Part shown: piece after piece, positions 1 through 64,000 of the stretch
How the letters are laid out: every line of letters begins with the position of its first letter
Position numbering within the stretch: the stretch's first letter is position 1
Translations under genes and position numbers: made by a program
The notes under the pieces: model-generated
Told to the model about the DNA's origin: nothing
What the model saw: the letters and a program-made list of their open reading frames with translations, nothing else
Database searches by the model: none
Assembly: GCF_021952865.1 (NCBI RefSeq)
Contig: NZ_CP040792.1
Coordinates: 2,852,001-2,916,000, forward strand
Direction: 5' to 3'
DNA length: 64,000 nucleotides
From: Clavibacter californiensis
GTDB taxonomy: Bacteria; Actinomycetota; Actinomycetes; Actinomycetales; Microbacteriaceae

Positions 1-1332
1 CTCGGCCTGTGGCAGCTCACCGCGATCGGCGTGGGCGGCATCATCGGCACCGGCATCTTCACGCTCGCGGGCACGGTCGCGAACCAGACCGCCGGCCCCG
101 CGGTCCTCATCTCCTTCCTCATCGCCGGCATCGCGAGCGCCGCTGCCGCCCTCTCCTACGCGGAGTTCGCGGGCATGATCCCCAAGGCCGGATCCGCGTA
201 CACCTACGGCTACGCGGCGCTCGGCGAGATCGTCGGCTGGTTCATCGGCTGGGACCTGCTGCTGGAGTACACCGCCATCGTCGGCGTCGTCGCCATCGGC
301 GTCTCCGGCTACGCGGGCTTCCTCCTCGACCAGTTCGGCGTCGACCTCCCCGCCTGGATGCTCGGCGCCGCCGGCACGGGCGACGGCCACGTGGTCGACC
401 TGTTCGCCGTGATCCTCTGCCTCGGCACCGCGTTCGTCCTCACCCGCGGCATGAAGAGCGTCGGCCGCTTCGAGCTGTACCTCGTGGGACTCAAGGTGAC
501 GCTCGTGCTCGTGATCGTCGTCATCGGCTTCACGCAGATCACCGGCGCCAACTACCAGCCGTACTTCCCGTTCGGCGCGGCCGGCGTCTTCACGGGCGCC
601 GCCACCGTCTTCTTCGCGGTGTTCGGCTACGACGCCATGAGCACCGCGGCCGAGGAGTCGAAGGACGCGACCAAGCACATGCCGAAGGCGATCCTGCTGT
701 CCCTCGCGATCGCGATGGTGCTCTACGTGCTCGCGACCATCGTCCTCACGGGCATGCAGAAGTACAGCGACATCAACCCGGAGAGCGGCTTCGCGACCGC
801 GTTCGAGTCGGTGGGCCTGCCCGCGGTGGCGAACGTGGTGGCGGTCGGCGCGATCGTCAGCGTCGTCACCGTGATGCTCACGTTCATGCTCGGGGCGTCC
901 CGGGTCTGGTTCTCGATGAGCCGCGACGGCCTGCTGCCGAAGTGGTTCGCGGTCACCGACCGGAAGCGCAACGTGCCGACGCGCGTGACGTGGATCATCG
1001 GCATCGGCTCGGCCCTGTTCGCGGGCTTCCTGCCCATCACGGTGGTGGCGGAGCTGACGAACATCGGGATCCTGCTGGCCTTCGTGGTGGTGTGCGCGGC
1101 CGTGATCGTGCTGCGCTACAAGCGGCCGGAGATCCCGCGGGCGTTCCGCCTGCCGGCCATGCCCGTCGTGCCGATCATCGGCATCGGCTTCTCGCTGTGG
1201 CTCGTGTCGTCGCTGCCGTGGGAGACGTGGGTGCGGTTCGCGGTGTGGCTCGTCATCGGCCTCGTGATCTACCTCACGTACTCGCGCCGCAACTCGGTCC
1301 TCGCGCCGGACAGCCCACGCAACCGGCGCTGA
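1..1332 (+). CDS. APC-family amino acid permease (5' end missing)
   Basis: The reading frame is open from the first base, so the true start lies upstream; 443 residues are visible. The visible N-terminus carries the glycine-rich TM1 motif of APC transporters (GVGGIIGTGIF), so only a short cytosolic tail should be missing. About ten to eleven further hydrophobic segments follow, ending in a short basic tail (YSRRNSV). By family, it should be a proton-coupled amino acid or polyamine importer in the plasma membrane (CAT/YfnA-like). Substrate cannot be read from sequence. A strong hairpin follows the stop codon. Confidence 0.9.
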   Translation, partial: LGLWQLTAIGVGGIIGTGIFTLAGTVANQTAGPAVLISFLIAGIASAAAALSYAEFAGMIPKAGSAYTYGYAALGEIVGWFIGWDLLLEYTAIVGVVAIGVSGYAGFLLDQFGVDLPAWMLGAAGTGDGHVVDLFAVILCLGTAFVLTRGMKSVGRFELYLVGLKVTLVLVIVVIGFTQITGANYQPYFPFGAAGVFTGAATVFFAVFGYDAMSTAAEESKDATKHMPKAILLSLAIAMVLYVLATIVLTGMQKYSDINPESGFATAFESVGLPAVANVVAVGAIVSVVTVMLTFMLGASRVWFSMSRDGLLPKWFAVTDRKRNVPTRVTWIIGIGSALFAGFLPITVVAELTNIGILLAFVVVCAAVIVLRYKRPEIPRAFRLPAMPVVPIIGIGFSLWLVSSLPWETWVRFAVWLVIGLVIYLTYSRRNSVLAPDSPRNRR

Positions 1333-1360
1333 CCGGCGCGGATCCGCACGCACGACGACA

Positions 1361-1396
1361 GGGGCGCCGCCCACCTCGCGAGGTGGGCGGCGCCCC
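1361..1396. terminator. Perfect hairpin between convergent genes
   Basis: Two 18-base arms (starting ggggcgcc and ending ggcgcccc) form a perfect inverted repeat with no loop bases left over. It sits between the permease stop and the convergent ferritin-like gene, so it probably ends both transcripts. No T-tract is evident, as is common in high-GC actinobacteria. Confidence 0.8.
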
Positions 1397-1416
1397 TGCT
1401 GCATGTCTCCTGCTGG

Positions 1417-2358
1417 CTAGTTCGCACCGCTGGTGTTGATGCCGCCGTTGACGCCGTTGGGGTAGAACCCGCCCTTGGTCACGGCCTTGTTGTTCAGGTA
1501 CACGATGTTGAGGACCTGACCCGTGGTGCGGCTGAACGCGATGCCGTTCGCGTCGGTCGGCACGAGGTTCGCGCCGCCCGAGACCGTGATGCCCTGGTCG
1601 AGGTCCGTGGACCCGTCGAGGGAGTCGCGCGCGTCCGAGATCGCGTTCGTCGGAGCCGCGAGGCCCTTCGCGAACAGCGACGTGCGGATGATGCCCGCGT
1701 GGTACGCCTCGACCGCGAGGATGCCGGCGGCCGCCTCGAGGTACGTCTTGTTCGTGATGAGCGGGGCGGCGCCCTTGTAGGCGGTCACTCCGACGTCCTC
1801 GAACACGAAGGACGCGAGCAGGAAGTTCTCGTCGCTCGCGAACGCGTCGAACTTCTGGCCCGGCTTGATGAGGCCGGCGGCCGTCGCCGCGGCCGAGAAG
1901 GCCGCGTCGAGGTCGATGGCCGGACGGGCGACCTTGGCCGAGCCCAGCGCGGAGCGCAGGAACTTGACGTGGGCCTTCTCGTCCTGGGCGATCTCGCGGG
2001 CGTACTCGCGGATGGCGCGGTCCTTGAACTGGACCTGGCGGCCGCCCGTGACGCCACCGGCCGTGCCGACACCGGAGATGTCGTTCGGGACGAGGCCCGC
2101 GCCGGTGGAGGCGCGGAGGTAGAACTCGGCCTCGAGGTACTCGAGGTTCAGCGCGAAGTTGAGGACGGCGAGGTCGGTCGCCTGGCCGGAGTCGGCCTCG
2201 GCCTGGGCGTCGGCCGCCTGGGCTCCGGTCGCGGGGAGGAGGGCCGCGGCGCCGACGCCGAGACCCGCGACGCCCGCTGCGCTGAAGAAGCGACGACGGT
2301 CGAGCGGCGACTGCGCGCTCCGGTCGATGGCCTGGGTGATGAACTTCTTGTCGAACAT
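1417..2358 (-). CDS. Tat-exported ferritin-like domain protein
   Basis: The 313-residue protein has a twin-arginine signal (DRRRFF at about 21-26, then a hydrophobic stretch ending near GAQAADA). The mature part is a four-helix ferritin-like fold: [15 protein letters not shown] and VEAYHAG supply the Glu and His residues expected for a di-iron site. Related ferritin_2/desiccation-associated proteins are extracytoplasmic, and their exact reaction is not established. It stands alone with a 185-bp upstream region containing a short inverted repeat. Function beyond iron binding or oxidative-stress defence is inference. Confidence 0.85.
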
Positions 2359-2386
2359 GGATTGAGCTCCCTTGATCGGCGCGTCC

Positions 2387-2399
2387 GTATCCCAGATAC
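2387..2399. promoter_or_regulatory. Small inverted repeat upstream of ferritin-like gene
   Basis: GTATC-CCA-GATAC is a perfect 5-bp inverted repeat about 30 bases upstream of the ferritin-like start codon. It is AT-richer than its surroundings and could be an operator or promoter element. The arms are short, so chance is possible. Confidence 0.3.
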
Positions 2400-2543
2400 C
2401 GAGCGCGTGGTGGTTCGAACGCTAAACGAGTGGTTGGCATCCGGGTAGAGGCGCGACGCACTGTTTCGCCGGATGTCACGAACACTTCGGAACGCGGCTC
2501 TCCTCGGATTGGCCCGGGGGCGCACGGATCTGCGGGTCGCGGA

Positions 2544-5177
2544 TCAGGTCGGGATGACCTTGAAGAGCACCTTCCGCGTGACCATGAACCAGATCGCCGC
2601 CAGCACGAGGGTGTGGACCACTGTCCCCTGCCAGGGATTCGACCTGTCGAGGAACGGCAGGCTGCCGACGATCAGGACGAAGAACACGTGGACGATGAAG
2701 ACGTAGAGGCTCGCGGATCCGAGCGGCGTGTAGAACCAGCCGAACGCGCGGTCCACGGGCTTCCACACCCGGGTGAGGAACGTGTACGCGACCACGAGCA
2801 TCAGCGCGAGGTCGATGAGGCGTCCGGGCTGCAGGAACGTGCGCTGGTACATCGACTCGTACAGCGACGAGTAGAGGCCGTCAGGCACGCCCGGCAGCTG
2901 CACGCCGTAGGTGTGCCCGGCCCAGAGCACGGCGAGCGAGCCGACGTACGCCACCAGCCCGATCGTCACGAGCACGCGGCCGAGCCGGCCGGTGAGGGCG
3001 CGCGTGATCTGCTTCCGGTAGTAGCCGATGACCATGCCGTTGAGGAACGCGACCTGCCATGTGAGCAGCGGGAACACGTCCTCGAACATGGACGGCAGCA
3101 CGCGGATGTCGAACTGCGCGTTGAGCAGGTACCCGGTCCAGCTGACGATGAGCACGACCCACCACATGCGGCGGCGGAGCAGCCACACGACTGCGGGGAC
3201 GAGCAGGGTCAGCACCACGAACAGGCCCATGATGTTGAACACCCACGGGCCCATGCGGAGCAGCAGCAGGTCGCGGATCGCGTACCAGGGCGGCGGGTAG
3301 TCGAGCAGGCGCGCGCCGTTCGGGTAGAGGTCGTAGACCTGGCCGGTCGAGACCTTGCCGTCGGCGCCGGTGCCGCGGTCGGTGAACGTGGTGATCACGT
3401 CGGTGTCCAGGAAGGGCACGAAGGTGAGGGCGAAGACGATGACGACCACCGCGATCGCCACGATGTACTGCTTGAATGCGCGCCGGAGGATGGAGACGAG
3501 GGCCTTCATCTCGCCGAGCTTCTTGATGGCGAGCGGGTAGACCATGCCCAGCACGAGGCCGGACAGCAGCACGAACATCTCGGCACCCGTGATGGCGCCG
3601 ATCGCGTTGATGGTCACGTACGAGTACGGGCTCGCCACCTCGATGTGGGTGATGACCACGGCGACGATGGTCCAGCCGCGGAAGAGGTCGAGGCGGCGGT
3701 CGCGGGGCGAGTTCTCGTCGGGGTAGCGCCAGCCGGGCTTGAGGCGGCCGATGGGCCCGGAGATCACGAACAGCAGGAGCAGCACGACCGCGCAGAGCAC
3801 GATCCAGCCCATCTGCTCGTCCTCGGGCGATCCCGGGTCGCGGTACTGCGCGGTCGCGACGTTGGCGCGCTCCTGGTCGAAGACCTGCGTGACGGCGCCG
3901 AGGGTGGCGGTCGCGGGATCCAGGTGCGCGAGCAGGGCGGACGCGATGGGCGGATCCCCCGTGGCGCGCCAGTCGATGACGGCGCCGTCGGCCTCCGCCT
4001 CCGTGCGCTGGACCTCGCGCCACACCACCATGCCGATGCCGGGGTGCGCGGCCCGGATGTCGGCGGAGAGCACCTGGTCCCACCACGCGCTCTTGATCTC
4101 GATTTCGCTCGCGCCGTCGGTGCGGGCCGGGTCGTAGAGGGCGCCCGTCTCGATGACGGCCGGCTTGCCGGTGCCCTCGATCCACTCGGCCGCGAAGTCG
4201 CGCCCCGCGCCGCCCTGGTCGGCGTATCCGTACTCGCCGGCGAGCTCGCGGCCGAACTTGCCGTCCTCGGGCACCACGTTCTCGCCGAACGACTGCTGCG
4301 GGATCACCTCGCTCCCCAGGTAGTCCTTCGTGGGCTGCCCGACGGTGAAGTCCTGCTCGGAGCCGAAGTGGGACGCGGACAGGCCCACCCAGTCGACGGC
4401 GTCGTCGCCCGGGTAGTAGGGCCGGTAGGCGTCGTCGTCCACGTCGACGCGGCCGTTGCCGTCGGTGTCGAGCTCCGCGATGGACCGGGTGCCGGACGCG
4501 TCCGTGAGGCCGTCGGCGGATCCGAACGGGTAGCCGGCCGCGTAGGCGGGCGACCACACGGTGACGGCGCCCGCGTCGGACGCGTGCACGGCGTCGGCGA
4601 CCTGGCGGAAGGCCGCGATGTACGCGGTCGGCTGCTGGCCCCAGGGGGTCCACGAGCCGTTCATCTCGGGCGCGAACCGCACGAGCGCGCGGGAGTCGTA
4701 GCGCTCGCGCAGCGCCTCGAGCCGGCCCGTGAGGGCGGTCGCGTCCGCCGCCGTCAGGTCGGCGAGCGGCTTCGTCGGCTCGAGCGTGAGGAAGAGGAGC
4801 GATCCCTGCTGCGCGGCCTGCTGCGCGAACTGGTCGAGGTAGGTGACGTCGTCGGATCCGAGCGGGTAGCGCACCGACTGGCCGAGCACCGCGGGGCTCG
4901 CGCCCAGGCGGTCGGCGTAGCTCTGCGCGTCGTCGGCCGTCCAGTCGAGGATGCCGCCGAACCACGGCGCGGCGGGCGCGCGGGTGAGGTCGACCTCGTC
5001 GGCGGGTGCCGCGGGCGCGGCCGCGCGGGGCGATCCCGCCTGCGGCGCCGCGGGCACGGCGAGCGCCGCCGTCGCCGGGACGACCGCGATCGCGAGCGCC
5101 ACCATGGCCGCGGCCCAGCCGCCGATCCGTCCCCGCGTGCGCCCGCCCCCGCGTGCCCGCATCCCCCCGCCGCGCAT
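2544..5177 (-). CDS. Secreted GH26-like domain fused to OpgC-type membrane acyltransferase
   Basis: 877 residues. Residues 1-42 are a signal peptide or anchor. Residues about 65-400 resemble a GH26 beta-mannanase barrel: PEMNGSWTPWG places a candidate acid/base at Glu171, and PAVIETG a candidate nucleophile at Glu343. An EF-hand-like loop (Asp237, Asp239, Asn241, Asp248) interrupts the barrel. After a TM near 457-473, residues about 490-875 match the multi-pass OpgC domain (RDRRLDLFRGW, THIE, LLSGLVLG), known for succinylation of osmoregulated periplasmic glucans. It is the last gene of a signalling/glycosyltransferase operon, and its start overlaps the upstream stop (TGATG). I infer trimming plus acyl decoration of the glycan made by the operon's synthase. 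Confidence 0.85.
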   Translation of the reverse strand: MRGGGMRARGGGRTRGRIGGWAAAMVALAIAVVPATAALAVPAAPQAGSPRAAAPAAPADEVDLTRAPAAPWFGGILDWTADDAQSYADRLGASPAVLGQSVRYPLGSDDVTYLDQFAQQAAQQGSLLFLTLEPTKPLADLTAADATALTGRLEALRERYDSRALVRFAPEMNGSWTPWGQQPTAYIAAFRQVADAVHASDAGAVTVWSPAYAAGYPFGSADGLTDASGTRSIAELDTDGNGRVDVDDDAYRPYYPGDDAVDWVGLSASHFGSEQDFTVGQPTKDYLGSEVIPQQSFGENVVPEDGKFGRELAGEYGYADQGGAGRDFAAEWIEGTGKPAVIETGALYDPARTDGASEIEIKSAWWDQVLSADIRAAHPGIGMVVWREVQRTEAEADGAVIDWRATGDPPIASALLAHLDPATATLGAVTQVFDQERANVATAQYRDPGSPEDEQMGWIVLCAVVLLLLFVISGPIGRLKPGWRYPDENSPRDRRLDLFRGWTIVAVVITHIEVASPYSYVTINAIGAITGAEMFVLLSGLVLGMVYPLAIKKLGEMKALVSILRRAFKQYIVAIAVVVIVFALTFVPFLDTDVITTFTDRGTGADGKVSTGQVYDLYPNGARLLDYPPPWYAIRDLLLLRMGPWVFNIMGLFVVLTLLVPAVVWLLRRRMWWVVLIVSWTGYLLNAQFDIRVLPSMFEDVFPLLTWQVAFLNGMVIGYYRKQITRALTGRLGRVLVTIGLVAYVGSLAVLWAGHTYGVQLPGVPDGLYSSLYESMYQRTFLQPGRLIDLALMLVVAYTFLTRVWKPVDRAFGWFYTPLGSASLYVFIVHVFFVLIVGSLPFLDRSNPWQGTVVHTLVLAAIWFMVTRKVLFKVIPT

Positions 5178-5626
5178 CAGCCGCGCAGCCGGACCAGCCG
5201 CCAGCGGTTGCTGCCGTCGGTGCGCTCGTAGGTGAGGTCGTCGAGCACCGCCTGGGCGAGCGCCAGCCCGCGGCCGCTCTCGCTGAGGTCGTCGGGCATG
5301 GACACGCGCGTGAGGTCGACGATGGCGGGCTTCCCGTCGTCCTCGAACAGCGCCACGATGCGGTCGTGCTGGCAGATCACGGTCATGGTGAACGTCACGG
5401 GATAACCCGCGCGCTCCCCCACCGAGACGCCGTGCTCGACGACGTTGCCCGCGATCTCCACCACGGCCGTCTCGAACAGCATCCGCTCCTCGTCGCTCAC
5501 GTCGGACGCCTGGTCCCAGACCGCGGCGATCACCGCGTGCACGGCGCCGAGGCTCTCCTCGACGGCGGGCAGCGTGACGTTGGCGCGCACCGGCGGCGCC
5601 GGGTGCGTCATGCCCTCATCGGTCAC
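5177..5626 (-). CDS. RsbW-like anti-sigma/serine kinase (HATPase_c)
   Basis: 149 residues of GHKL ATPase fold: N-box VVEIAGNVVEHG near the centre, ATP-binding loop EDDGKP, and a G2-type motif GRGLALAQAV near the C-terminus. Family members phosphorylate a STAS-protein serine and hold or release a target. The GTG start is favoured by GAGGG eight bases upstream; an internal ATG at codon 6 is possible. It overlaps the STAS gene by 11 bases and the downstream GH26–OpgC gene by one, so it is translationally coupled to both. No sigma factor is nearby, so the held target is unknown. Confidence 0.87.
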   Translation of the reverse strand: MTDEGMTHPAPPVRANVTLPAVEESLGAVHAVIAAVWDQASDVSDEERMLFETAVVEIAGNVVEHGVSVGERAGYPVTFTMTVICQHDRIVALFEDDGKPAIVDLTRVSMPDDLSESGRGLALAQAVLDDLTYERTDGSNRWRLVRLRG

Positions 5627-5954
5627 GGAACACGCCCTCGGGCGAGTCGTGCACCGTGAGGACGCGGTTGAGGTTCGTGAGCTCCAGCACGGCCTTCACC
5701 TGCGCGTTCGGGCGGGCGAGCCGGAGGTCGCCGCCCGCCTGCCGGGCGCGCTTGAGACCGGAGACGAGGGCGCCGAGGCCGGAGGAGTCCATGAAGTCGG
5801 TGCCGCCGAGGTCCACGACGACGAACGGCCGGCCGCCGTCGATGACCTCGGTGATCACCGTCGTGAGCTGCCGGGCGGAGACCATGTTGAGCCGACCTGT
5901 GGGGCTGACGACGCTCACGTGCGTGCCCTGCTCGTTGACTGCGATGTCGATCAT
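5616..5954 (-). CDS. STAS-domain anti-anti-sigma factor (RsbV/SpoIIAA-like)
   Basis: The 112-residue protein is a single STAS domain. The motif FMDSSGLGAL contains the serine normally phosphorylated by an RsbW-type kinase and dephosphorylated by a PP2C phosphatase. Both enzymes lie in the same operon, so this is the likely switch protein. Its start overlaps the stop of the upstream glycosyltransferase gene (ATGA) and its 3' end overlaps the kinase gene by 11 bases. Regulatory output is inferred to be glycan synthesis or an unlinked sigma factor. Confidence 0.88.
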   Translation of the reverse strand: MIDIAVNEQGTHVSVVSPTGRLNMVSARQLTTVITEVIDGGRPFVVVDLGGTDFMDSSGLGALVSGLKRARQAGGDLRLARPNAQVKAVLELTNLNRVLTVHDSPEGVFRDR

Positions 5955-7942
5955 GCGTCCTCCTTGGCCGGCGTGAAGCCCCTGTAGCGGGCCGCACGGA
6001 TGATGATGCTGAAGATCGCCAGGTCGAAGACGACCCACGCGAGGTTGGTGAACGTGCCGAGCGGCGTGGCCTGCCCGACCCCGAGGCGCAGCAGGCCGAT
6101 CGCCGACGCGACGATCAGCGCGCCGATGACGTAGAGCTGCGGCTTCACGAGGTCCCACCGCGGCTTCCCGCTCGCGGCACGGACCTTCGGGGTGACCGCG
6201 AAGTCGAGGGGCTTGCGGAAGAACACGTTGGCGACGGCAGTGGTGACCGAGGAGATCCACACCGGGAACAGCGCGAGCGAGTACTGCTGGCCGCGCCAGG
6301 TGCGCTTGCCGCGGCCGACCACGGCGAACAGGAGCTGGTTGACGAGGAGGAACGGGATCAGTCGGATGAAGAAGTCCGTCGAGATCGCCTGCACCGGCAG
6401 CACGCCGAAGACGAGGTAGATGATGGGCGCGGCCACGTAGACGATGGCGGTGAAGCCGGAGAAGTAGCTCCACATCGTGGCGAAGTACATGAGGCGCTGC
6501 GGGATGGAGAGCGCCTTCTGCAGCAGCGGGTTCTCGCGGAAGAACACCTGGATCGTGCCCTGCGCCCAGCGGAGCCGCTGCGTGAGCATCGTCGGCAGGT
6601 CCTCCGGCGCCAGCCCGTAGGCGAGGACCTCGTCGTGGTACGCCGACTTCCAGCCGAGCCCGTGCAGGCGCATGCAGGTGGCCATGTCCTCGGTGACGGA
6701 GATGGTGGCCAGCGGCATGATCGACTGCGCGTCGTCGTCGCGGTGCACGTCGATGTCGCGGACGATCGCGCGCACCGCGTCGAGCGCCCCGAGCGGCGAC
6801 CAGTCGCGCTGCGCGAGGCGCGTCATGGCGCTCTCGTCGACGAGCGACACCGCGTCGCGCGCGGCGGAGTGGCGGCCGGCGAGCGCGGCGATCTCGGCGA
6901 GGTCGGCGTTCAGGGCCGCCATGTCGTCCTGCACCATGCGCGCGGCGATGGAGTCGACGCGCTTCTGGAAGCGGTAGGTCACGTCCGCCAGCGCCTGGCC
7001 GCGGCGGAGCTCGGCGCGGGCGCGGCGCACGTCGTAGGCGACGTCGTCGAGGGCCTTGCGCAGCTCCTGCTGGTCGGGCTCGAGCTCCTCGCAGGCCTTG
7101 TCGATCACGTCGCCCGCAGTCCGGAGCGCGCGGAACACGGTGATCTCGATGTCCGTCACGTAGCGCGAGACGCCGAGGAGCATGAGGGCCTCGCGGCGGA
7201 GGATCGCGTTGGAGCCGCAGAAGAACGCCGCGTTCCAGCCGTCCTTGCCCTGCTGGATGGGGCCGTAGAACAGCGGCGCCTGGCTGCCGAGAGGATCCGC
7301 GTCCGGCACGTTCACGAACACCTGCGGCGTCTGCACGAGCGCCATGCGCCGGTCGTCGAAGTAGCCGAGGGTCTTGTCGAGGATCTCCGGCGTGGGCACC
7401 TGGTCGGCGTCGAGGATGAGCATGAACTCGCCCTCGGTCGTGAGCAGCGCGTTGTTGAGGTTGCCGGCCTTGGCGTGGCGGGCGCGGCCCGACCAGTCGG
7501 CCGAGCGGGTGATCCAGCCGATGCCCTCCGCCTCCGCCAGGTCGCGGAGCTCGGTGCGGTCGCCGTCGTCGAGGACCCACGTCTTGTGCGGGTAGGTGAT
7601 GCGCTGGGCGGCGCGCGCCGTCTCCATCACGAGGTCGAGCGGCTCGTTGTACGTCGCGATGAACACGTCGACCGTGAGGCCCGGCTGCGGCGCGGGCGGC
7701 TTGGGCCGGTCGCGGGCCCGCCACATCGTGAGCCCGAACAGCAGCGAGTCGATGAGGCTGTACGTCTCCGCGAGCACGAGCGGGATCGCGATCCAGAGCG
7801 CCTCGGTGTTCACGGAGAACAGCAGCCGCCAGATGATGTAGTTCAAGCCGAGGATCGCCGTCACCACCACCAGGAGGCGGATGAACGCGAACCGCAGCGG
7901 CGACCTGCCCGTGGTCGGTGCGCGGTGAGTCGAGCGGCTCAT
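5951..7942 (-). CDS. Cellulose-synthase-like GT2 glycosyltransferase with internal coiled-coil insert
   Basis: 663-residue membrane protein. Two TM segments (about 18-70) precede a GT2 domain with the processive-synthase residues: FIATYNEP at 94-101, DDGD at 125-128, DAD at 178-180, TED at 417-419 and QRLRW at 455-459; further TM segments follow from about 490. Between GSNAILRREAL and TED lies about 150 charged, helix-prone residues (255-408) that BcsA-type enzymes lack. No PilZ domain is visible, so c-di-GMP control by that route is unlikely. It is flanked by a PP2C phosphatase and a STAS gene with ATGA overlaps on both sides. The product is probably an exopolysaccharide; its sugar is unknown. 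Confidence 0.9.
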   Translation of the reverse strand: MSRSTHRAPTTGRSPLRFAFIRLLVVVTAILGLNYIIWRLLFSVNTEALWIAIPLVLAETYSLIDSLLFGLTMWRARDRPKPPAPQPGLTVDVFIATYNEPLDLVMETARAAQRITYPHKTWVLDDGDRTELRDLAEAEGIGWITRSADWSGRARHAKAGNLNNALLTTEGEFMLILDADQVPTPEILDKTLGYFDDRRMALVQTPQVFVNVPDADPLGSQAPLFYGPIQQGKDGWNAAFFCGSNAILRREALMLLGVSRYVTDIEITVFRALRTAGDVIDKACEELEPDQQELRKALDDVAYDVRRARAELRRGQALADVTYRFQKRVDSIAARMVQDDMAALNADLAEIAALAGRHSAARDAVSLVDESAMTRLAQRDWSPLGALDAVRAIVRDIDVHRDDDAQSIMPLATISVTEDMATCMRLHGLGWKSAYHDEVLAYGLAPEDLPTMLTQRLRWAQGTIQVFFRENPLLQKALSIPQRLMYFATMWSYFSGFTAIVYVAAPIIYLVFGVLPVQAISTDFFIRLIPFLLVNQLLFAVVGRGKRTWRGQQYSLALFPVWISSVTTAVANVFFRKPLDFAVTPKVRAASGKPRWDLVKPQLYVIGALIVASAIGLLRLGVGQATPLGTFTNLAWVVFDLAIFSIIIRAARYRGFTPAKEDA

Positions 7943-9135
7943 GCGCGGCTCACGGCGAGGACGGTCACGTCGTCGAGCGGCGTGCCGGCGGAGGCGAGGA
8001 TGCGGACGCGCTCGACGAGCGCGTGCACGCCGCCGGCCTCGGTCACGAGGCGGCCGATCGACCCGAACGCGGGCGCGCTGCCGCCGAACATGTCGAACAG
8101 GCCGTCGCTGAAGGTGACGAACGTGTCGCCGCGCCCGAGCACCACGTGGCGCTCCTCCCAGCGGTGGTCGACGTCGATGCCGACCGGCAGGTCGCTCGTG
8201 TCCAGGTGGGTGACGCTGCCGTCCGGGTGGACGACGATGGTCAGCCCGTGCCCCGCGTCGGCGTAGCGGAGGAGTCCGGAGGCCTGGTCGAGGTGCCCGT
8301 GCTGCAGCGTGACGAAGGATCCCGTGCGGTCGAGGTCGGCGTCGAGCGAGCGCGCGGCGTCGGTGACCATGAGGCCCGTGTCCTCGAGGACGCCCGCGCC
8401 GTAGCGGTCGGCGGTGCTCGCGATGCCGCGGAGGACGGCGCGGACGGTGGCCGTGAGGATCGCCGCGCCCGTGCCCTTGCCCATCACGTCGGCGATCGAG
8501 AAGCGGAGTCCGGACGCGGTGCGCTCGTAGTCGTAGAAGTCGCCGCCCACGACCTGCGCGGGCACGCACACGGCGGCGATGTCGTAGCCGGGGATCTCGA
8601 CCTCGGCGGCCGGCAGCAGCGCCATCTGGACCGCCTGGGCGCGCTCCATCTCCGCGTTCGCGACGAGCTCGCGCTGCGCCCACTCGGCGAGCTCGGCGAA
8701 GAGCGCGAGCTGGCCGGCGTCGAGAGCGCGCGGCTCGACGTCGTACAGGCAGAAGGTGCCGAGGACGAGGCCCTCGGGGTCCCGCAGCGGATGCCCCGCG
8801 TAGAAGCGGATGTGCGGCTCGCCCGCGACGGTGGGCAGGTGCCGGAAGACGGGGTGGTCCCGCGCGTCCTCGACGACGAGGATCCGCTCCTCGCGCACCG
8901 TGGTGTCGCAGAAGACGGTGCTGATCGGCGTCTCCGAGAGCTCGGCGCCGGCGCACGACGCGAACCACATGCGGTCGTGGTCCGCGAGGCCGATGGTCGA
9001 GAGCGGCACGCCGAACGCCGTGCGAGCCAGGCGCGTGACCCGGTCGAAGCGCTCCTCGGGAGGTCCGTCGAGCAGTCCCAGGGCCTCGACGGCACGCTGC
9101 GATGCGCTCGACCGCGCGTCCTCGATCAGACTCAT
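7939..9135 (-). CDS. GAF-like sensor fused to SpoIIE/PP2C serine phosphatase
   Basis: 398 residues from the ATG. Residues about 10-160 form a GAF-like sensor, and 170-395 a PP2C (SpoIIE) phosphatase with its metal-binding motifs GGDFYDY, ADVMGKGTGAA, FSDGLFD and DDVTVL. By family it dephosphorylates the STAS protein and so reverses the RsbW-like kinase encoded downstream. I chose the ATG at 9135 because GAGGTG lies about nine bases upstream; a GTG four codons earlier is also open. It is the first gene of the operon, so signal input precedes synthesis and modification genes. The ligand sensed is unknown. Confidence 0.9.
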   Translation of the reverse strand: MSLIEDARSSASQRAVEALGLLDGPPEERFDRVTRLARTAFGVPLSTIGLADHDRMWFASCAGAELSETPISTVFCDTTVREERILVVEDARDHPVFRHLPTVAGEPHIRFYAGHPLRDPEGLVLGTFCLYDVEPRALDAGQLALFAELAEWAQRELVANAEMERAQAVQMALLPAAEVEIPGYDIAAVCVPAQVVGGDFYDYERTASGLRFSIADVMGKGTGAAILTATVRAVLRGIASTADRYGAGVLEDTGLMVTDAARSLDADLDRTGSFVTLQHGHLDQASGLLRYADAGHGLTIVVHPDGSVTHLDTSDLPVGIDVDHRWEERHVVLGRGDTFVTFSDGLFDMFGGSAPAFGSIGRLVTEAGGVHALVERVRILASAGTPLDDVTVLAVSRA

Positions 9136-9314
9136 CCCCGCCCCCACCTCGCCGGCGTGGACCCCCGTCCACGACCCGATTCCACGGGCGCGCTCAGCTT
9201 ACGTGCCCGGATCCATAGGGGGCGTACTAAGTAGCCCTACGCGGATGACATGAGTGGTCGTCCCAGTGGTGGCAGTGGCGGCTGCTAGCGTCGGGACAGG
9301 GATCGGGGGATCGC
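9136..9314. promoter_or_regulatory. Divergent promoter region, signalling operon and acyltransferase
   Basis: This 179-bp gap is the only sizeable non-coding stretch between the minus-strand partner-switching operon and the plus-strand acyltransferase, so it should hold promoters for both. I see a relatively AT-rich patch near 9225-9250 but no convincing -35/-10 pair. Confidence 0.4.
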
Positions 9315-10469
9315 ATGGCATCAGCACGACGACCGGAGCTGCCCTACCTCGACGGAATGCGGGGCGCCGCCGCCCTCGCCGTCGTGGCGTTCCACGCGTT
9401 CCTCTACACCGGGCTCAGCGGTCAGGCCTGGCGGGACCTGCCGCTCCTCGGGTGGATCACCGGCTACGGCTACCTCGGCGTGCCCGTCTTCATCGTCCTG
9501 TCGGGCTACGTCCTCATGCTGCCCGTCGCCGGCCGCCCGGGGCTCGACCTGCGGCACGGCACGGCGACCTTCCTCCGGCGCCGGGCCCGGCGGATCCTGC
9601 CGCCCTACTTCGCGGCCCTCGCGCTCAGCCTGCTGATGGCGCTCGCGATCCCCGTGATGCGCGACGGCGCCGGCACCGCGTGGGAGAGCGCGGCGCCCGC
9701 CACCCCCGCGGGCATCGTCTCCCATGTGCTCCTGCTGCAGGACGTCTCCCCCGCGTGGGTCAGCCAGGTGAACGCGCCGCTGTGGAGCGTGGCCGTCGAG
9801 TGGCAGATCTACTTCCTCATGCCGCTGGTGCTGCTGCCGCTCTGGCGCCGCTGGGGCGGGCTGCCCGTCGTCGCTGCCGCCACGATCGTCATGACCGGCG
9901 CGTCCCTCGCCGTCTTCGCCCCCTGGGCGTGCCCGTGGCTGCTGGGCCTCTTCGCCGCCGGGATGCTCGCCGCCGAGCTCACGGTCGGCGGTCGCCCGCG
10001 CTGGGCGTCCGACCGGCTGCTGCTCGCGGTGGCCGCGGGCGCCGCGGCCGTGCTGCTCCTCGGGATCACGGTGCTGCAGGGCAGCGTGTGGGCCGCGGAG
10101 CTCGTCGCCGGCGCGGGCTTCGCGTCGCTCCTCGCGTGGGCAGGCGGGCGCACGATGGCCGGATCCCGCCCGCGCGCGCTCGGCGCCTTCGTCACCCGTC
10201 CGGCGCAACGGCTCGGACTCGTCTCCTACAGCGTCTACCTCGTTCACGGCCCGTTCCTCGCGCTCGGCAACCTCCTCCTGCTGCCGCTCGGGCTGCCCAC
10301 GGGCGCGCACGCGGCGCTGATGCTGCTGGTCGTCGCGCCGCTCGCGGTCGCGGCCGGCTTCGGCTTCTTCCACCTCGTGGAGCGGCACTTCCTCAACACG
10401 CGCCAGGTGCACGTCACGGAGGCGGCGGTTCCGGATGGGGTGCCCGTCTCGCCCAAGCCCGCGGCCTGA
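9315..10469 (+). CDS. Acyltransferase 3 family membrane protein (OafA/YrhL-like)
   Basis: 384 residues with about ten membrane segments. The N-terminus has the family signature LPYLDGMRGAAALAVVAFHAF, with the conserved His near residue 29, followed by YLGVPVFIVLSGYVL and the basic loop FLRRRARRILPPYF. Such enzymes move acetyl or other acyl groups onto sugars of surface glycans. It is transcribed away from the glycan/partner-switching operon and may decorate the same polymer, though that is inference. The ATG follows a G-rich stretch (ggggatc) two bases upstream. Confidence 0.85.
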   Translation: MASARRPELPYLDGMRGAAALAVVAFHAFLYTGLSGQAWRDLPLLGWITGYGYLGVPVFIVLSGYVLMLPVAGRPGLDLRHGTATFLRRRARRILPPYFAALALSLLMALAIPVMRDGAGTAWESAAPATPAGIVSHVLLLQDVSPAWVSQVNAPLWSVAVEWQIYFLMPLVLLPLWRRWGGLPVVAAATIVMTGASLAVFAPWACPWLLGLFAAGMLAAELTVGGRPRWASDRLLLAVAAGAAAVLLLGITVLQGSVWAAELVAGAGFASLLAWAGGRTMAGSRPRALGAFVTRPAQRLGLVSYSVYLVHGPFLALGNLLLLPLGLPTGAHAALMLLVVAPLAVAAGFGFFHLVERHFLNTRQVHVTEAAVPDGVPVSPKPAA

Positions 10470-10505
10470 CGCGGGTCGATCGGCCCGATCAGCCCGCCTC
10501 GGCGG

Positions 10506-10580
10506 TGCCCCCGCAGGGACTCGAACCCTGACCTGTAGCGATTTTAAGTCGCCCGTCTCTGCCAATTGGACTACGGGGGC
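10506..10580 (-). tRNA. tRNA with anticodon UAA (Leu by codon table), short variable region
   Basis: A full cloverleaf can be drawn: acceptor GCCCCCG/CGGGGGC, D stem GTC/GAC, anticodon stem GGCGA/TCGCT with loop CTTAAAA (anticodon TAA), T arm CAGGG-TTCGAGT-CCCTG, discriminator A. No CCA is encoded. The anticodon reads UUA leucine codons, which are very rare in such GC-rich DNA. Classical leucine tRNAs carry a long variable arm, whereas only six bases separate the anticodon and T stems here, so charging identity deserves a check. Confidence 0.85.
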
Positions 10581-10645
10581 GTCGGCGCCGAGGCGCTCCC
10601 GACAGCCTACGGTCGGCGGACGGATCCGGTCCGCCCGCGCATGAC

Positions 10646-10677
10646 GACGGCCCGCACGCTGCTGCGTGCGGGCCGTC
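10646..10677 (-). terminator. Hairpin after the NADH dehydrogenase gene
   Basis: Fourteen-base perfect arms (gacggcccgcacgc and its complement) surround a TGCT loop, 18 bases beyond the stop of the minus-strand dehydrogenase gene. Confidence 0.75.
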
Positions 10678-10695
10678 GAGAGTGGTGCGGGTGGA

Positions 10696-12183
10696 TCAGG
10701 CCGAGGGCTTCTCGTCCGCGTTCTCCACGCTGGGCGAGGAGCTGTAGCTGCCCGCGAGCGCCGGGGACTTCTCGCCCTCGGTGGGCGCGTCGGCCTTCTC
10801 GTCGGCGGCCTTCTTGGCGGGCGCCTCCTCCTTCTTCGCGGGAGCGGCCGGCGCGGCGTCCGCGGCGGGACGCGGGCGCGACGCGAACGTCTCGAACGCG
10901 GTGCGCGGGGTCTCGCGCGCCTCGAGCGAGACGATGTCGCGGCCCCAGACCAGGTTGTTCACCCAGCCGGTGACGACGCGCGCCTTGCGCTCGAAGGACG
11001 GGATCGCGAAGCCGTGGTAGCCGCGGTGCATGACCCAGGCGGGGAAGCCCGTGATGCCGAGCTTGCCGGACTGGAACGCGCCCTGGTACAGACCGAGGCC
11101 CGCGACGGCGCCGAGGTTCTTGTGGAAGTAGTCGGTGATCCCCTCGCCGCGGAGGCTCGCGGTGAGGTTCTTCGCCATGAGCTTGCCCTGGCGGACGGCG
11201 TGCTGCGCGTTGGGCACGCAGAAGCCGCCGACGCCGCCGCCCGTGAGGTCGGGGGTGGCCGCCACGTCGCCGGCGCCCCAGGCGTCCGCGACGATGCCGT
11301 CGTCGCCCTCGACGCGACCGTCGGCGCGCACGCGCAGGCGCCCGCGCTCCTCGATCGGGAGGTCGGTGTTCTTGAGCATGGGGCTGGCCATGACGCCCGC
11401 GGTCCAGACGATGACGTCGGACTCGAACGACTCGCCGGTCGACAGCTCGACGACGCCGCCGACGGCGGACTTGAGCTGCGTGTCGAGGTGCACGAGCGCG
11501 CCGCGCTCGGCGAGGTTCTTCAGCACCCAGTGGCTGGTCTCGAGCGACACCTCGGGCATGATGCGGCCCATCGCCTCGATGAGGTGGAAGTGCGTGTCCT
11601 CGAAGTCGATCTCGGGGTACTTCTTCACGAGGTCGGTCGCGATGCTGCGCATCTCGGCGAAGACCTCGATGCCGGCGAAGCCGCCGCCGACCACCACGAA
11701 GGTGAGGAGGCGCTCGCGCTCGGGGCCGGCGGGCAGCGTGGCCGCGCGGTCGAAGTTGGCGAAGATGCGGTCGCGGATGGCGACGGCCTCCTCGATCGTC
11801 TTCAGGCCGATGGCCTCGTCGGCGACGCCCGGGATCGGGAACGTGCGCGAGACGCTGCCCGCGGTGACGACGATGATGTCGTACGCGAACTCGTACGGCT
11901 CGCCCACGGGCGGCGTGATGGTCGCGGTCTTCGACGCGTGGTCGATGCCGGTGACCTTCGCCGTGACGACGTTGGTGGTGCGGAGGTGGCGCCGCTGCGA
12001 GACGACCGCGTGGCGGGGCTCGATGGATCCGGAGACCACCTCGGGCAGGAACGGCTGGTACGTCATGTACGGCAGCGGGTCCACCATGGTGACCTCGGCC
12101 TCGCCGGATCGGAGGTGCGACTCGAGCTTCCATGCCGTGTAGAAACCGGCGTAGCCGCCGCCGACGATCAGGATTTTGGGCAC
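10696..12183 (-). CDS. ndh: Type II NADH dehydrogenase (FAD-dependent)
   Basis: 495 residues, membrane-associated respiratory enzyme passing electrons from NADH to quinone without proton pumping. The N-terminal Rossmann motif ILIVGGGYAGFYTAW binds FAD; the second, TFVVVGGGFAGIEVFAEM, binds NADH; GVVADAWGAGDVAATP is the C-terminal FAD contact. The family is usually 400-460 residues; the extra length is a roughly 60-residue Ala/Lys/Glu-rich tail that looks disordered. The GTG start is preceded by AGGGAG at nine bases. Transcribed alone, with its own terminator. Confidence 0.9.
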   Translation of the reverse strand: MPKILIVGGGYAGFYTAWKLESHLRSGEAEVTMVDPLPYMTYQPFLPEVVSGSIEPRHAVVSQRRHLRTTNVVTAKVTGIDHASKTATITPPVGEPYEFAYDIIVVTAGSVSRTFPIPGVADEAIGLKTIEEAVAIRDRIFANFDRAATLPAGPERERLLTFVVVGGGFAGIEVFAEMRSIATDLVKKYPEIDFEDTHFHLIEAMGRIMPEVSLETSHWVLKNLAERGALVHLDTQLKSAVGGVVELSTGESFESDVIVWTAGVMASPMLKNTDLPIEERGRLRVRADGRVEGDDGIVADAWGAGDVAATPDLTGGGVGGFCVPNAQHAVRQGKLMAKNLTASLRGEGITDYFHKNLGAVAGLGLYQGAFQSGKLGITGFPAWVMHRGYHGFAIPSFERKARVVTGWVNNLVWGRDIVSLEARETPRTAFETFASRPRPAADAAPAAPAKKEEAPAKKAADEKADAPTEGEKSPALAGSYSSSPSVENADEKPSA

Positions 12184-12220
12184 GATGGATGACTCCCTGC
12201 AGGTTGTGGTCGAAATCAGG

Positions 12221-13504
12221 CTACCCCTTCCGGAGCAGCCTCCTGAAATGCCGCGATGCGACGACGGCCATGGCCGCCGCGAGCGCCGCGAAGACGGAGA
12301 GGACGAGGGCGGGGATCCCCACCTCGCGGAGCGCGCCGACGGTCGGCAGCGCGCCGGCCTCGGGGTCGGCGGTGGGGCCGTCGGCGGGCACCGCGGGCGC
12401 GGCGTCCGGGGTGGCGGACGCGGCCGGATCCGGCGTCGCGGCGGGCGCGCGGCGGTACAGGCGCACCCACTCCTCGAGGTCGCCCAGCGGCTTGCCGCTC
12501 GCGGGCGCGACGTCGGCCGTCACGGCGGCGGCCGCGTCGACGAGCCCGCGGCCGTAGATCTCCGCCTGGCCCTTCTGCCGGGCCGTGGCGAGCACGCGCT
12601 CCACGACGTCGTCGGCCTTGAGCTCCGGATGCGCGGCCCGCACGAGCGCGACCACGCCGGACACGAGGGGCGCCGCGCCGCTCGTGCCGCTCCACTGCAC
12701 GTACCGACCGCCGGGCTCCACGCCGACGAGCTGCTCGCTGGGAGCGGCCACCGCGATGGTGATGCCCTGCGACGACGCGTCGAAGCTCGCGGCGCCCGAG
12801 CGGTCGACGCCCGCGACCGCGAGCACGCCGGGGATCGTGGCGGGCGCGCCCACCTCGGTCGTGCCGCTCCCCCGGTTGCCGGCCGCCGCGACGACCACGA
12901 CGTCGTGCTCGTAGGCGTAGAGGAAGGCACGGTCCCAGCTCTCCGGCCAGTCGAGCGAGTTGCGCGTGAGGGACATGTTGATCACGCTGGCGCCGTTGTC
13001 GACGGCCCAGCGGACGGCGTCGGCGATCTGCGCGTCCTCGTCGCGCGCGCCCGGGGTCGGGCCGCCGAGCGCGACCGAGACGCTGAGCACGCTCGCAGCC
13101 GGGGCGACGCCGATGACGCCGGATCCGGTGCCCGTGCCGCGGCCCGCGAGGAGCGACGCGACCATCGTGCCGTGCTCGCTCGAGGCGCCGACGGGCTTCG
13201 TGCCGTCCGCGGATCCGACGCCCGAGACGTCCGTGCCGCCCGCGACCGCGCCGCGCAGGTCGGCGACCGAGGCGTCGACGCCCGTGTCGATGACGGCGAC
13301 CTTCACGCCTTCGCCGCGCGTGGTCTGCCACGCCTGCTCGATGCCGTAGTCGGCGAGCCAGTACTCGCGCTCCCGCACCGGATCCGCGTGGGCGGGCGTC
13401 GCGGAGGGCAGCACGGCGACGAGGGCGAGGATCCCGACGGCGGCCGTTCGCGTGAGACGGCTCCCGGGCCGGGTCGACGCGCGCGGGCCGGACGCCGGGG
13501 TCAT
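12221..13504 (-). CDS. Mycosin-like membrane-anchored subtilisin (S8) protease
   Basis: 427 residues: signal peptide 1-40, subtilisin domain about 45-345, Pro/Ala-rich linker, C-terminal TM about 393-415 and a basic tail. Catalytic residues are visible: Asp73 (VIDTGVD), His111 (HGTMVAS), oxyanion Asn210 (AAAGN) and Ser275 (GTSGAAP). This order matches mycosins of type VII secretion systems, but no ESX genes are in the window. Its start overlaps the DUF501 stop (ATGA), linking it to a cell-division neighbourhood. The substrate is unknown. Confidence 0.88.
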   Translation of the reverse strand: MTPASGPRASTRPGSRLTRTAAVGILALVAVLPSATPAHADPVREREYWLADYGIEQAWQTTRGEGVKVAVIDTGVDASVADLRGAVAGGTDVSGVGSADGTKPVGASSEHGTMVASLLAGRGTGTGSGVIGVAPAASVLSVSVALGGPTPGARDEDAQIADAVRWAVDNGASVINMSLTRNSLDWPESWDRAFLYAYEHDVVVVAAAGNRGSGTTEVGAPATIPGVLAVAGVDRSGAASFDASSQGITIAVAAPSEQLVGVEPGGRYVQWSGTSGAAPLVSGVVALVRAAHPELKADDVVERVLATARQKGQAEIYGRGLVDAAAAVTADVAPASGKPLGDLEEWVRLYRRAPAATPDPAASATPDAAPAVPADGPTADPEAGALPTVGALREVGIPALVLSVFAALAAAMAVVASRHFRRLLRKG

Positions 13505-14016
13505 GCCGCGTCGGGGTCGGCGCACTCGCAGACGTCCGGCGACCACGAGGCCCGGGCCAGCGCGATGTCGCCGATGGGGTTCACGCCGGGACCCGCGGCG
13601 AGCGCGTGGCCCGCGAGGGCGTGCAGGCACTTGACGCGCACGGGCATGCCGCCCGCGGAGACGCCCGCGAGCTCGGGCACCACGAGGATCGACTCGCGGT
13701 CGGCGAGGTAGGACGCGTGCGCGGCGGCATAGGCGTCGCGCAGCGCCTCGTCCTCCGCCAGGTCGTCCTGCAGCTCGGCCATGACGTGCTCGGCCTCGAG
13801 GTGCGAGATGGCGGCGGTGGCCGCGGGGTGGCACAGGTAGTACAGCGTGGGGAACGGCGTGCCGTCGGTGAGGCGAGGCGCCGTGCTCACGACGGTGGGG
13901 TTGCCGCAGACGCAGCGGGCGGCGATGCCGACCACGTCGCGCGCCGGGCGGCCGAGCTGGGCGGTGACGACGCGCACGTCGCGCTCGGAGGGCGGGTCGA
14001 AGGGGGGTCGGGTCAC
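13501..14016 (-). CDS. DUF501 family protein
   Basis: 171 residues, conserved actinobacterial protein of unknown function. It has a CVCGNPTV motif early, LYYLCHP in the middle, VKCLHALAGHAL later and CECADP at the end; the paired cysteines and histidines suggest metal binding. In actinobacteria this gene commonly sits between an FtsB/DivIC-like gene and a Ppx/GppA or protease gene, as here. It overlaps both neighbours by four bases (ATGA), so the three are co-translated. Confidence 0.85.
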   Translation of the reverse strand: MTRPPFDPPSERDVRVVTAQLGRPARDVVGIAARCVCGNPTVVSTAPRLTDGTPFPTLYYLCHPAATAAISHLEAEHVMAELQDDLAEDEALRDAYAAAHASYLADRESILVVPELAGVSAGGMPVRVKCLHALAGHALAAGPGVNPIGDIALARASWSPDVCECADPDAA

Positions 14017-14573
14017 TGGTCGCCTCCCTGGACGGATCCCTGGAGCTGGTCGGGCGGGGTGTCGCTGAGGGCGCTGGTGAGCGCGGAACCGAGCAGGGCC
14101 TGCACCCAGTCCTGCTTCGTCTCCTGCAGGTCGGCGCTGATGGGAGCGCCGTCGGGCGTGGTGGTGGCGGCGTCGCCTGTCGCGGCCGGCAGTCCGCGGA
14201 CGAGGTAGCTCGTCTCGCCGGGCATGACGTAGAAGAGGCGATCCCGGACCTGCGCCTTGAGGAAGGCCGGATCGTCGTAGCGGGCGCGCTGGTCCTGGAG
14301 CTGGGCGATGGTGCCCTTCTGGGCGTCCACCGCGCTCTGCAGGCTGCTGAGCTGCTGCCGCTGCTCGAGGTAGATGCGGAGGCCGGGGGCGAGCACCACC
14401 ACAGTGAGGACGAGCAGCACGAGCACCATCACGGAGAAGCCGGAGAAGCGCATGCTGCGGAGCCAGTTGCCCGCGGGGGCGTCGCCGTCGGGCAGCGCCA
14501 CGGGGACGCGCTCGGTGCGCGGACGCGGAGCGCGTCGGGCGCGGAGGGTGTCGAGGCCGGGGAAGCGGGCCAT
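14013..14573 (-). CDS. FtsB/DivIC-like septum formation initiator
   Basis: 186 residues: a Pro/Arg-rich cytosolic N-terminus, one TM (about 48-68), then a coiled coil (EQRQQLSSLQSAVDAQKGTIAQLQDQ) and the conserved RDRLFYVMPGE segment. This is the DivIC/FtsB layout: a bitopic divisome protein forming a complex with FtsL- and FtsQ-type partners. A strong AGGAGG lies just upstream of the ATG. It is the first gene of a cluster with DUF501 and the mycosin-like protease, downstream of enolase on the same strand. Confidence 0.9.
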   Translation of the reverse strand: MARFPGLDTLRARRAPRPRTERVPVALPDGDAPAGNWLRSMRFSGFSVMVLVLLVLTVVVLAPGLRIYLEQRQQLSSLQSAVDAQKGTIAQLQDQRARYDDPAFLKAQVRDRLFYVMPGETSYLVRGLPAATGDAATTTPDGAPISADLQETKQDWVQALLGSALTSALSDTPPDQLQGSVQGGDQ

Positions 14574-14603
14574 CGGTCCTCCTTCGTGTGCGGATCGGGT
14601 CGT

Positions 14604-14616
14604 GGGGGGGGGGGGG
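14604..14616. repeat. Run of 13 G in the eno–ftsB gap
   Basis: Thirteen consecutive G residues lie 31 bases upstream of the ftsB-like start codon, between its Shine-Dalgarno and the eno terminator. Homopolymers this long are prone to slippage in cells and to sequencing errors. Its position could affect expression of the division gene. Confidence 0.85.
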
Positions 14617-14622
14617 AACGGC

Positions 14623-14655
14623 GATCCGCCCGCGCCGGGTGGGCGCGGGCGGATC
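14623..14655 (-). terminator. Enolase terminator hairpin
   Basis: Fourteen-base arms (gatccgcccgcgcc and complement) with a five-base loop lie just after the eno stop codon. The hairpin abuts the G13 tract. Confidence 0.75.
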
Positions 14656-14662
14656 GGCGTGA

Positions 14663-15991
<1,329 letters not shown>

Positions 15992-16056
15992 CTAGCCGCG
16001 GGGTCATTCCGGGCCGCGGGCGGCGAGGCCCGCGCATGTGTCGCGCAGGTGACGGA

Positions 16057-17364
16057 TCAGCCGCGCGGTCCTCCGTCGAGCGGGCGCTCCTGGAGGGAGG
16101 CGGCGTCCGCCGTGTCGGCGTCGACGGAGGCGAACGTGCGGAAGCCCTGCTGCTTGAGCGCCTCGAGGAGCGGCGCGACGTTCTTCGGGCGCGGCTCCAG
16201 GCGCACGCGACGACCGGACCTGACGAGCTCGGCCTTGAGGCGCGCGAGCACGGCGACCGGGGTGCGCCGGTCGTGCACGAGCGCGATCGCGTCGGCGTCC
16301 TCCGCCGCGGGCAGCACGGCCAGGTCGACGATCCGCTCGAAGCCGATGGAGAAGCCGGCCGCGGGCACGTCCTGCCCGAGGAATCGGCCGATCATGCCGT
16401 CGTAGCGGCCGCCGCCGCCGACCGAGCTGCCGGAGGCGGGGTGCGCGATCTCGAAGATCGTGCCCGTGTAGTAGCCCATGCCGCGGACGAGGGTCGGGTC
16501 GAAGCGGAGCGTGACCCCGTCGGGCAGGCCGACGAGCGCGCCGGCGAGGGTCTCGAGGTCGGCGATCGCGTCGGGGTCGACGCCCGCGGGGAGGATCCCG
16601 GTGATCGCCTCGGCCGTGAGCGGCACGCCGCCGTCGGCGAGCGCGGGCTCGATGCGCTCGAGGATCCCCCCGAGCACGGCCGCCGCGTCCGCGCCGCCCT
16701 CGGCGAGCTCCGCCACGACGCCCGCGGCGCCGATCTTGTCGAGCTTGTCGATGCTGATGAGCGCCTGCGCCTGGCGATCGGGCGCGAAGCCGCAGAAGCC
16801 GAGGATCCCGGCGAGGATGCGGCGGTCGTTCACGCGGATGGTGCAGCCGGTGAGGCCGAGGGCCGCGAGCGTGGCGGCGGTCGCGGAGATCAGCTCGACC
16901 TCGGCCAGCTGCCCGGCCTCCCCGATGATGTCGATGTCGCACTGCATGAACTGGCGGTAGCGGCCCTTCTGCGGCCGCTCGGCGCGCCAGACCGGCGCGG
17001 CCTGGATCGACCGGAAGACGCCGGGGAGCTCCGCGCGGTGCGAGGCGTAGAAGCGCGCGAGCGGCACCGTGAGGTCGAAGCGGAGCCCGAGGTCGGAGAG
17101 GGCGAGCACGTCGCCTGCGTCGGCGGCCGCGTGCAGGTCGTCGCCCGAGAGGCCGCGCTTCAGCACCGAGTAGGCGAGCTTCTCGTTGTCGCCGCCGAGG
17201 CCCGCGTGCAGCCGGCCGGACTCCTCCACCACGGGCGTCTCGATCTCGTCGAAGCCGTGCGCGCGGTAGGTGCGGCGGATGATCGCGAGCGCCTGCTCGC
17301 GGCGGGCCTTCTCGGCGGGCAGGAAGTCGCGCATGCCGCGGGGCGGCGTGATCTGCTGGGGCAT
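16057..17364 (-). CDS. hisS: Histidyl-tRNA synthetase
   Basis: 435 residues, class II synthetase. Motif 2 region FRSIQAAPVWRAERPQKGRYRQF, the HisA-type motif LVRGMGYYTGTIFEI and motif 3 AAGFSIGFERI are all visible, followed by a C-terminal anticodon-binding domain (LVHDRRTPVAVLARLKAEL...). It charges tRNA-His. The ATG is ten bases downstream of the stop of the TetR gene's strand neighbour, with transcription running away from it; the TetR gene lies upstream on the same strand with a 12-base gap, so they may be cotranscribed. Confidence 0.97.
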   Translation of the reverse strand: MPQQITPPRGMRDFLPAEKARREQALAIIRRTYRAHGFDEIETPVVEESGRLHAGLGGDNEKLAYSVLKRGLSGDDLHAAADAGDVLALSDLGLRFDLTVPLARFYASHRAELPGVFRSIQAAPVWRAERPQKGRYRQFMQCDIDIIGEAGQLAEVELISATAATLAALGLTGCTIRVNDRRILAGILGFCGFAPDRQAQALISIDKLDKIGAAGVVAELAEGGADAAAVLGGILERIEPALADGGVPLTAEAITGILPAGVDPDAIADLETLAGALVGLPDGVTLRFDPTLVRGMGYYTGTIFEIAHPASGSSVGGGGRYDGMIGRFLGQDVPAAGFSIGFERIVDLAVLPAAEDADAIALVHDRRTPVAVLARLKAELVRSGRRVRLEPRPKNVAPLLEALKQQGFRTFASVDADTADAASLQERPLDGGPRG

Positions 17365-17376
17365 CCCCCGATTCTG

Positions 17377-18018
17377 TCAGGCGACGGGCGGCGTCCCCGC
17401 CCCGGGCGCACCGGGCGCCCCCGGGCCCGCGGCGAGGTCGAGCCACGGCTGGATGCGCGGGGTGAACGCGTCGATGAGCGCCTCGAAGCCGCGCATGGCC
17501 CGGTCGCGGTCGCCCGAGATCACGAAGTCGAACTGGAGGCCGTACGACCCGGCCCGCAGGAGGTCGGCGGTGTCGAGGGCGACCTCCTCGGGGACGCCGT
17601 GGGCGCGCATCCACTCGAGCCCGAACCGGCGCCACGCGGTGACGCTCGCGATGGCGTGCGGCCGGACGACGCCGTCGCGCGTGCGGAGGAGGGCGGCCTC
17701 GAACTCGAGGCGCTGGAAGTCGCGGTTGACGTCGGTGAGTCGCCAGCGCCACGCACGCGTGGCCCACTCCCGGAGCTCGTCGGGCCCGATGACCCGCGGG
17801 TCGCCCTCCACCATCTCGGCCTGGCGCTGGTCGATGGCGTCCATCGCGGCCTCGAGCAGCCGCTCCTTGGACCCGAAGTGGTAGACGAGCACGAAGGTGC
17901 TCTCGCCGAGCGCGTCGGCGAGGCCGCGGAAGGTCACCGACTGGAGCGGGTGCGCGCGCAGGTGGTCGAGGATGTGTGCCAGCAGGTCCTGGCGGCGGTG
18001 CGGATCCGGGGCTGCCAC
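17377..18018 (-). CDS. TetR-family transcriptional regulator
   Basis: 213 residues. The N-terminal helix-turn-helix reads LQSVTFRGLADALGESTFVLVYHFGSKERLLEAAMDAI, the classic TetR pattern; the rest is an alpha-helical ligand domain with no recognisable specificity. The GTG start gives MAAPDPHRR. It ends 12 bases before hisS on the same strand. The 154-bp upstream gap may contain its own operator. The target genes are unknown. Confidence 0.88.
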   Translation of the reverse strand: MAAPDPHRRQDLLAHILDHLRAHPLQSVTFRGLADALGESTFVLVYHFGSKERLLEAAMDAIDQRQAEMVEGDPRVIGPDELREWATRAWRWRLTDVNRDFQRLEFEAALLRTRDGVVRPHAIASVTAWRRFGLEWMRAHGVPEEVALDTADLLRAGSYGLQFDFVISGDRDRAMRGFEALIDAFTPRIQPWLDLAAGPGAPGAPGAGTPPVA

Positions 18019-18172
18019 GCCTCACCATAACAACTGTGATGGACGGGCGGCGAAGGCCGTTACCGTGTGATCGCCCAGGTCTGTCCGCCGTCTCCTTCGG
18101 GTGGAGGCGACGGACGCGGCCGCTCGGGATCGGGTAAATCCCGGGCGATGCCCCCGCGGGCCGGAGCTCGCC

Positions 18173-18952
18173 TCAGGCGGTCCGGCCCGCGCCGGGGGAC
18201 ACGTCGGCGGCGTCGGTCCCGCTTTCGCCTGCATGCGGCTCCGCGGTCTGGATCTCCGCGGCCTGGATCTCCGCCGTCTGGATCTCCGCCGTCAGCGACC
18301 GCAGCGTCGTCCGCAGCGCGCGCTCCGCGTCGAGGCCGCGCGACCTCGCCGAGACCACGACCGCGAGCAGCAGCCGGCCGAGGTCGTCCTCGTCGTCGAC
18401 GGGGATCGCGGCCGGCGCGTCAGCCTCGAGCAGGCCGACGCGCTCCGCCCGGCCGAGCAGCTTGTCGGCGAGCGCGAGGGACGGCATGCCCATCGGGATC
18501 CCGTCGACCACGCTCGTGCGTGCCGACTTCTCGCGGTCCTTGGCGGCGCCCCAGACGCGCAGGACCTCCTCCACGGTGTCCGCGCGCTCGTCGCCGAAGA
18601 CGTGCGGATGGCGGCGCACCATCTTCTCCGTGGCGGTGCGGGCGACGTCCGCGAGGTCGAAGCCCTCGCCCTCGGTGCGCGCGATGTCGGCGTGGAAGAC
18701 CACCTGGAGCAGCACGTCACCGAGCTCCTCGCGCATGCCGGGCACGTCGTCGGTCTCGATGGCCTCGACGAGCTCGTGGCTCTCCTCGAGGAGGTACGGG
18801 ACGAGGGTCCGGTGCGTCATCTCCCGGTTCCAGGCGCACCCGTCGGGGGCGCGGAGGACGGCCATCGCGGCGGCGAGCTCGGCGACGGCGGCGGACGCGG
18901 CCTCGGATCCCGGTTCGGCGGCGGATGCGGACGGGGACGCGGGCTCGCTCAT
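18173..18952 (-). CDS. mazG: MazG-family nucleoside triphosphate pyrophosphohydrolase
   Basis: 259 residues. The MazG core has the metal-binding glutamates in EESHELVEAIETDD and EELGDVLLQVVFHADIA, preceded by CAWNREMTHRTLVPYL; it hydrolyses non-canonical or excess NTPs to NMP and pyrophosphate. The C-terminus carries three EIQ(T/A)A pentapeptide repeats from 15-bp tandem repeats, then a short Gly/Ala tail; this tail is not part of the fold. Divergent from nhaA across a 106-bp region. The ATG has GAGG at about nine bases. Confidence 0.92.
   Translation of the reverse strand: MSEPASPSASAAEPGSEAASAAVAELAAAMAVLRAPDGCAWNREMTHRTLVPYLLEESHELVEAIETDDVPGMREELGDVLLQVVFHADIARTEGEGFDLADVARTATEKMVRRHPHVFGDERADTVEEVLRVWGAAKDREKSARTSVVDGIPMGMPSLALADKLLGRAERVGLLEADAPAAIPVDDEDDLGRLLLAVVVSARSRGLDAERALRTTLRSLTAEIQTAEIQAAEIQTAEPHAGESGTDAADVSPGAGRTA
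18243..18287. repeat. Three 15-bp tandem repeats in the mazG 3' end
   Basis: Three copies of a 15-bp unit (consensus gcggtctggatctcc) lie in frame near the end of mazG and encode repeated EIQTA-type pentapeptides. The copies differ at one or two bases. Confidence 0.9.
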
Positions 18953-19058
18953 CCCGACATCCTCGCACCGGGCCGCCGGTAGGCTGGGGTCCGGTGTGCC
19001 GGGAAGTCTGGTCGGCGGCGGGTGACCGTCTCCCCATCCACCGACCCCGGAAGGCCCC

Positions 19059-20288
19059 ATGACCTCCCTCATCCGCTCCGAGCGCGTCGCCGCCGGGCTC
19101 CTGCTGCTCGCCGCCGTCGTCGGCCTCGTCGTCGCGAACACGCCGGCCGGGCCCGGTCTCCTCGCCTGGGCCGACGGGCACCTGGCGATCCCCGCGATCG
19201 GCGTCGACCTGTCGATCCGGCACTGGGTCAGCGACGGCCTGCTCGTCGTCTTCTTCTTCATCGTCGCGGTGGAGCTCAAGCACGAGTTCCTGGCGGGCGG
19301 CCTGAACAGCGTCTCCGCGGCGCTCGTGCCCGCCATCGCCGCGGTCGGCGGGGTCTTGGTGCCCGCGGGCGTGTACCTCGCGATCACCGCGGGCAGCGGC
19401 TTCGAGCGCGGCTGGCCCGTGCCGACCGCGACCGACATCGCCTTCGCGCTGGGCGTCCTCGCGGTGTTCGGCCGCGGGCTCCCCGCGGCCGTCCGCGTGT
19501 TCCTCCTGGCACTGGCCGTGCTCGACGACCTCATCGCCATAGGGATCATCGCGGTCTTCTTCACGACCGACCTCGCGATCGTGCCGCTCGTCATCGCCGC
19601 GGTCGGCGTCGTGCTCTTCGCCGTCGTCGGCCGCCTCGGCGTCGGGCGCACGGGCGCCGCGCGGATCGCCGTGGTCGCGCTGCTGGTGCTCATCGCCCTG
19701 GTGACCTGGTGGGCGACGCTCTCCTCCGGGATCCACGCGACCATCGCGGGCGTCGCGCTCGGCTTCGCGCTCCCCCGCCTCTCCGGGCTCCGCGCCGCGC
19801 ACGCGCTGGAGCCCTTCTCGAACGGGATCGTCCTGCCGCTGTTCGCGTTCTCGGCCGCGCTCGTCGCGATCCCCGCGGTCGGCCTGGCGGAGCTCGCGCC
19901 CGCGTTCTGGGGCATCGCGCTCGCGCTGCCGCTCGGCAAGCTCGTGGGGATCACGGCGGGCGGGCTGCTCGGCGCGTGGGTCGCGCGCCGCCGCGGATCC
20001 GCCGGCGGCCTCGCCGTGGCCGACCTCGGGACCGTGTCGCTCCTCGGCGGCATCGGCTTCACGGTGTCGCTGCTGATGAGCGAGCTCGCGTTCGCGGGCC
20101 TCGACGAGGTGCGCGACGAGGGCACGCTCGCGGTGCTGCTGGGATCCGGCGTCGCGATCGTCGCGGCGGCCGTCACGCTGTCGATCCGCAGCGGCCGGGC
20201 ACGTCGCGACGGCGCGGCCTCGGAGGAGGACGACGCGACCCGCGACGACTTCCCGGCGCACGCGGGCGACGGACCGGCCCGCGCCTAG
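19059..20288 (+). CDS. nhaA: Na+/H+ antiporter NhaA
   Basis: 409 residues, about eleven to twelve TM segments. Diagnostic motifs: VVFFFIVAVELKHEF, PTATDIAFALGVLAVFG and LLALAVLDDLIAIGII, whose adjacent aspartates are the ion-binding pair of NhaA. It exports Na+ in exchange for protons for sodium and pH homeostasis. The C-terminus is a charged tail (EEDDATRDD). Transcribed divergently from mazG and converges on mfd with a 21-base gap. Confidence 0.95.
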   Translation: MTSLIRSERVAAGLLLLAAVVGLVVANTPAGPGLLAWADGHLAIPAIGVDLSIRHWVSDGLLVVFFFIVAVELKHEFLAGGLNSVSAALVPAIAAVGGVLVPAGVYLAITAGSGFERGWPVPTATDIAFALGVLAVFGRGLPAAVRVFLLALAVLDDLIAIGIIAVFFTTDLAIVPLVIAAVGVVLFAVVGRLGVGRTGAARIAVVALLVLIALVTWWATLSSGIHATIAGVALGFALPRLSGLRAAHALEPFSNGIVLPLFAFSAALVAIPAVGLAELAPAFWGIALALPLGKLVGITAGGLLGAWVARRRGSAGGLAVADLGTVSLLGGIGFTVSLLMSELAFAGLDEVRDEGTLAVLLGSGVAIVAAAVTLSIRSGRARRDGAASEEDDATRDDFPAHAGDGPARA

Positions 20289-20309
20289 GCGCGACCGGCC
20301 CACCGCCGA

Positions 20310-23300
20310 TCACGCCTTGGGCGCGGACTCCTTCGCGGCCGGCGCCGGCTCCACCGTGAACACGGCGTCGAGCAGCTGCCGCACCCAGTCGACGAGCTCG
20401 GCATCGGGCAGCGGCTCGCCGTCGCGCTTGGGCAGCGGCACGGTCACGGCGTTGGTCTGCGCGAACAGCCGGCTGCCCGGGTACATGCGCTGCAGGCGCA
20501 CCTGCTTGCTGTCGGCGAGGTCGGCCGGCGCGATGCGCAGGTTCGGCCCCATGGCGACGACCTCGCTGAGCCCGGCCCGCTGCGCCACGCGACGCAGGCG
20601 CGAGACCCGCACGAGGTTGTCGACCTCCACGGGCGGTTCGCCGTAGCGGTCGGACAGCTCCTCGATGACCCGGTCGATCTGGTCGTCGGTCGCCGTGGGC
20701 GACGCCGCGGTGGACAGCTTCTGGTACGCCTCCAGGCGCAGCCGCTCGCTGTCGACGTACTCCTCGGGGATGTGCGCGTCCACCGGCAGCTCGAGCCGCA
20801 GCTCGGTCTGACCCTCGGCGACGTCGCCGCGGAAGGTGGAGACGGCCTCGCCGATCATCCGCAGGTAGAGGTCGAAGCCCACGCCCTGGATGTGGCCGGA
20901 CTGCTCGCCGCCCAGGAGGTTGCCTGCGCCGCGGATCTCGAGGTCCTTGAGCGCGACCTGCATGCCGGATCCCAGCTCGTTGTTCGCCGCGATGGTGGAC
21001 AGCCGGTCGTGCGCCGTCTCGGACAGCGGCTTGTCGGCGTCGTAGAGGAAGTACGCGTAGGCGCGCTCCCGCCCGCGGCCGACGCGACCGCGCAGCTGGT
21101 GCAGCTGGCTGAGGCCGTACTTGTCGGCCCGGTCGATGATGAGCGTGTTCGCGTTCGCGATGTCGAGGCCGGTCTCGATGATGGTGGTCGACACGAGCAC
21201 GTCGAACTTCCGCTCCCAGAAGTCGACGATGACCTGCTCGAGCATCGCCTCGCTCATCTTGCCGTGGGCGACGGCGACGCGCGCCTCGGGCACCAGCTCG
21301 GCCAGCTCAGACGCGACCCGGTTGATGCTCGACACGCGGTTGTGGACGAAGAACACCTGGCCCTCGCGCAGCAGCTCGCGCCGGATGGCGGCCGCGATCT
21401 GCTTCTCGCTGTTCGGGCCCACGAAGGTGAGGATCGGGTGCCGGTCCTCCGGCGGCGTCGCGAGCGTCGACATCTCGCGGATGCCCGTGACCGCCATCTC
21501 GAGCGTGCGCGGGATCGGCGTGGCAGACATCGCGAGGATGTCGACGTTGGCCTTGAGCTTCTTCAGCGCGTCCTTGTGCTCGACGCCGAACCGCTGCTCC
21601 TCGTCGATGATGACGAGCCCCACGTCCTTGAACGCGATGTTGCCGGTGAGCAGGCGGTGCGTGCCGATGACGACGTCGACCGAGCCGTCCTCGAGGCCCT
21701 TGACGGTCTCGCGCGACTCCTTCTCCGACTGGAAGCGGCTGAGCTGGCGCAGGTGCACGGGGAACCCGGCGAAGCGCTCCGAGAAGGTCTCGAAGTGCTG
21801 CTTCACGAGGAGCGTCGTGGGCACGAGCATCACGACCTGCTTGCCGTCCTGCACGGCCTTGAACGCGGCGCGCACGGCGATCTCGGTCTTGCCGAAGCCG
21901 ACGTCGCCCGAGACCAGGCGGTCCATGGGGATGGGGCTCTCCATGTCGCGCTTGACCTCGTCGATGACGGTGAGCTGGTCCGGCGTCTCCATGAACGGGA
22001 ACGCCTCCTCGAGCTCGCGCTGCCACGGGGTGTCCGGCGGGAAGGAGTGCCCGCGCGACGCCATGCGCGCGGAGTAGAGCTTCACGAGCTCGACCGCGAT
22101 GTCGCGGACGGCCCGGCGTGCCTTGCCCTTCGCCGCGGCCCAGTCGCTGCCGCCCATCTTGCTGAGGGCGGGCTCCTCCCCGCCGACGTAGCGGCTGAGC
22201 AGGTCGAGCTGGTCGGTGGGCACGAAGAGCTTGTCGCCCGGGTAGCCGCGCTTCGAGGGCGCGTACTCGATCACGAGGTACTCGCGGCGGGTCTTCACGG
22301 CGTTGCGGCCGCCCGACGAGACCTCGCGCTGCGTGAGCTCCACGAACCTGCCGATGCCGTGCGTGGTGTGCACGACGTGGTCGCCCGCCTTCAGCTGGAT
22401 GGGGTCGACGACGTTCTTCCGCCGGGTGGCGAGCTTCTTGACCTGGCGGCTGTCGTAGCCGGCCGCGCGCCCGTAGAACTCGCTCTCCGTGAGGAGCGCG
22501 AGCTTGACCTCGGGCATCTCGAAGCCCGCGTCGATGGCGGAGCGGAGCAGGTAGGCGATGCCGGGCTCGGGCTCCGCGGGGAATTCCTCGACCACGCGCG
22601 CCGGGACGCCCGCCTCGCGGAGCACGGTGTCGGCGCGCTCGACGAGGCCGGATCCCTGGGCCACGACGCCCACGCTCCAGCCGTCGGCGAGGCGCTGGCG
22701 CACGTGCTCGATGGCACCGTCGGCGTTGCCCGCGAAGCTCGGCACGGGATCCGCCTGGATGCGCACGGTCATGACCTCGTCGATCCCGAGGTCCTCCGGC
22801 AGCACGTCGGTGGCCTGGAAGCCCGACAGGGTCCACCAGCGGCGCGGGCCGCGGGCGTCGCGCAGGCGCCCGAGCGAGAGGAAGTCGCCGGACGCGAGGT
22901 CGATGGGCGCCTGCGCGCCCGCGGTCGCGGCGTTCCACGCGGCGTCGAGGAACTCGCGGTTGGTGTCGGCGAGGCTCTGGGCGCGCGTGGACACCCGCTC
23001 GGGCGAGACGACGGCGATGGCCGCGTCGACCGGCAGGTAGTGCGTGACCGGCACGAGCCGGTCGACGAGCGCCGGGGCCAGCGACTCCATGCCCTCGACC
23101 GGGATGCCCTCGGCGATCTTGGCGAGCATCTGCTGCAGGTTGGGGAACTCGTGCTGCATCTCGCGAGCGCGCTGGCGCACGGGCGCGCTCAGCAGCAGCT
23201 CGCGGCTCGGTGGCAGCTCGACCGAGGTGATCTCCTCCTCGAGCGAGCGCTGGTCGGCGACCGCGAACGGCCGCATCTGGTCGACCTCGTCGCCGAAGAA

Positions 23301-23942
23301 CTCGACGCGCACGGGGTGGTCGGAGACGGGCGGGAACACGTCGAGGATGCCGCCGCGCACCGCGAACTCGCCGCGGCGCGTGACCATGTCGACGCGCGAG
23401 TAGGCGAGGTCGACGAGCCGGACGGCGAGCTCGGACAGGTCGTGCCCGCGGCTGCCCGTGGCGAGCTGCACGGGCGCGAGCTCGGTGAGGTTGTCGGCGA
23501 CGGGCTGGAGGGCCGCGCGCACCGAGGCGACGATGACGAGCGGCCGCACCTGGTCGGCGGGCACCTCGCGCGCACCCTGGCCGAGCGCGGCATGCCACTG
23601 CTCCATGCGGCGCAGCGCGTGGATCCGCTTGCCCACGATCTCGGCGCTCGGGCTGAGCCGCTCGTGCGGCAGCGTCTCCCACGCCGGGAACTCGAGGATC
23701 TCGGCGTCCGGCAGCACCGCGTCGAGGCTGCGGCGCATGCCCTCGGACTCCCGACCGGTGGCGGTGACGACGAGCAGGCACCCCGGGATGCCGCGCTGGA
23801 TGCGCTGGCGCAGGAGCCCCGCGAGCAGCGGCCCCTGGAGCCCCTCGGTGAGGGAGAAGTCGGCGTCGCGGGAGGCCGATGCGAGGGCGTCGTCGAACGT
23901 GGAGGCGCGCGAGAGCGCCGGGATCAAGCCCTGGAGGATCAC
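20310..23942 (-). CDS. mfd: Transcription-repair coupling factor Mfd
   Basis: 1210 residues. Order of domains: UvrB-like module (about 1-350), RNA-polymerase-interacting domain near EYLVIEYAPSKRGYPGDKLFVPTDQ, then a RecG-type SF2 translocase with GDVGFGKTEIAVRAAF (Walker A), IIDEEQRFGVEHKD (Walker B) and LHQLRGRVGRG (motif VI), and the C-terminal TRCF domain. It displaces stalled RNA polymerase and recruits UvrA. The GTG start gives MILQGLIPAL. Downstream of pth on the same strand with an 88-base gap. Confidence 0.97.
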   Translation of the reverse strand: MILQGLIPALSRASTFDDALASASRDADFSLTEGLQGPLLAGLLRQRIQRGIPGCLLVVTATGRESEGMRRSLDAVLPDAEILEFPAWETLPHERLSPSAEIVGKRIHALRRMEQWHAALGQGAREVPADQVRPLVIVASVRAALQPVADNLTELAPVQLATGSRGHDLSELAVRLVDLAYSRVDMVTRRGEFAVRGGILDVFPPVSDHPVRVEFFGDEVDQMRPFAVADQRSLEEEITSVELPPSRELLLSAPVRQRAREMQHEFPNLQQMLAKIAEGIPVEGMESLAPALVDRLVPVTHYLPVDAAIAVVSPERVSTRAQSLADTNREFLDAAWNAATAGAQAPIDLASGDFLSLGRLRDARGPRRWWTLSGFQATDVLPEDLGIDEVMTVRIQADPVPSFAGNADGAIEHVRQRLADGWSVGVVAQGSGLVERADTVLREAGVPARVVEEFPAEPEPGIAYLLRSAIDAGFEMPEVKLALLTESEFYGRAAGYDSRQVKKLATRRKNVVDPIQLKAGDHVVHTTHGIGRFVELTQREVSSGGRNAVKTRREYLVIEYAPSKRGYPGDKLFVPTDQLDLLSRYVGGEEPALSKMGGSDWAAAKGKARRAVRDIAVELVKLYSARMASRGHSFPPDTPWQRELEEAFPFMETPDQLTVIDEVKRDMESPIPMDRLVSGDVGFGKTEIAVRAAFKAVQDGKQVVMLVPTTLLVKQHFETFSERFAGFPVHLRQLSRFQSEKESRETVKGLEDGSVDVVIGTHRLLTGNIAFKDVGLVIIDEEQRFGVEHKDALKKLKANVDILAMSATPIPRTLEMAVTGIREMSTLATPPEDRHPILTFVGPNSEKQIAAAIRRELLREGQVFFVHNRVSSINRVASELAELVPEARVAVAHGKMSEAMLEQVIVDFWERKFDVLVSTTIIETGLDIANANTLIIDRADKYGLSQLHQLRGRVGRGRERAYAYFLYDADKPLSETAHDRLSTIAANNELGSGMQVALKDLEIRGAGNLLGGEQSGHIQGVGFDLYLRMIGEAVSTFRGDVAEGQTELRLELPVDAHIPEEYVDSERLRLEAYQKLSTAASPTATDDQIDRVIEELSDRYGEPPVEVDNLVRVSRLRRVAQRAGLSEVVAMGPNLRIAPADLADSKQVRLQRMYPGSRLFAQTNAVTVPLPKRDGEPLPDAELVDWVRQLLDAVFTVEPAPAAKESAPKA

Positions 23943-24030
23943 CAGATGATCGTACGCGCCGCCACCGGCGCCCTCGCCGTCGTCCGCCGAGGGCGGACGC
24001 GGGACTCGGGGACCGGGCCGGGCGCGCGGA

Positions 24031-24618
24031 TCAGGACGCGGCGGTGTGGAAGCGCAGCTGCGCCGCGATGAGGCCGTCGGAGGCGATCATCTCGATGGCG
24101 TCTGCCGCGTCCTCCAGCACGTTCGGCAGGACCTGCCGCTCCGTGGAGGAGAAGGGCTTCAGCACGAAGTCGGCGGCGTCCTGGCGACCGGGCGGGCGGC
24201 CGATGCCGATGCGCACGCGCGTGAAGTCGCCCGTCCCCGCGGAGGAGATGATGTCGCGGATCCCGTTGTGCCCGCCGTGCCCGCCGCCCTGCTTGAGCTT
24301 CATCGAGTCGAACGGGATGTCGAGCTCGTCGTGCGCGACGACGAGCTGCGCGGGCTCGAGCGAGAAGTACTTGAGGAGGTTCGCGACCGGCCCGCCGGAC
24401 AGGTTCATGAACGAGCTCGGCTTCGCGAGGATGAGCTTCGGCCCGCCGGGAACCGCGCGCCCCTCCGCGACCTGCGCGTTGGAGCGGTGCGAGCGGAACG
24501 TCGCGCGCATCCGGTCGGCGAGGACGTCGAGCGCCATCTGGCCGACGTTGTGCCGCGTGCCCGCGTACTGCGGGCCGGGGTTGCCGAGGCCGACCACGAG
24601 CAGGGTCCGGTCGTCCAC
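24031..24618 (-). CDS. pth: Peptidyl-tRNA hydrolase
   Basis: 195 residues, standard size. Motifs VVGLGNPGPQYAGTRHNVGQM (catalytic His), FMNLSGGPV, VVAHDELDIPFDSMKLKQGGGHGGHNGIRDI and FTRVRIGIGRP define bacterial Pth, which recycles peptidyl-tRNA released during translation. The GTG start is backed by AGGAG seven bases upstream. It lies between rplY (upstream) and mfd (downstream), a common actinobacterial order. Confidence 0.97.
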   Translation of the reverse strand: MDDRTLLVVGLGNPGPQYAGTRHNVGQMALDVLADRMRATFRSHRSNAQVAEGRAVPGGPKLILAKPSSFMNLSGGPVANLLKYFSLEPAQLVVAHDELDIPFDSMKLKQGGGHGGHNGIRDIISSAGTGDFTRVRIGIGRPPGRQDAADFVLKPFSSTERQVLPNVLEDAADAIEMIASDGLIAAQLRFHTAAS

Positions 24619-24661
24619 GTGCGCTCTCCTCGTCCGTCGATCGCATCCGGGGCGGATGCGC

Positions 24662-24710
24662 GGAGCCCGCCGGCCGCTGCCGGTGTCCCGGACGGCGGCC
24701 GACGGGCTCC
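24662..24710 (-). terminator. Hairpin between rplY and pth
   Basis: Sixteen-base arms (ggagcccgccggccgc and a near-complement with one mismatch) enclose a 17-base loop. It follows the rplY stop by about 50 bases and may attenuate read-through into pth. Confidence 0.6.
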
Positions 24711-24760
24711 GTGGTGCTGTCGTGCTGGTGGTGCGTGCGCGGCCGGGGCCGCGGCGGGTG

Positions 24761-25405
24761 CTACTTGTCGTCGCCGGACTGGTCGCCCGTGGCGCCGTCG
24801 TCGGTGACGTCGACCTCGGCGTCGCCCTCGGCCACGACGTCCTCGTCGACCGCGTCGGTCGTGAGGTCGAGCTGCGGCACGGAGATCGCGAGCACGAGCG
24901 TCTCGGGGTCGGTGACGAGCGTCGCGCCGGCGGGCAGGTCGACCTGGCCGGCCAGGATCTGCGTGCCCTCCTCGAAGCCCTCGATGGAGACGACGAAGCG
25001 CTCCGGGATGTGGGTGGCCTCGACGTCGACCGTGATGGACGTGTACTCGAGGTTGTGGATCGTGCCGGGGTAGGACTCGCCCTCGACGTGGATCGGGACC
25101 TCGACCTCGACGCGCTCGCCCTTGCGGACGACGATGAGGTCGACGTGCTCGATGATCTGGCGCACGGGGTCCTTCTGGACGTCCTTCACGAGCACCAGCT
25201 GGGGCGTGCCCGCGATGTCGAGCGTGATGATCTGGTTGGCCTTGCGGATGATGAGCATGAGCTCGTGGCCCGGCAGCGTGACGTGCTGCGGGTCGGTGCC
25301 GTGGCCGTAGATGACCGCGGGGATCTTGCCGACCGCGCGGATCTTGCGGGCCGCGCCCTTGCCGAACTGCGTGCGCAGCTCCGCGGAGAGGTTGTTGTCA
25401 ACCAT
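24761..25405 (-). CDS. rplY: 50S ribosomal protein L25 (general stress protein Ctc type)
   Basis: 214 residues: N-terminal L25 domain (LSAELRTQFGKGAARKIRAVGKIPAVIYG) plus the C-terminal TL5/Ctc domain, ending in an acidic tail (DVTDDGATGDQSGDDK). It binds 5S rRNA in the large ribosomal subunit. The frame stays open 159 bases further upstream, but the ATG at 25405 has GGAG eight bases before it and starts exactly where homologues start. Upstream of pth on the same strand. Confidence 0.95.
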   Translation of the reverse strand: MVDNNLSAELRTQFGKGAARKIRAVGKIPAVIYGHGTDPQHVTLPGHELMLIIRKANQIITLDIAGTPQLVLVKDVQKDPVRQIIEHVDLIVVRKGERVEVEVPIHVEGESYPGTIHNLEYTSITVDVEATHIPERFVVSIEGFEEGTQILAGQVDLPAGATLVTDPETLVLAISVPQLDLTTDAVDEDVVAEGDAEVDVTDDGATGDQSGDDK

Positions 25406-25573
25406 GGTGTCGCTCCAATTGCGGCCCGTGAGGGCTCGCGTCGTGTGTCTGTGTCTGCTCGAACGCTTGCGCGTGAGGAATGAGGTGCGAGCCCCGTCCA
25501 CCGCGTCGATAACGGACCGCCGCCGCGCTCGCGCGCCGCCCTGCGATCCCTCGCCGAAGTTCAACCCCCGATG

Positions 25574-27556
25574 CTACCGGACGGACGGCTCCCCGGTCGA
25601 CGCGTCGGGTGCGGCCGCCGGCGACGGGGATCCCGGCGCGGGCGGCGTGGACTGGCCGACCCGGAGGCGCAGCCCGTCGTGCACGCCGTCGACGACGTCC
25701 TCGAACGCGACCGGCGCGCCGAGCGTCGCCGAGACGTAGACGCTCACCACGGTCGCGAGCGACAGGAAGGCGTCGTCGACCGTGACCCCGGCCGGTCGGC
25801 CCGAGCGCAGGGCGTCGGCGATGTCGTCGTACTGGCGGTAGTGGCCCTCGAGGTAGGTGTTGTCGAGGCGCGGCGAGCGCGGCAGGTCCGCGGCGTGGAT
25901 CTCCAGCTCGGCGTCGTTGCGCACGTCGGCCTGGGCGGGCACGCCCGACTCGGGCGCCGCGTGGAAGTAGGTGAGGGATCCGGCCTCGATCACGGCGGAT
26001 CCGCGCGTGCCCTGCACCTGCACGCGGGAGTCGAGGCCCGGGTAGCCGGCTGTGGTCGCCTGCAGGGTCGCGAGGGCGCCGGAGGCGAAGCGGATCACGG
26101 CGACCGCGACGTCCTCGACCTCGATGCCGTCGTGCGCGAGCAGCGCGGTCTGCGCGTACACCTCGACCGGGCGGCCGAGGTAGGAGACGAGCAGGTCGAG
26201 CGTGTGCACGCCCTGGTTCATCAGCGCGCCGCCGCCGTCGAGGTCCCACGTGCCGCGCCAGTGGCCGGAGTCGTAGAAGCCCTGGCTGCGCCACCACGGC
26301 GCGCTGGCGACGGCCGTGGTGAGGCGGCCGAGGCGGCCGGAGCGCACGGCCCGGTCGACGACGACGCTCGACGGGTTGAAGCGGTGCTGGCTGATGACGG
26401 TCGAGAGGATCCCCCGGCCGGCGGCCTCGCGCGCGAGCTCGGCGATGCGGCGGCCCCGCGCGAGGTCGACGTCGAGCGGCTTCTCGATGACGACGTGGAG
26501 GCCGGCGGCGAGCGCCTCCTCGGCGAGGCCGATGTGCAGGCCGCTCGGGGTGCAGATGACGACGAGCTCTGCGGCGTCCTCACGGATCATGTCGCCGAGG
26601 TGCGCGAAGACGCGCGGGCGGTCGGCGCGCAGCTCGTCGACCACCACATCGGCGAGCTCGTCGGCGGTCGCGGCCGTGACGTCCACGAGCGCGGCGACGC
26701 GGAACTCCGGGTGCTCGGCGAGGACGCGCGCGTGATGCGTGCCGATGACGCCGCAGCCGACGATCGCGACGCGGATGGGCTCGTGGACGGCCGCCGCGGG
26801 GGCGCCCTCCTGGCCCGCGGACGGGGCCGCGTCGACGCGGTGCGCGTCGACGCGCGGCACGTCGGCGTCGGACCGCGCCTCGCGGACGACCGCGGGGACG
26901 TCCGCCTCGGGCACCGCGGCGGCGGGCTCGGACGCGGTGGCCGGCGCGCCGTCGACCCGGCCGGGCGACGCCGTGCGTGCTCCCGGCAGCAGCTCGCGGA
27001 CGGCCGCGTCGGCGAGCGCGACGGGATCGTCGGTGATGTCGAGCGTGATCCCCTGCTCGTCGTCGCCGAGCGGCTCGAGCGTGCGCAGCTGCGACGCGAG
27101 GAGGCTCGTCGGCATGAAGTGGCCCTCGCGGCCGCCGAGGCGCTCGGCCAGCAGCTCGTGGTCGCCGGCCAGGTGCACGAAGACGGCGTCGGGCGCGGCG
27201 GCGCGGAGGATGTCGCGGTAGGAGCGCTTCAGCGCGCTGCACGCGACGACGGGTCCACCATCGGGGCGCCCGGCGAGCGCGCGGCCGACCTCCTCCAGCC
27301 AGGGCCGGCGGTCGTCGTCGTCGAGCGCGTGGCCCTCGGCCATCTTGCGGCGGTTGGCCTCCGGGTGGAGGTCGTCGCCGTCGATGAAGGGGACGCCGGC
27401 ATCCTGCGCGAGCAGCTCGCCCACCGTCGACTTGCCGGATCCGGAGACCCCCATCACGATCACGGGCGGGAACGGGCGGACGGCGTCGATGCGGATCACT
27501 CCCTGCGGTTCGGTGAGGAACTCGTGCGGCGCGACCGTGCGGGTGCGCTCATCCAT
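25574..27556 (-). CDS. Gluconokinase fused to Gfo/Idh/MocA oxidoreductase
   Basis: 660 residues. Residues about 30-190 are a GntK-type gluconokinase: P-loop GVSGSGKST at 36-44, DGDDLHPEANRRKM, LDDDDRRPWL and ACSALKRSYRD. A Pro/Ala/Asp-rich linker (193-259) leads to a complete Gfo/Idh/MocA dehydrogenase: NAD-binding VAIVGCGVIGTHHA at 263-276, EKPLDVD from 358, and NQGVHTLDLL. Normally these are separate proteins. The gene is divergent from gnd, so the kinase product 6-phosphogluconate would feed the neighbouring enzyme. The dehydrogenase substrate is unknown; a sugar oxidised towards gluconate is one guess. Confidence 0.9.
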   Translation of the reverse strand: MDERTRTVAPHEFLTEPQGVIRIDAVRPFPPVIVMGVSGSGKSTVGELLAQDAGVPFIDGDDLHPEANRRKMAEGHALDDDDRRPWLEEVGRALAGRPDGGPVVACSALKRSYRDILRAAAPDAVFVHLAGDHELLAERLGGREGHFMPTSLLASQLRTLEPLGDDEQGITLDITDDPVALADAAVRELLPGARTASPGRVDGAPATASEPAAAVPEADVPAVVREARSDADVPRVDAHRVDAAPSAGQEGAPAAAVHEPIRVAIVGCGVIGTHHARVLAEHPEFRVAALVDVTAATADELADVVVDELRADRPRVFAHLGDMIREDAAELVVICTPSGLHIGLAEEALAAGLHVVIEKPLDVDLARGRRIAELAREAAGRGILSTVISQHRFNPSSVVVDRAVRSGRLGRLTTAVASAPWWRSQGFYDSGHWRGTWDLDGGGALMNQGVHTLDLLVSYLGRPVEVYAQTALLAHDGIEVEDVAVAVIRFASGALATLQATTAGYPGLDSRVQVQGTRGSAVIEAGSLTYFHAAPESGVPAQADVRNDAELEIHAADLPRSPRLDNTYLEGHYRQYDDIADALRSGRPAGVTVDDAFLSLATVVSVYVSATLGAPVAFEDVVDGVHDGLRLRVGQSTPPAPGSPSPAAAPDASTGEPSVR

Positions 27557-27639
27557 CCTACGAGACGCTCCCCGAGGCCCCGCTGACGGTAGGCAGCCCG
27601 GGCGTACCCTGAGCACGACTGTCGACAAGGAGGCATCAG

Positions 27640-29094
27640 ATGTCAGATGACCAGCAGGCCACGGCGAACATCGGGGTGGTGGGGCTCGCGGTGATGGGGT
27701 CGAACCTCGCCCGCAACCTCGCCAGCCGCGAGGGCAACACGGTCGCGGTGTACAACCGCACGACCCAGAAGACCACCGACCTCGTCGAGGAGCACCCCGA
27801 GGCGGGCTTCGTCGCGGCCACGACGATCGAGGAGTTCGCCGCCTCGCTGCAGCGCCCCCGCACCGCGATCATCATGGTCAAGGCCGGACGCGGCACGGAC
27901 GCCGTCATCGAGCAGCTGACCGAGGCGTTCGAGGAGGGCGACATCATCGTCGACGGCGGCAACGCGCTGTTCACCGACACGATCCGCCGCGAGAAGGAGG
28001 TCCGCGCGAAGGGCCTCCACTTCGTCGGCGCCGGCATCTCCGGCGGCGAGGAGGGCGCGCTCAAGGGCCCGAGCATCATGCCCGGCGGAACGGCAGAGGC
28101 GTACGAGACGCTCGGCCCGATCCTCGAGTCGATCGCCGCGGTCGCGGAGGGCAAGCCCTGCGTCACCCACATCGGCACCGACGGCGCCGGCCACTTCGTG
28201 AAGATGATCCACAACGGCATCGAGTACGCCGACATGCAGCTCATCGCGGAGTCCTTCGACCTGCTGCGCCGCGTCGGCGGCCACGAGCCGGACGCCATCG
28301 CCGACGTGTTCGAGGAGTGGAACGGGGGCGACCTCGAGTCGTACCTCATCGAGATCACCGCCGAGGTGCTCCGCCAGGAGGACGCCGCGACCGGGAAGCC
28401 GCTCGTCGACGTCATCGTCGACCAGGCCGGATCCAAGGGCACGGGCGTCTGGACCGTCCAGAACGCGGTGGGCCTCGGCGTGCCGGTGGGCGGGATCGCG
28501 GAGGCCGTGTTCGCGCGCGCCGTGTCCTCCAAGCCCGAGCAGCGGAAGGCCGTCCAGGCCACCATCACGAGCCGTCCGGAGATCCAGTCGGGCGGCGACA
28601 CCTTCGAGGACGACGTGCGCGCCGCGCTCTACGCGAGCAAGGTCGTCGCGTACGCGCAGGGCTTCGACGCGATCATCGCGGGCGCGACGGAGTACGGCTG
28701 GGACATCGACAAGGGCAAGGTCGCGGAGATCTGGCGCGGCGGCTGCATCATCCGCGCGCAGTTCCTCAACCGGATCGTCGAGGCGTACGAGAAGGACTCC
28801 GGTCTCGCGACGCTGCTCGAGGACCCGTACTTCGCCAAGGCCGTCGCGGACGGCGAGCAGGCGTGGCGCCGGGTCGTCTCGGTCGCCGCGCTGTCGGGGA
28901 TCCCGGTGCCCGGCTTCGCGTCGGCGCTGAGCTACTACGACTCGCTCGCCTCCGAGCGCCTGCCCGCCGCCCTCGTGCAGGGCCAGCGCGACTTCTTCGG
29001 CGCGCACACCTACCACCGCACCGACAGGGAGGGCACCTTCCACACGCTGTGGTCGGGCGACCGCTCCGAGGTCGAGGCGGAGGACACGCACTAG
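27640..29094 (+). CDS. gnd: 6-phosphogluconate dehydrogenase (decarboxylating)
   Basis: 484 residues, long-form Gnd. N-terminal NADP-binding GVVGLAVMGSNLARNLA with NRTTQKT, the active-site segment FVGAGISGGEEGALKGPSIMPGG, and HFVKMIHNGIEYADMQLIAE with the catalytic Lys and Asn. It converts 6-phosphogluconate to ribulose-5-phosphate in the oxidative pentose phosphate pathway. AAGGAGG sits a few bases before the ATG. Divergent from the gluconokinase fusion over an 83-bp region, consistent with shared control. A strong hairpin follows. Confidence 0.97.
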   Translation: MSDDQQATANIGVVGLAVMGSNLARNLASREGNTVAVYNRTTQKTTDLVEEHPEAGFVAATTIEEFAASLQRPRTAIIMVKAGRGTDAVIEQLTEAFEEGDIIVDGGNALFTDTIRREKEVRAKGLHFVGAGISGGEEGALKGPSIMPGGTAEAYETLGPILESIAAVAEGKPCVTHIGTDGAGHFVKMIHNGIEYADMQLIAESFDLLRRVGGHEPDAIADVFEEWNGGDLESYLIEITAEVLRQEDAATGKPLVDVIVDQAGSKGTGVWTVQNAVGLGVPVGGIAEAVFARAVSSKPEQRKAVQATITSRPEIQSGGDTFEDDVRAALYASKVVAYAQGFDAIIAGATEYGWDIDKGKVAEIWRGGCIIRAQFLNRIVEAYEKDSGLATLLEDPYFAKAVADGEQAWRRVVSVAALSGIPVPGFASALSYYDSLASERLPAALVQGQRDFFGAHTYHRTDREGTFHTLWSGDRSEVEAEDTH

Positions 29095-29113
29095 GCACGT
29101 CCCGCGCGACAGA

Positions 29114-29144
29114 GAGGCCCGCCGGTCATCGACCGGCGGGCCTC
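29114..29144. terminator. Bidirectional terminator after gnd
   Basis: Fourteen-base perfect arms (gaggcccgccggtc and complement) with an ATC loop, between gnd and the convergent small secreted protein gene. Confidence 0.85.
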
Positions 29145-29205
29145 CGTGCGTCGCTGCTCAGTCGTGCCAGAACGTCAGGACCGGCGGATTCGGGTGCAGC
29201 CTGTC

Positions 29206-29598
29206 CTAGCCCGACGTGTACTCGTAGATCTTGTTGACCTGCGGGCCGAGGCACTCGTCGGAGCCGCGATCGGCGCCGATCCGCGAGCTGAACACCTCGC
29301 ACGTCACCATCGCGAAGCTCAGCTGCGCGCTCGACCCCGGATACGCCTGGGCGTAGTACCTCCTCATGAAGTCCATCTTCTGGGTGCAGGTCTCTTTGTT
29401 CTCGTCGTCCTTGTAGATCTTCACCATGAGGCCCGTGCCGTACTGGCCGCCCGTCGCCGAGTTGTACACGCCGCACACGCGGTACCCCGACTCGGCGTGC
29501 GCGGCCGCGGCCGGCCCCATCACGGCGCCGGTCACCCCCAGCGCGATCGCGAGCAGCGCCGCGGGGGCGATCACCCTCGCGTGGATCCATGCCCTCAT
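29206..29598 (-). CDS. Small secreted protein of unknown function
   Basis: 130 residues with a clear Sec signal peptide (MRAWIHARVIAPAALLAIALG..., cleavage near AHAES). The mature part is about 95 residues with four cysteines (RVCGVYN, KETCTQK, VTCEVF, DECLGP), consistent with two disulfides, and a YGTGLMVKIYKDDENKETC stretch. I recognise no family. AGGACGG precedes the ATG. It is convergent with gnd and divergent from another small hypothetical gene. Confidence 0.75.
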   Translation of the reverse strand: MRAWIHARVIAPAALLAIALGVTGAVMGPAAAAHAESGYRVCGVYNSATGGQYGTGLMVKIYKDDENKETCTQKMDFMRRYYAQAYPGSSAQLSFAMVTCEVFSSRIGADRGSDECLGPQVNKIYEYTSG

Positions 29599-29757
29599 CT
29601 CTTCCGTCCTTCCGGGAACGCGGTGCAGGAGGCCACGGACCGATCGCCGCGGTCGCGCGCAGCCCAGGGAGGACTCCCCCCACGGCCGCGGGCTCCGTGC
29701 ACCGCAGCCGCCTGCGCGCTCCCGGCAGCCCACGGGGCGTCTGCCACACTGGACCGG

Positions 29758-30132
29758 ATGGACGACGACGAGCACCCCGAGCTCGCGGGCTACGAGCCGC
29801 ACCGCCCGAAGAGCCTGCGCAGCCGGCGCACGCTGCTCGTGATGCGCGTGGTCGTCGTGGTCGGGATCGTGAGCCTGCTGCTCCCCGGCGTCGTCACCAT
29901 GGTGCGCGTGGGTGCCAGCACGGCCGACATGGCCTGCGCCGACTTCGTCGCGTACGAGCGGCCCGACTCCCCGTCGTACGAGGTGCGGTTCCAGCTCTTC
30001 GGCCCCGGCGTCGTGGGCTACGAGTGCTACACGAAGTACGCATTCGGCGGCGACGAGCACATCGTGTCGCTCGGGCTCATCCCCTCGGGCCGCGTCGCGC
30101 GCGAGGTCGTCGAGCGGAACTCGCGGGACTGA
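29758..30132 (+). CDS. Hypothetical single-TM protein
   Basis: 124 residues: a charged N-terminus (DDDEHPELAGYEPHRPKSLRSRR), one TM segment (LLVMRVVVVVGIVSLLLPGVV) and a short exported domain with two cysteines (MACADF, YECYTK). No family recognised. It lies divergent from the small secreted cysteine-containing protein at 29206-29598 over a 159-bp gap, so the two may share regulation. Convergent with prs. Confidence 0.65.
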   Translation: MDDDEHPELAGYEPHRPKSLRSRRTLLVMRVVVVVGIVSLLLPGVVTMVRVGASTADMACADFVAYERPDSPSYEVRFQLFGPGVVGYECYTKYAFGGDEHIVSLGLIPSGRVAREVVERNSRD

Positions 30133-30176
30133 ACCCCGGGCGCCGGAGTCGCCGGCCCCGACCGCGCTGCTGGGGA

Positions 30177-31154
30177 CTAGGCCGCGCCGTCGAACATGCT
30201 CGTGACGGATCCGTCGTCGAACACCTCGTGGATCGCGCGGGCCAGCAGCGGCGCGATGGGCAGCACCGTGAGCTTGTCCCAGCGCTTGTCCTCGGGGATC
30301 GGCAGCGTGTCGGTGACCACGACCGAGTCGATGTGCGGGCTGTCGAGGATCTGCGTGGCCGGGTCGGAGAAGACCGCGTGCGTGGCCGCGACGACGACGC
30401 CCGTGGCGCCGTTCTTCTTCAGGGCCTCGGCGGCGGAGACGATGGTGCGGCCGGTGTCGATCAGGTCGTCCACCAGGAGGCACACGCGGCCGGCGACGTC
30501 GCCGACGATCTCGTGGACGGTGACCTGGTTGTGCACCTTCGGGTCGCGGCGCTTGTGGATGATGGCGAGCGGCGCGCCGAGCTTGTCGCTCCAGATGTCG
30601 GCGACGCGCACGCGGCCCATGTCGGGCGAGACGACCGTGAGGGTCTTGGAGTCGAGCACGGAGCGCATGTGCTCGAGGAGCACGGGCATCGCGAAGAGGT
30701 GGTCGACGGGGCCGTCGAAGAAGCCCTGGATCTGCGCGGCGTGCAGGTCGACCGACATGATGCGGTCGGCACCGGCGGCCTTGAAGAGGTCGGCGACGAG
30801 GCGGGCGGAGATCGGCTCGCGGCCGCGGCCCTTCTTGTCCTGCCGGGCGTACGGGTAGAACGGGGCGACCACGGTGATCCGCTTGGCCGAGGCCCGCTTC
30901 ATCGCGTCGACCATGATGAGCTGCTCCATGAGCCACTCGTTGATGGGCGCGGTGTGGGACTGGATGACGAACGCGTCGCTGCCGCGGACGCTCTCGTCGT
31001 ACCGGATGTAGAGCTCGCCGTTGGCGAAGGTCCGCGCGTCGGTGTGCACGAGGGTCGTCTCGAGCTCCTCGGCGATCTGCTCGGCGAGCTCGGGGTGCGC
31101 GCGACCGGTGACGATCACGAGCCGCTTCTCTCCGGCGGTCTTGATTGCGGACAC
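30177..31154 (-). CDS. prs: Ribose-phosphate pyrophosphokinase
   Basis: 325 residues. Makes PRPP from ribose-5-phosphate and ATP for purine, pyrimidine, His and Trp synthesis. Motifs: FANGELYIRYDESVRGSDAFVIQS, the flexible loop region YARQDKKGRGREPISA, DLHAAQIQGFF, and the PRPP-binding loop VCLLVDDLIDTGRT. GTG start. It follows glmU on the same strand by 14 bases, the common actinobacterial glmU-prs pair. Confidence 0.97.
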   Translation of the reverse strand: MSAIKTAGEKRLVIVTGRAHPELAEQIAEELETTLVHTDARTFANGELYIRYDESVRGSDAFVIQSHTAPINEWLMEQLIMVDAMKRASAKRITVVAPFYPYARQDKKGRGREPISARLVADLFKAAGADRIMSVDLHAAQIQGFFDGPVDHLFAMPVLLEHMRSVLDSKTLTVVSPDMGRVRVADIWSDKLGAPLAIIHKRRDPKVHNQVTVHEIVGDVAGRVCLLVDDLIDTGRTIVSAAEALKKNGATGVVVAATHAVFSDPATQILDSPHIDSVVVTDTLPIPEDKRWDKLTVLPIAPLLARAIHEVFDDGSVTSMFDGAA

Positions 31155-31168
31155 GGGACTCCGTCTCG

Positions 31169-32710
31169 TCAGTGCTGCTCGGTGTGCTCGGTCCCGGACG
31201 GATCGTCCTGGTGCCCCTCGGCCGCCTCGACGGCGGCCCGGGACTCGGGGGTACCCGGTCGCTTCGCCTCGGTCCAGCCGACCATGTTGCGTTGCGGCGC
31301 CACCGAGATGCCGAGTGCGCCGGGCGGGACGTCCTTGCGGATGACGGCACCGGCACCCGTGTAGGAGCCGGTACCGATCCTAACCGGTGCGACGAGGACG
31401 TTCCGCGAGCCGAGGTGCACGTGGTCGCCGACCTCCGTGCGGTGCTTGGAGACGCCGTCGTAGTTCGCGAAGACCGCGCCCGCGCCGATGTTGGTGTGCT
31501 CGCCGATGGTCGCGTCGCCCACGTAGCTGAGGTGCGGGACCTTGCTGCCCGCGCCGATCTCCACGTTCTTCGTCTCGACGTAGGCGCCGATCTTGCCGTC
31601 GTCGCCGAGGCGCGTGCCGGGGCGCAGGAAGGAGAACGGGCCGACCGTCGCGCGGGCCCCGATGACGGCCAGCTCCGCGTCGGTGCGGCGGACGGTCGCG
31701 TCCTCGCCGACCTCGGTGTCGCGGAGGGTGGTGTCGGGGCCGACCGTCGCGCCGGCGGCGACCGTGGACGCGCCGAGGATCTGCGTGCCCGGGAGGACCG
31801 TGACGTCGGCGGCGAGCGTCGCCTTGACGTCGATCCAGGTGGTGCGCGGATCCTGGATCGTCACGCCCGCGAGCTGCCAGCGGCGGATGATGCGCGCGTT
31901 CAGCTCGGTGGCCGCGGCCGTGAGCTGGACGCGGTCGTTGATGCCGGCGACGAGCCAGCTGTCGCGCACCGGCAGGCCCTCGATGGCGCCGCCCGCGCGG
32001 CGGATCACGTCGGCCGCGTCGGTGAGGTACTTCTCGCGCTGCGCGTTGTCGGTGCCGATCGCGCCGAGGGTCTGCCGGAGCGCCTCGGCGTCGAAGACGT
32101 AGACGCCCGCGTTGACCTCGTCGATGCGGAGCTGCTCGCCGGTCGCGTCCTTCTGCTCGACGATGGCCTCGAACGCGCCGTCCTGGCCGCGGATGATGCG
32201 GCCGTTGCCGGTCGGGTCGTCGAGGCGGGCGGTGAGGAGCGTGAGGTCGTTGCGCGCCTGGCGGTGCGCAGAGACGAGCGAGCGGAGCGTGGCGGCGTCG
32301 AGCAGGGGCACGTCGCCCGAGAGCACGACGACCTGGCCGGTGAAGCCGTCGGGCAGGGCCGTGATGCCCACCTCGACCGCGCGGCCGGTGCCGGGGATCT
32401 CGTCCTGGTCGACCACGAGGGCCTCGGGCGACAGCGCGCGCACGACCTCGACGACCTGGTCGCGATCGTGGCGCACGACCGTGACGATGTGGCGCGCGCC
32501 GAGCTCCTCGGCGGTCGCGAGCACGTGGCCGACGAGCGGCAGGCCCGCGAGCGGGTGCAGGACCTTCGGCAGGCGGGAGCGCATGCGGGTGCCCTGGCCG
32601 GCGGCGAGGATCACGACCGCGATGGAGGGGCTGCGCGGCTCGCCGTCGACGTCGAGCTCGCCCGTCACGATGGGGATCTCGCGCGTCGTCGGCGTGTCGT
32701 GGTCGGTCAT
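31169..32710 (-). CDS. glmU: Bifunctional GlmU (GlcN-1-P acetyltransferase / GlcNAc-1-P uridylyltransferase)
   Basis: 513 residues. Residues about 27-260 are the uridylyltransferase (VVILAAGQGTRMRSRLPKVLHPLAG, GTGRAVEVG), and 280-490 a left-handed beta-helix acetyltransferase (FLRPGTRLGDDGKIGAYVETKN, NIGAGAVFANYDG). It makes UDP-GlcNAc for peptidoglycan. A 25-residue N-terminal extension and an acidic C-terminal tail (EAAEGHQDDPSGTEHTEQH) are extra. ATG start. tRNA-Gln lies 52 bases upstream on the same strand. Confidence 0.97.
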   Translation of the reverse strand: MTDHDTPTTREIPIVTGELDVDGEPRSPSIAVVILAAGQGTRMRSRLPKVLHPLAGLPLVGHVLATAEELGARHIVTVVRHDRDQVVEVVRALSPEALVVDQDEIPGTGRAVEVGITALPDGFTGQVVVLSGDVPLLDAATLRSLVSAHRQARNDLTLLTARLDDPTGNGRIIRGQDGAFEAIVEQKDATGEQLRIDEVNAGVYVFDAEALRQTLGAIGTDNAQREKYLTDAADVIRRAGGAIEGLPVRDSWLVAGINDRVQLTAAATELNARIIRRWQLAGVTIQDPRTTWIDVKATLAADVTVLPGTQILGASTVAAGATVGPDTTLRDTEVGEDATVRRTDAELAVIGARATVGPFSFLRPGTRLGDDGKIGAYVETKNVEIGAGSKVPHLSYVGDATIGEHTNIGAGAVFANYDGVSKHRTEVGDHVHLGSRNVLVAPVRIGTGSYTGAGAVIRKDVPPGALGISVAPQRNMVGWTEAKRPGTPESRAAVEAAEGHQDDPSGTEHTEQH

Positions 32711-32761
32711 GGCGATCTCCCTGGTCCTCGTGCGTCTGTCCGGCGCGGCCGGCGGGCGTGG

Positions 32762-32833
32762 CTCCGCCCCCAGGATTCGAACCTGGACCTCACAGCTCCA
32801 AAGGCTGAAGTGCTGCCGTTACACCAAGGCGGA
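32762..32833 (-). tRNA. tRNA-Gln (anticodon UUG)
   Basis: Cloverleaf is clear: acceptor TCCGCCT/GGGCGGA, anticodon stem TCAGC/GCTGT with loop CTTTGGA (anticodon TTG), T arm with GGTTCGAATCC, discriminator G. CCA is encoded immediately after (to 32759). Upstream of glmU on the same strand. Confidence 0.93.
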
Positions 32834-32962
32834 CCGCTCACGGTCCGGCCGTGCGCAGGACGAGTCTGCCAGAGGTGCCCGCGGGCGGAGACCGGCACGC
32901 GGCGGGTGGTCAGGCGTCGCGCGCGGCGCGGGCGGGAGCCCCCGGACCGGCATGATGGGGGG

Positions 32963-33466
32963 ATGCCCAGCCGCGACGAGGTCGACCGCATCGTCGACGC
33001 GTGGCGGCGCGAGCGGCCCGACCTCGACTTCTCCCCGCTCGAGGTGCTGTCGCGGGTCGGCCGCCTGTCGCGGCTGCTGGAGCGCGCCCGGCGCTCGGCG
33101 TTCCAGGAGTCGGAGCTCGAGTCGTGGGAGTTCGACGTGCTGTCGGCGCTCCGGCGGGCGGGCGATCCCTACCAGCTGAGCCCCAAGGCCCTCCTGCAGC
33201 AGACGCTCGTCTCCTCCGGGACCATGACCAACCGCATCGACCGGCTCGTGGCGCGCGGGCTCGTGGAGCGGCGGACGGACCCGCACGACGGGCGCGGGAT
33301 CCTCGTGATCATGTCGGACGCGGGCCGCACGCGCGTCGACACCGCGATCACCCGGCTCGTCGCCGAGGAGGCGGAGCTGCTGGAGACCCTGCCCGCGGCC
33401 GACCGCGACGTGCTCGCGGGGCTGCTGCGGCAGCTGATCCTCGACCTCGACGACGACGGGGCCTGA
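32963..33466 (+). CDS. MarR-family transcriptional regulator
   Basis: 167 residues with a winged helix: LESWEFDVLSALRRAG, LSPKALLQQTLVSSGTMTNRIDRLVARGLVERRTDPHDGRGILVIMSDAGR is the standard MarR recognition helix and wing. MarR proteins bind as dimers and respond to small phenolic or antibiotic ligands. The ATG follows a run of six G. No obvious target on the same strand; the convergent DksA-type gene starts 30 bases beyond its stop. Confidence 0.88.
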   Translation: MPSRDEVDRIVDAWRRERPDLDFSPLEVLSRVGRLSRLLERARRSAFQESELESWEFDVLSALRRAGDPYQLSPKALLQQTLVSSGTMTNRIDRLVARGLVERRTDPHDGRGILVIMSDAGRTRVDTAITRLVAEEAELLETLPAADRDVLAGLLRQLILDLDDDGA

Positions 33467-33496
33467 CCCCCGACGCGCGCCGGCCTGCCGCACGGC

Positions 33497-33847
33497 TCAG
33501 GCGTGCGCGACGCAGCGGCGCGCGGCCGGGCGGATCTCGAGCCGGCCTGCGGGGATCGCCTCGCCGCAGACCTCGCAGCGCCCGTAGGTGCCGGCGTCGA
33601 GTCGCGCGACCGCGGCGTCGACGTCGGCGAGGCGCATGCGTGCCTCGCGGATCATCGCGTCGGACTGCGAGCGCTCGAACGCGAGGGTCGCGCCCTCGGG
33701 GTCGTGCTCGTCGTCGGAGTTCGCGTCCTGGCGGGCCTCGACGATCGCGGCCACGTCGCGGTCGAGGCCGCGGATGAGCGCGAGCGTGTCGGCGCGCACC
33801 GCCTCCAGGGCCGCGCGCGCGTCCGCCGGCGCGGCGTCGTCGGCCAT
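33497..33847 (-). CDS. DksA/TraR-type zinc finger protein
   Basis: 116 residues: an alpha-helical N-terminus (coiled-coil-like, ALEAVRADTLALIRGLDRDVAAIVEARQ) and a C-terminal zinc finger CEVCGEAIPAGRLEIRPAARRCVAH. In the family the fourth ligand is normally Cys; here the position holds His, giving Cys-Cys-Cys-His. DksA-like proteins bind the RNA polymerase secondary channel; actinobacterial forms are mostly uncharacterised. It is 11 bases downstream of the LLM gene on the same strand order (LysE, LLM, DksA do not overlap it). Confidence 0.85.
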   Translation of the reverse strand: MADDAAPADARAALEAVRADTLALIRGLDRDVAAIVEARQDANSDDEHDPEGATLAFERSQSDAMIREARMRLADVDAAVARLDAGTYGRCEVCGEAIPAGRLEIRPAARRCVAHA

Positions 33848-33857
33848 GGATCCCGCG

Positions 33858-34871
33858 CTACGCGGCGACGAGCGCGTGCGCGTCCGCCATCAGCTCGACC
33901 GAGCGGAGGCGCTCGGGCGTCCGCTGCGACGCGTGCCCGACGATGACCTCGTCGACGCCCGCCTGCTCGGCGAACCGGTTGGCGTAGTCGGAGACCTCGG
34001 CGCCCGTGCCGACGGCCGTGTAGGTCATCATGCTGGCGACGTGCGCGCCGACCGGGGCCTCGAGGAGCCGGTCGAGCTCGTCGTCGCTGAAGGTCTGCGT
34101 GGCCGGGATCTGGCCGCTCTGTCGGAGCAGCATCATCAGGCGCGCACGGCGGACGCCGGCGAACTGGCGCTCGGCGTCGGCGCGGTCGTCGGCCGCGATG
34201 GCGTTGATGCCGGCGATCGCGTACGGCGCGTCGAGCTGCTCCGACGGGCGGAAGTCGCGGCGGTAGATCGCGATGGCGTCGAGCAGCATGTCGGGCGCGA
34301 AGTGCGACGCGAAGGCGAAGGGCAGGCCGAGGGCCGCCGCCAGCTGGGCGCCGAAGGTCGAGGATCCGAGGATGTAGAGGGGGACGCGCGTGCCGGCGCC
34401 GGGCGTCGCGGACACCCCGGGCACCTGGCTCTCGCCGGCGAGGAAGGCCTGCAGCTCGACGACGTCCTCCGGGAAGCGGTCCGAGGATCCGGGGTCGCGG
34501 CGGAGCGCGCGGAACGTGGCCTGGTCGCTGCCGGGGGCGCGGCCGAGGCCGAGGTCGATGCGGCCCGGGTGCAGCGTCTCGAGCGTCCCGAACTGCTCCG
34601 CGATGGTGAGCGGCGAGTGGTTCGGGAGCATGACGCCGCCGGACCCGAGCCGGATGGTGGACGTCTGGCTGGCGACGTGGGCGATGAGCACGCTCGTGGC
34701 GCTGGACGCGATCGACGCCATGTTGTGGTGCTCGGCGTACCAGACGCGACGGTAGCCGCTCCGCTCGGCCTGCTGGGCGAGGGCGACGGACGCGGCGAAG
34801 CTGTCGCGGGCGGTCTCCCCGGGGGCGATGGGGGCGAGGTCGAGGATGGAGAGCGGGACGGTCATGCTCAT
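33858..34871 (-). CDS. LLM-class flavin-dependent oxidoreductase
   Basis: 337 residues with the luciferase-like barrel: [84 protein letters not shown]. These enzymes use reduced FMN or F420; substrate cannot be predicted. The ATG at 34871 overlaps the LysE stop (ATGA), arguing for coupling; a second ATG two codons later is possible. Co-expression with an amino acid exporter is notable but unexplained. Confidence 0.88.
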
Positions 34872-35689
34872 CTCAACAGCGCGGACGCCTCGACTGTTCC
34901 GAGCCCGTCCGGGGCGGGGGCGACGGGCGCGTCGGTCGTCGCCTCGTCGCAGCGAGCCGCGTCCGCGTCCGCGTCCGCGCGACGACGGCGCATGACCGAC
35001 CACACGGCCACGGCGCCGGCGAGCGCCGCGCAGATCGCGGTGGCGACGGCGATCCGCGCCCCCACTCCCAGCCCGGCCGGCGTCAGCGGCAGCAGGATCT
35101 GCACGGCGAGCACGAGCATCACCCCGGCGATCACGGTGTCGAGCACGCGCCAGGCGGCCGGCCGGGCGAGCACGGGCGCGAAGACGCGGGCGGCCGTCGC
35201 GAGGAGCGTGAACCAGACGCAGCTGGCGACCATCGCGCCGACCCCGAACGCCCAGCGTCCGTCGCCGTGGCCGGCGGCGACGGATCCGACGAGGAGCACG
35301 GTGTCGAGGTAGACGTGCGGGTTCAGCCAGGTGAGCGCGAGGCACGCGGCCACCACGGCGCCGAGCGCGCGCGGTGCCGACGCGGCGACGGCGAGGCCCT
35401 CGGGCGCGACGGCGCGCAGCAGCGAGAGGGCCGCGTAGCCGGCGAGGAAGCAGGCGCCGAGGATGCGGATGACGACGATCGCGACGGGCGCCGCCTCGAT
35501 GACCGCGCCGATCCCCGCGACGCCGAGGCCGATGAGGATCACGTCGGAGACCGCGCAGATGAGGACGACGACGAGCACGTGCTCGCGCCGCGTGCCCTGC
35601 CGGAGGATGAAGGCGTTCTGCGCGCCGATCGCCGCGATGAGCGAGAAGCCGAGGCCGAAGCCGGAGAGCGCGTGCGCGAGCGGGTGCAT
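34868..35689 (-). CDS. lysE: LysE/ArgO-type amino acid exporter
   Basis: 273 residues, six TM segments. The N-terminus [32 protein letters not shown] matches LysE exporters of basic amino acids, with [19 protein letters not shown] also conserved. I chose the ATG at 35689 because LysE proteins begin there; an upstream ATG (35731) would leave only 27 bases to the divergent regulator. The C-terminus has a charged [16 protein letters not shown] tail. Divergent LysG-type regulator gene supports lysine/arginine export. Confidence 0.85.
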
Positions 35690-35758
35690 GGCCTCCACGC
35701 TAGGCACCGGGCACGCATCAGACCAGCTCATGTTCCTGCGGCACCATTAGCATCGCTG

Positions 35759-36655
35759 ATGATGGACATCCGCACCGAGCACCTGCGCACCCTGGCCGCC
35801 GTCATCGACACGGGCACGCTCGACGCGGCCGCCCGGGCGCTCCGGCTGACGCCCTCCGCGGTGAGCCAGCGGATCACGGCGCTCGAGCGCAGCGCCGGAC
35901 GCGTCCTCCTCCGCCGCACGCGACCCGCGACCACCACCGAGGCGGGCGATGCCGTGCTGCGGCACGCACGCCAGGTGCTGCTGCTCGAGCGCGACCTCGA
36001 CGGGCTGCTCGGCGTGGGCGACGGCGAGGCACCCCGCGCGGGGACGGCGGCCGTGCCCGTGGTCGTGAACGGCGACTCGCTCGCGTCGTGGCTGCTGCCC
36101 GCGTTCGCCGCGCTCGCGGCCGAGACCGGCCAGGCGGTGGAGGTGCTGCGCGAGGACGAGCACCACTCCCTCGACCTGCTGCGCGACGGATCCGCGATGG
36201 CCGCCGTCACGAGCGTGAAGGACCCCGTGCAGGGCTGCACCTCGGAGCGCCTCGGCCGGATGCGGTACCGCGCGCTCGCGACGCCCGCATACGTCGCCGC
36301 GCACCTGCCCGACGGTCCCACTCCGAGCGCGCTGGCGGTCGCGCCGCTCGTGATGTTCGACCGCAAGGACGCCATGCAGGACCGCTGGCTGCGCGGCCGC
36401 CGCGCGTCCGCGGGACAGCCCCGGCACTACGTGCCGTCGTCGGCCGAGTTCGTCACCGCGGTCACGCTCGGCATGGGCTGGGGCATGCTGCCCGACCTGC
36501 AGAGCGAGGAGCTCGTCGCGTCGGGCGCGCTCGTGCCGCTCGACGCCGGATCCCACGTGGACGTGGCGCTGCACTGGCAGCGCTGGAGCGTCGACTCCCC
36601 CGTGCTCGCCGACCTCACCCGGCACGTGCGAGCCGCGGCCGCCTCGCTGAGGTAG
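35759..36655 (+). CDS. lysG: LysR-family regulator, LysG/ArgP type
   Basis: 298 residues: N-terminal HTH (HLRTLAAVIDTGTLDAAARALRLTPSAVSQRITALERSAGRVLLRRT) and a type 2 periplasmic-binding effector domain. The sequence style (ERSAGRVLLRRTRPATTTEAG, FDRKDAMQDRWLRG) is that of LysG/ArgP, which activate a divergent lysE/argO when lysine or arginine accumulates. The ATG-ATG start leaves a 69-bp divergent region with lysE, the expected size for the shared operator. Confidence 0.88.
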   Translation: MMDIRTEHLRTLAAVIDTGTLDAAARALRLTPSAVSQRITALERSAGRVLLRRTRPATTTEAGDAVLRHARQVLLLERDLDGLLGVGDGEAPRAGTAAVPVVVNGDSLASWLLPAFAALAAETGQAVEVLREDEHHSLDLLRDGSAMAAVTSVKDPVQGCTSERLGRMRYRALATPAYVAAHLPDGPTPSALAVAPLVMFDRKDAMQDRWLRGRRASAGQPRHYVPSSAEFVTAVTLGMGWGMLPDLQSEELVASGALVPLDAGSHVDVALHWQRWSVDSPVLADLTRHVRAAAASLR

Positions 36656-36689
36656 CGGGGCGGCCGCGGGTCACGCCGAGGGGACCGCG

Positions 36690-37349
36690 TCAGCGCCGCA
36701 GCGCCGCCCGCGCCATCCGGTTGCCGGCGAACTGCACCACCTGCACGAGCACGATGATGATGAGCACGGCCGCCCACGTCACGACCGGCTCGAACTGCCG
36801 GTAGCCGTAGACGATCGCGAAGTTGCCGAGGCCCCCGGCGCCGATCGCACCGGCGACCGCGGTCATGTCGACGATGCCGACGAAGATGAACGTGTAGCCG
36901 AGGATCAGCGGGCCGAGCGCCTCCGGGATCAGCAGCGTGAAGATGATCCGCACCGGGCTCGCGCCCACGGACCGGGCGGCCTCGATCACGCCCGGCTGCA
37001 CGGTGAGCAGGTTCTGCTCGACGATGCGGCTGATCGCGAAGGACGCCCCCAGCGACAGCGTGAAGATGATCGCCGGCTGCCCGATGCCGTTGCCCGTGAC
37101 CAGGCGGGCGAGGGGCTGGGCCGCGACCAGGAAGATCACGAACGGGATCGGCCGGAAGGTGTTGACGACCAGGTTGAGGACGGCGAACACGGCGCGGTTC
37201 GGCAGCAGGCTGCCGGCGCGCGTGAGGTAGAGCCCGAGGCCCATGATCAGGCCGCCGAGCCCGCCGAACAGGAGCGTGAGCAGCACCATCACGAGCGTCT
37301 CGACCGTCGACCGGCCGAGGAGCGGCAGGAGCGGGGTCAGCGCGTCCAT
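36690..37349 (-). CDS. metI: Methionine ABC importer, permease MetI
   Basis: 219 residues, five TM segments, with the binding-protein-dependent transport EAA-type loop (GVIEAARSVGASPVRIIFTLLIPEALGPLILG). It forms the membrane pore of the MetNIQ D/L-methionine importer. The ATG lies one base after the metN stop codon, so the genes form one operon (metQ-metN-metI). Typical length for MetI. Confidence 0.95.
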   Translation of the reverse strand: MDALTPLLPLLGRSTVETLVMVLLTLLFGGLGGLIMGLGLYLTRAGSLLPNRAVFAVLNLVVNTFRPIPFVIFLVAAQPLARLVTGNGIGQPAIIFTLSLGASFAISRIVEQNLLTVQPGVIEAARSVGASPVRIIFTLLIPEALGPLILGYTFIFVGIVDMTAVAGAIGAGGLGNFAIVYGYRQFEPVVTWAAVLIIIVLVQVVQFAGNRMARAALRR

Positions 37350-37350
37350 C

Positions 37351-38388
37351 TCAGACCACCTCCGTCACGGTGACGCCGGCGCGGTCGGCCGCGAGCACCT
37401 CGTCGATGCGCGCGGGGTCGCCCCCGAGCGCGAGGGTCAGGTTGCCGAACGTGCGGCCCTGGATGTCGGTGATGCCGCCGTGCACGACCTCGAACGCGAT
37501 GCCCGCATCCGCGAGCGCCCGGAACACCTCGGCCTGCGTCGCGCCGCCGTCCGCGAAGGACAGCGTGACGAGGCGCCCCGGGTGACGGCTGCGGAGGCGC
37601 TGGACCTCGTGCGGCTCGGGCACGCCCGCGACCACGGTCGACACGAAGCGGCGCGCGGCATCGCTCGTCGGCCGGGAGAACACGTCGAAGACCTGGCCCT
37701 GCTCGATGACGCGGCCCGAGTCCATGACGGCCACGCGGTCGGCGATGGACTTGATGACCTCCATCTCGTGCGTGATGACGACGATGGTGACGCCGAGCTC
37801 CTCGTTGACCCGGCGCAGCAGCGCGAGGACCTCGCTCGTGGTCTCGGGATCCAGGGCGCTCGTGGCCTCGTCGGCCAGGAGGATCGCGGGGCTCGTGGCG
37901 AGCGCACGGGCGATGCCGACGCGCTGCTTCTGGCCGCCGGACAGCTCGTCGGGCCGGGCGTGCGCCTTGTCGGCGAGGCCGACGAAGTGCAGCAGGTCGC
38001 TGATCCGCCGCTGCTGCTGGTCCTTCGGCATGCCGGCCACCGTGAGCGGGTACGCGACGTTGCCCCACACCGTCTTCGAGGTGAAGAGGTTGAACTGCTG
38101 GAACACCATGCCGATGCCGAGGCGCAGCTTCCGCAGCTCGCGCTCGGGGAGGGCCTGGATCTCCCGCCCGTCGACCGCGACGGTGCCGGCGGTCGGCCGC
38201 TCGAGCGCGTTCACGAGCCGCACGAGCGTGCTCTTGCCCGCGCCGGAGTAGCCGATGATGCCGAACACCTCGCCGCGGCGGATGTCGAGGTCGACGTCGG
38301 CGAGGGCGTGGAGCCCCGCCTCCCCCTTCGCGCGGGGCGGGTACTGCTTGCCGACGCCGCGCAGGGAGACGTGCGGGGCGTCCGTCAT
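37351..38388 (-). CDS. metN: Methionine ABC importer, ATPase MetN
   Basis: 345 residues. ABC domain: Walker A GYSGAGKST, Q-loop FQQFNLF, signature LSGGQKQRVGIARAL, Walker B ILLADEATSALD and H-loop ITHE. The C-terminal NIL domain (residues about 265-345) is the methionine-binding regulatory domain that shuts the importer when internal methionine is high. Its ATG overlaps the metQ stop (ATGA), and its stop is one base before metI. Confidence 0.96.
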   Translation of the reverse strand: MTDAPHVSLRGVGKQYPPRAKGEAGLHALADVDLDIRRGEVFGIIGYSGAGKSTLVRLVNALERPTAGTVAVDGREIQALPERELRKLRLGIGMVFQQFNLFTSKTVWGNVAYPLTVAGMPKDQQQRRISDLLHFVGLADKAHARPDELSGGQKQRVGIARALATSPAILLADEATSALDPETTSEVLALLRRVNEELGVTIVVITHEMEVIKSIADRVAVMDSGRVIEQGQVFDVFSRPTSDAARRFVSTVVAGVPEPHEVQRLRSRHPGRLVTLSFADGGATQAEVFRALADAGIAFEVVHGGITDIQGRTFGNLTLALGGDPARIDEVLAADRAGVTVTEVV

Positions 38389-39317
38389 CGAGCCGCCTTC
38401 TTCTCGGCGACGGCCTTCTCGGTGGTGGTGAGGAGGCTCTGCAGCTCGTCGGCCGGGGTCTGCAGCGGGATGGCGGTGCCGCCCGAGTTCTCGACGACCG
38501 CGTCCACGACGGCGGGGGTGTCCCGGAAGATCTGCGCGAGCTTGAGGTAGGTCTCGTTCTCGGCGTCGGCGGCGCGGGCCGCGAAGACGTTGACGTAGGC
38601 GAGCGCCTTCGGGTCGCTGGGGTCGTCCTGCGCGATCGCGTCGCCGGCGGTGAGGCCGGCGTCGGTGACGAAGTCGTTGTTGATGATGACGGCGTCCGCG
38701 TCCGGCAGCGAGGTGGCGGTGAGCGCGGCGTCCACCGTGGTGACGCTGACCTGCGAGGCGCCCTGGTCGATGTCGTCGAGCGTGGAGACGCTGGATCCGC
38801 CGCCCTTCAGCGTCAGGAGGCCCTCGCGCTGGAGCAGGAGGAGGCCGCGCGCGAGGTTCGACTCGTCGTTGGGCAGGATCACGGTGCCGCCCTGCGGGAT
38901 GTCGGCGACCGACGCGTGCTTCGACGAGTACAGCCCGAGCGGGTAGATCGCCGTGGCGCCGATGGGCGTGAGGTCCTCGCCCGCGCCCTCGTTGTACTGC
39001 GCGAGGTAGACGAGGTGCTGGAACTGGTCGAGGTCGATCTCGCCCTCGCTGAGCGCCGGGTTCACCTGCGGGTACTCGGTGAAGTCGACGATCTCCACGT
39101 CGATGCCCTCCTCCTTCGCCGCCTCGACGAACAGGGGCCACTGCGGATCGCTCGCGCCGACGACGCCGATCTTCACGGCCTTGCCGCCGCCCGCGAACGC
39201 GCCGGTGGCGAAGAGGACGGCCGCGACGATCGCGACGACGACGACGACCGCGCCGATGATGAGTCCGAGGCGGTTCCTCCGCTTCGGGGCGTCGATCAGG
39301 GGTGCCTGGGTGGTCAT
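38385..39317 (-). CDS. metQ: Methionine-binding protein MetQ (NlpA family)
   Basis: 310 residues. An N-terminal TM anchor (LGLIIGAVVVVVAIVAAVLFATG) precedes the NlpA-type binding domain (KIGVVGASDPQWPLFVEAAKEEG...VNPALSEGEIDLDQFQHLVYLAQYN). No lipobox cysteine, so it is held by the TM or released. First gene of the metQNI operon with GAGAGGACC just before the ATG. The long leader contains 30-bp repeats. Confidence 0.95.
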   Translation of the reverse strand: MTTQAPLIDAPKRRNRLGLIIGAVVVVVAIVAAVLFATGAFAGGGKAVKIGVVGASDPQWPLFVEAAKEEGIDVEIVDFTEYPQVNPALSEGEIDLDQFQHLVYLAQYNEGAGEDLTPIGATAIYPLGLYSSKHASVADIPQGGTVILPNDESNLARGLLLLQREGLLTLKGGGSSVSTLDDIDQGASQVSVTTVDAALTATSLPDADAVIINNDFVTDAGLTAGDAIAQDDPSDPKALAYVNVFAARAADAENETYLKLAQIFRDTPAVVDAVVENSGGTAIPLQTPADELQSLLTTTEKAVAEKKAAR

Positions 39318-39674
39318 GGTGGTCCTCTCGGTGGTGCGGGGCCGGTGCTGTCCGGTGGTGGCGCGGATGCGGTCGTGCGGGGATGCGGTCGTGCGTATGC
39401 GGTCGTGCGGGGATGCGGTGGCGGCCGGATGGCGCGCGGGTGCGCGCGCCGACGAGGTCGAGCGGAGGCACCAGGACGTCCGGACGGGATGCCTCGCGGG
39501 AGGAGTCGGGACGACGCTCCCGCCTGCGGTGCGGGACGCCGACGACGGCCGGTGGCCGCGTCCCTGCAGCACCTCGACGGTAGGCGGACGGACGGGGCGT
39601 GTCGAACCGGGCCGTAACACGGGGACACCCCGCATCGCCCGCGGGATGTGGCAGTGTCAGCCACGGAGGTGCCC
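39318..39674. other. 357-bp gene-free region between metQ and a divergent paralogue
   Basis: No convincing gene lies here. It holds the metQ leader with tandem repeats (39367-39419) and an imperfect hairpin (gaggca...tgcctc) near 39462-39493. I could not match a SAM riboswitch of any class to it. The right part must also carry the promoter of the plus-strand membrane protein gene. Confidence 0.6.
39367..39419. repeat. 30-bp direct repeat (1.8 copies) in the metQ leader
   Basis: The 13-mer atgcggtcgtgcg occurs at 39367, 39383 and 39397, with a partial copy at 39413. Spacing alternates 16 and 14 bases, so the true unit is 30 bp. It lies about 50 bases upstream of the metQ start codon. Confidence 0.9.
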
Positions 39675-40562
39675 ATGCACGAGGACGACGACGCCGTCTC
39701 CGCGCTCCCCGTCGAGGAGCTGCGACGCCGCGTCTACGCGCAGGGGGCCGACGAGGCCGACGAGCGGTGGATCCGCGCGGCCGCCGAGCTCACCCGCCGC
39801 GAGCGCGCGTCCCGGCCCGCCGCGGGCGACGCCGTCCTCGCGGCGGGAGCGGGCGCCGGCGCCGGCGGGCGGGCGGATGCTGCGGCCCCCGCGGCGGCGG
39901 ACGACGGGTCCTCCGACGACGACGACGACGACGACACCGCGACCTCCGCCGCCCCTCCCCGCGGATCCCGACGCGTCCTCGTCGGGATCGCCGCCGCCGC
40001 GCTGGCCGTCGGCCTCGCCGCGGGCGGGGCGGTGGGCGCATCGCTCGGCGCCGGATCCGCAGCGACGACGTCCGCCGACAGCACCCCGAGCCCCGGCGCG
40101 GATGCGCCGCCGGTCGCCGCGGGATCCACCCCGGCGGCCGCCGCGAGCCCCGACGGCCCCGCGCTCCTCGGCCCCGACTCCCTCTCCGACCAGCGCAGCC
40201 GCCCGGTCGGCGCGATCTTCGACGGCCCGCAGGAGGACGGCGACCGCCCGCCCAAGGCCGTCCGCGCCGACGTCGACGCCACCACGATCCGCGCCGTGCA
40301 GAGGAGCGTCGGCCTGTACGCCGGGCTCACCGTGTCGGGCGACCTGTGCCTTCTGGTGTTCCCGAGCGACGGCGCGGGCGTCGTCACGTGCGCGTCGCCC
40401 GACAGCATCGCCTCCGACGGCCTCCGCATCGCGTGGACCACCGAGTTCCCGTCGCGCAACCGCGACGGCTCGACGGGCCTGATCACGGGCGACGTGACGG
40501 CGACCTGGTCGGGCGACGACCTCATCACGCTCACCACGCCGGACCGCATCCTCGCGTACTGA
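39675..40562 (+). CDS. Unknown single-TM protein, paralogue A1
   Basis: 295 residues: an acidic cytosolic N-terminus with the segment VEELRRRVYAQGADEADERWIRAAAELTRRERA, a poly-Asp stretch, one TM (about 103-125), a Ser/Thr/Pro linker and an exported domain with two cysteines (GDLCLLVF, VVTCASP). The ATG has GGAGGTG before it; an upstream GTG frame is open but lacks a ribosome site. The next gene is a clear tandem paralogue. No known family recognised. The layout recalls anti-sigma factors, but no sigma factor is near. Confidence 0.8.
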   Translation: MHEDDDAVSALPVEELRRRVYAQGADEADERWIRAAAELTRRERASRPAAGDAVLAAGAGAGAGGRADAAAPAAADDGSSDDDDDDDTATSAAPPRGSRRVLVGIAAAALAVGLAAGGAVGASLGAGSAATTSADSTPSPGADAPPVAAGSTPAAAASPDGPALLGPDSLSDQRSRPVGAIFDGPQEDGDRPPKAVRADVDATTIRAVQRSVGLYAGLTVSGDLCLLVFPSDGAGVVTCASPDSIASDGLRIAWTTEFPSRNRDGSTGLITGDVTATWSGDDLITLTTPDRILAY

Positions 40563-40623
40563 TCGGCGTCTCCGGGACCGCGTCGGACGTGTGGGAGGGT
40601 CGTCGCGGGAAGGGGCCACCACC

Positions 40624-41460
40624 ATGGACGCACGCGCATCGGGGTCGGACGACGACCTCACCACGCTCCCGCTCGACGCGCTCCGTCAGCTCGTCTACGC
40701 GGAGGGCACCGACGAGACCGACGAGCGGTGGATCCGCGCGGCCGCCGAGCTGACCCGCCGCGAGCGCGCGGCCTCCCCCGCCACCCGCCCGGCGGATGCG
40801 GACGGACCGGACGCGGAGAGCGACGAGGCCGACGCGGCGGATCCGCCCGCGCGCTCCCGTCGGACGCTCGCGTGGGCCGGCGGCGCCCTCGTCGTCGGAC
40901 TGCTCGCCGGCGCGGGCATCGCCACCGGGGTCGGCGGATCCACGGAACCGTCCGCCGGCGCGACTGCGACCCCCTCGGCCGCAGTCACCGACGAGGCCGC
41001 GCCGCCGCCGGATCCCGCGGGAGTGCGGTCGCTGCTCGGCACCGACATCAGCCGCACCTCGGACCCGATCGCGGTCGACGCGATCCTCGCCGCTCCGCAG
41101 ACGGAGGCCGACACGCCGCCGCGCTCGCCGGGCGGCGACATCGACCTCACGTCCATCCGCGGGGTGCAGACGAGCGTGGGCCTCTACGTCGCGCGCACGA
41201 TCTCCGGCGACGCGTGCCTGCTCGTCTACCCGTGGACGGGATCCGCCCCGGCGGCGGGGAACAGCCCCGGTTCGGGCGTCGCGTCCTGCGCGCCGCCCGC
41301 GCAGCTCGCCGTCTCGGGCCTCGAGATCACGTGGATCGCGGACGTCCCGGCGCGGGCCTTCGACGGCAGCGTGCGGATGTCCGGAGGCGGCCTCAGCGTC
41401 GTCTGGTCGCCCGACGGCACGCTGACGCTGAGCTCGCCGGACGTCCTGCTCGCCTACTGA
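40624..41460 (+). CDS. Unknown single-TM protein, paralogue A2
   Basis: 278 residues, tandem paralogue of the preceding gene 61 bases away. Shared: LDALRQLVYAEGTDETDERWIRAAAELTRRERA at the N-terminus, one TM (TLAWAGGALVVGLLAGAGIATG), the exported SVGLYVARTISGDACLLVYP with a second cysteine (VASCAPP), and the ending LTLSSPDVLLAY (LITLTTPDRILAY in A1). The ATG follows GGAAGGGG. Function unknown; the Thr/Ser-rich linker differs most between copies. Confidence 0.8.
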   Translation: MDARASGSDDDLTTLPLDALRQLVYAEGTDETDERWIRAAAELTRRERAASPATRPADADGPDAESDEADAADPPARSRRTLAWAGGALVVGLLAGAGIATGVGGSTEPSAGATATPSAAVTDEAAPPPDPAGVRSLLGTDISRTSDPIAVDAILAAPQTEADTPPRSPGGDIDLTSIRGVQTSVGLYVARTISGDACLLVYPWTGSAPAAGNSPGSGVASCAPPAQLAVSGLEITWIADVPARAFDGSVRMSGGGLSVVWSPDGTLTLSSPDVLLAY

Positions 41461-41472
41461 CCCCGCGGTGGA

Positions 41473-43290
<1,818 letters not shown>

Positions 43291-43440
43291 CGCACGAGCC
43301 TAGGTGACCCCCGGCCGGGGAATTCCCGCGAGCCGCCCGCCGTTGCCCCTCATCGTGGCCCGCGCAGGGCCGCGCGCTCGACGGGGAGCAGCCCGCCCCG
43401 CCGCCCGTGCGCGGGGATCCGCCCACCGCGAGGAGCGCAC

Positions 43441-44742
43441 ATGACGACCAGCCGCACCGAGACCGCATCGATCCCCGTCTCCGGCTCGAGCGCCGCATCC
43501 GCCGCGGACGCCGCGTCCCCCGCCCGCCGCGAGTCCGCCGCCGGCCTCCTCGTCTACGCGCTCACGCTGCTCGTCCTCGTCGCATCCGGCGCCGCTCCCT
43601 CGCCGCTCTACCCCGTGTACCAGGAGGAGTGGACGCTGCCGCCCGTGGTGCTCACGCTCGTGTTCGCCGTCTACGTCGCCGGCCTCCTCGCGACCCTGCT
43701 CACGGCCGGCCGGCTCTCCGACCACATCGGCCGCCGCCCCGTGATCCTCGGCGCCCTCGTCGTGTCCGTCGCCGCCATGCTCGTCTTCGCCTTCGCGCAC
43801 GAGGGGCTCGCGCTCGTGGTCGCGCGCATCCTGCAGGGCCTCGCCATCGGCCTCGCGACCGGCGCCCTCGGCGCCGGGATGATCGACCACCAGCCGTCGC
43901 GCCGATCCGGCCTCGCCGCCTTCCTCAACGGCGTCGTGCCGCCCGTGGCGCTCACGGTCGGCGCGCTCGGCAGCGGCTTCCTCGTCGCCTACGGCCCCGC
44001 GCCCGAGGAGACGGTGTTCCTCGTGCTCGCCGCGCTCATGGTCGCCGCGGGCGTCGCCGTCGCGTTCGTGCCCGAGCGCCAGCCGCGCCGCTCGGGCGCG
44101 CTGCGCTCGCTCGTCCCGTCGGTCGCCGTGCCGCGCGCCGCGCGCCGCGTCTTCACCGCGGTCGTCGGCGGCATGATCGCCAGCTGGGCGCTCGGCGGCA
44201 TGTTCCTGGCCTTCATCGGATCCGTGCTCGGCACCACGTTCGGCCTGCACAGCGCCGCGCTCACGGGGACCGCGATCGCGCTGTTCACCGGGACGGGTGC
44301 CATCACCGGCATCGTGATCCGCACCCGCGACGCCCGCCGCAGCCTCATCGTCGGCGTGGTCGCGCTCGTGCTCGGCCCGATCGGCCTCGTCGCCGCGATC
44401 TGGACCGCGTCGCTCCCCCTCTTCGCGATCGCCGCGGTGATCGGCGGCGTCGGCTTCGGCGCGGGCTTCCAGGCGGGCCTCCGGCTCGTGCTCGCCGAGG
44501 CGCCCGTCGACCAGCGCGCGAGCCTCCTCTCCTCCGTCTACGTCGCGAGCTACCTCGCCTTCGGCGTCCCGAGCATCATCGCGGGCGTCTTCGTCGAGGC
44601 GGACGGGCTGCCGATCGTGCTGACGGTCTACGGCGCCTTCGTCGCGGCGAGCGCCCTGGTCGCGCTCGTGCTGCAGCTCACCGGGCGCCGCACGCGCCGG
44701 GCCGAGCGGATCGCCGACGCGCTCGACGCTGCCGCGCGCTGA
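43441..44742 (+). CDS. MFS transporter
   Basis: 433 residues, twelve TM segments. The motif-A loop GRLSDHIGRRPVILGAL between TM2 and TM3 is diagnostic of the major facilitator superfamily. An N-terminal Ser/Ala-rich tail of about 35 residues precedes TM1. Probably a proton-driven exporter, substrate unknown. GAGGAG lies eight bases before the ATG. Followed by a strong hairpin; it is transcribed away from the Uup-like gene. Confidence 0.88.
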   Translation: MTTSRTETASIPVSGSSAASAADAASPARRESAAGLLVYALTLLVLVASGAAPSPLYPVYQEEWTLPPVVLTLVFAVYVAGLLATLLTAGRLSDHIGRRPVILGALVVSVAAMLVFAFAHEGLALVVARILQGLAIGLATGALGAGMIDHQPSRRSGLAAFLNGVVPPVALTVGALGSGFLVAYGPAPEETVFLVLAALMVAAGVAVAFVPERQPRRSGALRSLVPSVAVPRAARRVFTAVVGGMIASWALGGMFLAFIGSVLGTTFGLHSAALTGTAIALFTGTGAITGIVIRTRDARRSLIVGVVALVLGPIGLVAAIWTASLPLFAIAAVIGGVGFGAGFQAGLRLVLAEAPVDQRASLLSSVYVASYLAFGVPSIIAGVFVEADGLPIVLTVYGAFVAASALVALVLQLTGRRTRRAERIADALDAAAR

Positions 44743-45078
44743 GCTCCCCGCCCGGCCGGCCCCGATGCCACCCCGCCCGGTCGCCGGCCGGGGTGGCATC
44801 GGGCGCCGCGCGGAGGATCCAGGTGCCCAAGCGCGCCCCTCCCCGGCGCCGTTCCGGCCGGTCCCGAACGTGAGGTCACCCCGTCGCGTCGATCGTCGTC
44901 CTGCTGGTCCTCGGGCTGAGCCTCACGGTGGTCGGCTTCCCCGTCGAGGGCCTCATCTGGCTCGGGATCATCGGCATCATCCTGATCCTCGGGACGATCG
45001 CCCTCGGCAGCCTGCGCCGCCGCTGCAGCGCCGCGAAGACCCCCCATGCGCAGCTCCGGTCGGTCGCCTCGGATCGGG
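44743..45078. other. 336-bp region with terminator and a gene remnant
   Basis: Holds the MFS terminator hairpin and the small membrane-protein remnant described separately. Nothing else is visible. Confidence 0.5.
44764..44800 (+). terminator. Terminator after the MFS gene
   Basis: Twelve-base perfect arms (gatgccaccccg and cggggtggcatc) with a 13-base loop, 22 bases after the MFS stop codon. Confidence 0.8.
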
Positions 45079-45081
45079 TCA
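44874..45081 (+). pseudogene. Possible remnant of a small membrane protein
   Basis: After a stop codon at 44871, the frame reads GHPVASIVVLLVLGLSLTVVGFPVEGLIWLGIIGIILILGTIALGSLRRR, two hydrophobic segments and a basic end, like small actinobacterial hydrophobic proteins. There is no ATG or good GTG before the first hydrophobic segment, and the frame has no stop of its own: it runs into the convergent moaE gene. It looks like a gene that lost its start and end. A GTG at 44928 would give only the second segment. Confidence 0.35.
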
Positions 45082-45510
45082 GCCGAGCGAGGCCACCCAC
45101 TCGCTCGTGCCGTCGTCGAAGGCCTGCTGCTTCCAGATGGGGACGCGCTGCTTCACCTCGTCGACCAGCAGGCCGCACGCGGCGAAGGCGTCCGCGCGGT
45201 GCGCGGAGGAGACGGCGCAGGTGAGCGCGACGTCGCCGATGCCGAGGCGGCCGATGCGGTGCTCGACGGCGATCCGCACCTCGGGGTACCGCGCGGAGAC
45301 GTCGAGCGCGACCTGCCGGATCGCCTGGCGGGCTGCCGGATGCGCGGAGTAGTCGAGCCAGAGCACGCCGCGGCCGTCGTCGTGGTCGCGCACCACGCCC
45401 TCGAAGGTCACGACGGCGCCCGCGTCGTCGGCGCGCACCGCGTCGGCGCAGTCCTCGACGCGGATCGCCCCGCCGGCGATGCGCGCGAAGAGGACGCGAT
45501 CGGCGGTCAC
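45079..45510 (-). CDS. moaE: Molybdopterin synthase large subunit MoaE
   Basis: 143 residues. MoaE motifs: AGAVVTFEGVVRDHDDGRGVLWLDYSAHP, RYPEVRIAVEHRIGRLGIGDVAL, and FAACGLLVDEVKQRVPIWKQQ with the catalytic lysines. It joins MoaD to transfer sulfur to precursor Z, making molybdopterin. No MoaD gene is in the window. Its GTG start overlaps the mog stop (GTGA). Last gene of the moeA-moaC-mog-moaE operon. Confidence 0.93.
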   Translation of the reverse strand: MTADRVLFARIAGGAIRVEDCADAVRADDAGAVVTFEGVVRDHDDGRGVLWLDYSAHPAARQAIRQVALDVSARYPEVRIAVEHRIGRLGIGDVALTCAVSSAHRADAFAACGLLVDEVKQRVPIWKQQAFDDGTSEWVASLG

Positions 45511-46055
45511 GAGCCGGCTCCGGCGCGGTCGGACGACGGGTCGGTGTCGGCCGCCGCGTCCGTCGCCGGGTGCACGGCGCCGCGGGCCTGCTCGAGCACG
45601 TGGTCGAGGATCCGGTCGAGGAGGCCGAGGCCGTCGCGCACACCGCCCGGCGAGCCGGGCAGGTTCATGACGAACGCGCCGCCCGCGAGGCCCGCGTGCC
45701 CGCGCGTGAGGACGGCCGTGGGCGTGTGGGCCGTGCCGATGCGGCGCGCCTCCTCCATGATCCCGGGGATCTCGAGGTCGAGCAGCGGCGCCGTCGCCTC
45801 GGGTGTGCGGTCGGTGGGGGTGATCCCCGTGCCGCCCGTGGTGAGGATCACGCGCGCGCCGCCCGTCACGGCCTCGGCGAGCGCCGCGGCGACCCCGGGG
45901 CCGTCGGCGCGGACGACCGGCGCGCCCACCTCGAACCCGCGCTCGGCGAGCCAGGCGGCGATGACGGGGCCGGTGCGGTCCTCGTACTCCCCCGCGGCGG
46001 CGCGCGTGGAGGCGACGATCACGACGGCGCGGCCGCGCGGATCCGCCGCGCTCAC
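45507..46055 (-). CDS. mog: Molybdopterin adenylyltransferase MogA/MoaB type
   Basis: 182 residues. The MoCF-binding signature ILTTGGTGITPTDRTPEAT and the GGAFVMNLPGSPGGV segment define the MogA/MoaB fold, which adenylylates molybdopterin before molybdate insertion by MoeA. The GTG start overlaps the moaC stop (GTGA), and its stop overlaps the moaE start. The C-terminal tail (AATDAAADTDPSSDRAGAGS) is low-complexity. MogA and MoaB cannot be separated by sequence here. Confidence 0.92.
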   Translation of the reverse strand: MSAADPRGRAVVIVASTRAAAGEYEDRTGPVIAAWLAERGFEVGAPVVRADGPGVAAALAEAVTGGARVILTTGGTGITPTDRTPEATAPLLDLEIPGIMEEARRIGTAHTPTAVLTRGHAGLAGGAFVMNLPGSPGGVRDGLGLLDRILDHVLEQARGAVHPATDAAADTDPSSDRAGAGS

Positions 46056-46549
46056 GGCCGGGCCCAGTCGCCGGACTTGCCGCCCTGCTTCTCGCGCACG
46101 AGCACATCGGTGATGACGGCTCGCGCGTCGACGGCCTTGACCATGTCGTAGAGCGTGAGCGCCGCGACCGAGGCCGCGGTGAGCGCCTCCATCTCGACGC
46201 CCGTGACGCCCGTGGTGCTCACCGACGCGACCACCGTGAGCCGGTCGTCGTCGCCCGTGATGTCGATCTCGATGCGGCCGAGGGGCAGCGGGTGGCACAG
46301 CGGGATGAGGCTGGAGGTCTGCTTCGCCGCCATGACCCCCGCGATGCGCGCCGTGCCGACCGCCTCGCCCTTGGGGAGGTCGCCCGAGATCACGGCCGAC
46401 ACCACCTCGGGCCGGGTCACGAGCACGGCCTGCGCGACGGCGCGGCGCTTCGTGACGGCCTTGTCGGTGACGTCCACCATGTGCGCGGATCCGTCCTGCC
46501 GCAGGTGGGTGAGGGACGGCGCGGCGGCGCCCGTCGCGGGATCAGTCAT
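46052..46549 (-). CDS. moaC: Cyclic pyranopterin monophosphate synthase MoaC
   Basis: 165 residues. MoaC motifs LTHLRQDGSAHMVDVTDKAVTKRRAVAQA, SLIPLCHPLPL and GVEMEALTAASVAALTLYDMVKA, all typical, including the conserved lysines and aspartate. With MoaA it makes cPMP from GTP, the first step of molybdenum cofactor synthesis; MoaA is not in the window. The ATG lies within the end of moeA (8-base overlap), and its stop overlaps the mog start. Confidence 0.95.
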   Translation of the reverse strand: MTDPATGAAAPSLTHLRQDGSAHMVDVTDKAVTKRRAVAQAVLVTRPEVVSAVISGDLPKGEAVGTARIAGVMAAKQTSSLIPLCHPLPLGRIEIDITGDDDRLTVVASVSTTGVTGVEMEALTAASVAALTLYDMVKAVDARAVITDVLVREKQGGKSGDWARP

Positions 46550-47837
46550 CGATGCTCCAGACGGTGACGGGGTCGCCGGCCTCCAGCCGGACGACACCTG
46601 CGGGGATGTGGACGAGGTGGGTGGCGGTCGCGTACGCATGCAGGAGGTGCGATCCGGGTCCGCCGACCGCGACGACCCGGCCGTCGGCGTCGAGGCGCCC
46701 GCGCCGCACCTGGTGCTTGGCGGCGGGCGAGTCGAGGCGCGCGGCGAGCGGCGCCTCGCGGGACGCACGCTCGGGCCGCGGGTGCCCGGCGATCTCCCGC
46801 AGGACCGGGCGCAGGAACAGCTCGAAGGACACCAGCGCGCTCACGGGGTTGCCGGGGAAGGCGACCACGGGGATCCGCGCGCCGCCGACCTCCGCCGACC
46901 CGAGCCCCTGCGGCCCGCCCGGCTGCACGGCGACGGAGGCGAACTCGACGCCGCCGCCCTCGAGCACGTCGCGGACGACCTCGTAGGCGCCGGCGCTCAC
47001 GCCGCCCGTCGTGAGGAGGAGGTCGATGCCGGCGGCGGCATCGCGGAGAGCGTCGCGCACCCGGTCGGCGTCGTCGGACGCGACCTGCAGCGTGCGGACC
47101 TCCGCCCCCGCGCCGGAGAGCGCGGCGGCGAGCGCGACCGAGTTGGCGTCGTGGATCTGCCCGTGAGCGAGCTCCTCACCGGGCCCGCGCAGCTCGAGGC
47201 CCGTGGCGAGGAGGAGCACGACGGGTCGGCGGCGCACGGCGACGGTCGCGATGCCGGCCGAGGCGAGCACGCCCCAGTGCGACGGGAGGAGGCGCGTGCC
47301 CGCCGCGACCAGCACGGCACCCGCGGCGAGGTCGCTGCCCTGGGCGCGGACGAAGGCGCCGGGATCCACGGGGGCGGTGAAGGAGACGATCGCGTCAGTC
47401 GCCTCCTCGTCGACGAAGCGGTCGGGGTTCGCGGCCTCGATGGGGACGATGGCGTCGGCGCCGGGCGGGACGGGGGCGCCGGTCATGCAGGGCGCGGCGG
47501 TGCCGGACGCGAGGGGGGCGGGGGCGACGCCCGCGGGGATCCTCGCGGCGATGCGGAGGGCGGCGGGGCGCGCGTCGGTGGCGCCGGCGAGGTCCGCCGC
47601 GCGCACCGCGTAGCCGTCCATCTGCGAGTTGCGGAACGGCGGCAGGTCGAGCGGGCTGGTGATGTCGCGGGCGAGGACGCGGCCGGCGTACCGGTGCGGA
47701 TCCGCGCTCACGGCGTCCGCGGCGACGGGCAGCTCCTCGGCGGGCAGGCCGGCGAGCGGGGCGAGGAGCGCGGACACGGCCGCGCGGTGCTCGTCGACCG
47801 TGCGTCGTCGTCGGTCCGCGGGGCGGTCGGGGGTCAT
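46542..47837 (-). CDS. moeA: Molybdopterin molybdotransferase MoeA
   Basis: 431 residues. Segments: SPLDLPPFRNSQMDGYAVRAADL, PCMTGAPVPPGADAIVPIEA, LLLTTGGVSAGAYEVVRDVL and VVAFPGNPVSALVSFELFLRPVL, which form the MoeA active site inserting molybdate into adenylylated molybdopterin. First gene of the Mo cofactor operon, followed by moaC, mog and moaE with overlaps. The ATG is chosen where homologues start. Divergent from a small membrane protein gene. Confidence 0.95.
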   Translation of the reverse strand: MTPDRPADRRRRTVDEHRAAVSALLAPLAGLPAEELPVAADAVSADPHRYAGRVLARDITSPLDLPPFRNSQMDGYAVRAADLAGATDARPAALRIAARIPAGVAPAPLASGTAAPCMTGAPVPPGADAIVPIEAANPDRFVDEEATDAIVSFTAPVDPGAFVRAQGSDLAAGAVLVAAGTRLLPSHWGVLASAGIATVAVRRRPVVLLLATGLELRGPGEELAHGQIHDANSVALAAALSGAGAEVRTLQVASDDADRVRDALRDAAAGIDLLLTTGGVSAGAYEVVRDVLEGGGVEFASVAVQPGGPQGLGSAEVGGARIPVVAFPGNPVSALVSFELFLRPVLREIAGHPRPERASREAPLAARLDSPAAKHQVRRGRLDADGRVVAVGGPGSHLLHAYATATHLVHIPAGVVRLEAGDPVTVWSIDD

Positions 47838-47969
47838 GGGTCCATCATCCCCGACGCGGGTGCGTCCTCTCCGGTCGCCGTCGGATCCCGATGCGCGGTC
47901 GTCCTCCCCGTGGTTCGCGCCCCGGACACGGGCCTTGCCGTCGCGGTCCGGTCGCGGGACCCTGTGCGC

Positions 47970-48194
47970 ATGGATCCGCATGAGCGCCGCGGCGCCGTCC
48001 GCCGCCGCACGACCACCGCGATCGGCGCCGTGCTGCTCGCCGCCGCGATCGGCCTGGGCGTCGCCGGAGTCGTCGTCTACACGGGCGGATCCGACCTCGG
48101 GCTGTTGCTGCTCGTGGCGGCGCTCATGCTGCTGACGGCGGGTGCGGGCCTCGTCGTCGCGGCCGTGCGATCCGCCGCGGGCCGCCCGCGCTGA
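47970..48194 (+). CDS. Small two-TM membrane protein
   Basis: 74 residues with two hydrophobic helices (TTAIGAVLLAAAIGLGVAGVVVY and LGLLLLVAALMLLTAGAGLVVAAV) and basic ends (RRGAVRRR, RSAAGRPR). No family recognised; such small proteins are common beside transport or division genes. Divergent from moeA over 132 bp. The start is an ATG without a strong ribosome site, so it could begin elsewhere. Confidence 0.6.
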   Translation: MDPHERRGAVRRRTTTAIGAVLLAAAIGLGVAGVVVYTGGSDLGLLLLVAALMLLTAGAGLVVAAVRSAAGRPR

Positions 48195-48291
48195 CGCGGG
48201 CCCGCTCCTCCCCGGTACGCGTCGGCGGATCCGTGTCCGCCTCCCGAAGAAGCCCCTGACGTGCGCCGCCCGGCCGCCCTAGGGTCGGAAC

Positions 48292-49065
48292 ATGACCATC
48301 GCCGCCCGCGGGCAGACCCTCGTCGACCTCCACACCGCACCTGAGCTCCTGAGGGTGGTGAACGTGTGGGACGCCATCACGGCCGCCGCCATCGGCGCTC
48401 TCCCCGAGACGAAGGCGCTCGCCACCGCGAGCCACTCCATCGCCGCCACCTTCGGCTACGAGGACGGCGAGAGGATCCCGCTCGACCTCCACCTCGACAT
48501 GATCGGCCGCATCGTCGCCGCGGTCGAGCAGCCCGTCTCCGCCGACCTCGAGTCGGGCTACGGGGATGCGGGCGAGACCGTGCGCCGCGCCATCGGCGTG
48601 GGCGTCGTCGGCGCGAACCTGGAGGACGGCATGCGCCCCCTCGACGACTCGATCCGTGCCGTCGAGGCGGCCGTCGCGGCGGCGCAGGCGGAGGGCGTGC
48701 CGTTCGCGCTCAACGCCCGCACCGACGCGTACGTGCTGGGCGGCGACCGCGACCGGTCCGAGATCCTCGCCGACGCCGTCGAGCGCACGCGCGCCTACAT
48801 GGCCGCGGGCGCCACGAGCGTCTTCGTGCCCGGTCCGCTCACGGAGGATGAGGTGCGCACCCTCGTCGACGCCGTCGGCCCGCAGCGCCTCACCGTCATC
48901 GGCGTCCCCGGATCCCTCTCCCCCGCCCGCTTCGAGGAGCTCGGCATCGGCCGCATCTCCTACGGCCCGTGGACCCAGCGCGTCGCGCTCACGGCCCTGC
49001 AGGACACCGCGAAGGACCTCTACGCGGGCGGCGCGCTGCCCGAGGGGACCAGGCCGCTCAACTGA
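48292..49065 (+). CDS. Isocitrate lyase/PEP mutase superfamily protein
   Basis: 257 residues, PEP-mutase-type barrel: RVVNVWDAITAAAIGALPETKALATASHSIA, VSADLESGYGD (metal-binding Asp/Glu), GVVGANLEDGM and FALNARTDAYVLGG. Members act on phosphonates, oxaloacetate or 2-methylisocitrate; the catalytic cysteine loop of isocitrate lyase (KKCGH) is absent, so it is not a bona fide ICL. Substrate is unknown. It precedes an MBL hydrolase on the same strand by 58 bases. Confidence 0.88.
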   Translation: MTIAARGQTLVDLHTAPELLRVVNVWDAITAAAIGALPETKALATASHSIAATFGYEDGERIPLDLHLDMIGRIVAAVEQPVSADLESGYGDAGETVRRAIGVGVVGANLEDGMRPLDDSIRAVEAAVAAAQAEGVPFALNARTDAYVLGGDRDRSEILADAVERTRAYMAAGATSVFVPGPLTEDEVRTLVDAVGPQRLTVIGVPGSLSPARFEELGIGRISYGPWTQRVALTALQDTAKDLYAGGALPEGTRPLN

Positions 49066-49123
49066 GCGGATCCCGCGCCTCGGGCAGGCTGGTGCTGCGG
49101 CACGTGCTCCGTACCCTGAGGGG

Positions 49124-49888
49124 ATGCGACGACTGCAGGAGCCGGCCCCGGGCGTCCTCGTGGCGACGAGCCGCAGGATGTCCACCACCTCCACGATCGT
49201 GACCGGCGGATCCGACGCGCTGGTCATCGATCCCGCCTGGCTGCCCGACGAGCTCGACGCCCTCGGCCGCACGCTGGAGGCGCGCGGCCTTCGGGTCACG
49301 GGCGGGTTCGCCACGCACGCGCACCACGACCACCTGCTCTGGCATCCGCGACTCGGCTCCGCGCCGCGGTGGGCGTCCCCGGAGACTGCGCGCCTGGCCG
49401 GGACCGAGCGGGCGGGCCTCGTCGAGCAGTTGGGCGCCGGCTTCCCGACCGAGCTCGTCGAGCTCATGGGTCGAGTCCAGGGGGTCGAGGGCGAGCTCCC
49501 CGCGGAGTCGACGCCGCTCGGATCCACCGTCCGTCTGATCGTGCACGACGGGCACGCGCCCGGGCACACCGCCGTGTGGCTGCCGGAGCAGCGGGTGCTC
49601 ATCGCGGGCGACATGCTCAGCGACATCGAGATCCCCCTGCCGTTCTGGCCCGACGACCTCCCTGCCTACGTCCGGGCGCTCGACCTCCTCGCGCCCATAG
49701 CGGCCGAGGCGCGCGTCGTCGTGCCCGGTCACGGATCCGTGGGCGGCGACGCCCTCGCGCGGCTGGACGCGGACCGCAGGATCATCGACGACGCCGTCGC
49801 CGGGCGTCGCACGGACGACGCGCGCATCGACGCCCCGGGGATGCGGGAGGCGTTCGCGCAGCTGCGGGAGCTCGCCTCAGCGCTGTGA
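49124..49888 (+). CDS. MBL-fold metallohydrolase
   Basis: 254 residues. The metal site is clear: THAHHDHLLWHP (HxHxDH), HDGHAPGHTAVWL, LIAGDMLSDIE (Asp) and VVPGHGSVGG. Hydrolases of this fold act on lactones, thioesters or similar; the GHAPGHTAV segment is typical of glyoxalase II-like and lactonase-like members. No substrate prediction. Stands between a PEP-mutase-like gene and the MTA phosphorylase gene, likely sharing transcription. Confidence 0.86.
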   Translation: MRRLQEPAPGVLVATSRRMSTTSTIVTGGSDALVIDPAWLPDELDALGRTLEARGLRVTGGFATHAHHDHLLWHPRLGSAPRWASPETARLAGTERAGLVEQLGAGFPTELVELMGRVQGVEGELPAESTPLGSTVRLIVHDGHAPGHTAVWLPEQRVLIAGDMLSDIEIPLPFWPDDLPAYVRALDLLAPIAAEARVVVPGHGSVGGDALARLDADRRIIDDAVAGRRTDDARIDAPGMREAFAQLRELASAL

Positions 49889-49962
49889 TCCGCCGGTCGC
49901 AGGCCATGGGGCCCGCATCCAACCGGCCACTGCTTGACTGGGTCGACGACCCGAGGAGTCCC

Positions 49963-50865
49963 ATGACCGACACCACCGCACCCGAACCCGCGACCACTGC
50001 CCCGCGCGCCGACATCGGCGTCATCGGCGGATCCGGCCTGTACTCCCTGCTCGACCCCGCGACGAGCGACTCGCACCGCATCGAGACGCCCTTCGGCCCC
50101 ACCTCGAGCGAGGTGACGGTCGGCGAGCTCGCCGGGCGCCGCGTCGCGTTCCTCACCCGGCACGGCGCGGACCACTCGGTCGCGCCGCACCTCATCGACT
50201 ACCGCGCCAACATCTGGGCGCTCGCCTCGCTCGGCGTCTCGGCAATCGTGTCGTCGTCCGCGGTGGGCGGCGTCTCGCCGGACTACCCGCCGGGATCGCT
50301 CGTGCTCACCGACCAGCTGCTCGACCGCACGTGGGGCCGCGCGGACACCTTCTTCGACGCCGGCGTCGTGCAGCACCTCTCCGCGGCGGATCCCTTCGAT
50401 CCCGAGCTGCACGCGCTCGCGGCCGCCGCGCTGGTCGAGCTCGAGGGCGGCGAGCACGCGGATCCCGCGGGACCGCTGCGCACCTCGGGCACCGTCGTCG
50501 TGATCCAGGGCCCGCGCTTCTCCACGCGCGCCGAGTCGCTGTGGTTCCGCCAGGCGGGCGCGCACATCGTCAACATGACCCAGTACCCCGAGGTCGTGCT
50601 CGCCTCCGAGCTCAACATCGGCACCGTGAACCTGTCGTTCGTCACCGATGCGGATGCCGGCCTCGCCCCGCTGCCCGGCGAGCAGGGCGACGCGGTGACG
50701 GCCGAGCTGGTCTTCACGCGCCTGAAGGAGGCGCAGCCGCGCATCGTGCGGGCGATCGAGGCGGTCATCCGGGCGATCCCCGACGACTACCGCGGACGCC
50801 CGCTCATCGATCCGGACGCCGTCGCGTCCGTGCTCGCGCGTCCGACGACCGGCGCGCGCTCGTGA
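49963..50865 (+). CDS. mtnP: S-methyl-5'-thioadenosine phosphorylase-like enzyme
   Basis: 300 residues of nucleoside phosphorylase-I family: IGVIGGSGLYSLL, FLTRHGADHSVAPHLIDYRANIWAL, VVIQGPRFSTRAESLWFRQAGAHIVNMTQYPEVVLASEL. It cleaves MTA with phosphate to adenine and 5-methylthioribose-1-phosphate, feeding methionine salvage; inosine/purine phosphorylase activity cannot be excluded. The ATG has GAGGAG upstream. Its stop overlaps the GTG start of the epimerase gene. Confidence 0.92.
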   Translation: MTDTTAPEPATTAPRADIGVIGGSGLYSLLDPATSDSHRIETPFGPTSSEVTVGELAGRRVAFLTRHGADHSVAPHLIDYRANIWALASLGVSAIVSSSAVGGVSPDYPPGSLVLTDQLLDRTWGRADTFFDAGVVQHLSAADPFDPELHALAAAALVELEGGEHADPAGPLRTSGTVVVIQGPRFSTRAESLWFRQAGAHIVNMTQYPEVVLASELNIGTVNLSFVTDADAGLAPLPGEQGDAVTAELVFTRLKEAQPRIVRAIEAVIRAIPDDYRGRPLIDPDAVASVLARPTTGARS

Positions 50866-51926
50866 GCGACGGGATCCTCCTCGTCACGGGAGGCGCGGGC
50901 TTCATCGGCGGCGCGATCGTCCAGGCCGCGCTTGAGGAGGGACGCCGCGTGCGCGTGCTCGACTCGCTGCGCGCCGACGTGCACGGCGGGGACCCGGAGA
51001 TCGACCCTCGCGTCGAGCTCGTGCGCGGCGATGTCACCGACCCGGACGCCGTCGCCGACGCGCTCGACGGCGTGGCCGTCGTGTGCCACCAGGCCGCGAA
51101 GGTCGGGCTCGGCGTCGACTTCCTCGACGCACCCGACTACGTGACGACCAACGACGGCGGCACCGCGATCCTGCTGGCCGCGATGACCCGCGCGGGCATC
51201 GACCGGCTCGTGCTCGCGAGCTCGATGGTCGTCTACGGCGAGGGCGCCTACGCGGGCGCCGACGGACCGGTGCGCCCGCCCGCGCGCCGCGTCGCCGACC
51301 TCGACGCGGGGCTCTTCGACCCGGTCGATCCCGCGACGGGCGAGCCGCTCGTCCCGCAGCTCATCGGCGAGGACGTGCCGCTGGATCCGCGCAACGTCTA
51401 CGCCACCACCAAGCTCGCGCAGGAGAACCTCGCGAGCTCATGGACGCGTGCCACCGGCGGTCGGGCGGCCGCGCTGCGGTACCACAACGTGTACGGGCCG
51501 GGCATGCCGCAGAACACGCCGTACGCGGGCGTCGCCTCGCTGTTCCGCTCGGCGCTCGCGCGCGGCGAGGCGCCGCGCGTCTTCGAGGACGGTCGGCAGC
51601 GCCGCGACTTCGTCCACGTGCGCGACGTCGCCGGCGCGAACCTCGCCGCGCTCGCCTGGACCGCCGACCGCGAGGCGGGATCCTTCCGGGCCTTCAACGT
51701 CGGCAGCGGCACCGTGCACACCATCGGCGAGATGGCGGAGGCGCTCGCGCGGGAGGCCGGAGGATCCGCGCCCGTCACCACGGGCGAGTACCGGCTGGGA
51801 GACGTGCGGCACATCACGGCGTCGTCGGAGCGACTGCGCAGGGAGCTCGGCTGGGAGCCGCGGATGACCTTCGAGGAGGGCATGCGCGAGTTCGCGACGG
51901 CGCCGCTGCGGAGCGCGGTGGTCTGA
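50862..51926 (+). CDS. NAD-dependent epimerase/dehydratase (extended SDR)
   Basis: 354 residues. Rossmann motif LLVTGGAGFIGGAIV, catalytic YATTKLAQEN (YxxxK) and the RYHNVYGPGMP stretch are typical of NDP-sugar epimerases (GalE/RmlB-like). The GTG start overlaps the mtnP stop by GTGA, so the two are co-translated. Whether it uses a UDP- or dTDP-sugar is not decidable. Its pairing with an MTA phosphorylase is unusual; it may act on a methylthioribose or sugar conjugate, but that is speculation. Confidence 0.88.
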   Translation: MSDGILLVTGGAGFIGGAIVQAALEEGRRVRVLDSLRADVHGGDPEIDPRVELVRGDVTDPDAVADALDGVAVVCHQAAKVGLGVDFLDAPDYVTTNDGGTAILLAAMTRAGIDRLVLASSMVVYGEGAYAGADGPVRPPARRVADLDAGLFDPVDPATGEPLVPQLIGEDVPLDPRNVYATTKLAQENLASSWTRATGGRAAALRYHNVYGPGMPQNTPYAGVASLFRSALARGEAPRVFEDGRQRRDFVHVRDVAGANLAALAWTADREAGSFRAFNVGSGTVHTIGEMAEALAREAGGSAPVTTGEYRLGDVRHITASSERLRRELGWEPRMTFEEGMREFATAPLRSAVV

Positions 51927-52047
51927 GCCGCGGGCGCCCGGCGGCCGCGGCGGATCCATGCCGGGTCGTACCCGGGTGCCGCTCGTCCGCCGAGCCCGGC
52001 ACCTCCGACGGACGAGGTCGGGGTCGTCCGCTCGCCACACTTGGGGC

Positions 52048-52497
52048 ATGACCTCCGCATCGCCTCGCCGCACGGCCGCGCGCTCCGGCATCGCCCTGGC
52101 CGTCGGCGCCGCGTCGCTCGCCCTCGTCGGCTGCTCGAGCATCACCGACGACATCGCCGACATCTACGCGATCACCTACGAGGTGACGGCCACCGGCCCG
52201 GCCGGCAGCGGCCTGACGGACGTCTCGTACGCCGAGGCCTCCCACCGCGGGCGCCCGTCGATCGTGAAGGAGGTCGGCCAGGCGTCGCTCGCGCCCGGCG
52301 ACGACTCGGCGAGCTCGGTCTGGTCGGTGGAGTCCGTCGTGACCGCCGAGGACTGGGCGTTCGTGCAGGCCACCCCGGTGGACGGCGAGGCGCTGACCTG
52401 CCGGATCCTCGTGGACGGCGTGAAGGAGATCGCGACCTCGACCGCGGCGCCGGGTCAGCCCGTGACGTGCCAGGTCCCGACGGCGCCGTTCGGCTGA
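52048..52497 (+). CDS. Lipoprotein of unknown function
   Basis: 149 residues with a lipoprotein signal (SGIALAVGAASLALVGCSS, lipobox LVGC). The short mature domain has two cysteines (LTCRI, VTCQV) and a beta-rich pattern (ITYEVTATGPAGSGLTDVSYAEA) reminiscent of MmpS-type accessory proteins, but the match is loose. ATG start. The SDR gene downstream is on the opposite strand, so it has no obvious partner. Confidence 0.7.
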   Translation: MTSASPRRTAARSGIALAVGAASLALVGCSSITDDIADIYAITYEVTATGPAGSGLTDVSYAEASHRGRPSIVKEVGQASLAPGDDSASSVWSVESVVTAEDWAFVQATPVDGEALTCRILVDGVKEIATSTAAPGQPVTCQVPTAPFG

Positions 52498-52550
52498 GCG
52501 CACCCGCCGCCCGCGCCGACCGCCCTCGCGGCCGACGCGGCCAGCACCGG

Positions 52551-53339
52551 TCAGTACTTCGCGGACTGCCCGCCATCGATCGGCAGCACGGCCGCGTTCA
52601 CGTACGCCGCGTCGTCCGAGAGCAGGAACGCGACGACCGAGGCGATCTCCTCGGCCTCGCCGTAGCGCTTGGTCGGGTTGCCCTGGATGAACTGCTCGGC
52701 GAAGCCGCGCGGGTCGTTCGCGTCGCTCTGCTTCATCGACGCCTCGACCATCGGGGTCCAGATGGCGCCGGGCGCGATGGCGTTGATGCGGATGCCGAAC
52801 TGCCCGTACTCGACGGCCGAGTTGCGGGTGAGACCCACGACGCCGTGCTTCGCGGCCGCGTAGCCGGACTGGTTGCCGACGCCGCGGATCCCGCCGACGC
52901 TCGCGGTGTTGACAACCATGCCGGAGCCCTGCGCGCGCATGACGGCGAGGACCTTCTCGAGGCCGAGGAACACGCCACGGAGGTTGATCGCGACGACCCT
53001 GTCGAACTCGGCGGCCGTGAAGTCCTCGGTGAGGTTCTGGCGGCTCTCGATGCCCGCGTTGTTGAAGAACCCGTCGATGCGGCCGAAGCGCTCGACGGTC
53101 TGGCTGACGTACGCGTCGACGTCGGACTCCTGGGACACGTCGGCGGTGACGGTGAGGACCTCGGCCTCGGGCGAGCCGGCGCGGACGGCGTCGACGGTCG
53201 CGGCGAGGCCCTTCTCGGAGATGTCGACGAGGGCGAGGCGCGCGCCCTCGGTGGCGAGGCGCACGGCGGCGGCGCGGCCGAGGCCGGATCCGCCTCCCGT
53301 GATGAGGACGACCTTGTCGGTGAAGCGGGTGGTGGTCAT
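52551..53339 (-). CDS. SDR-family oxidoreductase
   Basis: 262 residues, classical short-chain dehydrogenase: cofactor motif LITGGGSGLGRAAA, NNAG, catalytic Ser in VVNTASVGGIRG, YAAAKHG (YxxxK) and the IDGGQSAKY end. An NAD(P)H-dependent oxidoreductase for a small alcohol or ketone; substrate unknown. The ATG follows a 76-bp gap with two inverted repeats (53361-53377 and 53393-53410) that may be an operator. Downstream of the CPBP gene on the same strand. Confidence 0.92.
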   Translation of the reverse strand: MTTTRFTDKVVLITGGGSGLGRAAAVRLATEGARLALVDISEKGLAATVDAVRAGSPEAEVLTVTADVSQESDVDAYVSQTVERFGRIDGFFNNAGIESRQNLTEDFTAAEFDRVVAINLRGVFLGLEKVLAVMRAQGSGMVVNTASVGGIRGVGNQSGYAAAKHGVVGLTRNSAVEYGQFGIRINAIAPGAIWTPMVEASMKQSDANDPRGFAEQFIQGNPTKRYGEAEEIASVVAFLLSDDAAYVNAAVLPIDGGQSAKY

Positions 53340-53360
53340 GGGGTCTCCTGACGATCGGTG

Positions 53361-53377
53361 CGATGGCCCGACCATCG
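53361..53377. promoter_or_regulatory. Inverted repeat upstream of the SDR gene
   Basis: CGATGG-cccga-CCATCG: perfect 6-bp arms with a 5-base spacer, 22 bases upstream of the SDR start. Together with the palindrome 16 bases further on it forms a plausible two-site operator. Confidence 0.4.
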
Positions 53378-53392
53378 TGGGCGAGGCCACCA

Positions 53393-53410
53393 TCCATGCG
53401 ATCGCATGGA
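53393..53410. promoter_or_regulatory. Perfect 18-bp palindrome upstream of the SDR gene
   Basis: TCCATGCGATCGCATGGA is a perfect 18-bp palindrome between the CPBP gene and the SDR gene. With no loop it is poor as a terminator, and better as an operator for a dimeric regulator such as TetR or MarR. Confidence 0.5.
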
Positions 53411-53415
53411 CATCC

Positions 53416-54516
53416 CTACCGTAGGTCGGGTTTCTGAACGCGGGCTCCGCTGGCGGTCCGCAGCTCGGGCCGCCGCCGCTCCATCCGCTTCCGCACCGCG
53501 ACGAAGACGATGCCGGCGAGGACGATGTGCACGAGCACCAGCGCGATCGCATCGGGCTCGACGAACGCGATCTCCCAGCCCGACGACGCCCAGCCCATCC
53601 CGCCCAGCAGCACGCGGGTCACCGTCAGCTGCGTCCAGTGGAACGCCATCGCGATGAGGAGCGCACCCTCCATCGGGATCCGCCGTGCGGCGACGAGCGC
53701 GAGGCCGAACAGACCGAGCTGGAGCACGTACACGACCGCGTCGTTCCCGGCGGGGATCGGCGTGAATGCGCCGGTGTCCGACCCCGCGATCGTCCGCACG
53801 ATCCAGCGGCCGGACTCGATGACGACGCCGATCGCCGGGAAGAGGGCGGTGGTCACGACCGTCGCGATGACGAGGCCGGTGCCGTCGCGGAGGTTAGTCC
53901 ACACGTAGCCGCGGAGGGCGAGCTCCTCGGGGATCGCCTCGTAGAGCGCGAGGACGACGCCGTTGAGGAGGAGGAACCCGGCGAACGCGGCGAGGTCGAC
54001 GCCGTCGACGCGGATCCAGCCGAGGAGGCCCGCCGGGACCCAGACGACCGCGCCCGTCACCGCGCCCACGCCGACGCCCAGGGCGATCGGCGGCCCGATG
54101 CGGCAGGACAGGCCGAGGCTCGCGAGGCTCCGGCGGTCGAGGCGCCGCCGCAGGAGGACGACGGCGGGCACGACGAGCGCGGACATCAGCACGGCCTGCA
54201 GGACGATCCGGGCGAGCAGGCCGGCGCCGGTCGCCTGCTCCACCGCGTCCGTGATGCCGATGGCCAGGCCGAGCCCCACCCCGAGCACGACCCAGGCGAG
54301 GAGCGCCACCGCGACGGCGCGGATCCACGGCTGCGGGCGACGCGTCTGCGCGTCGAGGCGGCGATCCGGGGACTCGGCGCGCGCGGCGGTCGGCTCGGAG
54401 GACACGGCGGCGGGGCGGGCGGATGCGGGCACGGGACTCGTCTCGTCGGCGGGCGGTCGATCCAGACTGGCGGGCGGGTCGATGCCGCGCGACCTCTTCG
54501 GCGGCACGGCCCGCAT
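53416..54516 (-). CDS. CPBP-family intramembrane metalloprotease
   Basis: 366 residues, about eight TM segments after a charged N-terminal stretch of some 65 residues. The CPBP motif EELALRGYVWTNLR supplies the EExxxR glutamates and arginine, followed by the second motif TALFPAIGV and AFHWTQLTV with a conserved His. Members are Rce1/Abi-like proteases used in surface-protein processing or bacteriocin self-protection. No nearby substrate. Transcribed towards the SDR gene. The ATG lacks a strong ribosome site, so the start is uncertain. Confidence 0.85.
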   Translation of the reverse strand: MRAVPPKRSRGIDPPASLDRPPADETSPVPASARPAAVSSEPTAARAESPDRRLDAQTRRPQPWIRAVAVALLAWVVLGVGLGLAIGITDAVEQATGAGLLARIVLQAVLMSALVVPAVVLLRRRLDRRSLASLGLSCRIGPPIALGVGVGAVTGAVVWVPAGLLGWIRVDGVDLAAFAGFLLLNGVVLALYEAIPEELALRGYVWTNLRDGTGLVIATVVTTALFPAIGVVIESGRWIVRTIAGSDTGAFTPIPAGNDAVVYVLQLGLFGLALVAARRIPMEGALLIAMAFHWTQLTVTRVLLGGMGWASSGWEIAFVEPDAIALVLVHIVLAGIVFVAVRKRMERRRPELRTASGARVQKPDLR

Positions 54517-54529
54517 CTGGGGCGCGGGA

Positions 54530-54994
54530 TCAGGCCGCTGGCGCCCCCGCGATCGCGCCCGCCTCCGTCACCGGCTCCGTGAAGTCGAACACCAGCACCC
54601 CGTGCGGATCCGGCGCGAGCAGCGGCCCGACGAAGTCCGTGAAGGCGGCGTGCTGCGCGTCGATGCGCGCCGGATCCGCGATGAGCGGCTCCCCGAGGTA
54701 GAGGTTGCGGTCGCCCTCGGAGGAGAAGGTCAGCACGAAGCCGAGCTCGAATCCGCGGCCGACGCCCTCGGGGCTCGACTGCCGGCCGGAGTGCAGCGAG
54801 CGGATGTACCGGCCCGAGCCGTCCGGGTGCGGCGAGTCGGCGAGCGCCCGGAAGCGGTGCTCGACCTCGTCGCGGTCGGCGGGCGACGCGTCGTCCCGGA
54901 GCCGGAACAGCACGACGTGGTGCACGAGCCCGGGGACGTGGTCGCGGGCCGTGAGCTGGGCGTCGGTGAGGGCGGGACGGTCGTCGATGGTCAT
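54530..54994 (-). CDS. Dabb (stress-responsive alpha/beta barrel) domain protein
   Basis: 154 residues. The dimeric alpha+beta barrel motif HHVVLFRLRDDASPADRDEVEHRFRALADSP, and GFELGFVLTFSSEGDRNLYLGEPLIADP...GVLVFDF, mark the Dabb family, often dimeric and in plants stress-induced. No catalytic assignment. ATG at 54994. Upstream of the CPBP gene by 13 bases, so they are likely cotranscribed. Confidence 0.85.
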   Translation of the reverse strand: MTIDDRPALTDAQLTARDHVPGLVHHVVLFRLRDDASPADRDEVEHRFRALADSPHPDGSGRYIRSLHSGRQSSPEGVGRGFELGFVLTFSSEGDRNLYLGEPLIADPARIDAQHAAFTDFVGPLLAPDPHGVLVFDFTEPVTEAGAIAGAPAA

Positions 54995-55068
54995 GTCCGG
55001 ATCCTGGCCCCAACCGGCCGCGATGGCGCGGCCACGAGATGACGACGCGTCAGGAGGCGACGGCGCGC

Positions 55069-55251
55069 TCAGGAGGTGACGAGGAGCGGGACGCCGAACG
55101 CGAGCCCGGCCGCGCCGACCGCGAGCTGCGGCCACGTGCGGCGGGCGATCCCGCGCCCGGCTCGGCGCACGACGACGATCGCGGCCAGCGCGTCGAGGGT
55201 GACGAGGGCACCGGCGACGGTCAGGATCCAGGCGATGACGGTGGTGGCCAC
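55069..55251 (-). CDS. Small two-TM membrane protein
   Basis: 60 residues: VATTVIAWILTVAGALVTLDALAAIVVVRRAG followed by a basic loop and a second hydrophobic stretch (PQLAVGAAGLAFGVPLLVT). No family recognised. GTG start with a GGGCGG-like site. Upstream of the Dabb gene on the same strand by 74 bases. Length makes chance possible, but the clean two-helix profile and basic loop support it. Confidence 0.55.
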   Translation of the reverse strand: MATTVIAWILTVAGALVTLDALAAIVVVRRAGRGIARRTWPQLAVGAAGLAFGVPLLVTS

Positions 55252-55379
55252 CCGCCCAGGGTACGGGCCGCCCCGCCGTGACCCGGACGGGGCCTCGCCG
55301 TCCCGGATCCGCCGCCGTAGCCTGGCGGTACGCGACCACCACCCCGGCCGCGACTCCCGGCCCTCGACGAGGAGGCCCC

Positions 55380-56498
55380 ATGACCGAACCGCTCGACGCT
55401 CCCGACGACGCCCTCGCCCGGCGCCTCCGCGACGATCCCGACGCCGCGCGCCGTCTCGAGGAGCTGCGACGCCGCGCATACGGCCGGGACGGATCCACCG
55501 CGGCGCTCGTCGAGGTCCCCGCCGACCTCCGCGCGCGCACCGGCTACGACGCGGACGAGCTGCCGGCGCCGCTCGTCGCCCTGCTCGCGGAGGAGGCGCG
55601 GCTCGTCGACGAGGGCGCGGCGCTGCTGGCGTCCGAGCGTCCGGTGCCCGATGCCGCACGGGCCGCGCAGGCGGACGAGGGAGCGCGAACCGGAGACGAC
55701 GCCGAGGCGGCCGCTCCACGTCGGCCACGCGCCCCCAGGATCCTCGTGATGGTCGTCGCGGGCCTCGTCGTGCTCGCCGGCCTCGGCACAGCGGCAGCCG
55801 TGGGTTCTCTCGACGCCGGATCCACCGCCTCGACGCCCCCGACCGCCGAGGGCGTCGGATCCGCCGAGGGCGTCGGATCCGCCGAGGGCGTCGGATCCGA
55901 CGTGACCTCGACCGCCACCCCGCGCGGCCAGGCGATGGGCACGCCCGACGGGCGACGCGGATCCGTCGTCCCCGACTTCACGGCGGATCCGCCCGTCCGG
56001 GTCCCGCTGACCGAGGCCGAGCTCGCCGAGAGTCTGCGAGTCCGCGCCGATCAGGCGTGGAGCCTCGTGCTCGAGCAGCAGCCGGACGCGGTGCGGCCCG
56101 ACGTCCGGATGGAGCGGGTGGTCGACGACGAGGAGGACTACGCGGAGCAGCAGGTGGCCTGTCTGCGGGACGCGGGCCTCACGGCGTTCATGGAGGGCCA
56201 GTCCAGCTTCAGCATCACCGACGGCGATCCGGTCGCCGTCTACGCGTGCTCGGTCCGCTTCCCCCTGCGCGACAACGGCGGTCGCACCGACGCCGAGCTC
56301 GCCTACATCCACGACTACTACGTCTCCTACCTGATCCCCTGCTACGCCGCGGAGGGGAGGCCGTACGTCGGCGAGGTCCCTGCCGTCGACGACTTCATCG
56401 CCGACGTGCGCGCCGAGCGGCCCTGGACCCCGTTCCCCGACGCGATGAGCGGCGGTCTGGCCGCGGCGTGCCCGGTGCTCCCCGCGGCGTACCGGTGA
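55380..56498 (+). CDS. Unknown single-TM protein, paralogue B1
   Basis: 372 residues: cytosolic N-terminus (LARRLRDDPDAARRLEELRRRAYGRDG... LPAPLVALLAEEARLVDEGAALL), one TM (about 121-141), a Ser/Thr/Gly linker with three AEGVGS repeats, then an exported domain with four cysteines (QQVACL, YACSVRFP, LIPCYAAEG, AAACPVLP) and the striking YIHDYYVSYLIPCY. GAGGAGG lies just before the ATG. Tandem paralogue B2 is coupled by GTGA. No known family. Confidence 0.82.
   Translation: MTEPLDAPDDALARRLRDDPDAARRLEELRRRAYGRDGSTAALVEVPADLRARTGYDADELPAPLVALLAEEARLVDEGAALLASERPVPDAARAAQADEGARTGDDAEAAAPRRPRAPRILVMVVAGLVVLAGLGTAAAVGSLDAGSTASTPPTAEGVGSAEGVGSAEGVGSDVTSTATPRGQAMGTPDGRRGSVVPDFTADPPVRVPLTEAELAESLRVRADQAWSLVLEQQPDAVRPDVRMERVVDDEEDYAEQQVACLRDAGLTAFMEGQSSFSITDGDPVAVYACSVRFPLRDNGGRTDAELAYIHDYYVSYLIPCYAAEGRPYVGEVPAVDDFIADVRAERPWTPFPDAMSGGLAAACPVLPAAYR
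55845..55898. repeat. Three perfect 18-bp tandem repeats in paralogue B1
   Basis: Three exact copies of an 18-bp unit (gccgagggcgtcggatcc) encode AEGVGS three times in the exported linker. Identical copies imply recent expansion or ongoing slippage. Confidence 0.95.
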
Positions 56499-57556
56499 CG
56501 ACTCCGGGCTCGCCCGCCGACGCCCTGGATCGACGGCTGCGGGACGACCCGGACGCCGCTCGCGCCCTCGACGCCCTCCGGCGCGCCGCCTACGGTCGCG
56601 AGGACGGAGACGCCCCGGACGTGGAGGTGCCCGAGGGGATCCGGCTGGCCGCCGGGATCGAGGTCGACGCGCTCCCGGCACCGCTCGTCGCGCTCCTGGT
56701 CGAGGAGCACCGTCTCGTCGGCGAGGGCCGGGAGCTGCTCGCCGCCGATGCGCGGGCGACCCCGCGCGCGTCGGACGACGCCCCGACCGCGTCCGGGGAG
56801 ACCGCGGATCCCCGCGCGCACCCGCGCGCCCCGCGCCGCCGCCTCCTCCGCCCCGGCCCGGTCGCCGCGGTGCTCGCGGGCGGGCTCCTCGTCGTCGGGC
56901 TCGGCACCGCATCCGCGGCCGGCCTCCTCGCCGACGACGACAGCTGGCGATCGCAGGAGCCCACCTCGACGCCCGGCCCGCCGAGCACGCCGGATCCCCG
57001 CATCGGCACGCCCGTGCCCGCGTTCACGGAGGGACCGCCGGCGAAGCTGCGCGAGGACCTCACCGACGTCGAGACCGCTCAGGCGCTCCGGGAGAGCGCC
57101 GACTCCCTCTGGGACCGGGTGCTCCTCGAGCGTCCCGACGCCGTGCGCCCGGATCTGCCCGTCGAGCGCGTCCTCGACGGCGAGGAGTGGGTCAGGCAGC
57201 AGGCCGCGTGCCTGGGCGAGTCGGGGGTGCGCGTCCAGGTCATCGGTACGGGCGAGGACACCCGGCTGGGCACCCACTCCGCGGATGCCGCCGTGGAGTA
57301 CGCCTGCTCGGTCCGCTTCCCGACCACGCCCGGCGGCCCGTTGACGGACGCCGCGCTCGGCTGGCTGCACGACTACTACGTCGACTTCCTCATCCCCTGC
57401 TACGCATCCGAGGGCGAGCCGTACGAGGGCGAGGTGCCGGACCGCGACGCCTTCGTCGCGCTGTCCCACGCCGGCGACTACTGGCAGCCGTCCGTCGAGA
57501 CGCGCGACGGCGTGCTGGACTCCCGCTGCCCGGAGGCGCCCGCGGGCCTCCGCTGA
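56495..57556 (+). CDS. Unknown single-TM protein, paralogue B2
   Basis: 353 residues, tandem paralogue of B1. All four exported cysteines are kept (QQAACL, YACSVRFP, LIPCYASEG, DSRCPEAP) along with WLHDYYVDFLIPCYASEGEPYEGEVP. The cytosolic N-terminus and TM (VAAVLAGGLLVVGLGTASAAGLL) are also alike, while the linker is shorter and lacks AEGVGS repeats. GTG start overlaps the B1 stop (GTGA). Conserved cysteines point to two disulfides in a secreted beta-rich or helical domain of unknown role. Confidence 0.82.
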   Translation: MTTPGSPADALDRRLRDDPDAARALDALRRAAYGREDGDAPDVEVPEGIRLAAGIEVDALPAPLVALLVEEHRLVGEGRELLAADARATPRASDDAPTASGETADPRAHPRAPRRRLLRPGPVAAVLAGGLLVVGLGTASAAGLLADDDSWRSQEPTSTPGPPSTPDPRIGTPVPAFTEGPPAKLREDLTDVETAQALRESADSLWDRVLLERPDAVRPDLPVERVLDGEEWVRQQAACLGESGVRVQVIGTGEDTRLGTHSADAAVEYACSVRFPTTPGGPLTDAALGWLHDYYVDFLIPCYASEGEPYEGEVPDRDAFVALSHAGDYWQPSVETRDGVLDSRCPEAPAGLR

Positions 57557-57561
57557 CCCGC

Positions 57562-57581
57562 CGCGCCTGCTGAGGACGCTT
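57562..57581. promoter_or_regulatory. Imperfect inverted repeat before the UPF0718 gene
   Basis: GCTGAG and CTCAGC arms flank seven bases just after paralogue B2 and about 70 bases before the UPF0718 gene. It could be a weak terminator for B2 or an operator; no metal-regulator box was recognised. Confidence 0.3.
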
Positions 57582-57649
57582 CTCAGCGCGGTTAGGGTTG
57601 AATCTGTGCGCGCCCCCATCGGACCCCGGCCCCGCGCCACCGGTCCGCG

Positions 57650-58861
57650 ATGACGGATCGCCGCACCCCGTGGGCGCCGGACGACGACGACGCGTCCCCC
57701 TTCGACCGGCCCGCGCGCCCGCGCCGCGAGCGCGCCCGCGACCGTCGCCGCGCTCGCGAGGACGGTCCCGGCGACGGATCCGCCACCGTGACCGCGGCAC
57801 CCACCGCCACGCGCACCGCCACCCGCGAGCACCACGAGCACGACCACGACGCCCCGCGCCCCGCCCGCGCCGCCCCCACCGGGATCCGCACCGGCCTCGG
57901 GACGGGCCTCGCCCTCGTCCTCCTGCTCCTCGCCCTCCGCGCCGCCTCCCCGGCGCTCGGCGACAGCGTCCTGCCCGACCGGCTCCAGGACCTCGTCACC
58001 CTGAGCGTCAGCGTCATCGTGGAGTCGCTGCCGTTCGTGATCCTCGGCATCGTGCTGTCGATCGTCGTGCAGGTGTGGGTGCCGCCCGGCGTCATCGAGC
58101 GCCGGCTCCCCCGCAACCCGTTCGCGCGCCGCGCGTGCATCTCGTTCCTCGGCATGGCCCTGCCCGTGTGCGAGTGCGGCAACGTGCCGCTCGCGCGCGG
58201 TCTCGTGGTGCGCGGCTTCACGGTGCCGGAGTCGATCACGTTCCTGCTGGCCGCGCCGATCCTCAACCCCATCACCATCATCACGACGCACGCGGCCTTC
58301 GGCTGGGACGGCTGGATCCTCGTGGCCCGCCTCGTCGGCGGCTTCCTGATCGCGAACGTGGTCGGCTGGCTCTTCAGCCTGCACCCCGAGCCCGACCGCC
58401 TCCTCACGCCCGAGTTCCGCGCCGAGTGCGCCCTGCCCGACCCGCACGCCCACGGCGGCGCGCGCGTCCGGAAGTCGATCTCGCTGTTCGGGCGCGAGGC
58501 GACGACGATCATGCCGGCGCTCGTCATCGGATCCCTGCTGGCCGGCCTCATCCAGGTCGCGGTGCCGCGCGAGGTGCTCGTGACGCTCGGCGGCAGCCCG
58601 ATCCTCTCGGTGCTCGCGCTGATGCTCCTCGCGTTCGTCGTCTCCGTCTGCTCCAACGTGGACGCGTTCTTCGTGCTCTCGTTCGGATCCGTGTTCCTGC
58701 CCGGCGGCATCGTCGCCTTCCTGGTGTTCGGGCCGGTCATCGACGTGAAGATGCTCGCGCTCATGCGCACCACCTACTCGACCCGCACGCTCGTGATGAT
58801 CACCTCGGTCGTCGCGCTGATCAGCCTCGCGCTGGGATGGGGTGTCAATGCCATCGCCTGA
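57650..58861 (+). CDS. UPF0718-family permease with His-rich N-terminus
   Basis: 403 residues. A cytosolic N-terminus holds HEHDHD-type histidines (EHHEHDHD), then eight or so TM segments. The family signature LPVCECGNVPLARGL and SNVDAFFVLSFGS are visible; UPF0718 (YcgR/YraQ type) proteins are permeases of unknown substrate, some linked to arsenic or metal resistance. The next gene is the UPF0703 partner (TIGR03943) overlapping by 14 bases. The clustered histidines and adjacent partner suggest metal transport; this is inference. Confidence 0.88.
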   Translation: MTDRRTPWAPDDDDASPFDRPARPRRERARDRRRAREDGPGDGSATVTAAPTATRTATREHHEHDHDAPRPARAAPTGIRTGLGTGLALVLLLLALRAASPALGDSVLPDRLQDLVTLSVSVIVESLPFVILGIVLSIVVQVWVPPGVIERRLPRNPFARRACISFLGMALPVCECGNVPLARGLVVRGFTVPESITFLLAAPILNPITIITTHAAFGWDGWILVARLVGGFLIANVVGWLFSLHPEPDRLLTPEFRAECALPDPHAHGGARVRKSISLFGREATTIMPALVIGSLLAGLIQVAVPREVLVTLGGSPILSVLALMLLAFVVSVCSNVDAFFVLSFGSVFLPGGIVAFLVFGPVIDVKMLALMRTTYSTRTLVMITSVVALISLALGWGVNAIA

Positions 58862-59762
58862 CGACCGGGACACGCTCGACCGGACCGCCGCCACGCTCCC
58901 CGGCGGCCTCCGCCGCGCCCGACGCCGCCGCGCCGCCGGCGGTCGGACCTCGTCCACGGTGGGCCTCGTGCTCCTCGCCGCGTGCATCGTCTCGACGCTG
59001 TGGCTGACGATCACCGGCCAGCTCGGCCTCTACATCCACCCGCGCTACTTCGTGTTCACCGGGATCATGGCGGTCATCGGCCTGGTCGCGACGGTCGCCG
59101 GGTTCGCGCTGCGCCCCGCCGACGCCGCGGAGGAGCACGACCACGACCACGGATCCGCCGCGCTCGACGACCTCGCCGAAGGGGCCGCCGGGGCCGCCGG
59201 ACGCGCCGAGACCCCCGCCGCCCGATCCACCCTCCGCGCCCGCGCCTCCCGCGTCGCCGTCGCCGCCGTCGTGACCGTCACAGTGGTAGCCGTCCTCGTG
59301 CTCCCGCCGCGGACGCTCACCCAGAGCACCGTCACGCAGCGCGCGCTCAACTCGAGCACGGTCGCCTCCGACGCCGCGCCCGACCAGGAGCTCCTCGGCA
59401 CGGACGACTTCTCCACCCTGGGCGTGAAGGACTGGTCGCAGCTGCTCGCGCAGACCACGGATCCGACCTTCTTCACCTCGAAGTCCGTCGACATCACGGG
59501 CTTCGTGAGCGCCGACCCCGACGACCCGGACGACGTGTTCTACGTCACGCGCTTCGTCGTCACCTGCTGCGCGGTCGACGCGCAGCCCGTCGGCGTCCCC
59601 GTCTACCAGCCGGGCTGGAAGTCGACGCTGCAGACCGACGAGTGGGTGCGCGTCACCGGCCCGTTCGCGTCGAACCCGAGCGCGAAGAGCCGGCAGCCGC
59701 TCGCGGTCATGCCGCAGGGCGTCCAGCAGGTCGACCAGCCCGCCGACCCCTACGTCTACTGA
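58848..59762 (+). CDS. UPF0703/TIGR03943-family membrane protein
   Basis: 304 residues: two to three TM segments with a HEHDHDHGSA-type histidine loop (EEHDHDHG) and an exported domain with a Cys pair (VVTCCAVDAQPVGVPVYQPGWKSTL) typical of TIGR03943. YcgQ-like proteins pair with YcgR (UPF0718). The ATG is inside the UPF0718 3' end (overlap of 14 bases); a GTG two codons earlier is also open. The pair probably forms one complex. Confidence 0.88.
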   Translation: MPSPDDRDTLDRTAATLPGGLRRARRRRAAGGRTSSTVGLVLLAACIVSTLWLTITGQLGLYIHPRYFVFTGIMAVIGLVATVAGFALRPADAAEEHDHDHGSAALDDLAEGAAGAAGRAETPAARSTLRARASRVAVAAVVTVTVVAVLVLPPRTLTQSTVTQRALNSSTVASDAAPDQELLGTDDFSTLGVKDWSQLLAQTTDPTFFTSKSVDITGFVSADPDDPDDVFYVTRFVVTCCAVDAQPVGVPVYQPGWKSTLQTDEWVRVTGPFASNPSAKSRQPLAVMPQGVQQVDQPADPYVY

Positions 59763-59769
59763 GCCGCCC

Positions 59770-61161
59770 GTGACCGATGCCCCCGCCTCCCCGCGCGCCT
59801 TCCGCCGGGCGTTCACCGCCGTGATCCTCGTGCTGGTCCTCGCCTGCGGCGGCCTGCTCGCGGTCGCCGGCAGCCAGGGGCCGCGGCTCGTGCGCACCGA
59901 CGTGGATCCGCTCGCCGTCGTGCAGCAGTCCCGGCAGCGGCTCGTGCTCGCGGCGAACCGGCCGATCCAGCCGGTCGACGTCTCGCGCATCAGGATGGAG
60001 CCCGGCGCCGACTTCACCGTCGACACGCAGGCCGACCGCATCATCATCGACTTCACCCGGCCGCTCGCCTACGACGCCGACTACACGGTCGCGATCGACG
60101 GCGTCCAGGGCGTCGGCGGCGGCCCCTCGTCCGACCTCGCGACGTCGTTCCGCACGGGCGACCCCGGCATGTACGTCCTCGTCCGCGGCGGCGAGCAGCA
60201 GGCAGACCGGATCCTCCGGCAGAGCGTCGGCGGCGGCGGCCAGGGCGCGAACGACGAGGTGTTCGAGGCCACGAAGATCCAGGAGTACGCGGTCGTGGGG
60301 CAGTCGCTCGTGGTCGCCACGCTCCAGGACGACGGCACGAACGGCCTCGTGATCGCGGGGCTGGACGGCTCCGGCCAGGTCGACCTCCCGCTCCCCGGCC
60401 GCGGCACGCTCCAGGACCTCCATGCCGAGGACACGGGGACCACGATCGGCTTCCGCTTCACGAGCACGGACGGCGGCCCGTACGACGACACCCTCATGGT
60501 CGACGACGTCGGCGCGGGGGCCACGCCGGCGCCCGTGCTCGGGCTCGACGGCCAGGCGATCAGCGCGCAGGCGTGGGGCTTCGTGCCGGGGCGACCGCAG
60601 CTCGTCGCGCACGGGCAGGACGGCGACCTCTCCCTGGTCACGGTCGACGGGTCGTCGCCCATCGTCCCGCTCGGCCGCCACGGCACGCTCGGCCCGTTCT
60701 CCGCGGACGGCACGCGGCTCGCGGTCACGGATCCCGGTTCGACGACCGAGATCGACCTCCGCACCGCCCAGCAGACGCAGCTGCCCACCGAGACCGGCGG
60801 CGCCGACCTCCAGTACGACGGCGCGATCTCGTTCGTGCCCGGCGACGACGGCGCGGTGCTGCGCGTGCGCACGACGCTCGATCCCGCGACGGGCACCGCC
60901 ACGCAGCGGCTCGTCGTCGTCCGCGACGGCCAGGCGAGCGACGTCTACGTGCCCGCGGACCCGGCCACCCGCATCACGGGCCTCTCTGTCACTCCGAACG
61001 GGCGCTTCGCCCTGCTCGAGACCGTCCCGGATCCCGCGCGCGGCGCGAGCGACGACTACCCCAGGGAGCCCCGCGACACGTCCGTGACCACGCTGCTGGT
61101 GGAGCTCGCGACCGGCACCGTGACCCGCAGCGTCGCCGGCTTCGAGGTCACGATCGGCTGA
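59770..61161 (+). CDS. Secreted beta-rich protein beside the UPF0718/UPF0703 pair
   Basis: 463 residues with an N-terminal membrane anchor or signal (AFTAVILVLVLACGGLLAVAG) and an Ig-like stretch (RIRMEPGADFTVDTQADRIIIDFTRPLAYDADYTVAIDGVQG), then repeated beta-propeller-like segments (LVIAGLDGSGQVDLPLPG, LSLVTVDGSSPIVPLG, LAVTDPGSTTEIDL). No enzymatic motif. GTG start eight bases after the UPF0703 stop, so it is cotranscribed; it may be the exported partner of the permease pair. Function unknown. Confidence 0.8.
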   Translation: MTDAPASPRAFRRAFTAVILVLVLACGGLLAVAGSQGPRLVRTDVDPLAVVQQSRQRLVLAANRPIQPVDVSRIRMEPGADFTVDTQADRIIIDFTRPLAYDADYTVAIDGVQGVGGGPSSDLATSFRTGDPGMYVLVRGGEQQADRILRQSVGGGGQGANDEVFEATKIQEYAVVGQSLVVATLQDDGTNGLVIAGLDGSGQVDLPLPGRGTLQDLHAEDTGTTIGFRFTSTDGGPYDDTLMVDDVGAGATPAPVLGLDGQAISAQAWGFVPGRPQLVAHGQDGDLSLVTVDGSSPIVPLGRHGTLGPFSADGTRLAVTDPGSTTEIDLRTAQQTQLPTETGGADLQYDGAISFVPGDDGAVLRVRTTLDPATGTATQRLVVVRDGQASDVYVPADPATRITGLSVTPNGRFALLETVPDPARGASDDYPREPRDTSVTTLLVELATGTVTRSVAGFEVTIG

Positions 61162-61195
61162 CGCGACGGGCGTCGCAGCCCGACCCCGCACGCGC

Positions 61196-61233
61196 CGACG
61201 GCCCCGGCTCCCCGGAGGGAGACGAGGCCGTCG
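61196..61233. terminator. Imperfect hairpin between convergent genes
   Basis: Eight-base perfect arms cgacggcc and ggccgtcg with a G+C-rich 22-base loop that can pair further, between the secreted protein gene and the convergent lipoprotein gene. Confidence 0.6.
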
Positions 61234-61289
61234 ATGCGTTCTGCTGTGATCGCAGGTGGTGCTGTGCCGGGGTCGAGCCCGGGTGGGTG

Positions 61290-61982
61290 CTACTTGGTGT
61301 TGACGGTGATCTTGGCGATGCCGACGACGAGCTGGTCGGTGACCGCGGTCGTGCCGAACGTGCTGTTCAGGAGGCTGGCGGCGTCGGGGCTGACCTTGAC
61401 CGTGGTGCCCTCGAGGACGGCGTTGTCGCCCTCCATGGCGAGGGGCTTCAGGGTCGTGCCGTCGAGGTTGAAGATGTAGACGTCCTTCATGACCTCGCCG
61501 TCGCCGACCTGGACCGAGCCCGTGAGGCGGCTGGTGCCGGGGTCGATGACGAAGTCGGTGAGCTTCACGACGGTGGAGCCGGCGGTGAGGCTGATGCCGG
61601 AGCCGGAGTGGTCGATCTCGCCCTGGACGTAGGGGCGGTAGGACTGCTCGGGGTCGAAGTACTTCACGTTGCCGCCGGTGATGGGGAACGCGAGGGTGCC
61701 GGTGGCGCCGTCGAGGGTCGCGGTGCCGATGACGCCGGGGGTCAGGCCCAGGGTCGTGAGGGCGCCGGTGAAGCCGGAGTCGAGGGTGACCTGGGTGTCG
61801 ACGCCGGTCAGGGTCGGGATCGTCGCGAGCGGCGTGGGGTTGGCCTCGGTCGTCGCGGTCGCGGCGGGTGTGGAGGAGGTCGAGGACGAGGGGGTCTCGG
61901 CGGGGGTCGAGCAGGCCGCGAGGCCGACGACGAGGAAGCCCGCGGTGGCGAGGCCGAAGACGGACTTGGTGAGGTTGCGCAT
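61290..61982 (-). CDS. Exported lipoprotein of unknown function
   Basis: 230 residues with a lipoprotein signal (LVVGLAACSTP, lipobox LAAC) and a Ser/Thr-rich tether. The mature domain is beta-rich (FPITGGNVKYFDPEQSYRPYVQGEIDHSGSGISL... VKLTDFVIDPGTSRLTGSV), a layout seen in HtaA-like and related surface proteins, but the match is loose. AAGGAAC precedes the ATG. It is divergent from a PadR gene over a 264-bp region with operator-like repeats, so PadR probably controls it. Confidence 0.82.
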   Translation of the reverse strand: MRNLTKSVFGLATAGFLVVGLAACSTPAETPSSSTSSTPAATATTEANPTPLATIPTLTGVDTQVTLDSGFTGALTTLGLTPGVIGTATLDGATGTLAFPITGGNVKYFDPEQSYRPYVQGEIDHSGSGISLTAGSTVVKLTDFVIDPGTSRLTGSVQVGDGEVMKDVYIFNLDGTTLKPLAMEGDNAVLEGTTVKVSPDAASLLNSTFGTTAVTDQLVVGIAKITVNTK

Positions 61983-62171
61983 GGGAGTTCCTTCGCTGTG
62001 TGGACTGGGGATCCGCCCGGTTCCCCGGGCGACACAGGGACTTCGGCGCGGTCGCGGAACGGGTTGGGGCCGGTTCCCCTTTCCCAGGCGAACGCCAGCT
62101 TCACGCGGCGTTCCCCCGGGATCACGGGGATCGGCGGCGGGGCCCCTCGAGTTCGAGGCTTGACATCCGAC

Positions 62172-62203
62172 TGTCGCCGATATATCGTCGCTACATCGCG
62201 ACA
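62172..62203. promoter_or_regulatory. Operator-like repeat between lipoprotein and PadR genes
   Basis: TGTCGC ... GCGACA arms (62172-62177 and 62198-62203) surround a perfect palindrome CGATATATCG (62178-62187). This AT-rich patch stands out from the surrounding sequence and lies 43 bases upstream of the padR-like ATG. PadR operators are often AT-rich dyads of this size. Confidence 0.55.
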
Positions 62204-62246
62204 GCACGCCGCGATCCACGACATCACCTGACCGGAAGGAGCGCTC

Positions 62247-62930
62247 ATGCGCACCCACGACCACGACGACCACCTGTCGTCCCCCTCATCCGCCGAGGTC
62301 CCCACCGACCGCCACGAGCCCCGCATGCAGCACCACCGCGGCGGGCGCCCGCGCATCATGCCGGGTCACCCCCTCGCCCGCGGCTTCCGCCCGGGCGACG
62401 GCCCCGGCTTCCCCGGGTTCCCGGGCTTCCCGGGGATGGGCGGCTTCGGCGGCCCCGGCTTCGGCCCGGGCCGCGGACGCGGCGGACGGGGTCGCGCCCG
62501 CCGCGGCGACGTCCGCCTCGCGATCCTCTCCCTGCTCGCCGACGCCCCCTCGAACGGCTACGGCCTCATCACCGGCATCGCCGCGAAGACCGAGGGCGCC
62601 TGGCGGCCGAGCCCCGGATCCGTCTACCCCACGCTCCAGCAGCTCGTCGACGAGGACCTGATCGTCGCCGACGAGACAGGCGCCAAGAGCGTCTACTCCC
62701 TCACCGACCAGGGCCGCGCCCACGTCGAGGAGCACAAGGAGGAGATCGACGCCGCCTGGGCCGCGACCACCGACAAGTCCGAGGGCGAGGACGCGTTCCA
62801 GACCAGCCTCATGAAGCTCATGGGCGTGGTGAAGCCCCTCATGCACGACGCGACCGACGCCCAGCGCCAGGCCGCGGCGGCGAAGCTCGACGAGACGCGG
62901 CGCGCGCTGTACGCGATCCTCGCCGACTGA
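62247..62930 (+). CDS. PadR-family regulator with Gly/Phe/Pro-rich N-terminus
   Basis: 227 residues. The C-terminal 140 residues are a PadR winged helix (GDVRLAILSLLADAPSNGYGLITGI... PSPGSVYPTLQQLVDEDLIV... SVYSLTDQGRAHVEEH) plus a helical dimer region. The N-terminal 86 residues are low-complexity: His/Asp, then PGFPGFPGFPGMGGFGGPGFGPG and Arg/Gly repeats. AAGGAG lies just before the ATG. It is divergent from a lipoprotein gene with an operator-like dyad between. A strong hairpin follows. Confidence 0.9.
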   Translation: MRTHDHDDHLSSPSSAEVPTDRHEPRMQHHRGGRPRIMPGHPLARGFRPGDGPGFPGFPGFPGMGGFGGPGFGPGRGRGGRGRARRGDVRLAILSLLADAPSNGYGLITGIAAKTEGAWRPSPGSVYPTLQQLVDEDLIVADETGAKSVYSLTDQGRAHVEEHKEEIDAAWAATTDKSEGEDAFQTSLMKLMGVVKPLMHDATDAQRQAAAAKLDETRRALYAILAD

Positions 62931-62953
62931 TCCCCGCCGGCCTCCGGGCCCGG

Positions 62954-62993
62954 CACGACGACGGCCCCCGCTGATGCGGGGGCCGTCGTCGTG
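62954..62993. terminator. Bidirectional terminator after padR-like gene
   Basis: Eighteen-base perfect arms (cacgacgacggcccccgc and complement) with a TGAT loop, between convergent genes. Confidence 0.9.
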
Positions 62994-63006
62994 CGTGCGG
63001 GGCGGA

Positions 63007-63261
63007 TCAGCGGATCGCCGCTCCCGTGTCGAGGTCGTCGCCGGCCTCGAGGTCCGGACCGTCGGACTCGGTGATGTCGATGCCCAGCCCGCCGCCCGGG
63101 TGGTCGTCCGCGACCCCGTCGTCGTCGAGCGGCACGATGCGCTCGGCGTCGACGGCCTCCTGCGCCTCGCGGGCGTCGGCTCCGGCGAGCTCCTCCTCGT
63201 CGACGCCGGTGTCGTCCAGGTCGCGGTCGGCGGGGTCGCGCGGGTTCTCGATGTCGCTCAC
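63007..63261 (-). CDS. Small acidic protein of unknown function
   Basis: 84 residues, strongly acidic (DPADRDLDDTGVDEEELAGADAREAQEAVDAERIVPLDDDG). No hydrophobic segment, no cysteine and no recognised domain; probably disordered. The GTG start has AAGGAG a few bases upstream, good evidence that it is translated. Similar short acidic proteins are common in Microbacteriaceae but unnamed. Convergent with the padR-like gene and downstream of the molybdoenzyme gene. Confidence 0.7.
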   Translation of the reverse strand: MSDIENPRDPADRDLDDTGVDEEELAGADAREAQEAVDAERIVPLDDDGVADDHPGGGLGIDITESDGPDLEAGDDLDTGAAIR

Positions 63262-63377
63262 GGTGCTCTCCTTCGCTCGTCGGTGCGGCGCGGACGCGCC
63301 GTGCATCGACGGTACGCGCCCCGGCTCCGTGCCCGCTGGCCCGATGCGTCCGGCGAGCGACGGGAGGGCGGCTCGGC

Positions 63378-64000
63378 TCAGGAGACGCCGACGGTGATCC
63401 GGTGCCAGCCCGTCGCGCCGTCGGGGGCGGGCGGCGCCTCGTCGGAGGTCTGCGTCGCGCCCGTGGTGTCGGTGGCGCGCACCTCGACGCTGTGGGATCC
63501 GCTCGCCGCGTCCCACGCGTACGACCACTGCCGCCACGTGTCGGTGCCGACGCCGTCGCCCAGCGTCGCCTCGACCCAGTCGCCCTCGTCGACGCGCACC
63601 TCCACCTTGGCGATGCCGGTGTGCTGCGCCCAGGCCATGCCGGCGATCGCGGTGCGTCCCGCGTCCACGCGCGCGCCGGAGCGCGGGGTGTCGATGCGGG
63701 ACCCCGTCTTGATGGGACCGCGCTCGGTCCACCCGCGGGTCGACCAGTAGGCGACGTCCTCGGCGAAGGTCGTGACCTTGAGCTCGGTGACCCACTTCGT
63801 CGCGGAGACGTAGCCGTAGAGGCCGGGCACGACCATCCGCACGGGGAAGCCGTGCTGCTGCGGCAGGGGCTCGCCGTTCATGCCCACCGCGAGGATCGAC
63901 GCGCGGTCCGGATCCGTGAGCGCCTCGAGCGGCGTGCTCGCGGTCCAGCCGTCCTGGCTCGTGGAGAGCACCATGTCGGCACCCGCGGTCGGCTTCGCGC
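63378..64000 (-). CDS. Sulfite-oxidase-like molybdopterin oxidoreductase (C-terminal part)
   Basis: The frame is open to the window edge, so the N-terminus lies beyond 64000; about 207 residues are visible. Segments GADMVLSTSQDGWTASTPLEAL, GFPVRMVVPGLYGYVSATKWVTEL and the C-terminal Mo-co dimerisation domain (IAGMAWAQHTGIAKVEVRVDEGDWVEATLG...WRQWSYAW) match YedY/sulfite-oxidase-type enzymes. These oxidise or reduce small sulfur compounds using the Mo cofactor made by the moe/moa operon 16-18 kb away. The active-site cysteine is not in the visible part. Confidence 0.85.
   Translation of the reverse strand, partial: AKPTAGADMVLSTSQDGWTASTPLEALTDPDRASILAVGMNGEPLPQQHGFPVRMVVPGLYGYVSATKWVTELKVTTFAEDVAYWSTRGWTERGPIKTGSRIDTPRSGARVDAGRTAIAGMAWAQHTGIAKVEVRVDEGDWVEATLGDGVGTDTWRQWSYAWDAASGSHSVEVRATDTTGATQTSDEAPPAPDGATGWHRITVGVS

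What the first reader, a model, noticed from the sequence alone, without database searches (positions are those of the whole stretch)
2544..9135. Complete partner-switching module built into a glycan synthase operon
Five overlapping genes encode a SpoIIE phosphatase with GAF-like sensor, a processive GT2 synthase, a STAS switch protein, an RsbW-like kinase and a GH26–OpgC fusion. All key residues of the phosphorylation cycle are present, but no sigma factor is encoded. The ordering suggests serine phosphorylation of the STAS protein controls glycan synthesis directly, perhaps by contact with the synthase, instead of transcription. I do not know a described actinobacterial system of this make-up.
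Basis: partly seen in the sequence, partly recalled or inferred. Interest (0 to 1): 0.78.

Follow-up and report, generated by a model that had tools for sequence, protein, structure and literature searches.

The report
Sugar-polymer synthase with protein-phosphorylation switch
A cellulose-synthase-like enzyme of many soil and plant actinobacteria is encoded together with a kinase, a phosphatase and a small switch protein of the kind best known from control of transcription, and in two relatives the switch protein is fused to the enzyme, which suggests that the switch works on the enzyme itself.

Summary
The five overlapping genes are real: GAF-SpoIIE phosphatase, BcsA-like GT2, STAS protein with DSSG, RsbW-like kinase, GH26-OpgC protein. 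The genome is Clavibacter-like. The module is widespread: of 157 non-identical loci of this GT2 subfamily, 141 have a STAS and 141 a kinase gene within 3 kb; 0 of 20 control GT2 loci have either. The GT2 has no PilZ, keeps the gating-loop motif and carries a helical insert of about 155 residues before TED.
The strongest evidence is a natural experiment. One derived clade (10 loci, shorter insert) has no kinase or phosphatase nearby and has lost the DSSG site, yet all 10 keep a STAS domain beside the synthase, under purifying selection; in two it is fused to the GT2 C-terminus. Also 22 of 37 Microbacteriaceae carriers have no detected SigB-type sigma factor, although carriers have one more often than non-carriers.
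Best reading: STAS is a synthase subunit in the place of PilZ/c-di-GMP, toggled by kinase and phosphatase. Contact and sign of control are inferred. Nearest precedents act on diguanylate cyclases, one in a glucan pathway of Sinorhizobium; my searches found none acting on the synthase.

The parts
7939..9135 (-). SpoIIE-type (PP2C) serine phosphatase with N-terminal GAF domain, 398 aa; input of the switch
   Evidence: Pfam SpoIIE 96 bits and GAF 59 bits; metal-binding Asp motifs in the consensus of 94 relatives
5951..7942 (-). BcsA-like processive GT2 synthase, 663 aa, no PilZ domain
6707..7168 (-). helical insert of the GT2 (aa 259-412) between FCGSNA...LG and TISVTED; proposed regulatory docking domain
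   Evidence: splits the match to BcsA between aa 257 and 411; in 111 of 111 loci first examined; no significant Pfam match for the window copy and no convincing solved homologue; all-helical model, mean pLDDT 72
6785..6808 (-). conserved stretch R-D-W-S-P-L-G-A (aa 379-386) within the insert
   Evidence: pattern R.[WLA]S[PA]..A in 141 of 157 insert-type GT2s, 0 of 10 short-insert ones, 0 of 9 controls
5616..5954 (-). single-domain STAS protein, 112 aa; switch protein
   Evidence: Pfam STAS 66 bits; NCBIfam anti-sigma factor antagonist superfamily 77 bits, cut-off 53
5778..5789 (-). DSSG site of the STAS protein
   Evidence: 127 DSSG, 2 DSTG, 2 DSSA, 2 TASG and 1 TAAG among the 134 STAS domains then held; lost in all 10 short-insert loci. 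That it is the phosphosite is recalled from RsbV/SpoIIAA
5177..5626 (-). RsbW-like serine kinase (HATPase_c_2), 149 aa
   Evidence: Pfam HATPase_c_2 46 bits, cut-off 27; N-box and G-boxes in the consensus of 100 relatives
2544..5177 (-). GH26-like domain fused to OpgC-type membrane acyltransferase, 877 aa
   Evidence: OpgC_C 177 bits; GH26 supported by relatives and by a weak match to endoglucanase H, E 1.3e-4

Best explanation
A post-translational partner switch whose output is a cellulose-synthase-type enzyme. The unphosphorylated STAS protein binds the GT2 synthase, probably at the helical insert beside the catalytic TED region, and permits synthesis; it fills the place that PilZ with c-di-GMP fills in BcsA. 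The RsbW-like kinase phosphorylates the DSSG site and removes STAS from the synthase; the GAF-SpoIIE phosphatase restores it when its signal arrives. The GH26 part trims and the OpgC part acylates the exported polymer. Shown from sequence: gene content, conserved residues, insert, lack of PilZ, lasting STAS-synthase association, two natural fusions. Inferred: the contact, its site, the phosphorylation cycle, the sign (active when unphosphorylated) and the polymer.
For: Linkage: STAS within 3 kb in 141 of 157 non-identical insert-type loci, 139 of these on the same strand; kinase in 141 of 157, both in 138; 0 of 20 for other GT2s of the same family. Of the 16 loci without a STAS within 3 kb, 15 have STAS elsewhere: 11 of 11 genomes searched, three, and L100 about 3.2 kb away; the 16th (L074) was not held. 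Natural experiment: 10 of 10 short-insert loci keep a STAS domain just downstream on the same strand, 0 of 10 have kinase or phosphatase in the 7-14 kb read, DSSG reads TASG, TAAG, TPAG, GASG or SPSG. In 2 of 10 the domain is in one open frame with the GT2. Pfam STAS is over its cut-off in 5 of 5 domains scanned of the 10. In genera g48 and g70 it is in 5 of 5 genomes with this GT2 and 0 of 4 without. The clade is nested among insert-type synthases, SH-aLRT 100. dN/dS of the STAS part is 0.11-0.42 in 8 pairs. PilZ: 0 of 55 here; 5 of 9 scanned of the 20 control GT2s. SigB-type sigma not found in 22 of 37 Microbacteriaceae carriers, 18 of which have linked STAS and kinase, nor in the 5 short-insert genomes of that family.
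Against: Carriers have SigB-type sigma more often than non-carriers (15 of 37 against 16 of 212; Fisher p 1.4e-6, not corrected for relatedness), and it is nearly universal in family f8 (278 of 294), so a sigma target is not excluded there. The window's own genome has two SigB-type genes. Three genomes of genus g32 keep the kinase but no STAS next to the GT2; L335 has an insert-type GT2 with no switch gene nearby. Covariation: mean MI of STAS with the insert (z 5.9) hardly exceeds that with the core (z 4.6), the insert holds 39 of the top 100 pairs against 34.6% expected, and the positive control STAS-kinase is weak (z 1.1). Partial distance correlations: STAS-insert 0.24, STAS-core 0.32, STAS-kinase 0.26. 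The short-insert clade is one origin, so 10 loci are not 10 events. Whether its genomes hold a kinase elsewhere was not searched; three of them do, with their second GT2. No complex was modelled. Absence of PilZ does not exclude c-di-GMP binding: BgsA of S. meliloti lacks PilZ and binds it (passage of PMC10374906).
Confidence: 0.62

Rival explanations
1. Kinase-held synthase: the RsbW-like kinase itself binds and blocks the GT2 insert, as RsbW binds sigma-B, and unphosphorylated STAS only titrates the kinase away. The synthase takes the sigma factor's place in a three-way switch.
For: Three genomes keep the kinase but not STAS next to the GT2. The RDWSPLGA part of the insert is missing in the clade that lacks a linked kinase, so that part could be the kinase dock.
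Against: STAS is kept, and in one branch fused, where no kinase is linked, which pure titration would not require. A mixed model with both contacts remains open.
Confidence: 0.14
2. Ordinary transcriptional switch: the kinase is an anti-sigma factor for an unlinked SigB-type sigma, and the GT2 operon merely lies in its regulon.
For: All switch parts are of the anti-sigma kind. The window genome has SigB-type genes, and carriers have such genes more often than non-carriers.
Against: 22 of 37 Microbacteriaceae carriers have no SigB-type sigma by TIGR02980. The window genome has a second STAS-kinase-SpoIIE set that could serve SigB. STAS-GT2 pairs without linked kinase, and fusions, have no place in this model.
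Confidence: 0.12
3. STAS is an inhibitory or purely structural subunit: it binds the synthase but does not license it.
For: The comparative data show association, not sign. Fused and DSSG-free forms fit a fixed structural role.
Against: A permanently inhibited synthase kept under purifying selection is unlikely. In V. fischeri unphosphorylated SypA promotes biofilm (passages).
Confidence: 0.07
4. Indirect control through c-di-GMP: STAS acts on an unlinked diguanylate cyclase, as BgrV on BgrR in Sinorhizobium meliloti, and the synthase answers to c-di-GMP without PilZ, as BgsA does.
For: The S. meliloti precedent couples a partner switch to mixed-linkage glucan synthesis through a cyclase (PMC8457831 passages and reference title); BgsA binds c-di-GMP without PilZ (PMC10374906 passage).
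Against: I recognised no cyclase by eye among the recurring neighbours; a STAS domain fused to the synthase points to the synthase. Cyclases were not searched genome-wide.
Confidence: 0.05

Closest known systems
RsbU-RsbV-RsbW / SigB partner switching (Bacillus and relatives)
   Same: same three protein families with DSSG-type site, kinase boxes and phosphatase Asp motifs
   Different: no sigma factor in the operon; many carrier genomes have no detected SigB-type sigma; the linked output gene is a processive glycan synthase
BgrSTUWV / BgsA of Sinorhizobium meliloti and HptB-HptR-HsbA / HsbD of Pseudomonas aeruginosa
   Same: partner switches in which a STAS protein sets the activity of an enzyme; the former governs mixed-linkage glucan synthesis (seen only as passages and a reference title in PMC8457831)
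   Different: the enzyme controlled is a diguanylate cyclase, so the synthase is reached through c-di-GMP; here the switch is encoded with the synthase and a STAS domain is fused to it in two relatives
SypA-SypE of Vibrio fischeri (symbiosis polysaccharide)
   Same: STAS protein under Ser phosphorylation in a polysaccharide locus; [quoted passage not shown] judged unlikely to be an anti-sigma antagonist in one review (PMC11112999 passage), while another leaves sigma factors open (PMC8256260, part 2 of 5)
   Different: single kinase/phosphatase protein SypE; no GT2-STAS fusion or insert-bearing cellulose-synthase-type GT2 in what I read
SiaABCD of Pseudomonas aeruginosa
   Same: switch protein activates an enzyme by binding its helical stalks (PMC8457831 abstract); phosphorylation prevents the contact (passage)
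   Different: the enzyme is a diguanylate cyclase; SiaC is DUF1987, only structurally related to STAS (passage)
BcsA bacterial cellulose synthase
   Different: PilZ is absent here; a ~155-residue helical insert is present
Class-specific region of plant cellulose synthases
   Same: an insertion in the cytosolic catalytic domain used for protein contacts (PMC12077881, two passages); its position before TED is recalled
   Different: no sequence relation detected; plant assembly, not a phospho-switch

Membership tests
RsbU/RsbV/RsbW partner-switching module | SpoIIE-type phosphatase with metal-binding Asp residues | tested here: met
RsbU/RsbV/RsbW partner-switching module | single-domain STAS protein with DSSG/DSTG site | tested here: met
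RsbU/RsbV/RsbW partner-switching module | HATPase_c_2 serine kinase with N-box and G-boxes | tested here: met
SigB-type anti-sigma system | SigB-type sigma factor encoded with the switch | tested here: not met
   none of the seven proteins of the region scanned is a sigma factor
SigB-type anti-sigma system | SigB-type sigma factor somewhere in the genome | tested here: inconclusive
   by TIGR02980 (gap 164 to 137 bits) present in 15 of 37 Microbacteriaceae carriers, the window genome included, not found in 22 of 37; present in 278 of 294 genomes of family f8
SigB-type anti-sigma system | kinase binds a sigma factor | not testable with these tools
   needs a binding assay
BcsA cellulose synthase | D, D, TED, QxxRW motifs and BcsA fold | tested here: met
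BcsA cellulose synthase | C-terminal PilZ domain for c-di-GMP | tested here: not met
   PilZ in 0 of 55 members at E 0.01; only 77 residues follow FxVTPK in the window protein
BcsA cellulose synthase (TIGR03030 equivalog) | score over the curated cut-off | tested here: not met
   351 of 699 bits
BcsA cellulose synthase | BcsB partner subunit | not tested
   none recognised by eye among recurring neighbours; genome not searched
GH26 | Pfam GH26 over cut-off | tested here: inconclusive
   window protein 12 bits of 20 needed; two relatives 46 and 54 bits

The most novel reading that the evidence does not exclude
A STAS protein is a true regulatory subunit of a processive glycan synthase and takes the place of PilZ/c-di-GMP. 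Serine phosphorylation gates polymer synthesis at the enzyme itself, and the actinobacterial family shows the whole series: regulated free subunit, DSSG-free free subunit, fused domain.
Probability: 0.57. Interest if true: 0.85.

Novelty: new variant of a known kind. Interest (0 to 1): 0.73.

Why it matters
Several bacterial STAS proteins act without an evident sigma factor and their targets are called unknown (PMC8256260 part 2, PMC11112999 and PMC10120452 passages). Here a target can be named and tested. If true it is a way to gate a cellulose-type synthase by serine phosphorylation at the enzyme, in proteins that lack the PilZ domain. The natural fusions and DSSG-free forms are ready-made test objects.

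Tried and rejected
The phylum-wide profile search gave 2 of 396 genomes; I distrust it because only three candidates per genome were scored, and family and order searches found more: 73 of 249 with any GT2 match and 37 insert-type, 59 of 294, 24 of 396. A first STAS profile was contaminated by out-of-frame GT2 translation and was rebuilt. The GT2 model has stretches of pLDDT under 50 within 226-264 and 341-411, so I do not place the insert. Pfam hits of single insert members (TraB in 26 of 54, best E 1.3e-4) look to me like helical noise and were not followed. GT2-STAS fusions were sought among 111 full-insert loci: the longest C-terminal tail is 44 residues, no fusion.

Rows dropped: 204 GT2 hits over 900 bits became 157 when those identical over residues 21-600 were merged; 137 of these 157 with same-strand STAS and kinase went into covariation and 128 with a phosphatase into the distance test. 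PilZ was scanned in 9 of the 20 control GT2s, Pfam STAS in 5 of the 10 short-insert loci. Loci from the genome search have short flanks, so phosphatase counts are lower bounds.
Full report
Observation. Five genes on the - strand, 9135 to 2544, overlap by 4, 4, 11 and 1 bases. Pfam and NCBIfam confirm GAF-SpoIIE phosphatase, BcsA-like GT2, anti-sigma-antagonist-type STAS protein, RsbW-like kinase and OpgC acyltransferase; the GH26 part is below cut-off in the window protein but over it in two relatives. The genome is of the genus Clavibacter or very near it: five named Clavibacter records have the GT2 at 95-98% identity.

Conservation. In Microbacteriaceae 73 of 249 genomes had a GT2 match at E 1e-20; by score 37 are insert-type and 5 split-type. 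In a second family (f8, which holds a genome identical to the Nocardioides terrigena query over the whole GT2) 59 of 294 genomes carry it. Of 157 non-identical insert-type loci, 141 have STAS and 141 a kinase within 3 kb, 138 both, and 130 a phosphatase within 6 kb. Order varies: phosphatase-GT2-STAS-kinase is commonest, and other orders occur. Control: 20 loci of other GT2s from the same family show no STAS, kinase or phosphatase. Of the 16 loci without STAS within 3 kb, 15 have STAS elsewhere and one (L074) was not held. The main other recurring neighbours are GH26(-OpgC) proteins.

Sigma factor. With TIGR02980 the best scores per genome leave a gap between 164 and 137 bits. Above it lie 31 of 249 Microbacteriaceae genomes: 15 of 37 carriers and 16 of 212 non-carriers (Fisher p 1.4e-6, uncorrected for relatedness). 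So 22 carriers have no SigB-type sigma by this profile; 18 of them have linked STAS and kinase. The positive association counts against a strict separation. In f8 SigB is nearly universal (278 of 294). The window genome has two SigB-type genes and a second STAS-kinase-SpoIIE set at C1 148-152 kb without a synthase.

Natural experiment. Ten loci from four genera in three families (L162-L166, L320-L324) carry a short-insert GT2. In all ten a STAS domain lies directly downstream on the same strand, before GH26; none shows kinase or phosphatase in the stretch read (7-14 kb). The DSSG site reads TASG, TASG, TAAG (g48), TPAG twice (g70), GASG three times (g86), SPSG twice (g417): the Asp and the first Ser are lost in 10 of 10, the second Ser is lost in 3 of 10, so which serine matters is open. 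In g70 the STAS domain is in one open frame with the GT2 in both genomes. Pfam STAS is over its cut-off in the five domains scanned. In g48 and g70 this STAS occurs in 5 of 5 genomes with the GT2 and 0 of 4 without. The ten form one clade (SH-aLRT 100) nested among insert-type synthases on a tree of 70 rows built without the insert, so loss of the linked switch is derived, with one origin. dN/dS of the STAS part is 0.11-0.42 in eight pairs, against 0.04-0.22 for the GT2. Three genomes carry both forms: a full-insert GT2 with the whole switch and a short-insert GT2 with DSSG-free STAS. The insert pattern R.[WLA]S[PA]..A is in 141 of 157 insert-type and 0 of 10 short-insert proteins; it is a candidate site for the regulated contact.

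Mechanism. A STAS domain that outlives its linked kinase, phosphatase and DSSG site beside the synthase, and is then fused to it, most likely has a role at the synthase. Together with the lack of PilZ, the simplest model is a synthase-gating subunit that kinase and phosphatase toggle. The unphosphorylated form as the active one is inferred from RsbV (recalled), SypA, SiaC and the DSSG-free clade. Covariation neither supports nor refutes the insert as the site.

Literature. Searches listed no actinobacterial GT2 partner switch; the library holds open-licence PMC papers only. The one paper holding both 'partner-switching' and 'cellulose synthase' is on SiaC-SiaD; its passages name the nearest precedents: STAS proteins HsbA and BgrV that set diguanylate cyclase activity, the latter in a switch that governs mixed-linkage glucan synthesis in S. 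meliloti. So a STAS protein acting on an enzyme, and a partner switch in a glucan pathway, are both known; a switch encoded with the synthase, and a STAS domain fused to it, are what is new here. SypA's target is called unknown (passages).

Noticed in passing
window 9315-10469 (+): Divergently transcribed acyltransferase_3 gene immediately upstream of the operon (Pfam 120 bits); it might modify the same glycan.
   Followed up: no
L189 (G000 C1 142000-160000): Second STAS-kinase set with two SpoIIE phosphatases (by eye one with membrane segments, one with a GAF-like N-terminus) and no synthase; candidate SigB regulator of the same genome.
   Followed up: partly
L129, L131, L132: Three genomes of genus g32 have the kinase but no STAS directly after the GT2; each has one STAS with its own kinase elsewhere (L258-L260).
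   Followed up: partly
L148 and L161: Two STAS genes flank the same GT2, one upstream with a kinase and a phosphatase, one downstream.
   Followed up: no
L091 and L077: The GT2 of a Kitasatospora record is very close to that of Williamsia (short branches): recent transfer or a mixed assembly.
   Followed up: no
L335: Insert-type GT2 without any switch gene nearby; its genome has another GT2 with the full switch (L334).
   Followed up: no
window 1417-2358 (-): Ferritin-like-domain protein downstream of the operon (Pfam 156 bits).
   Followed up: no
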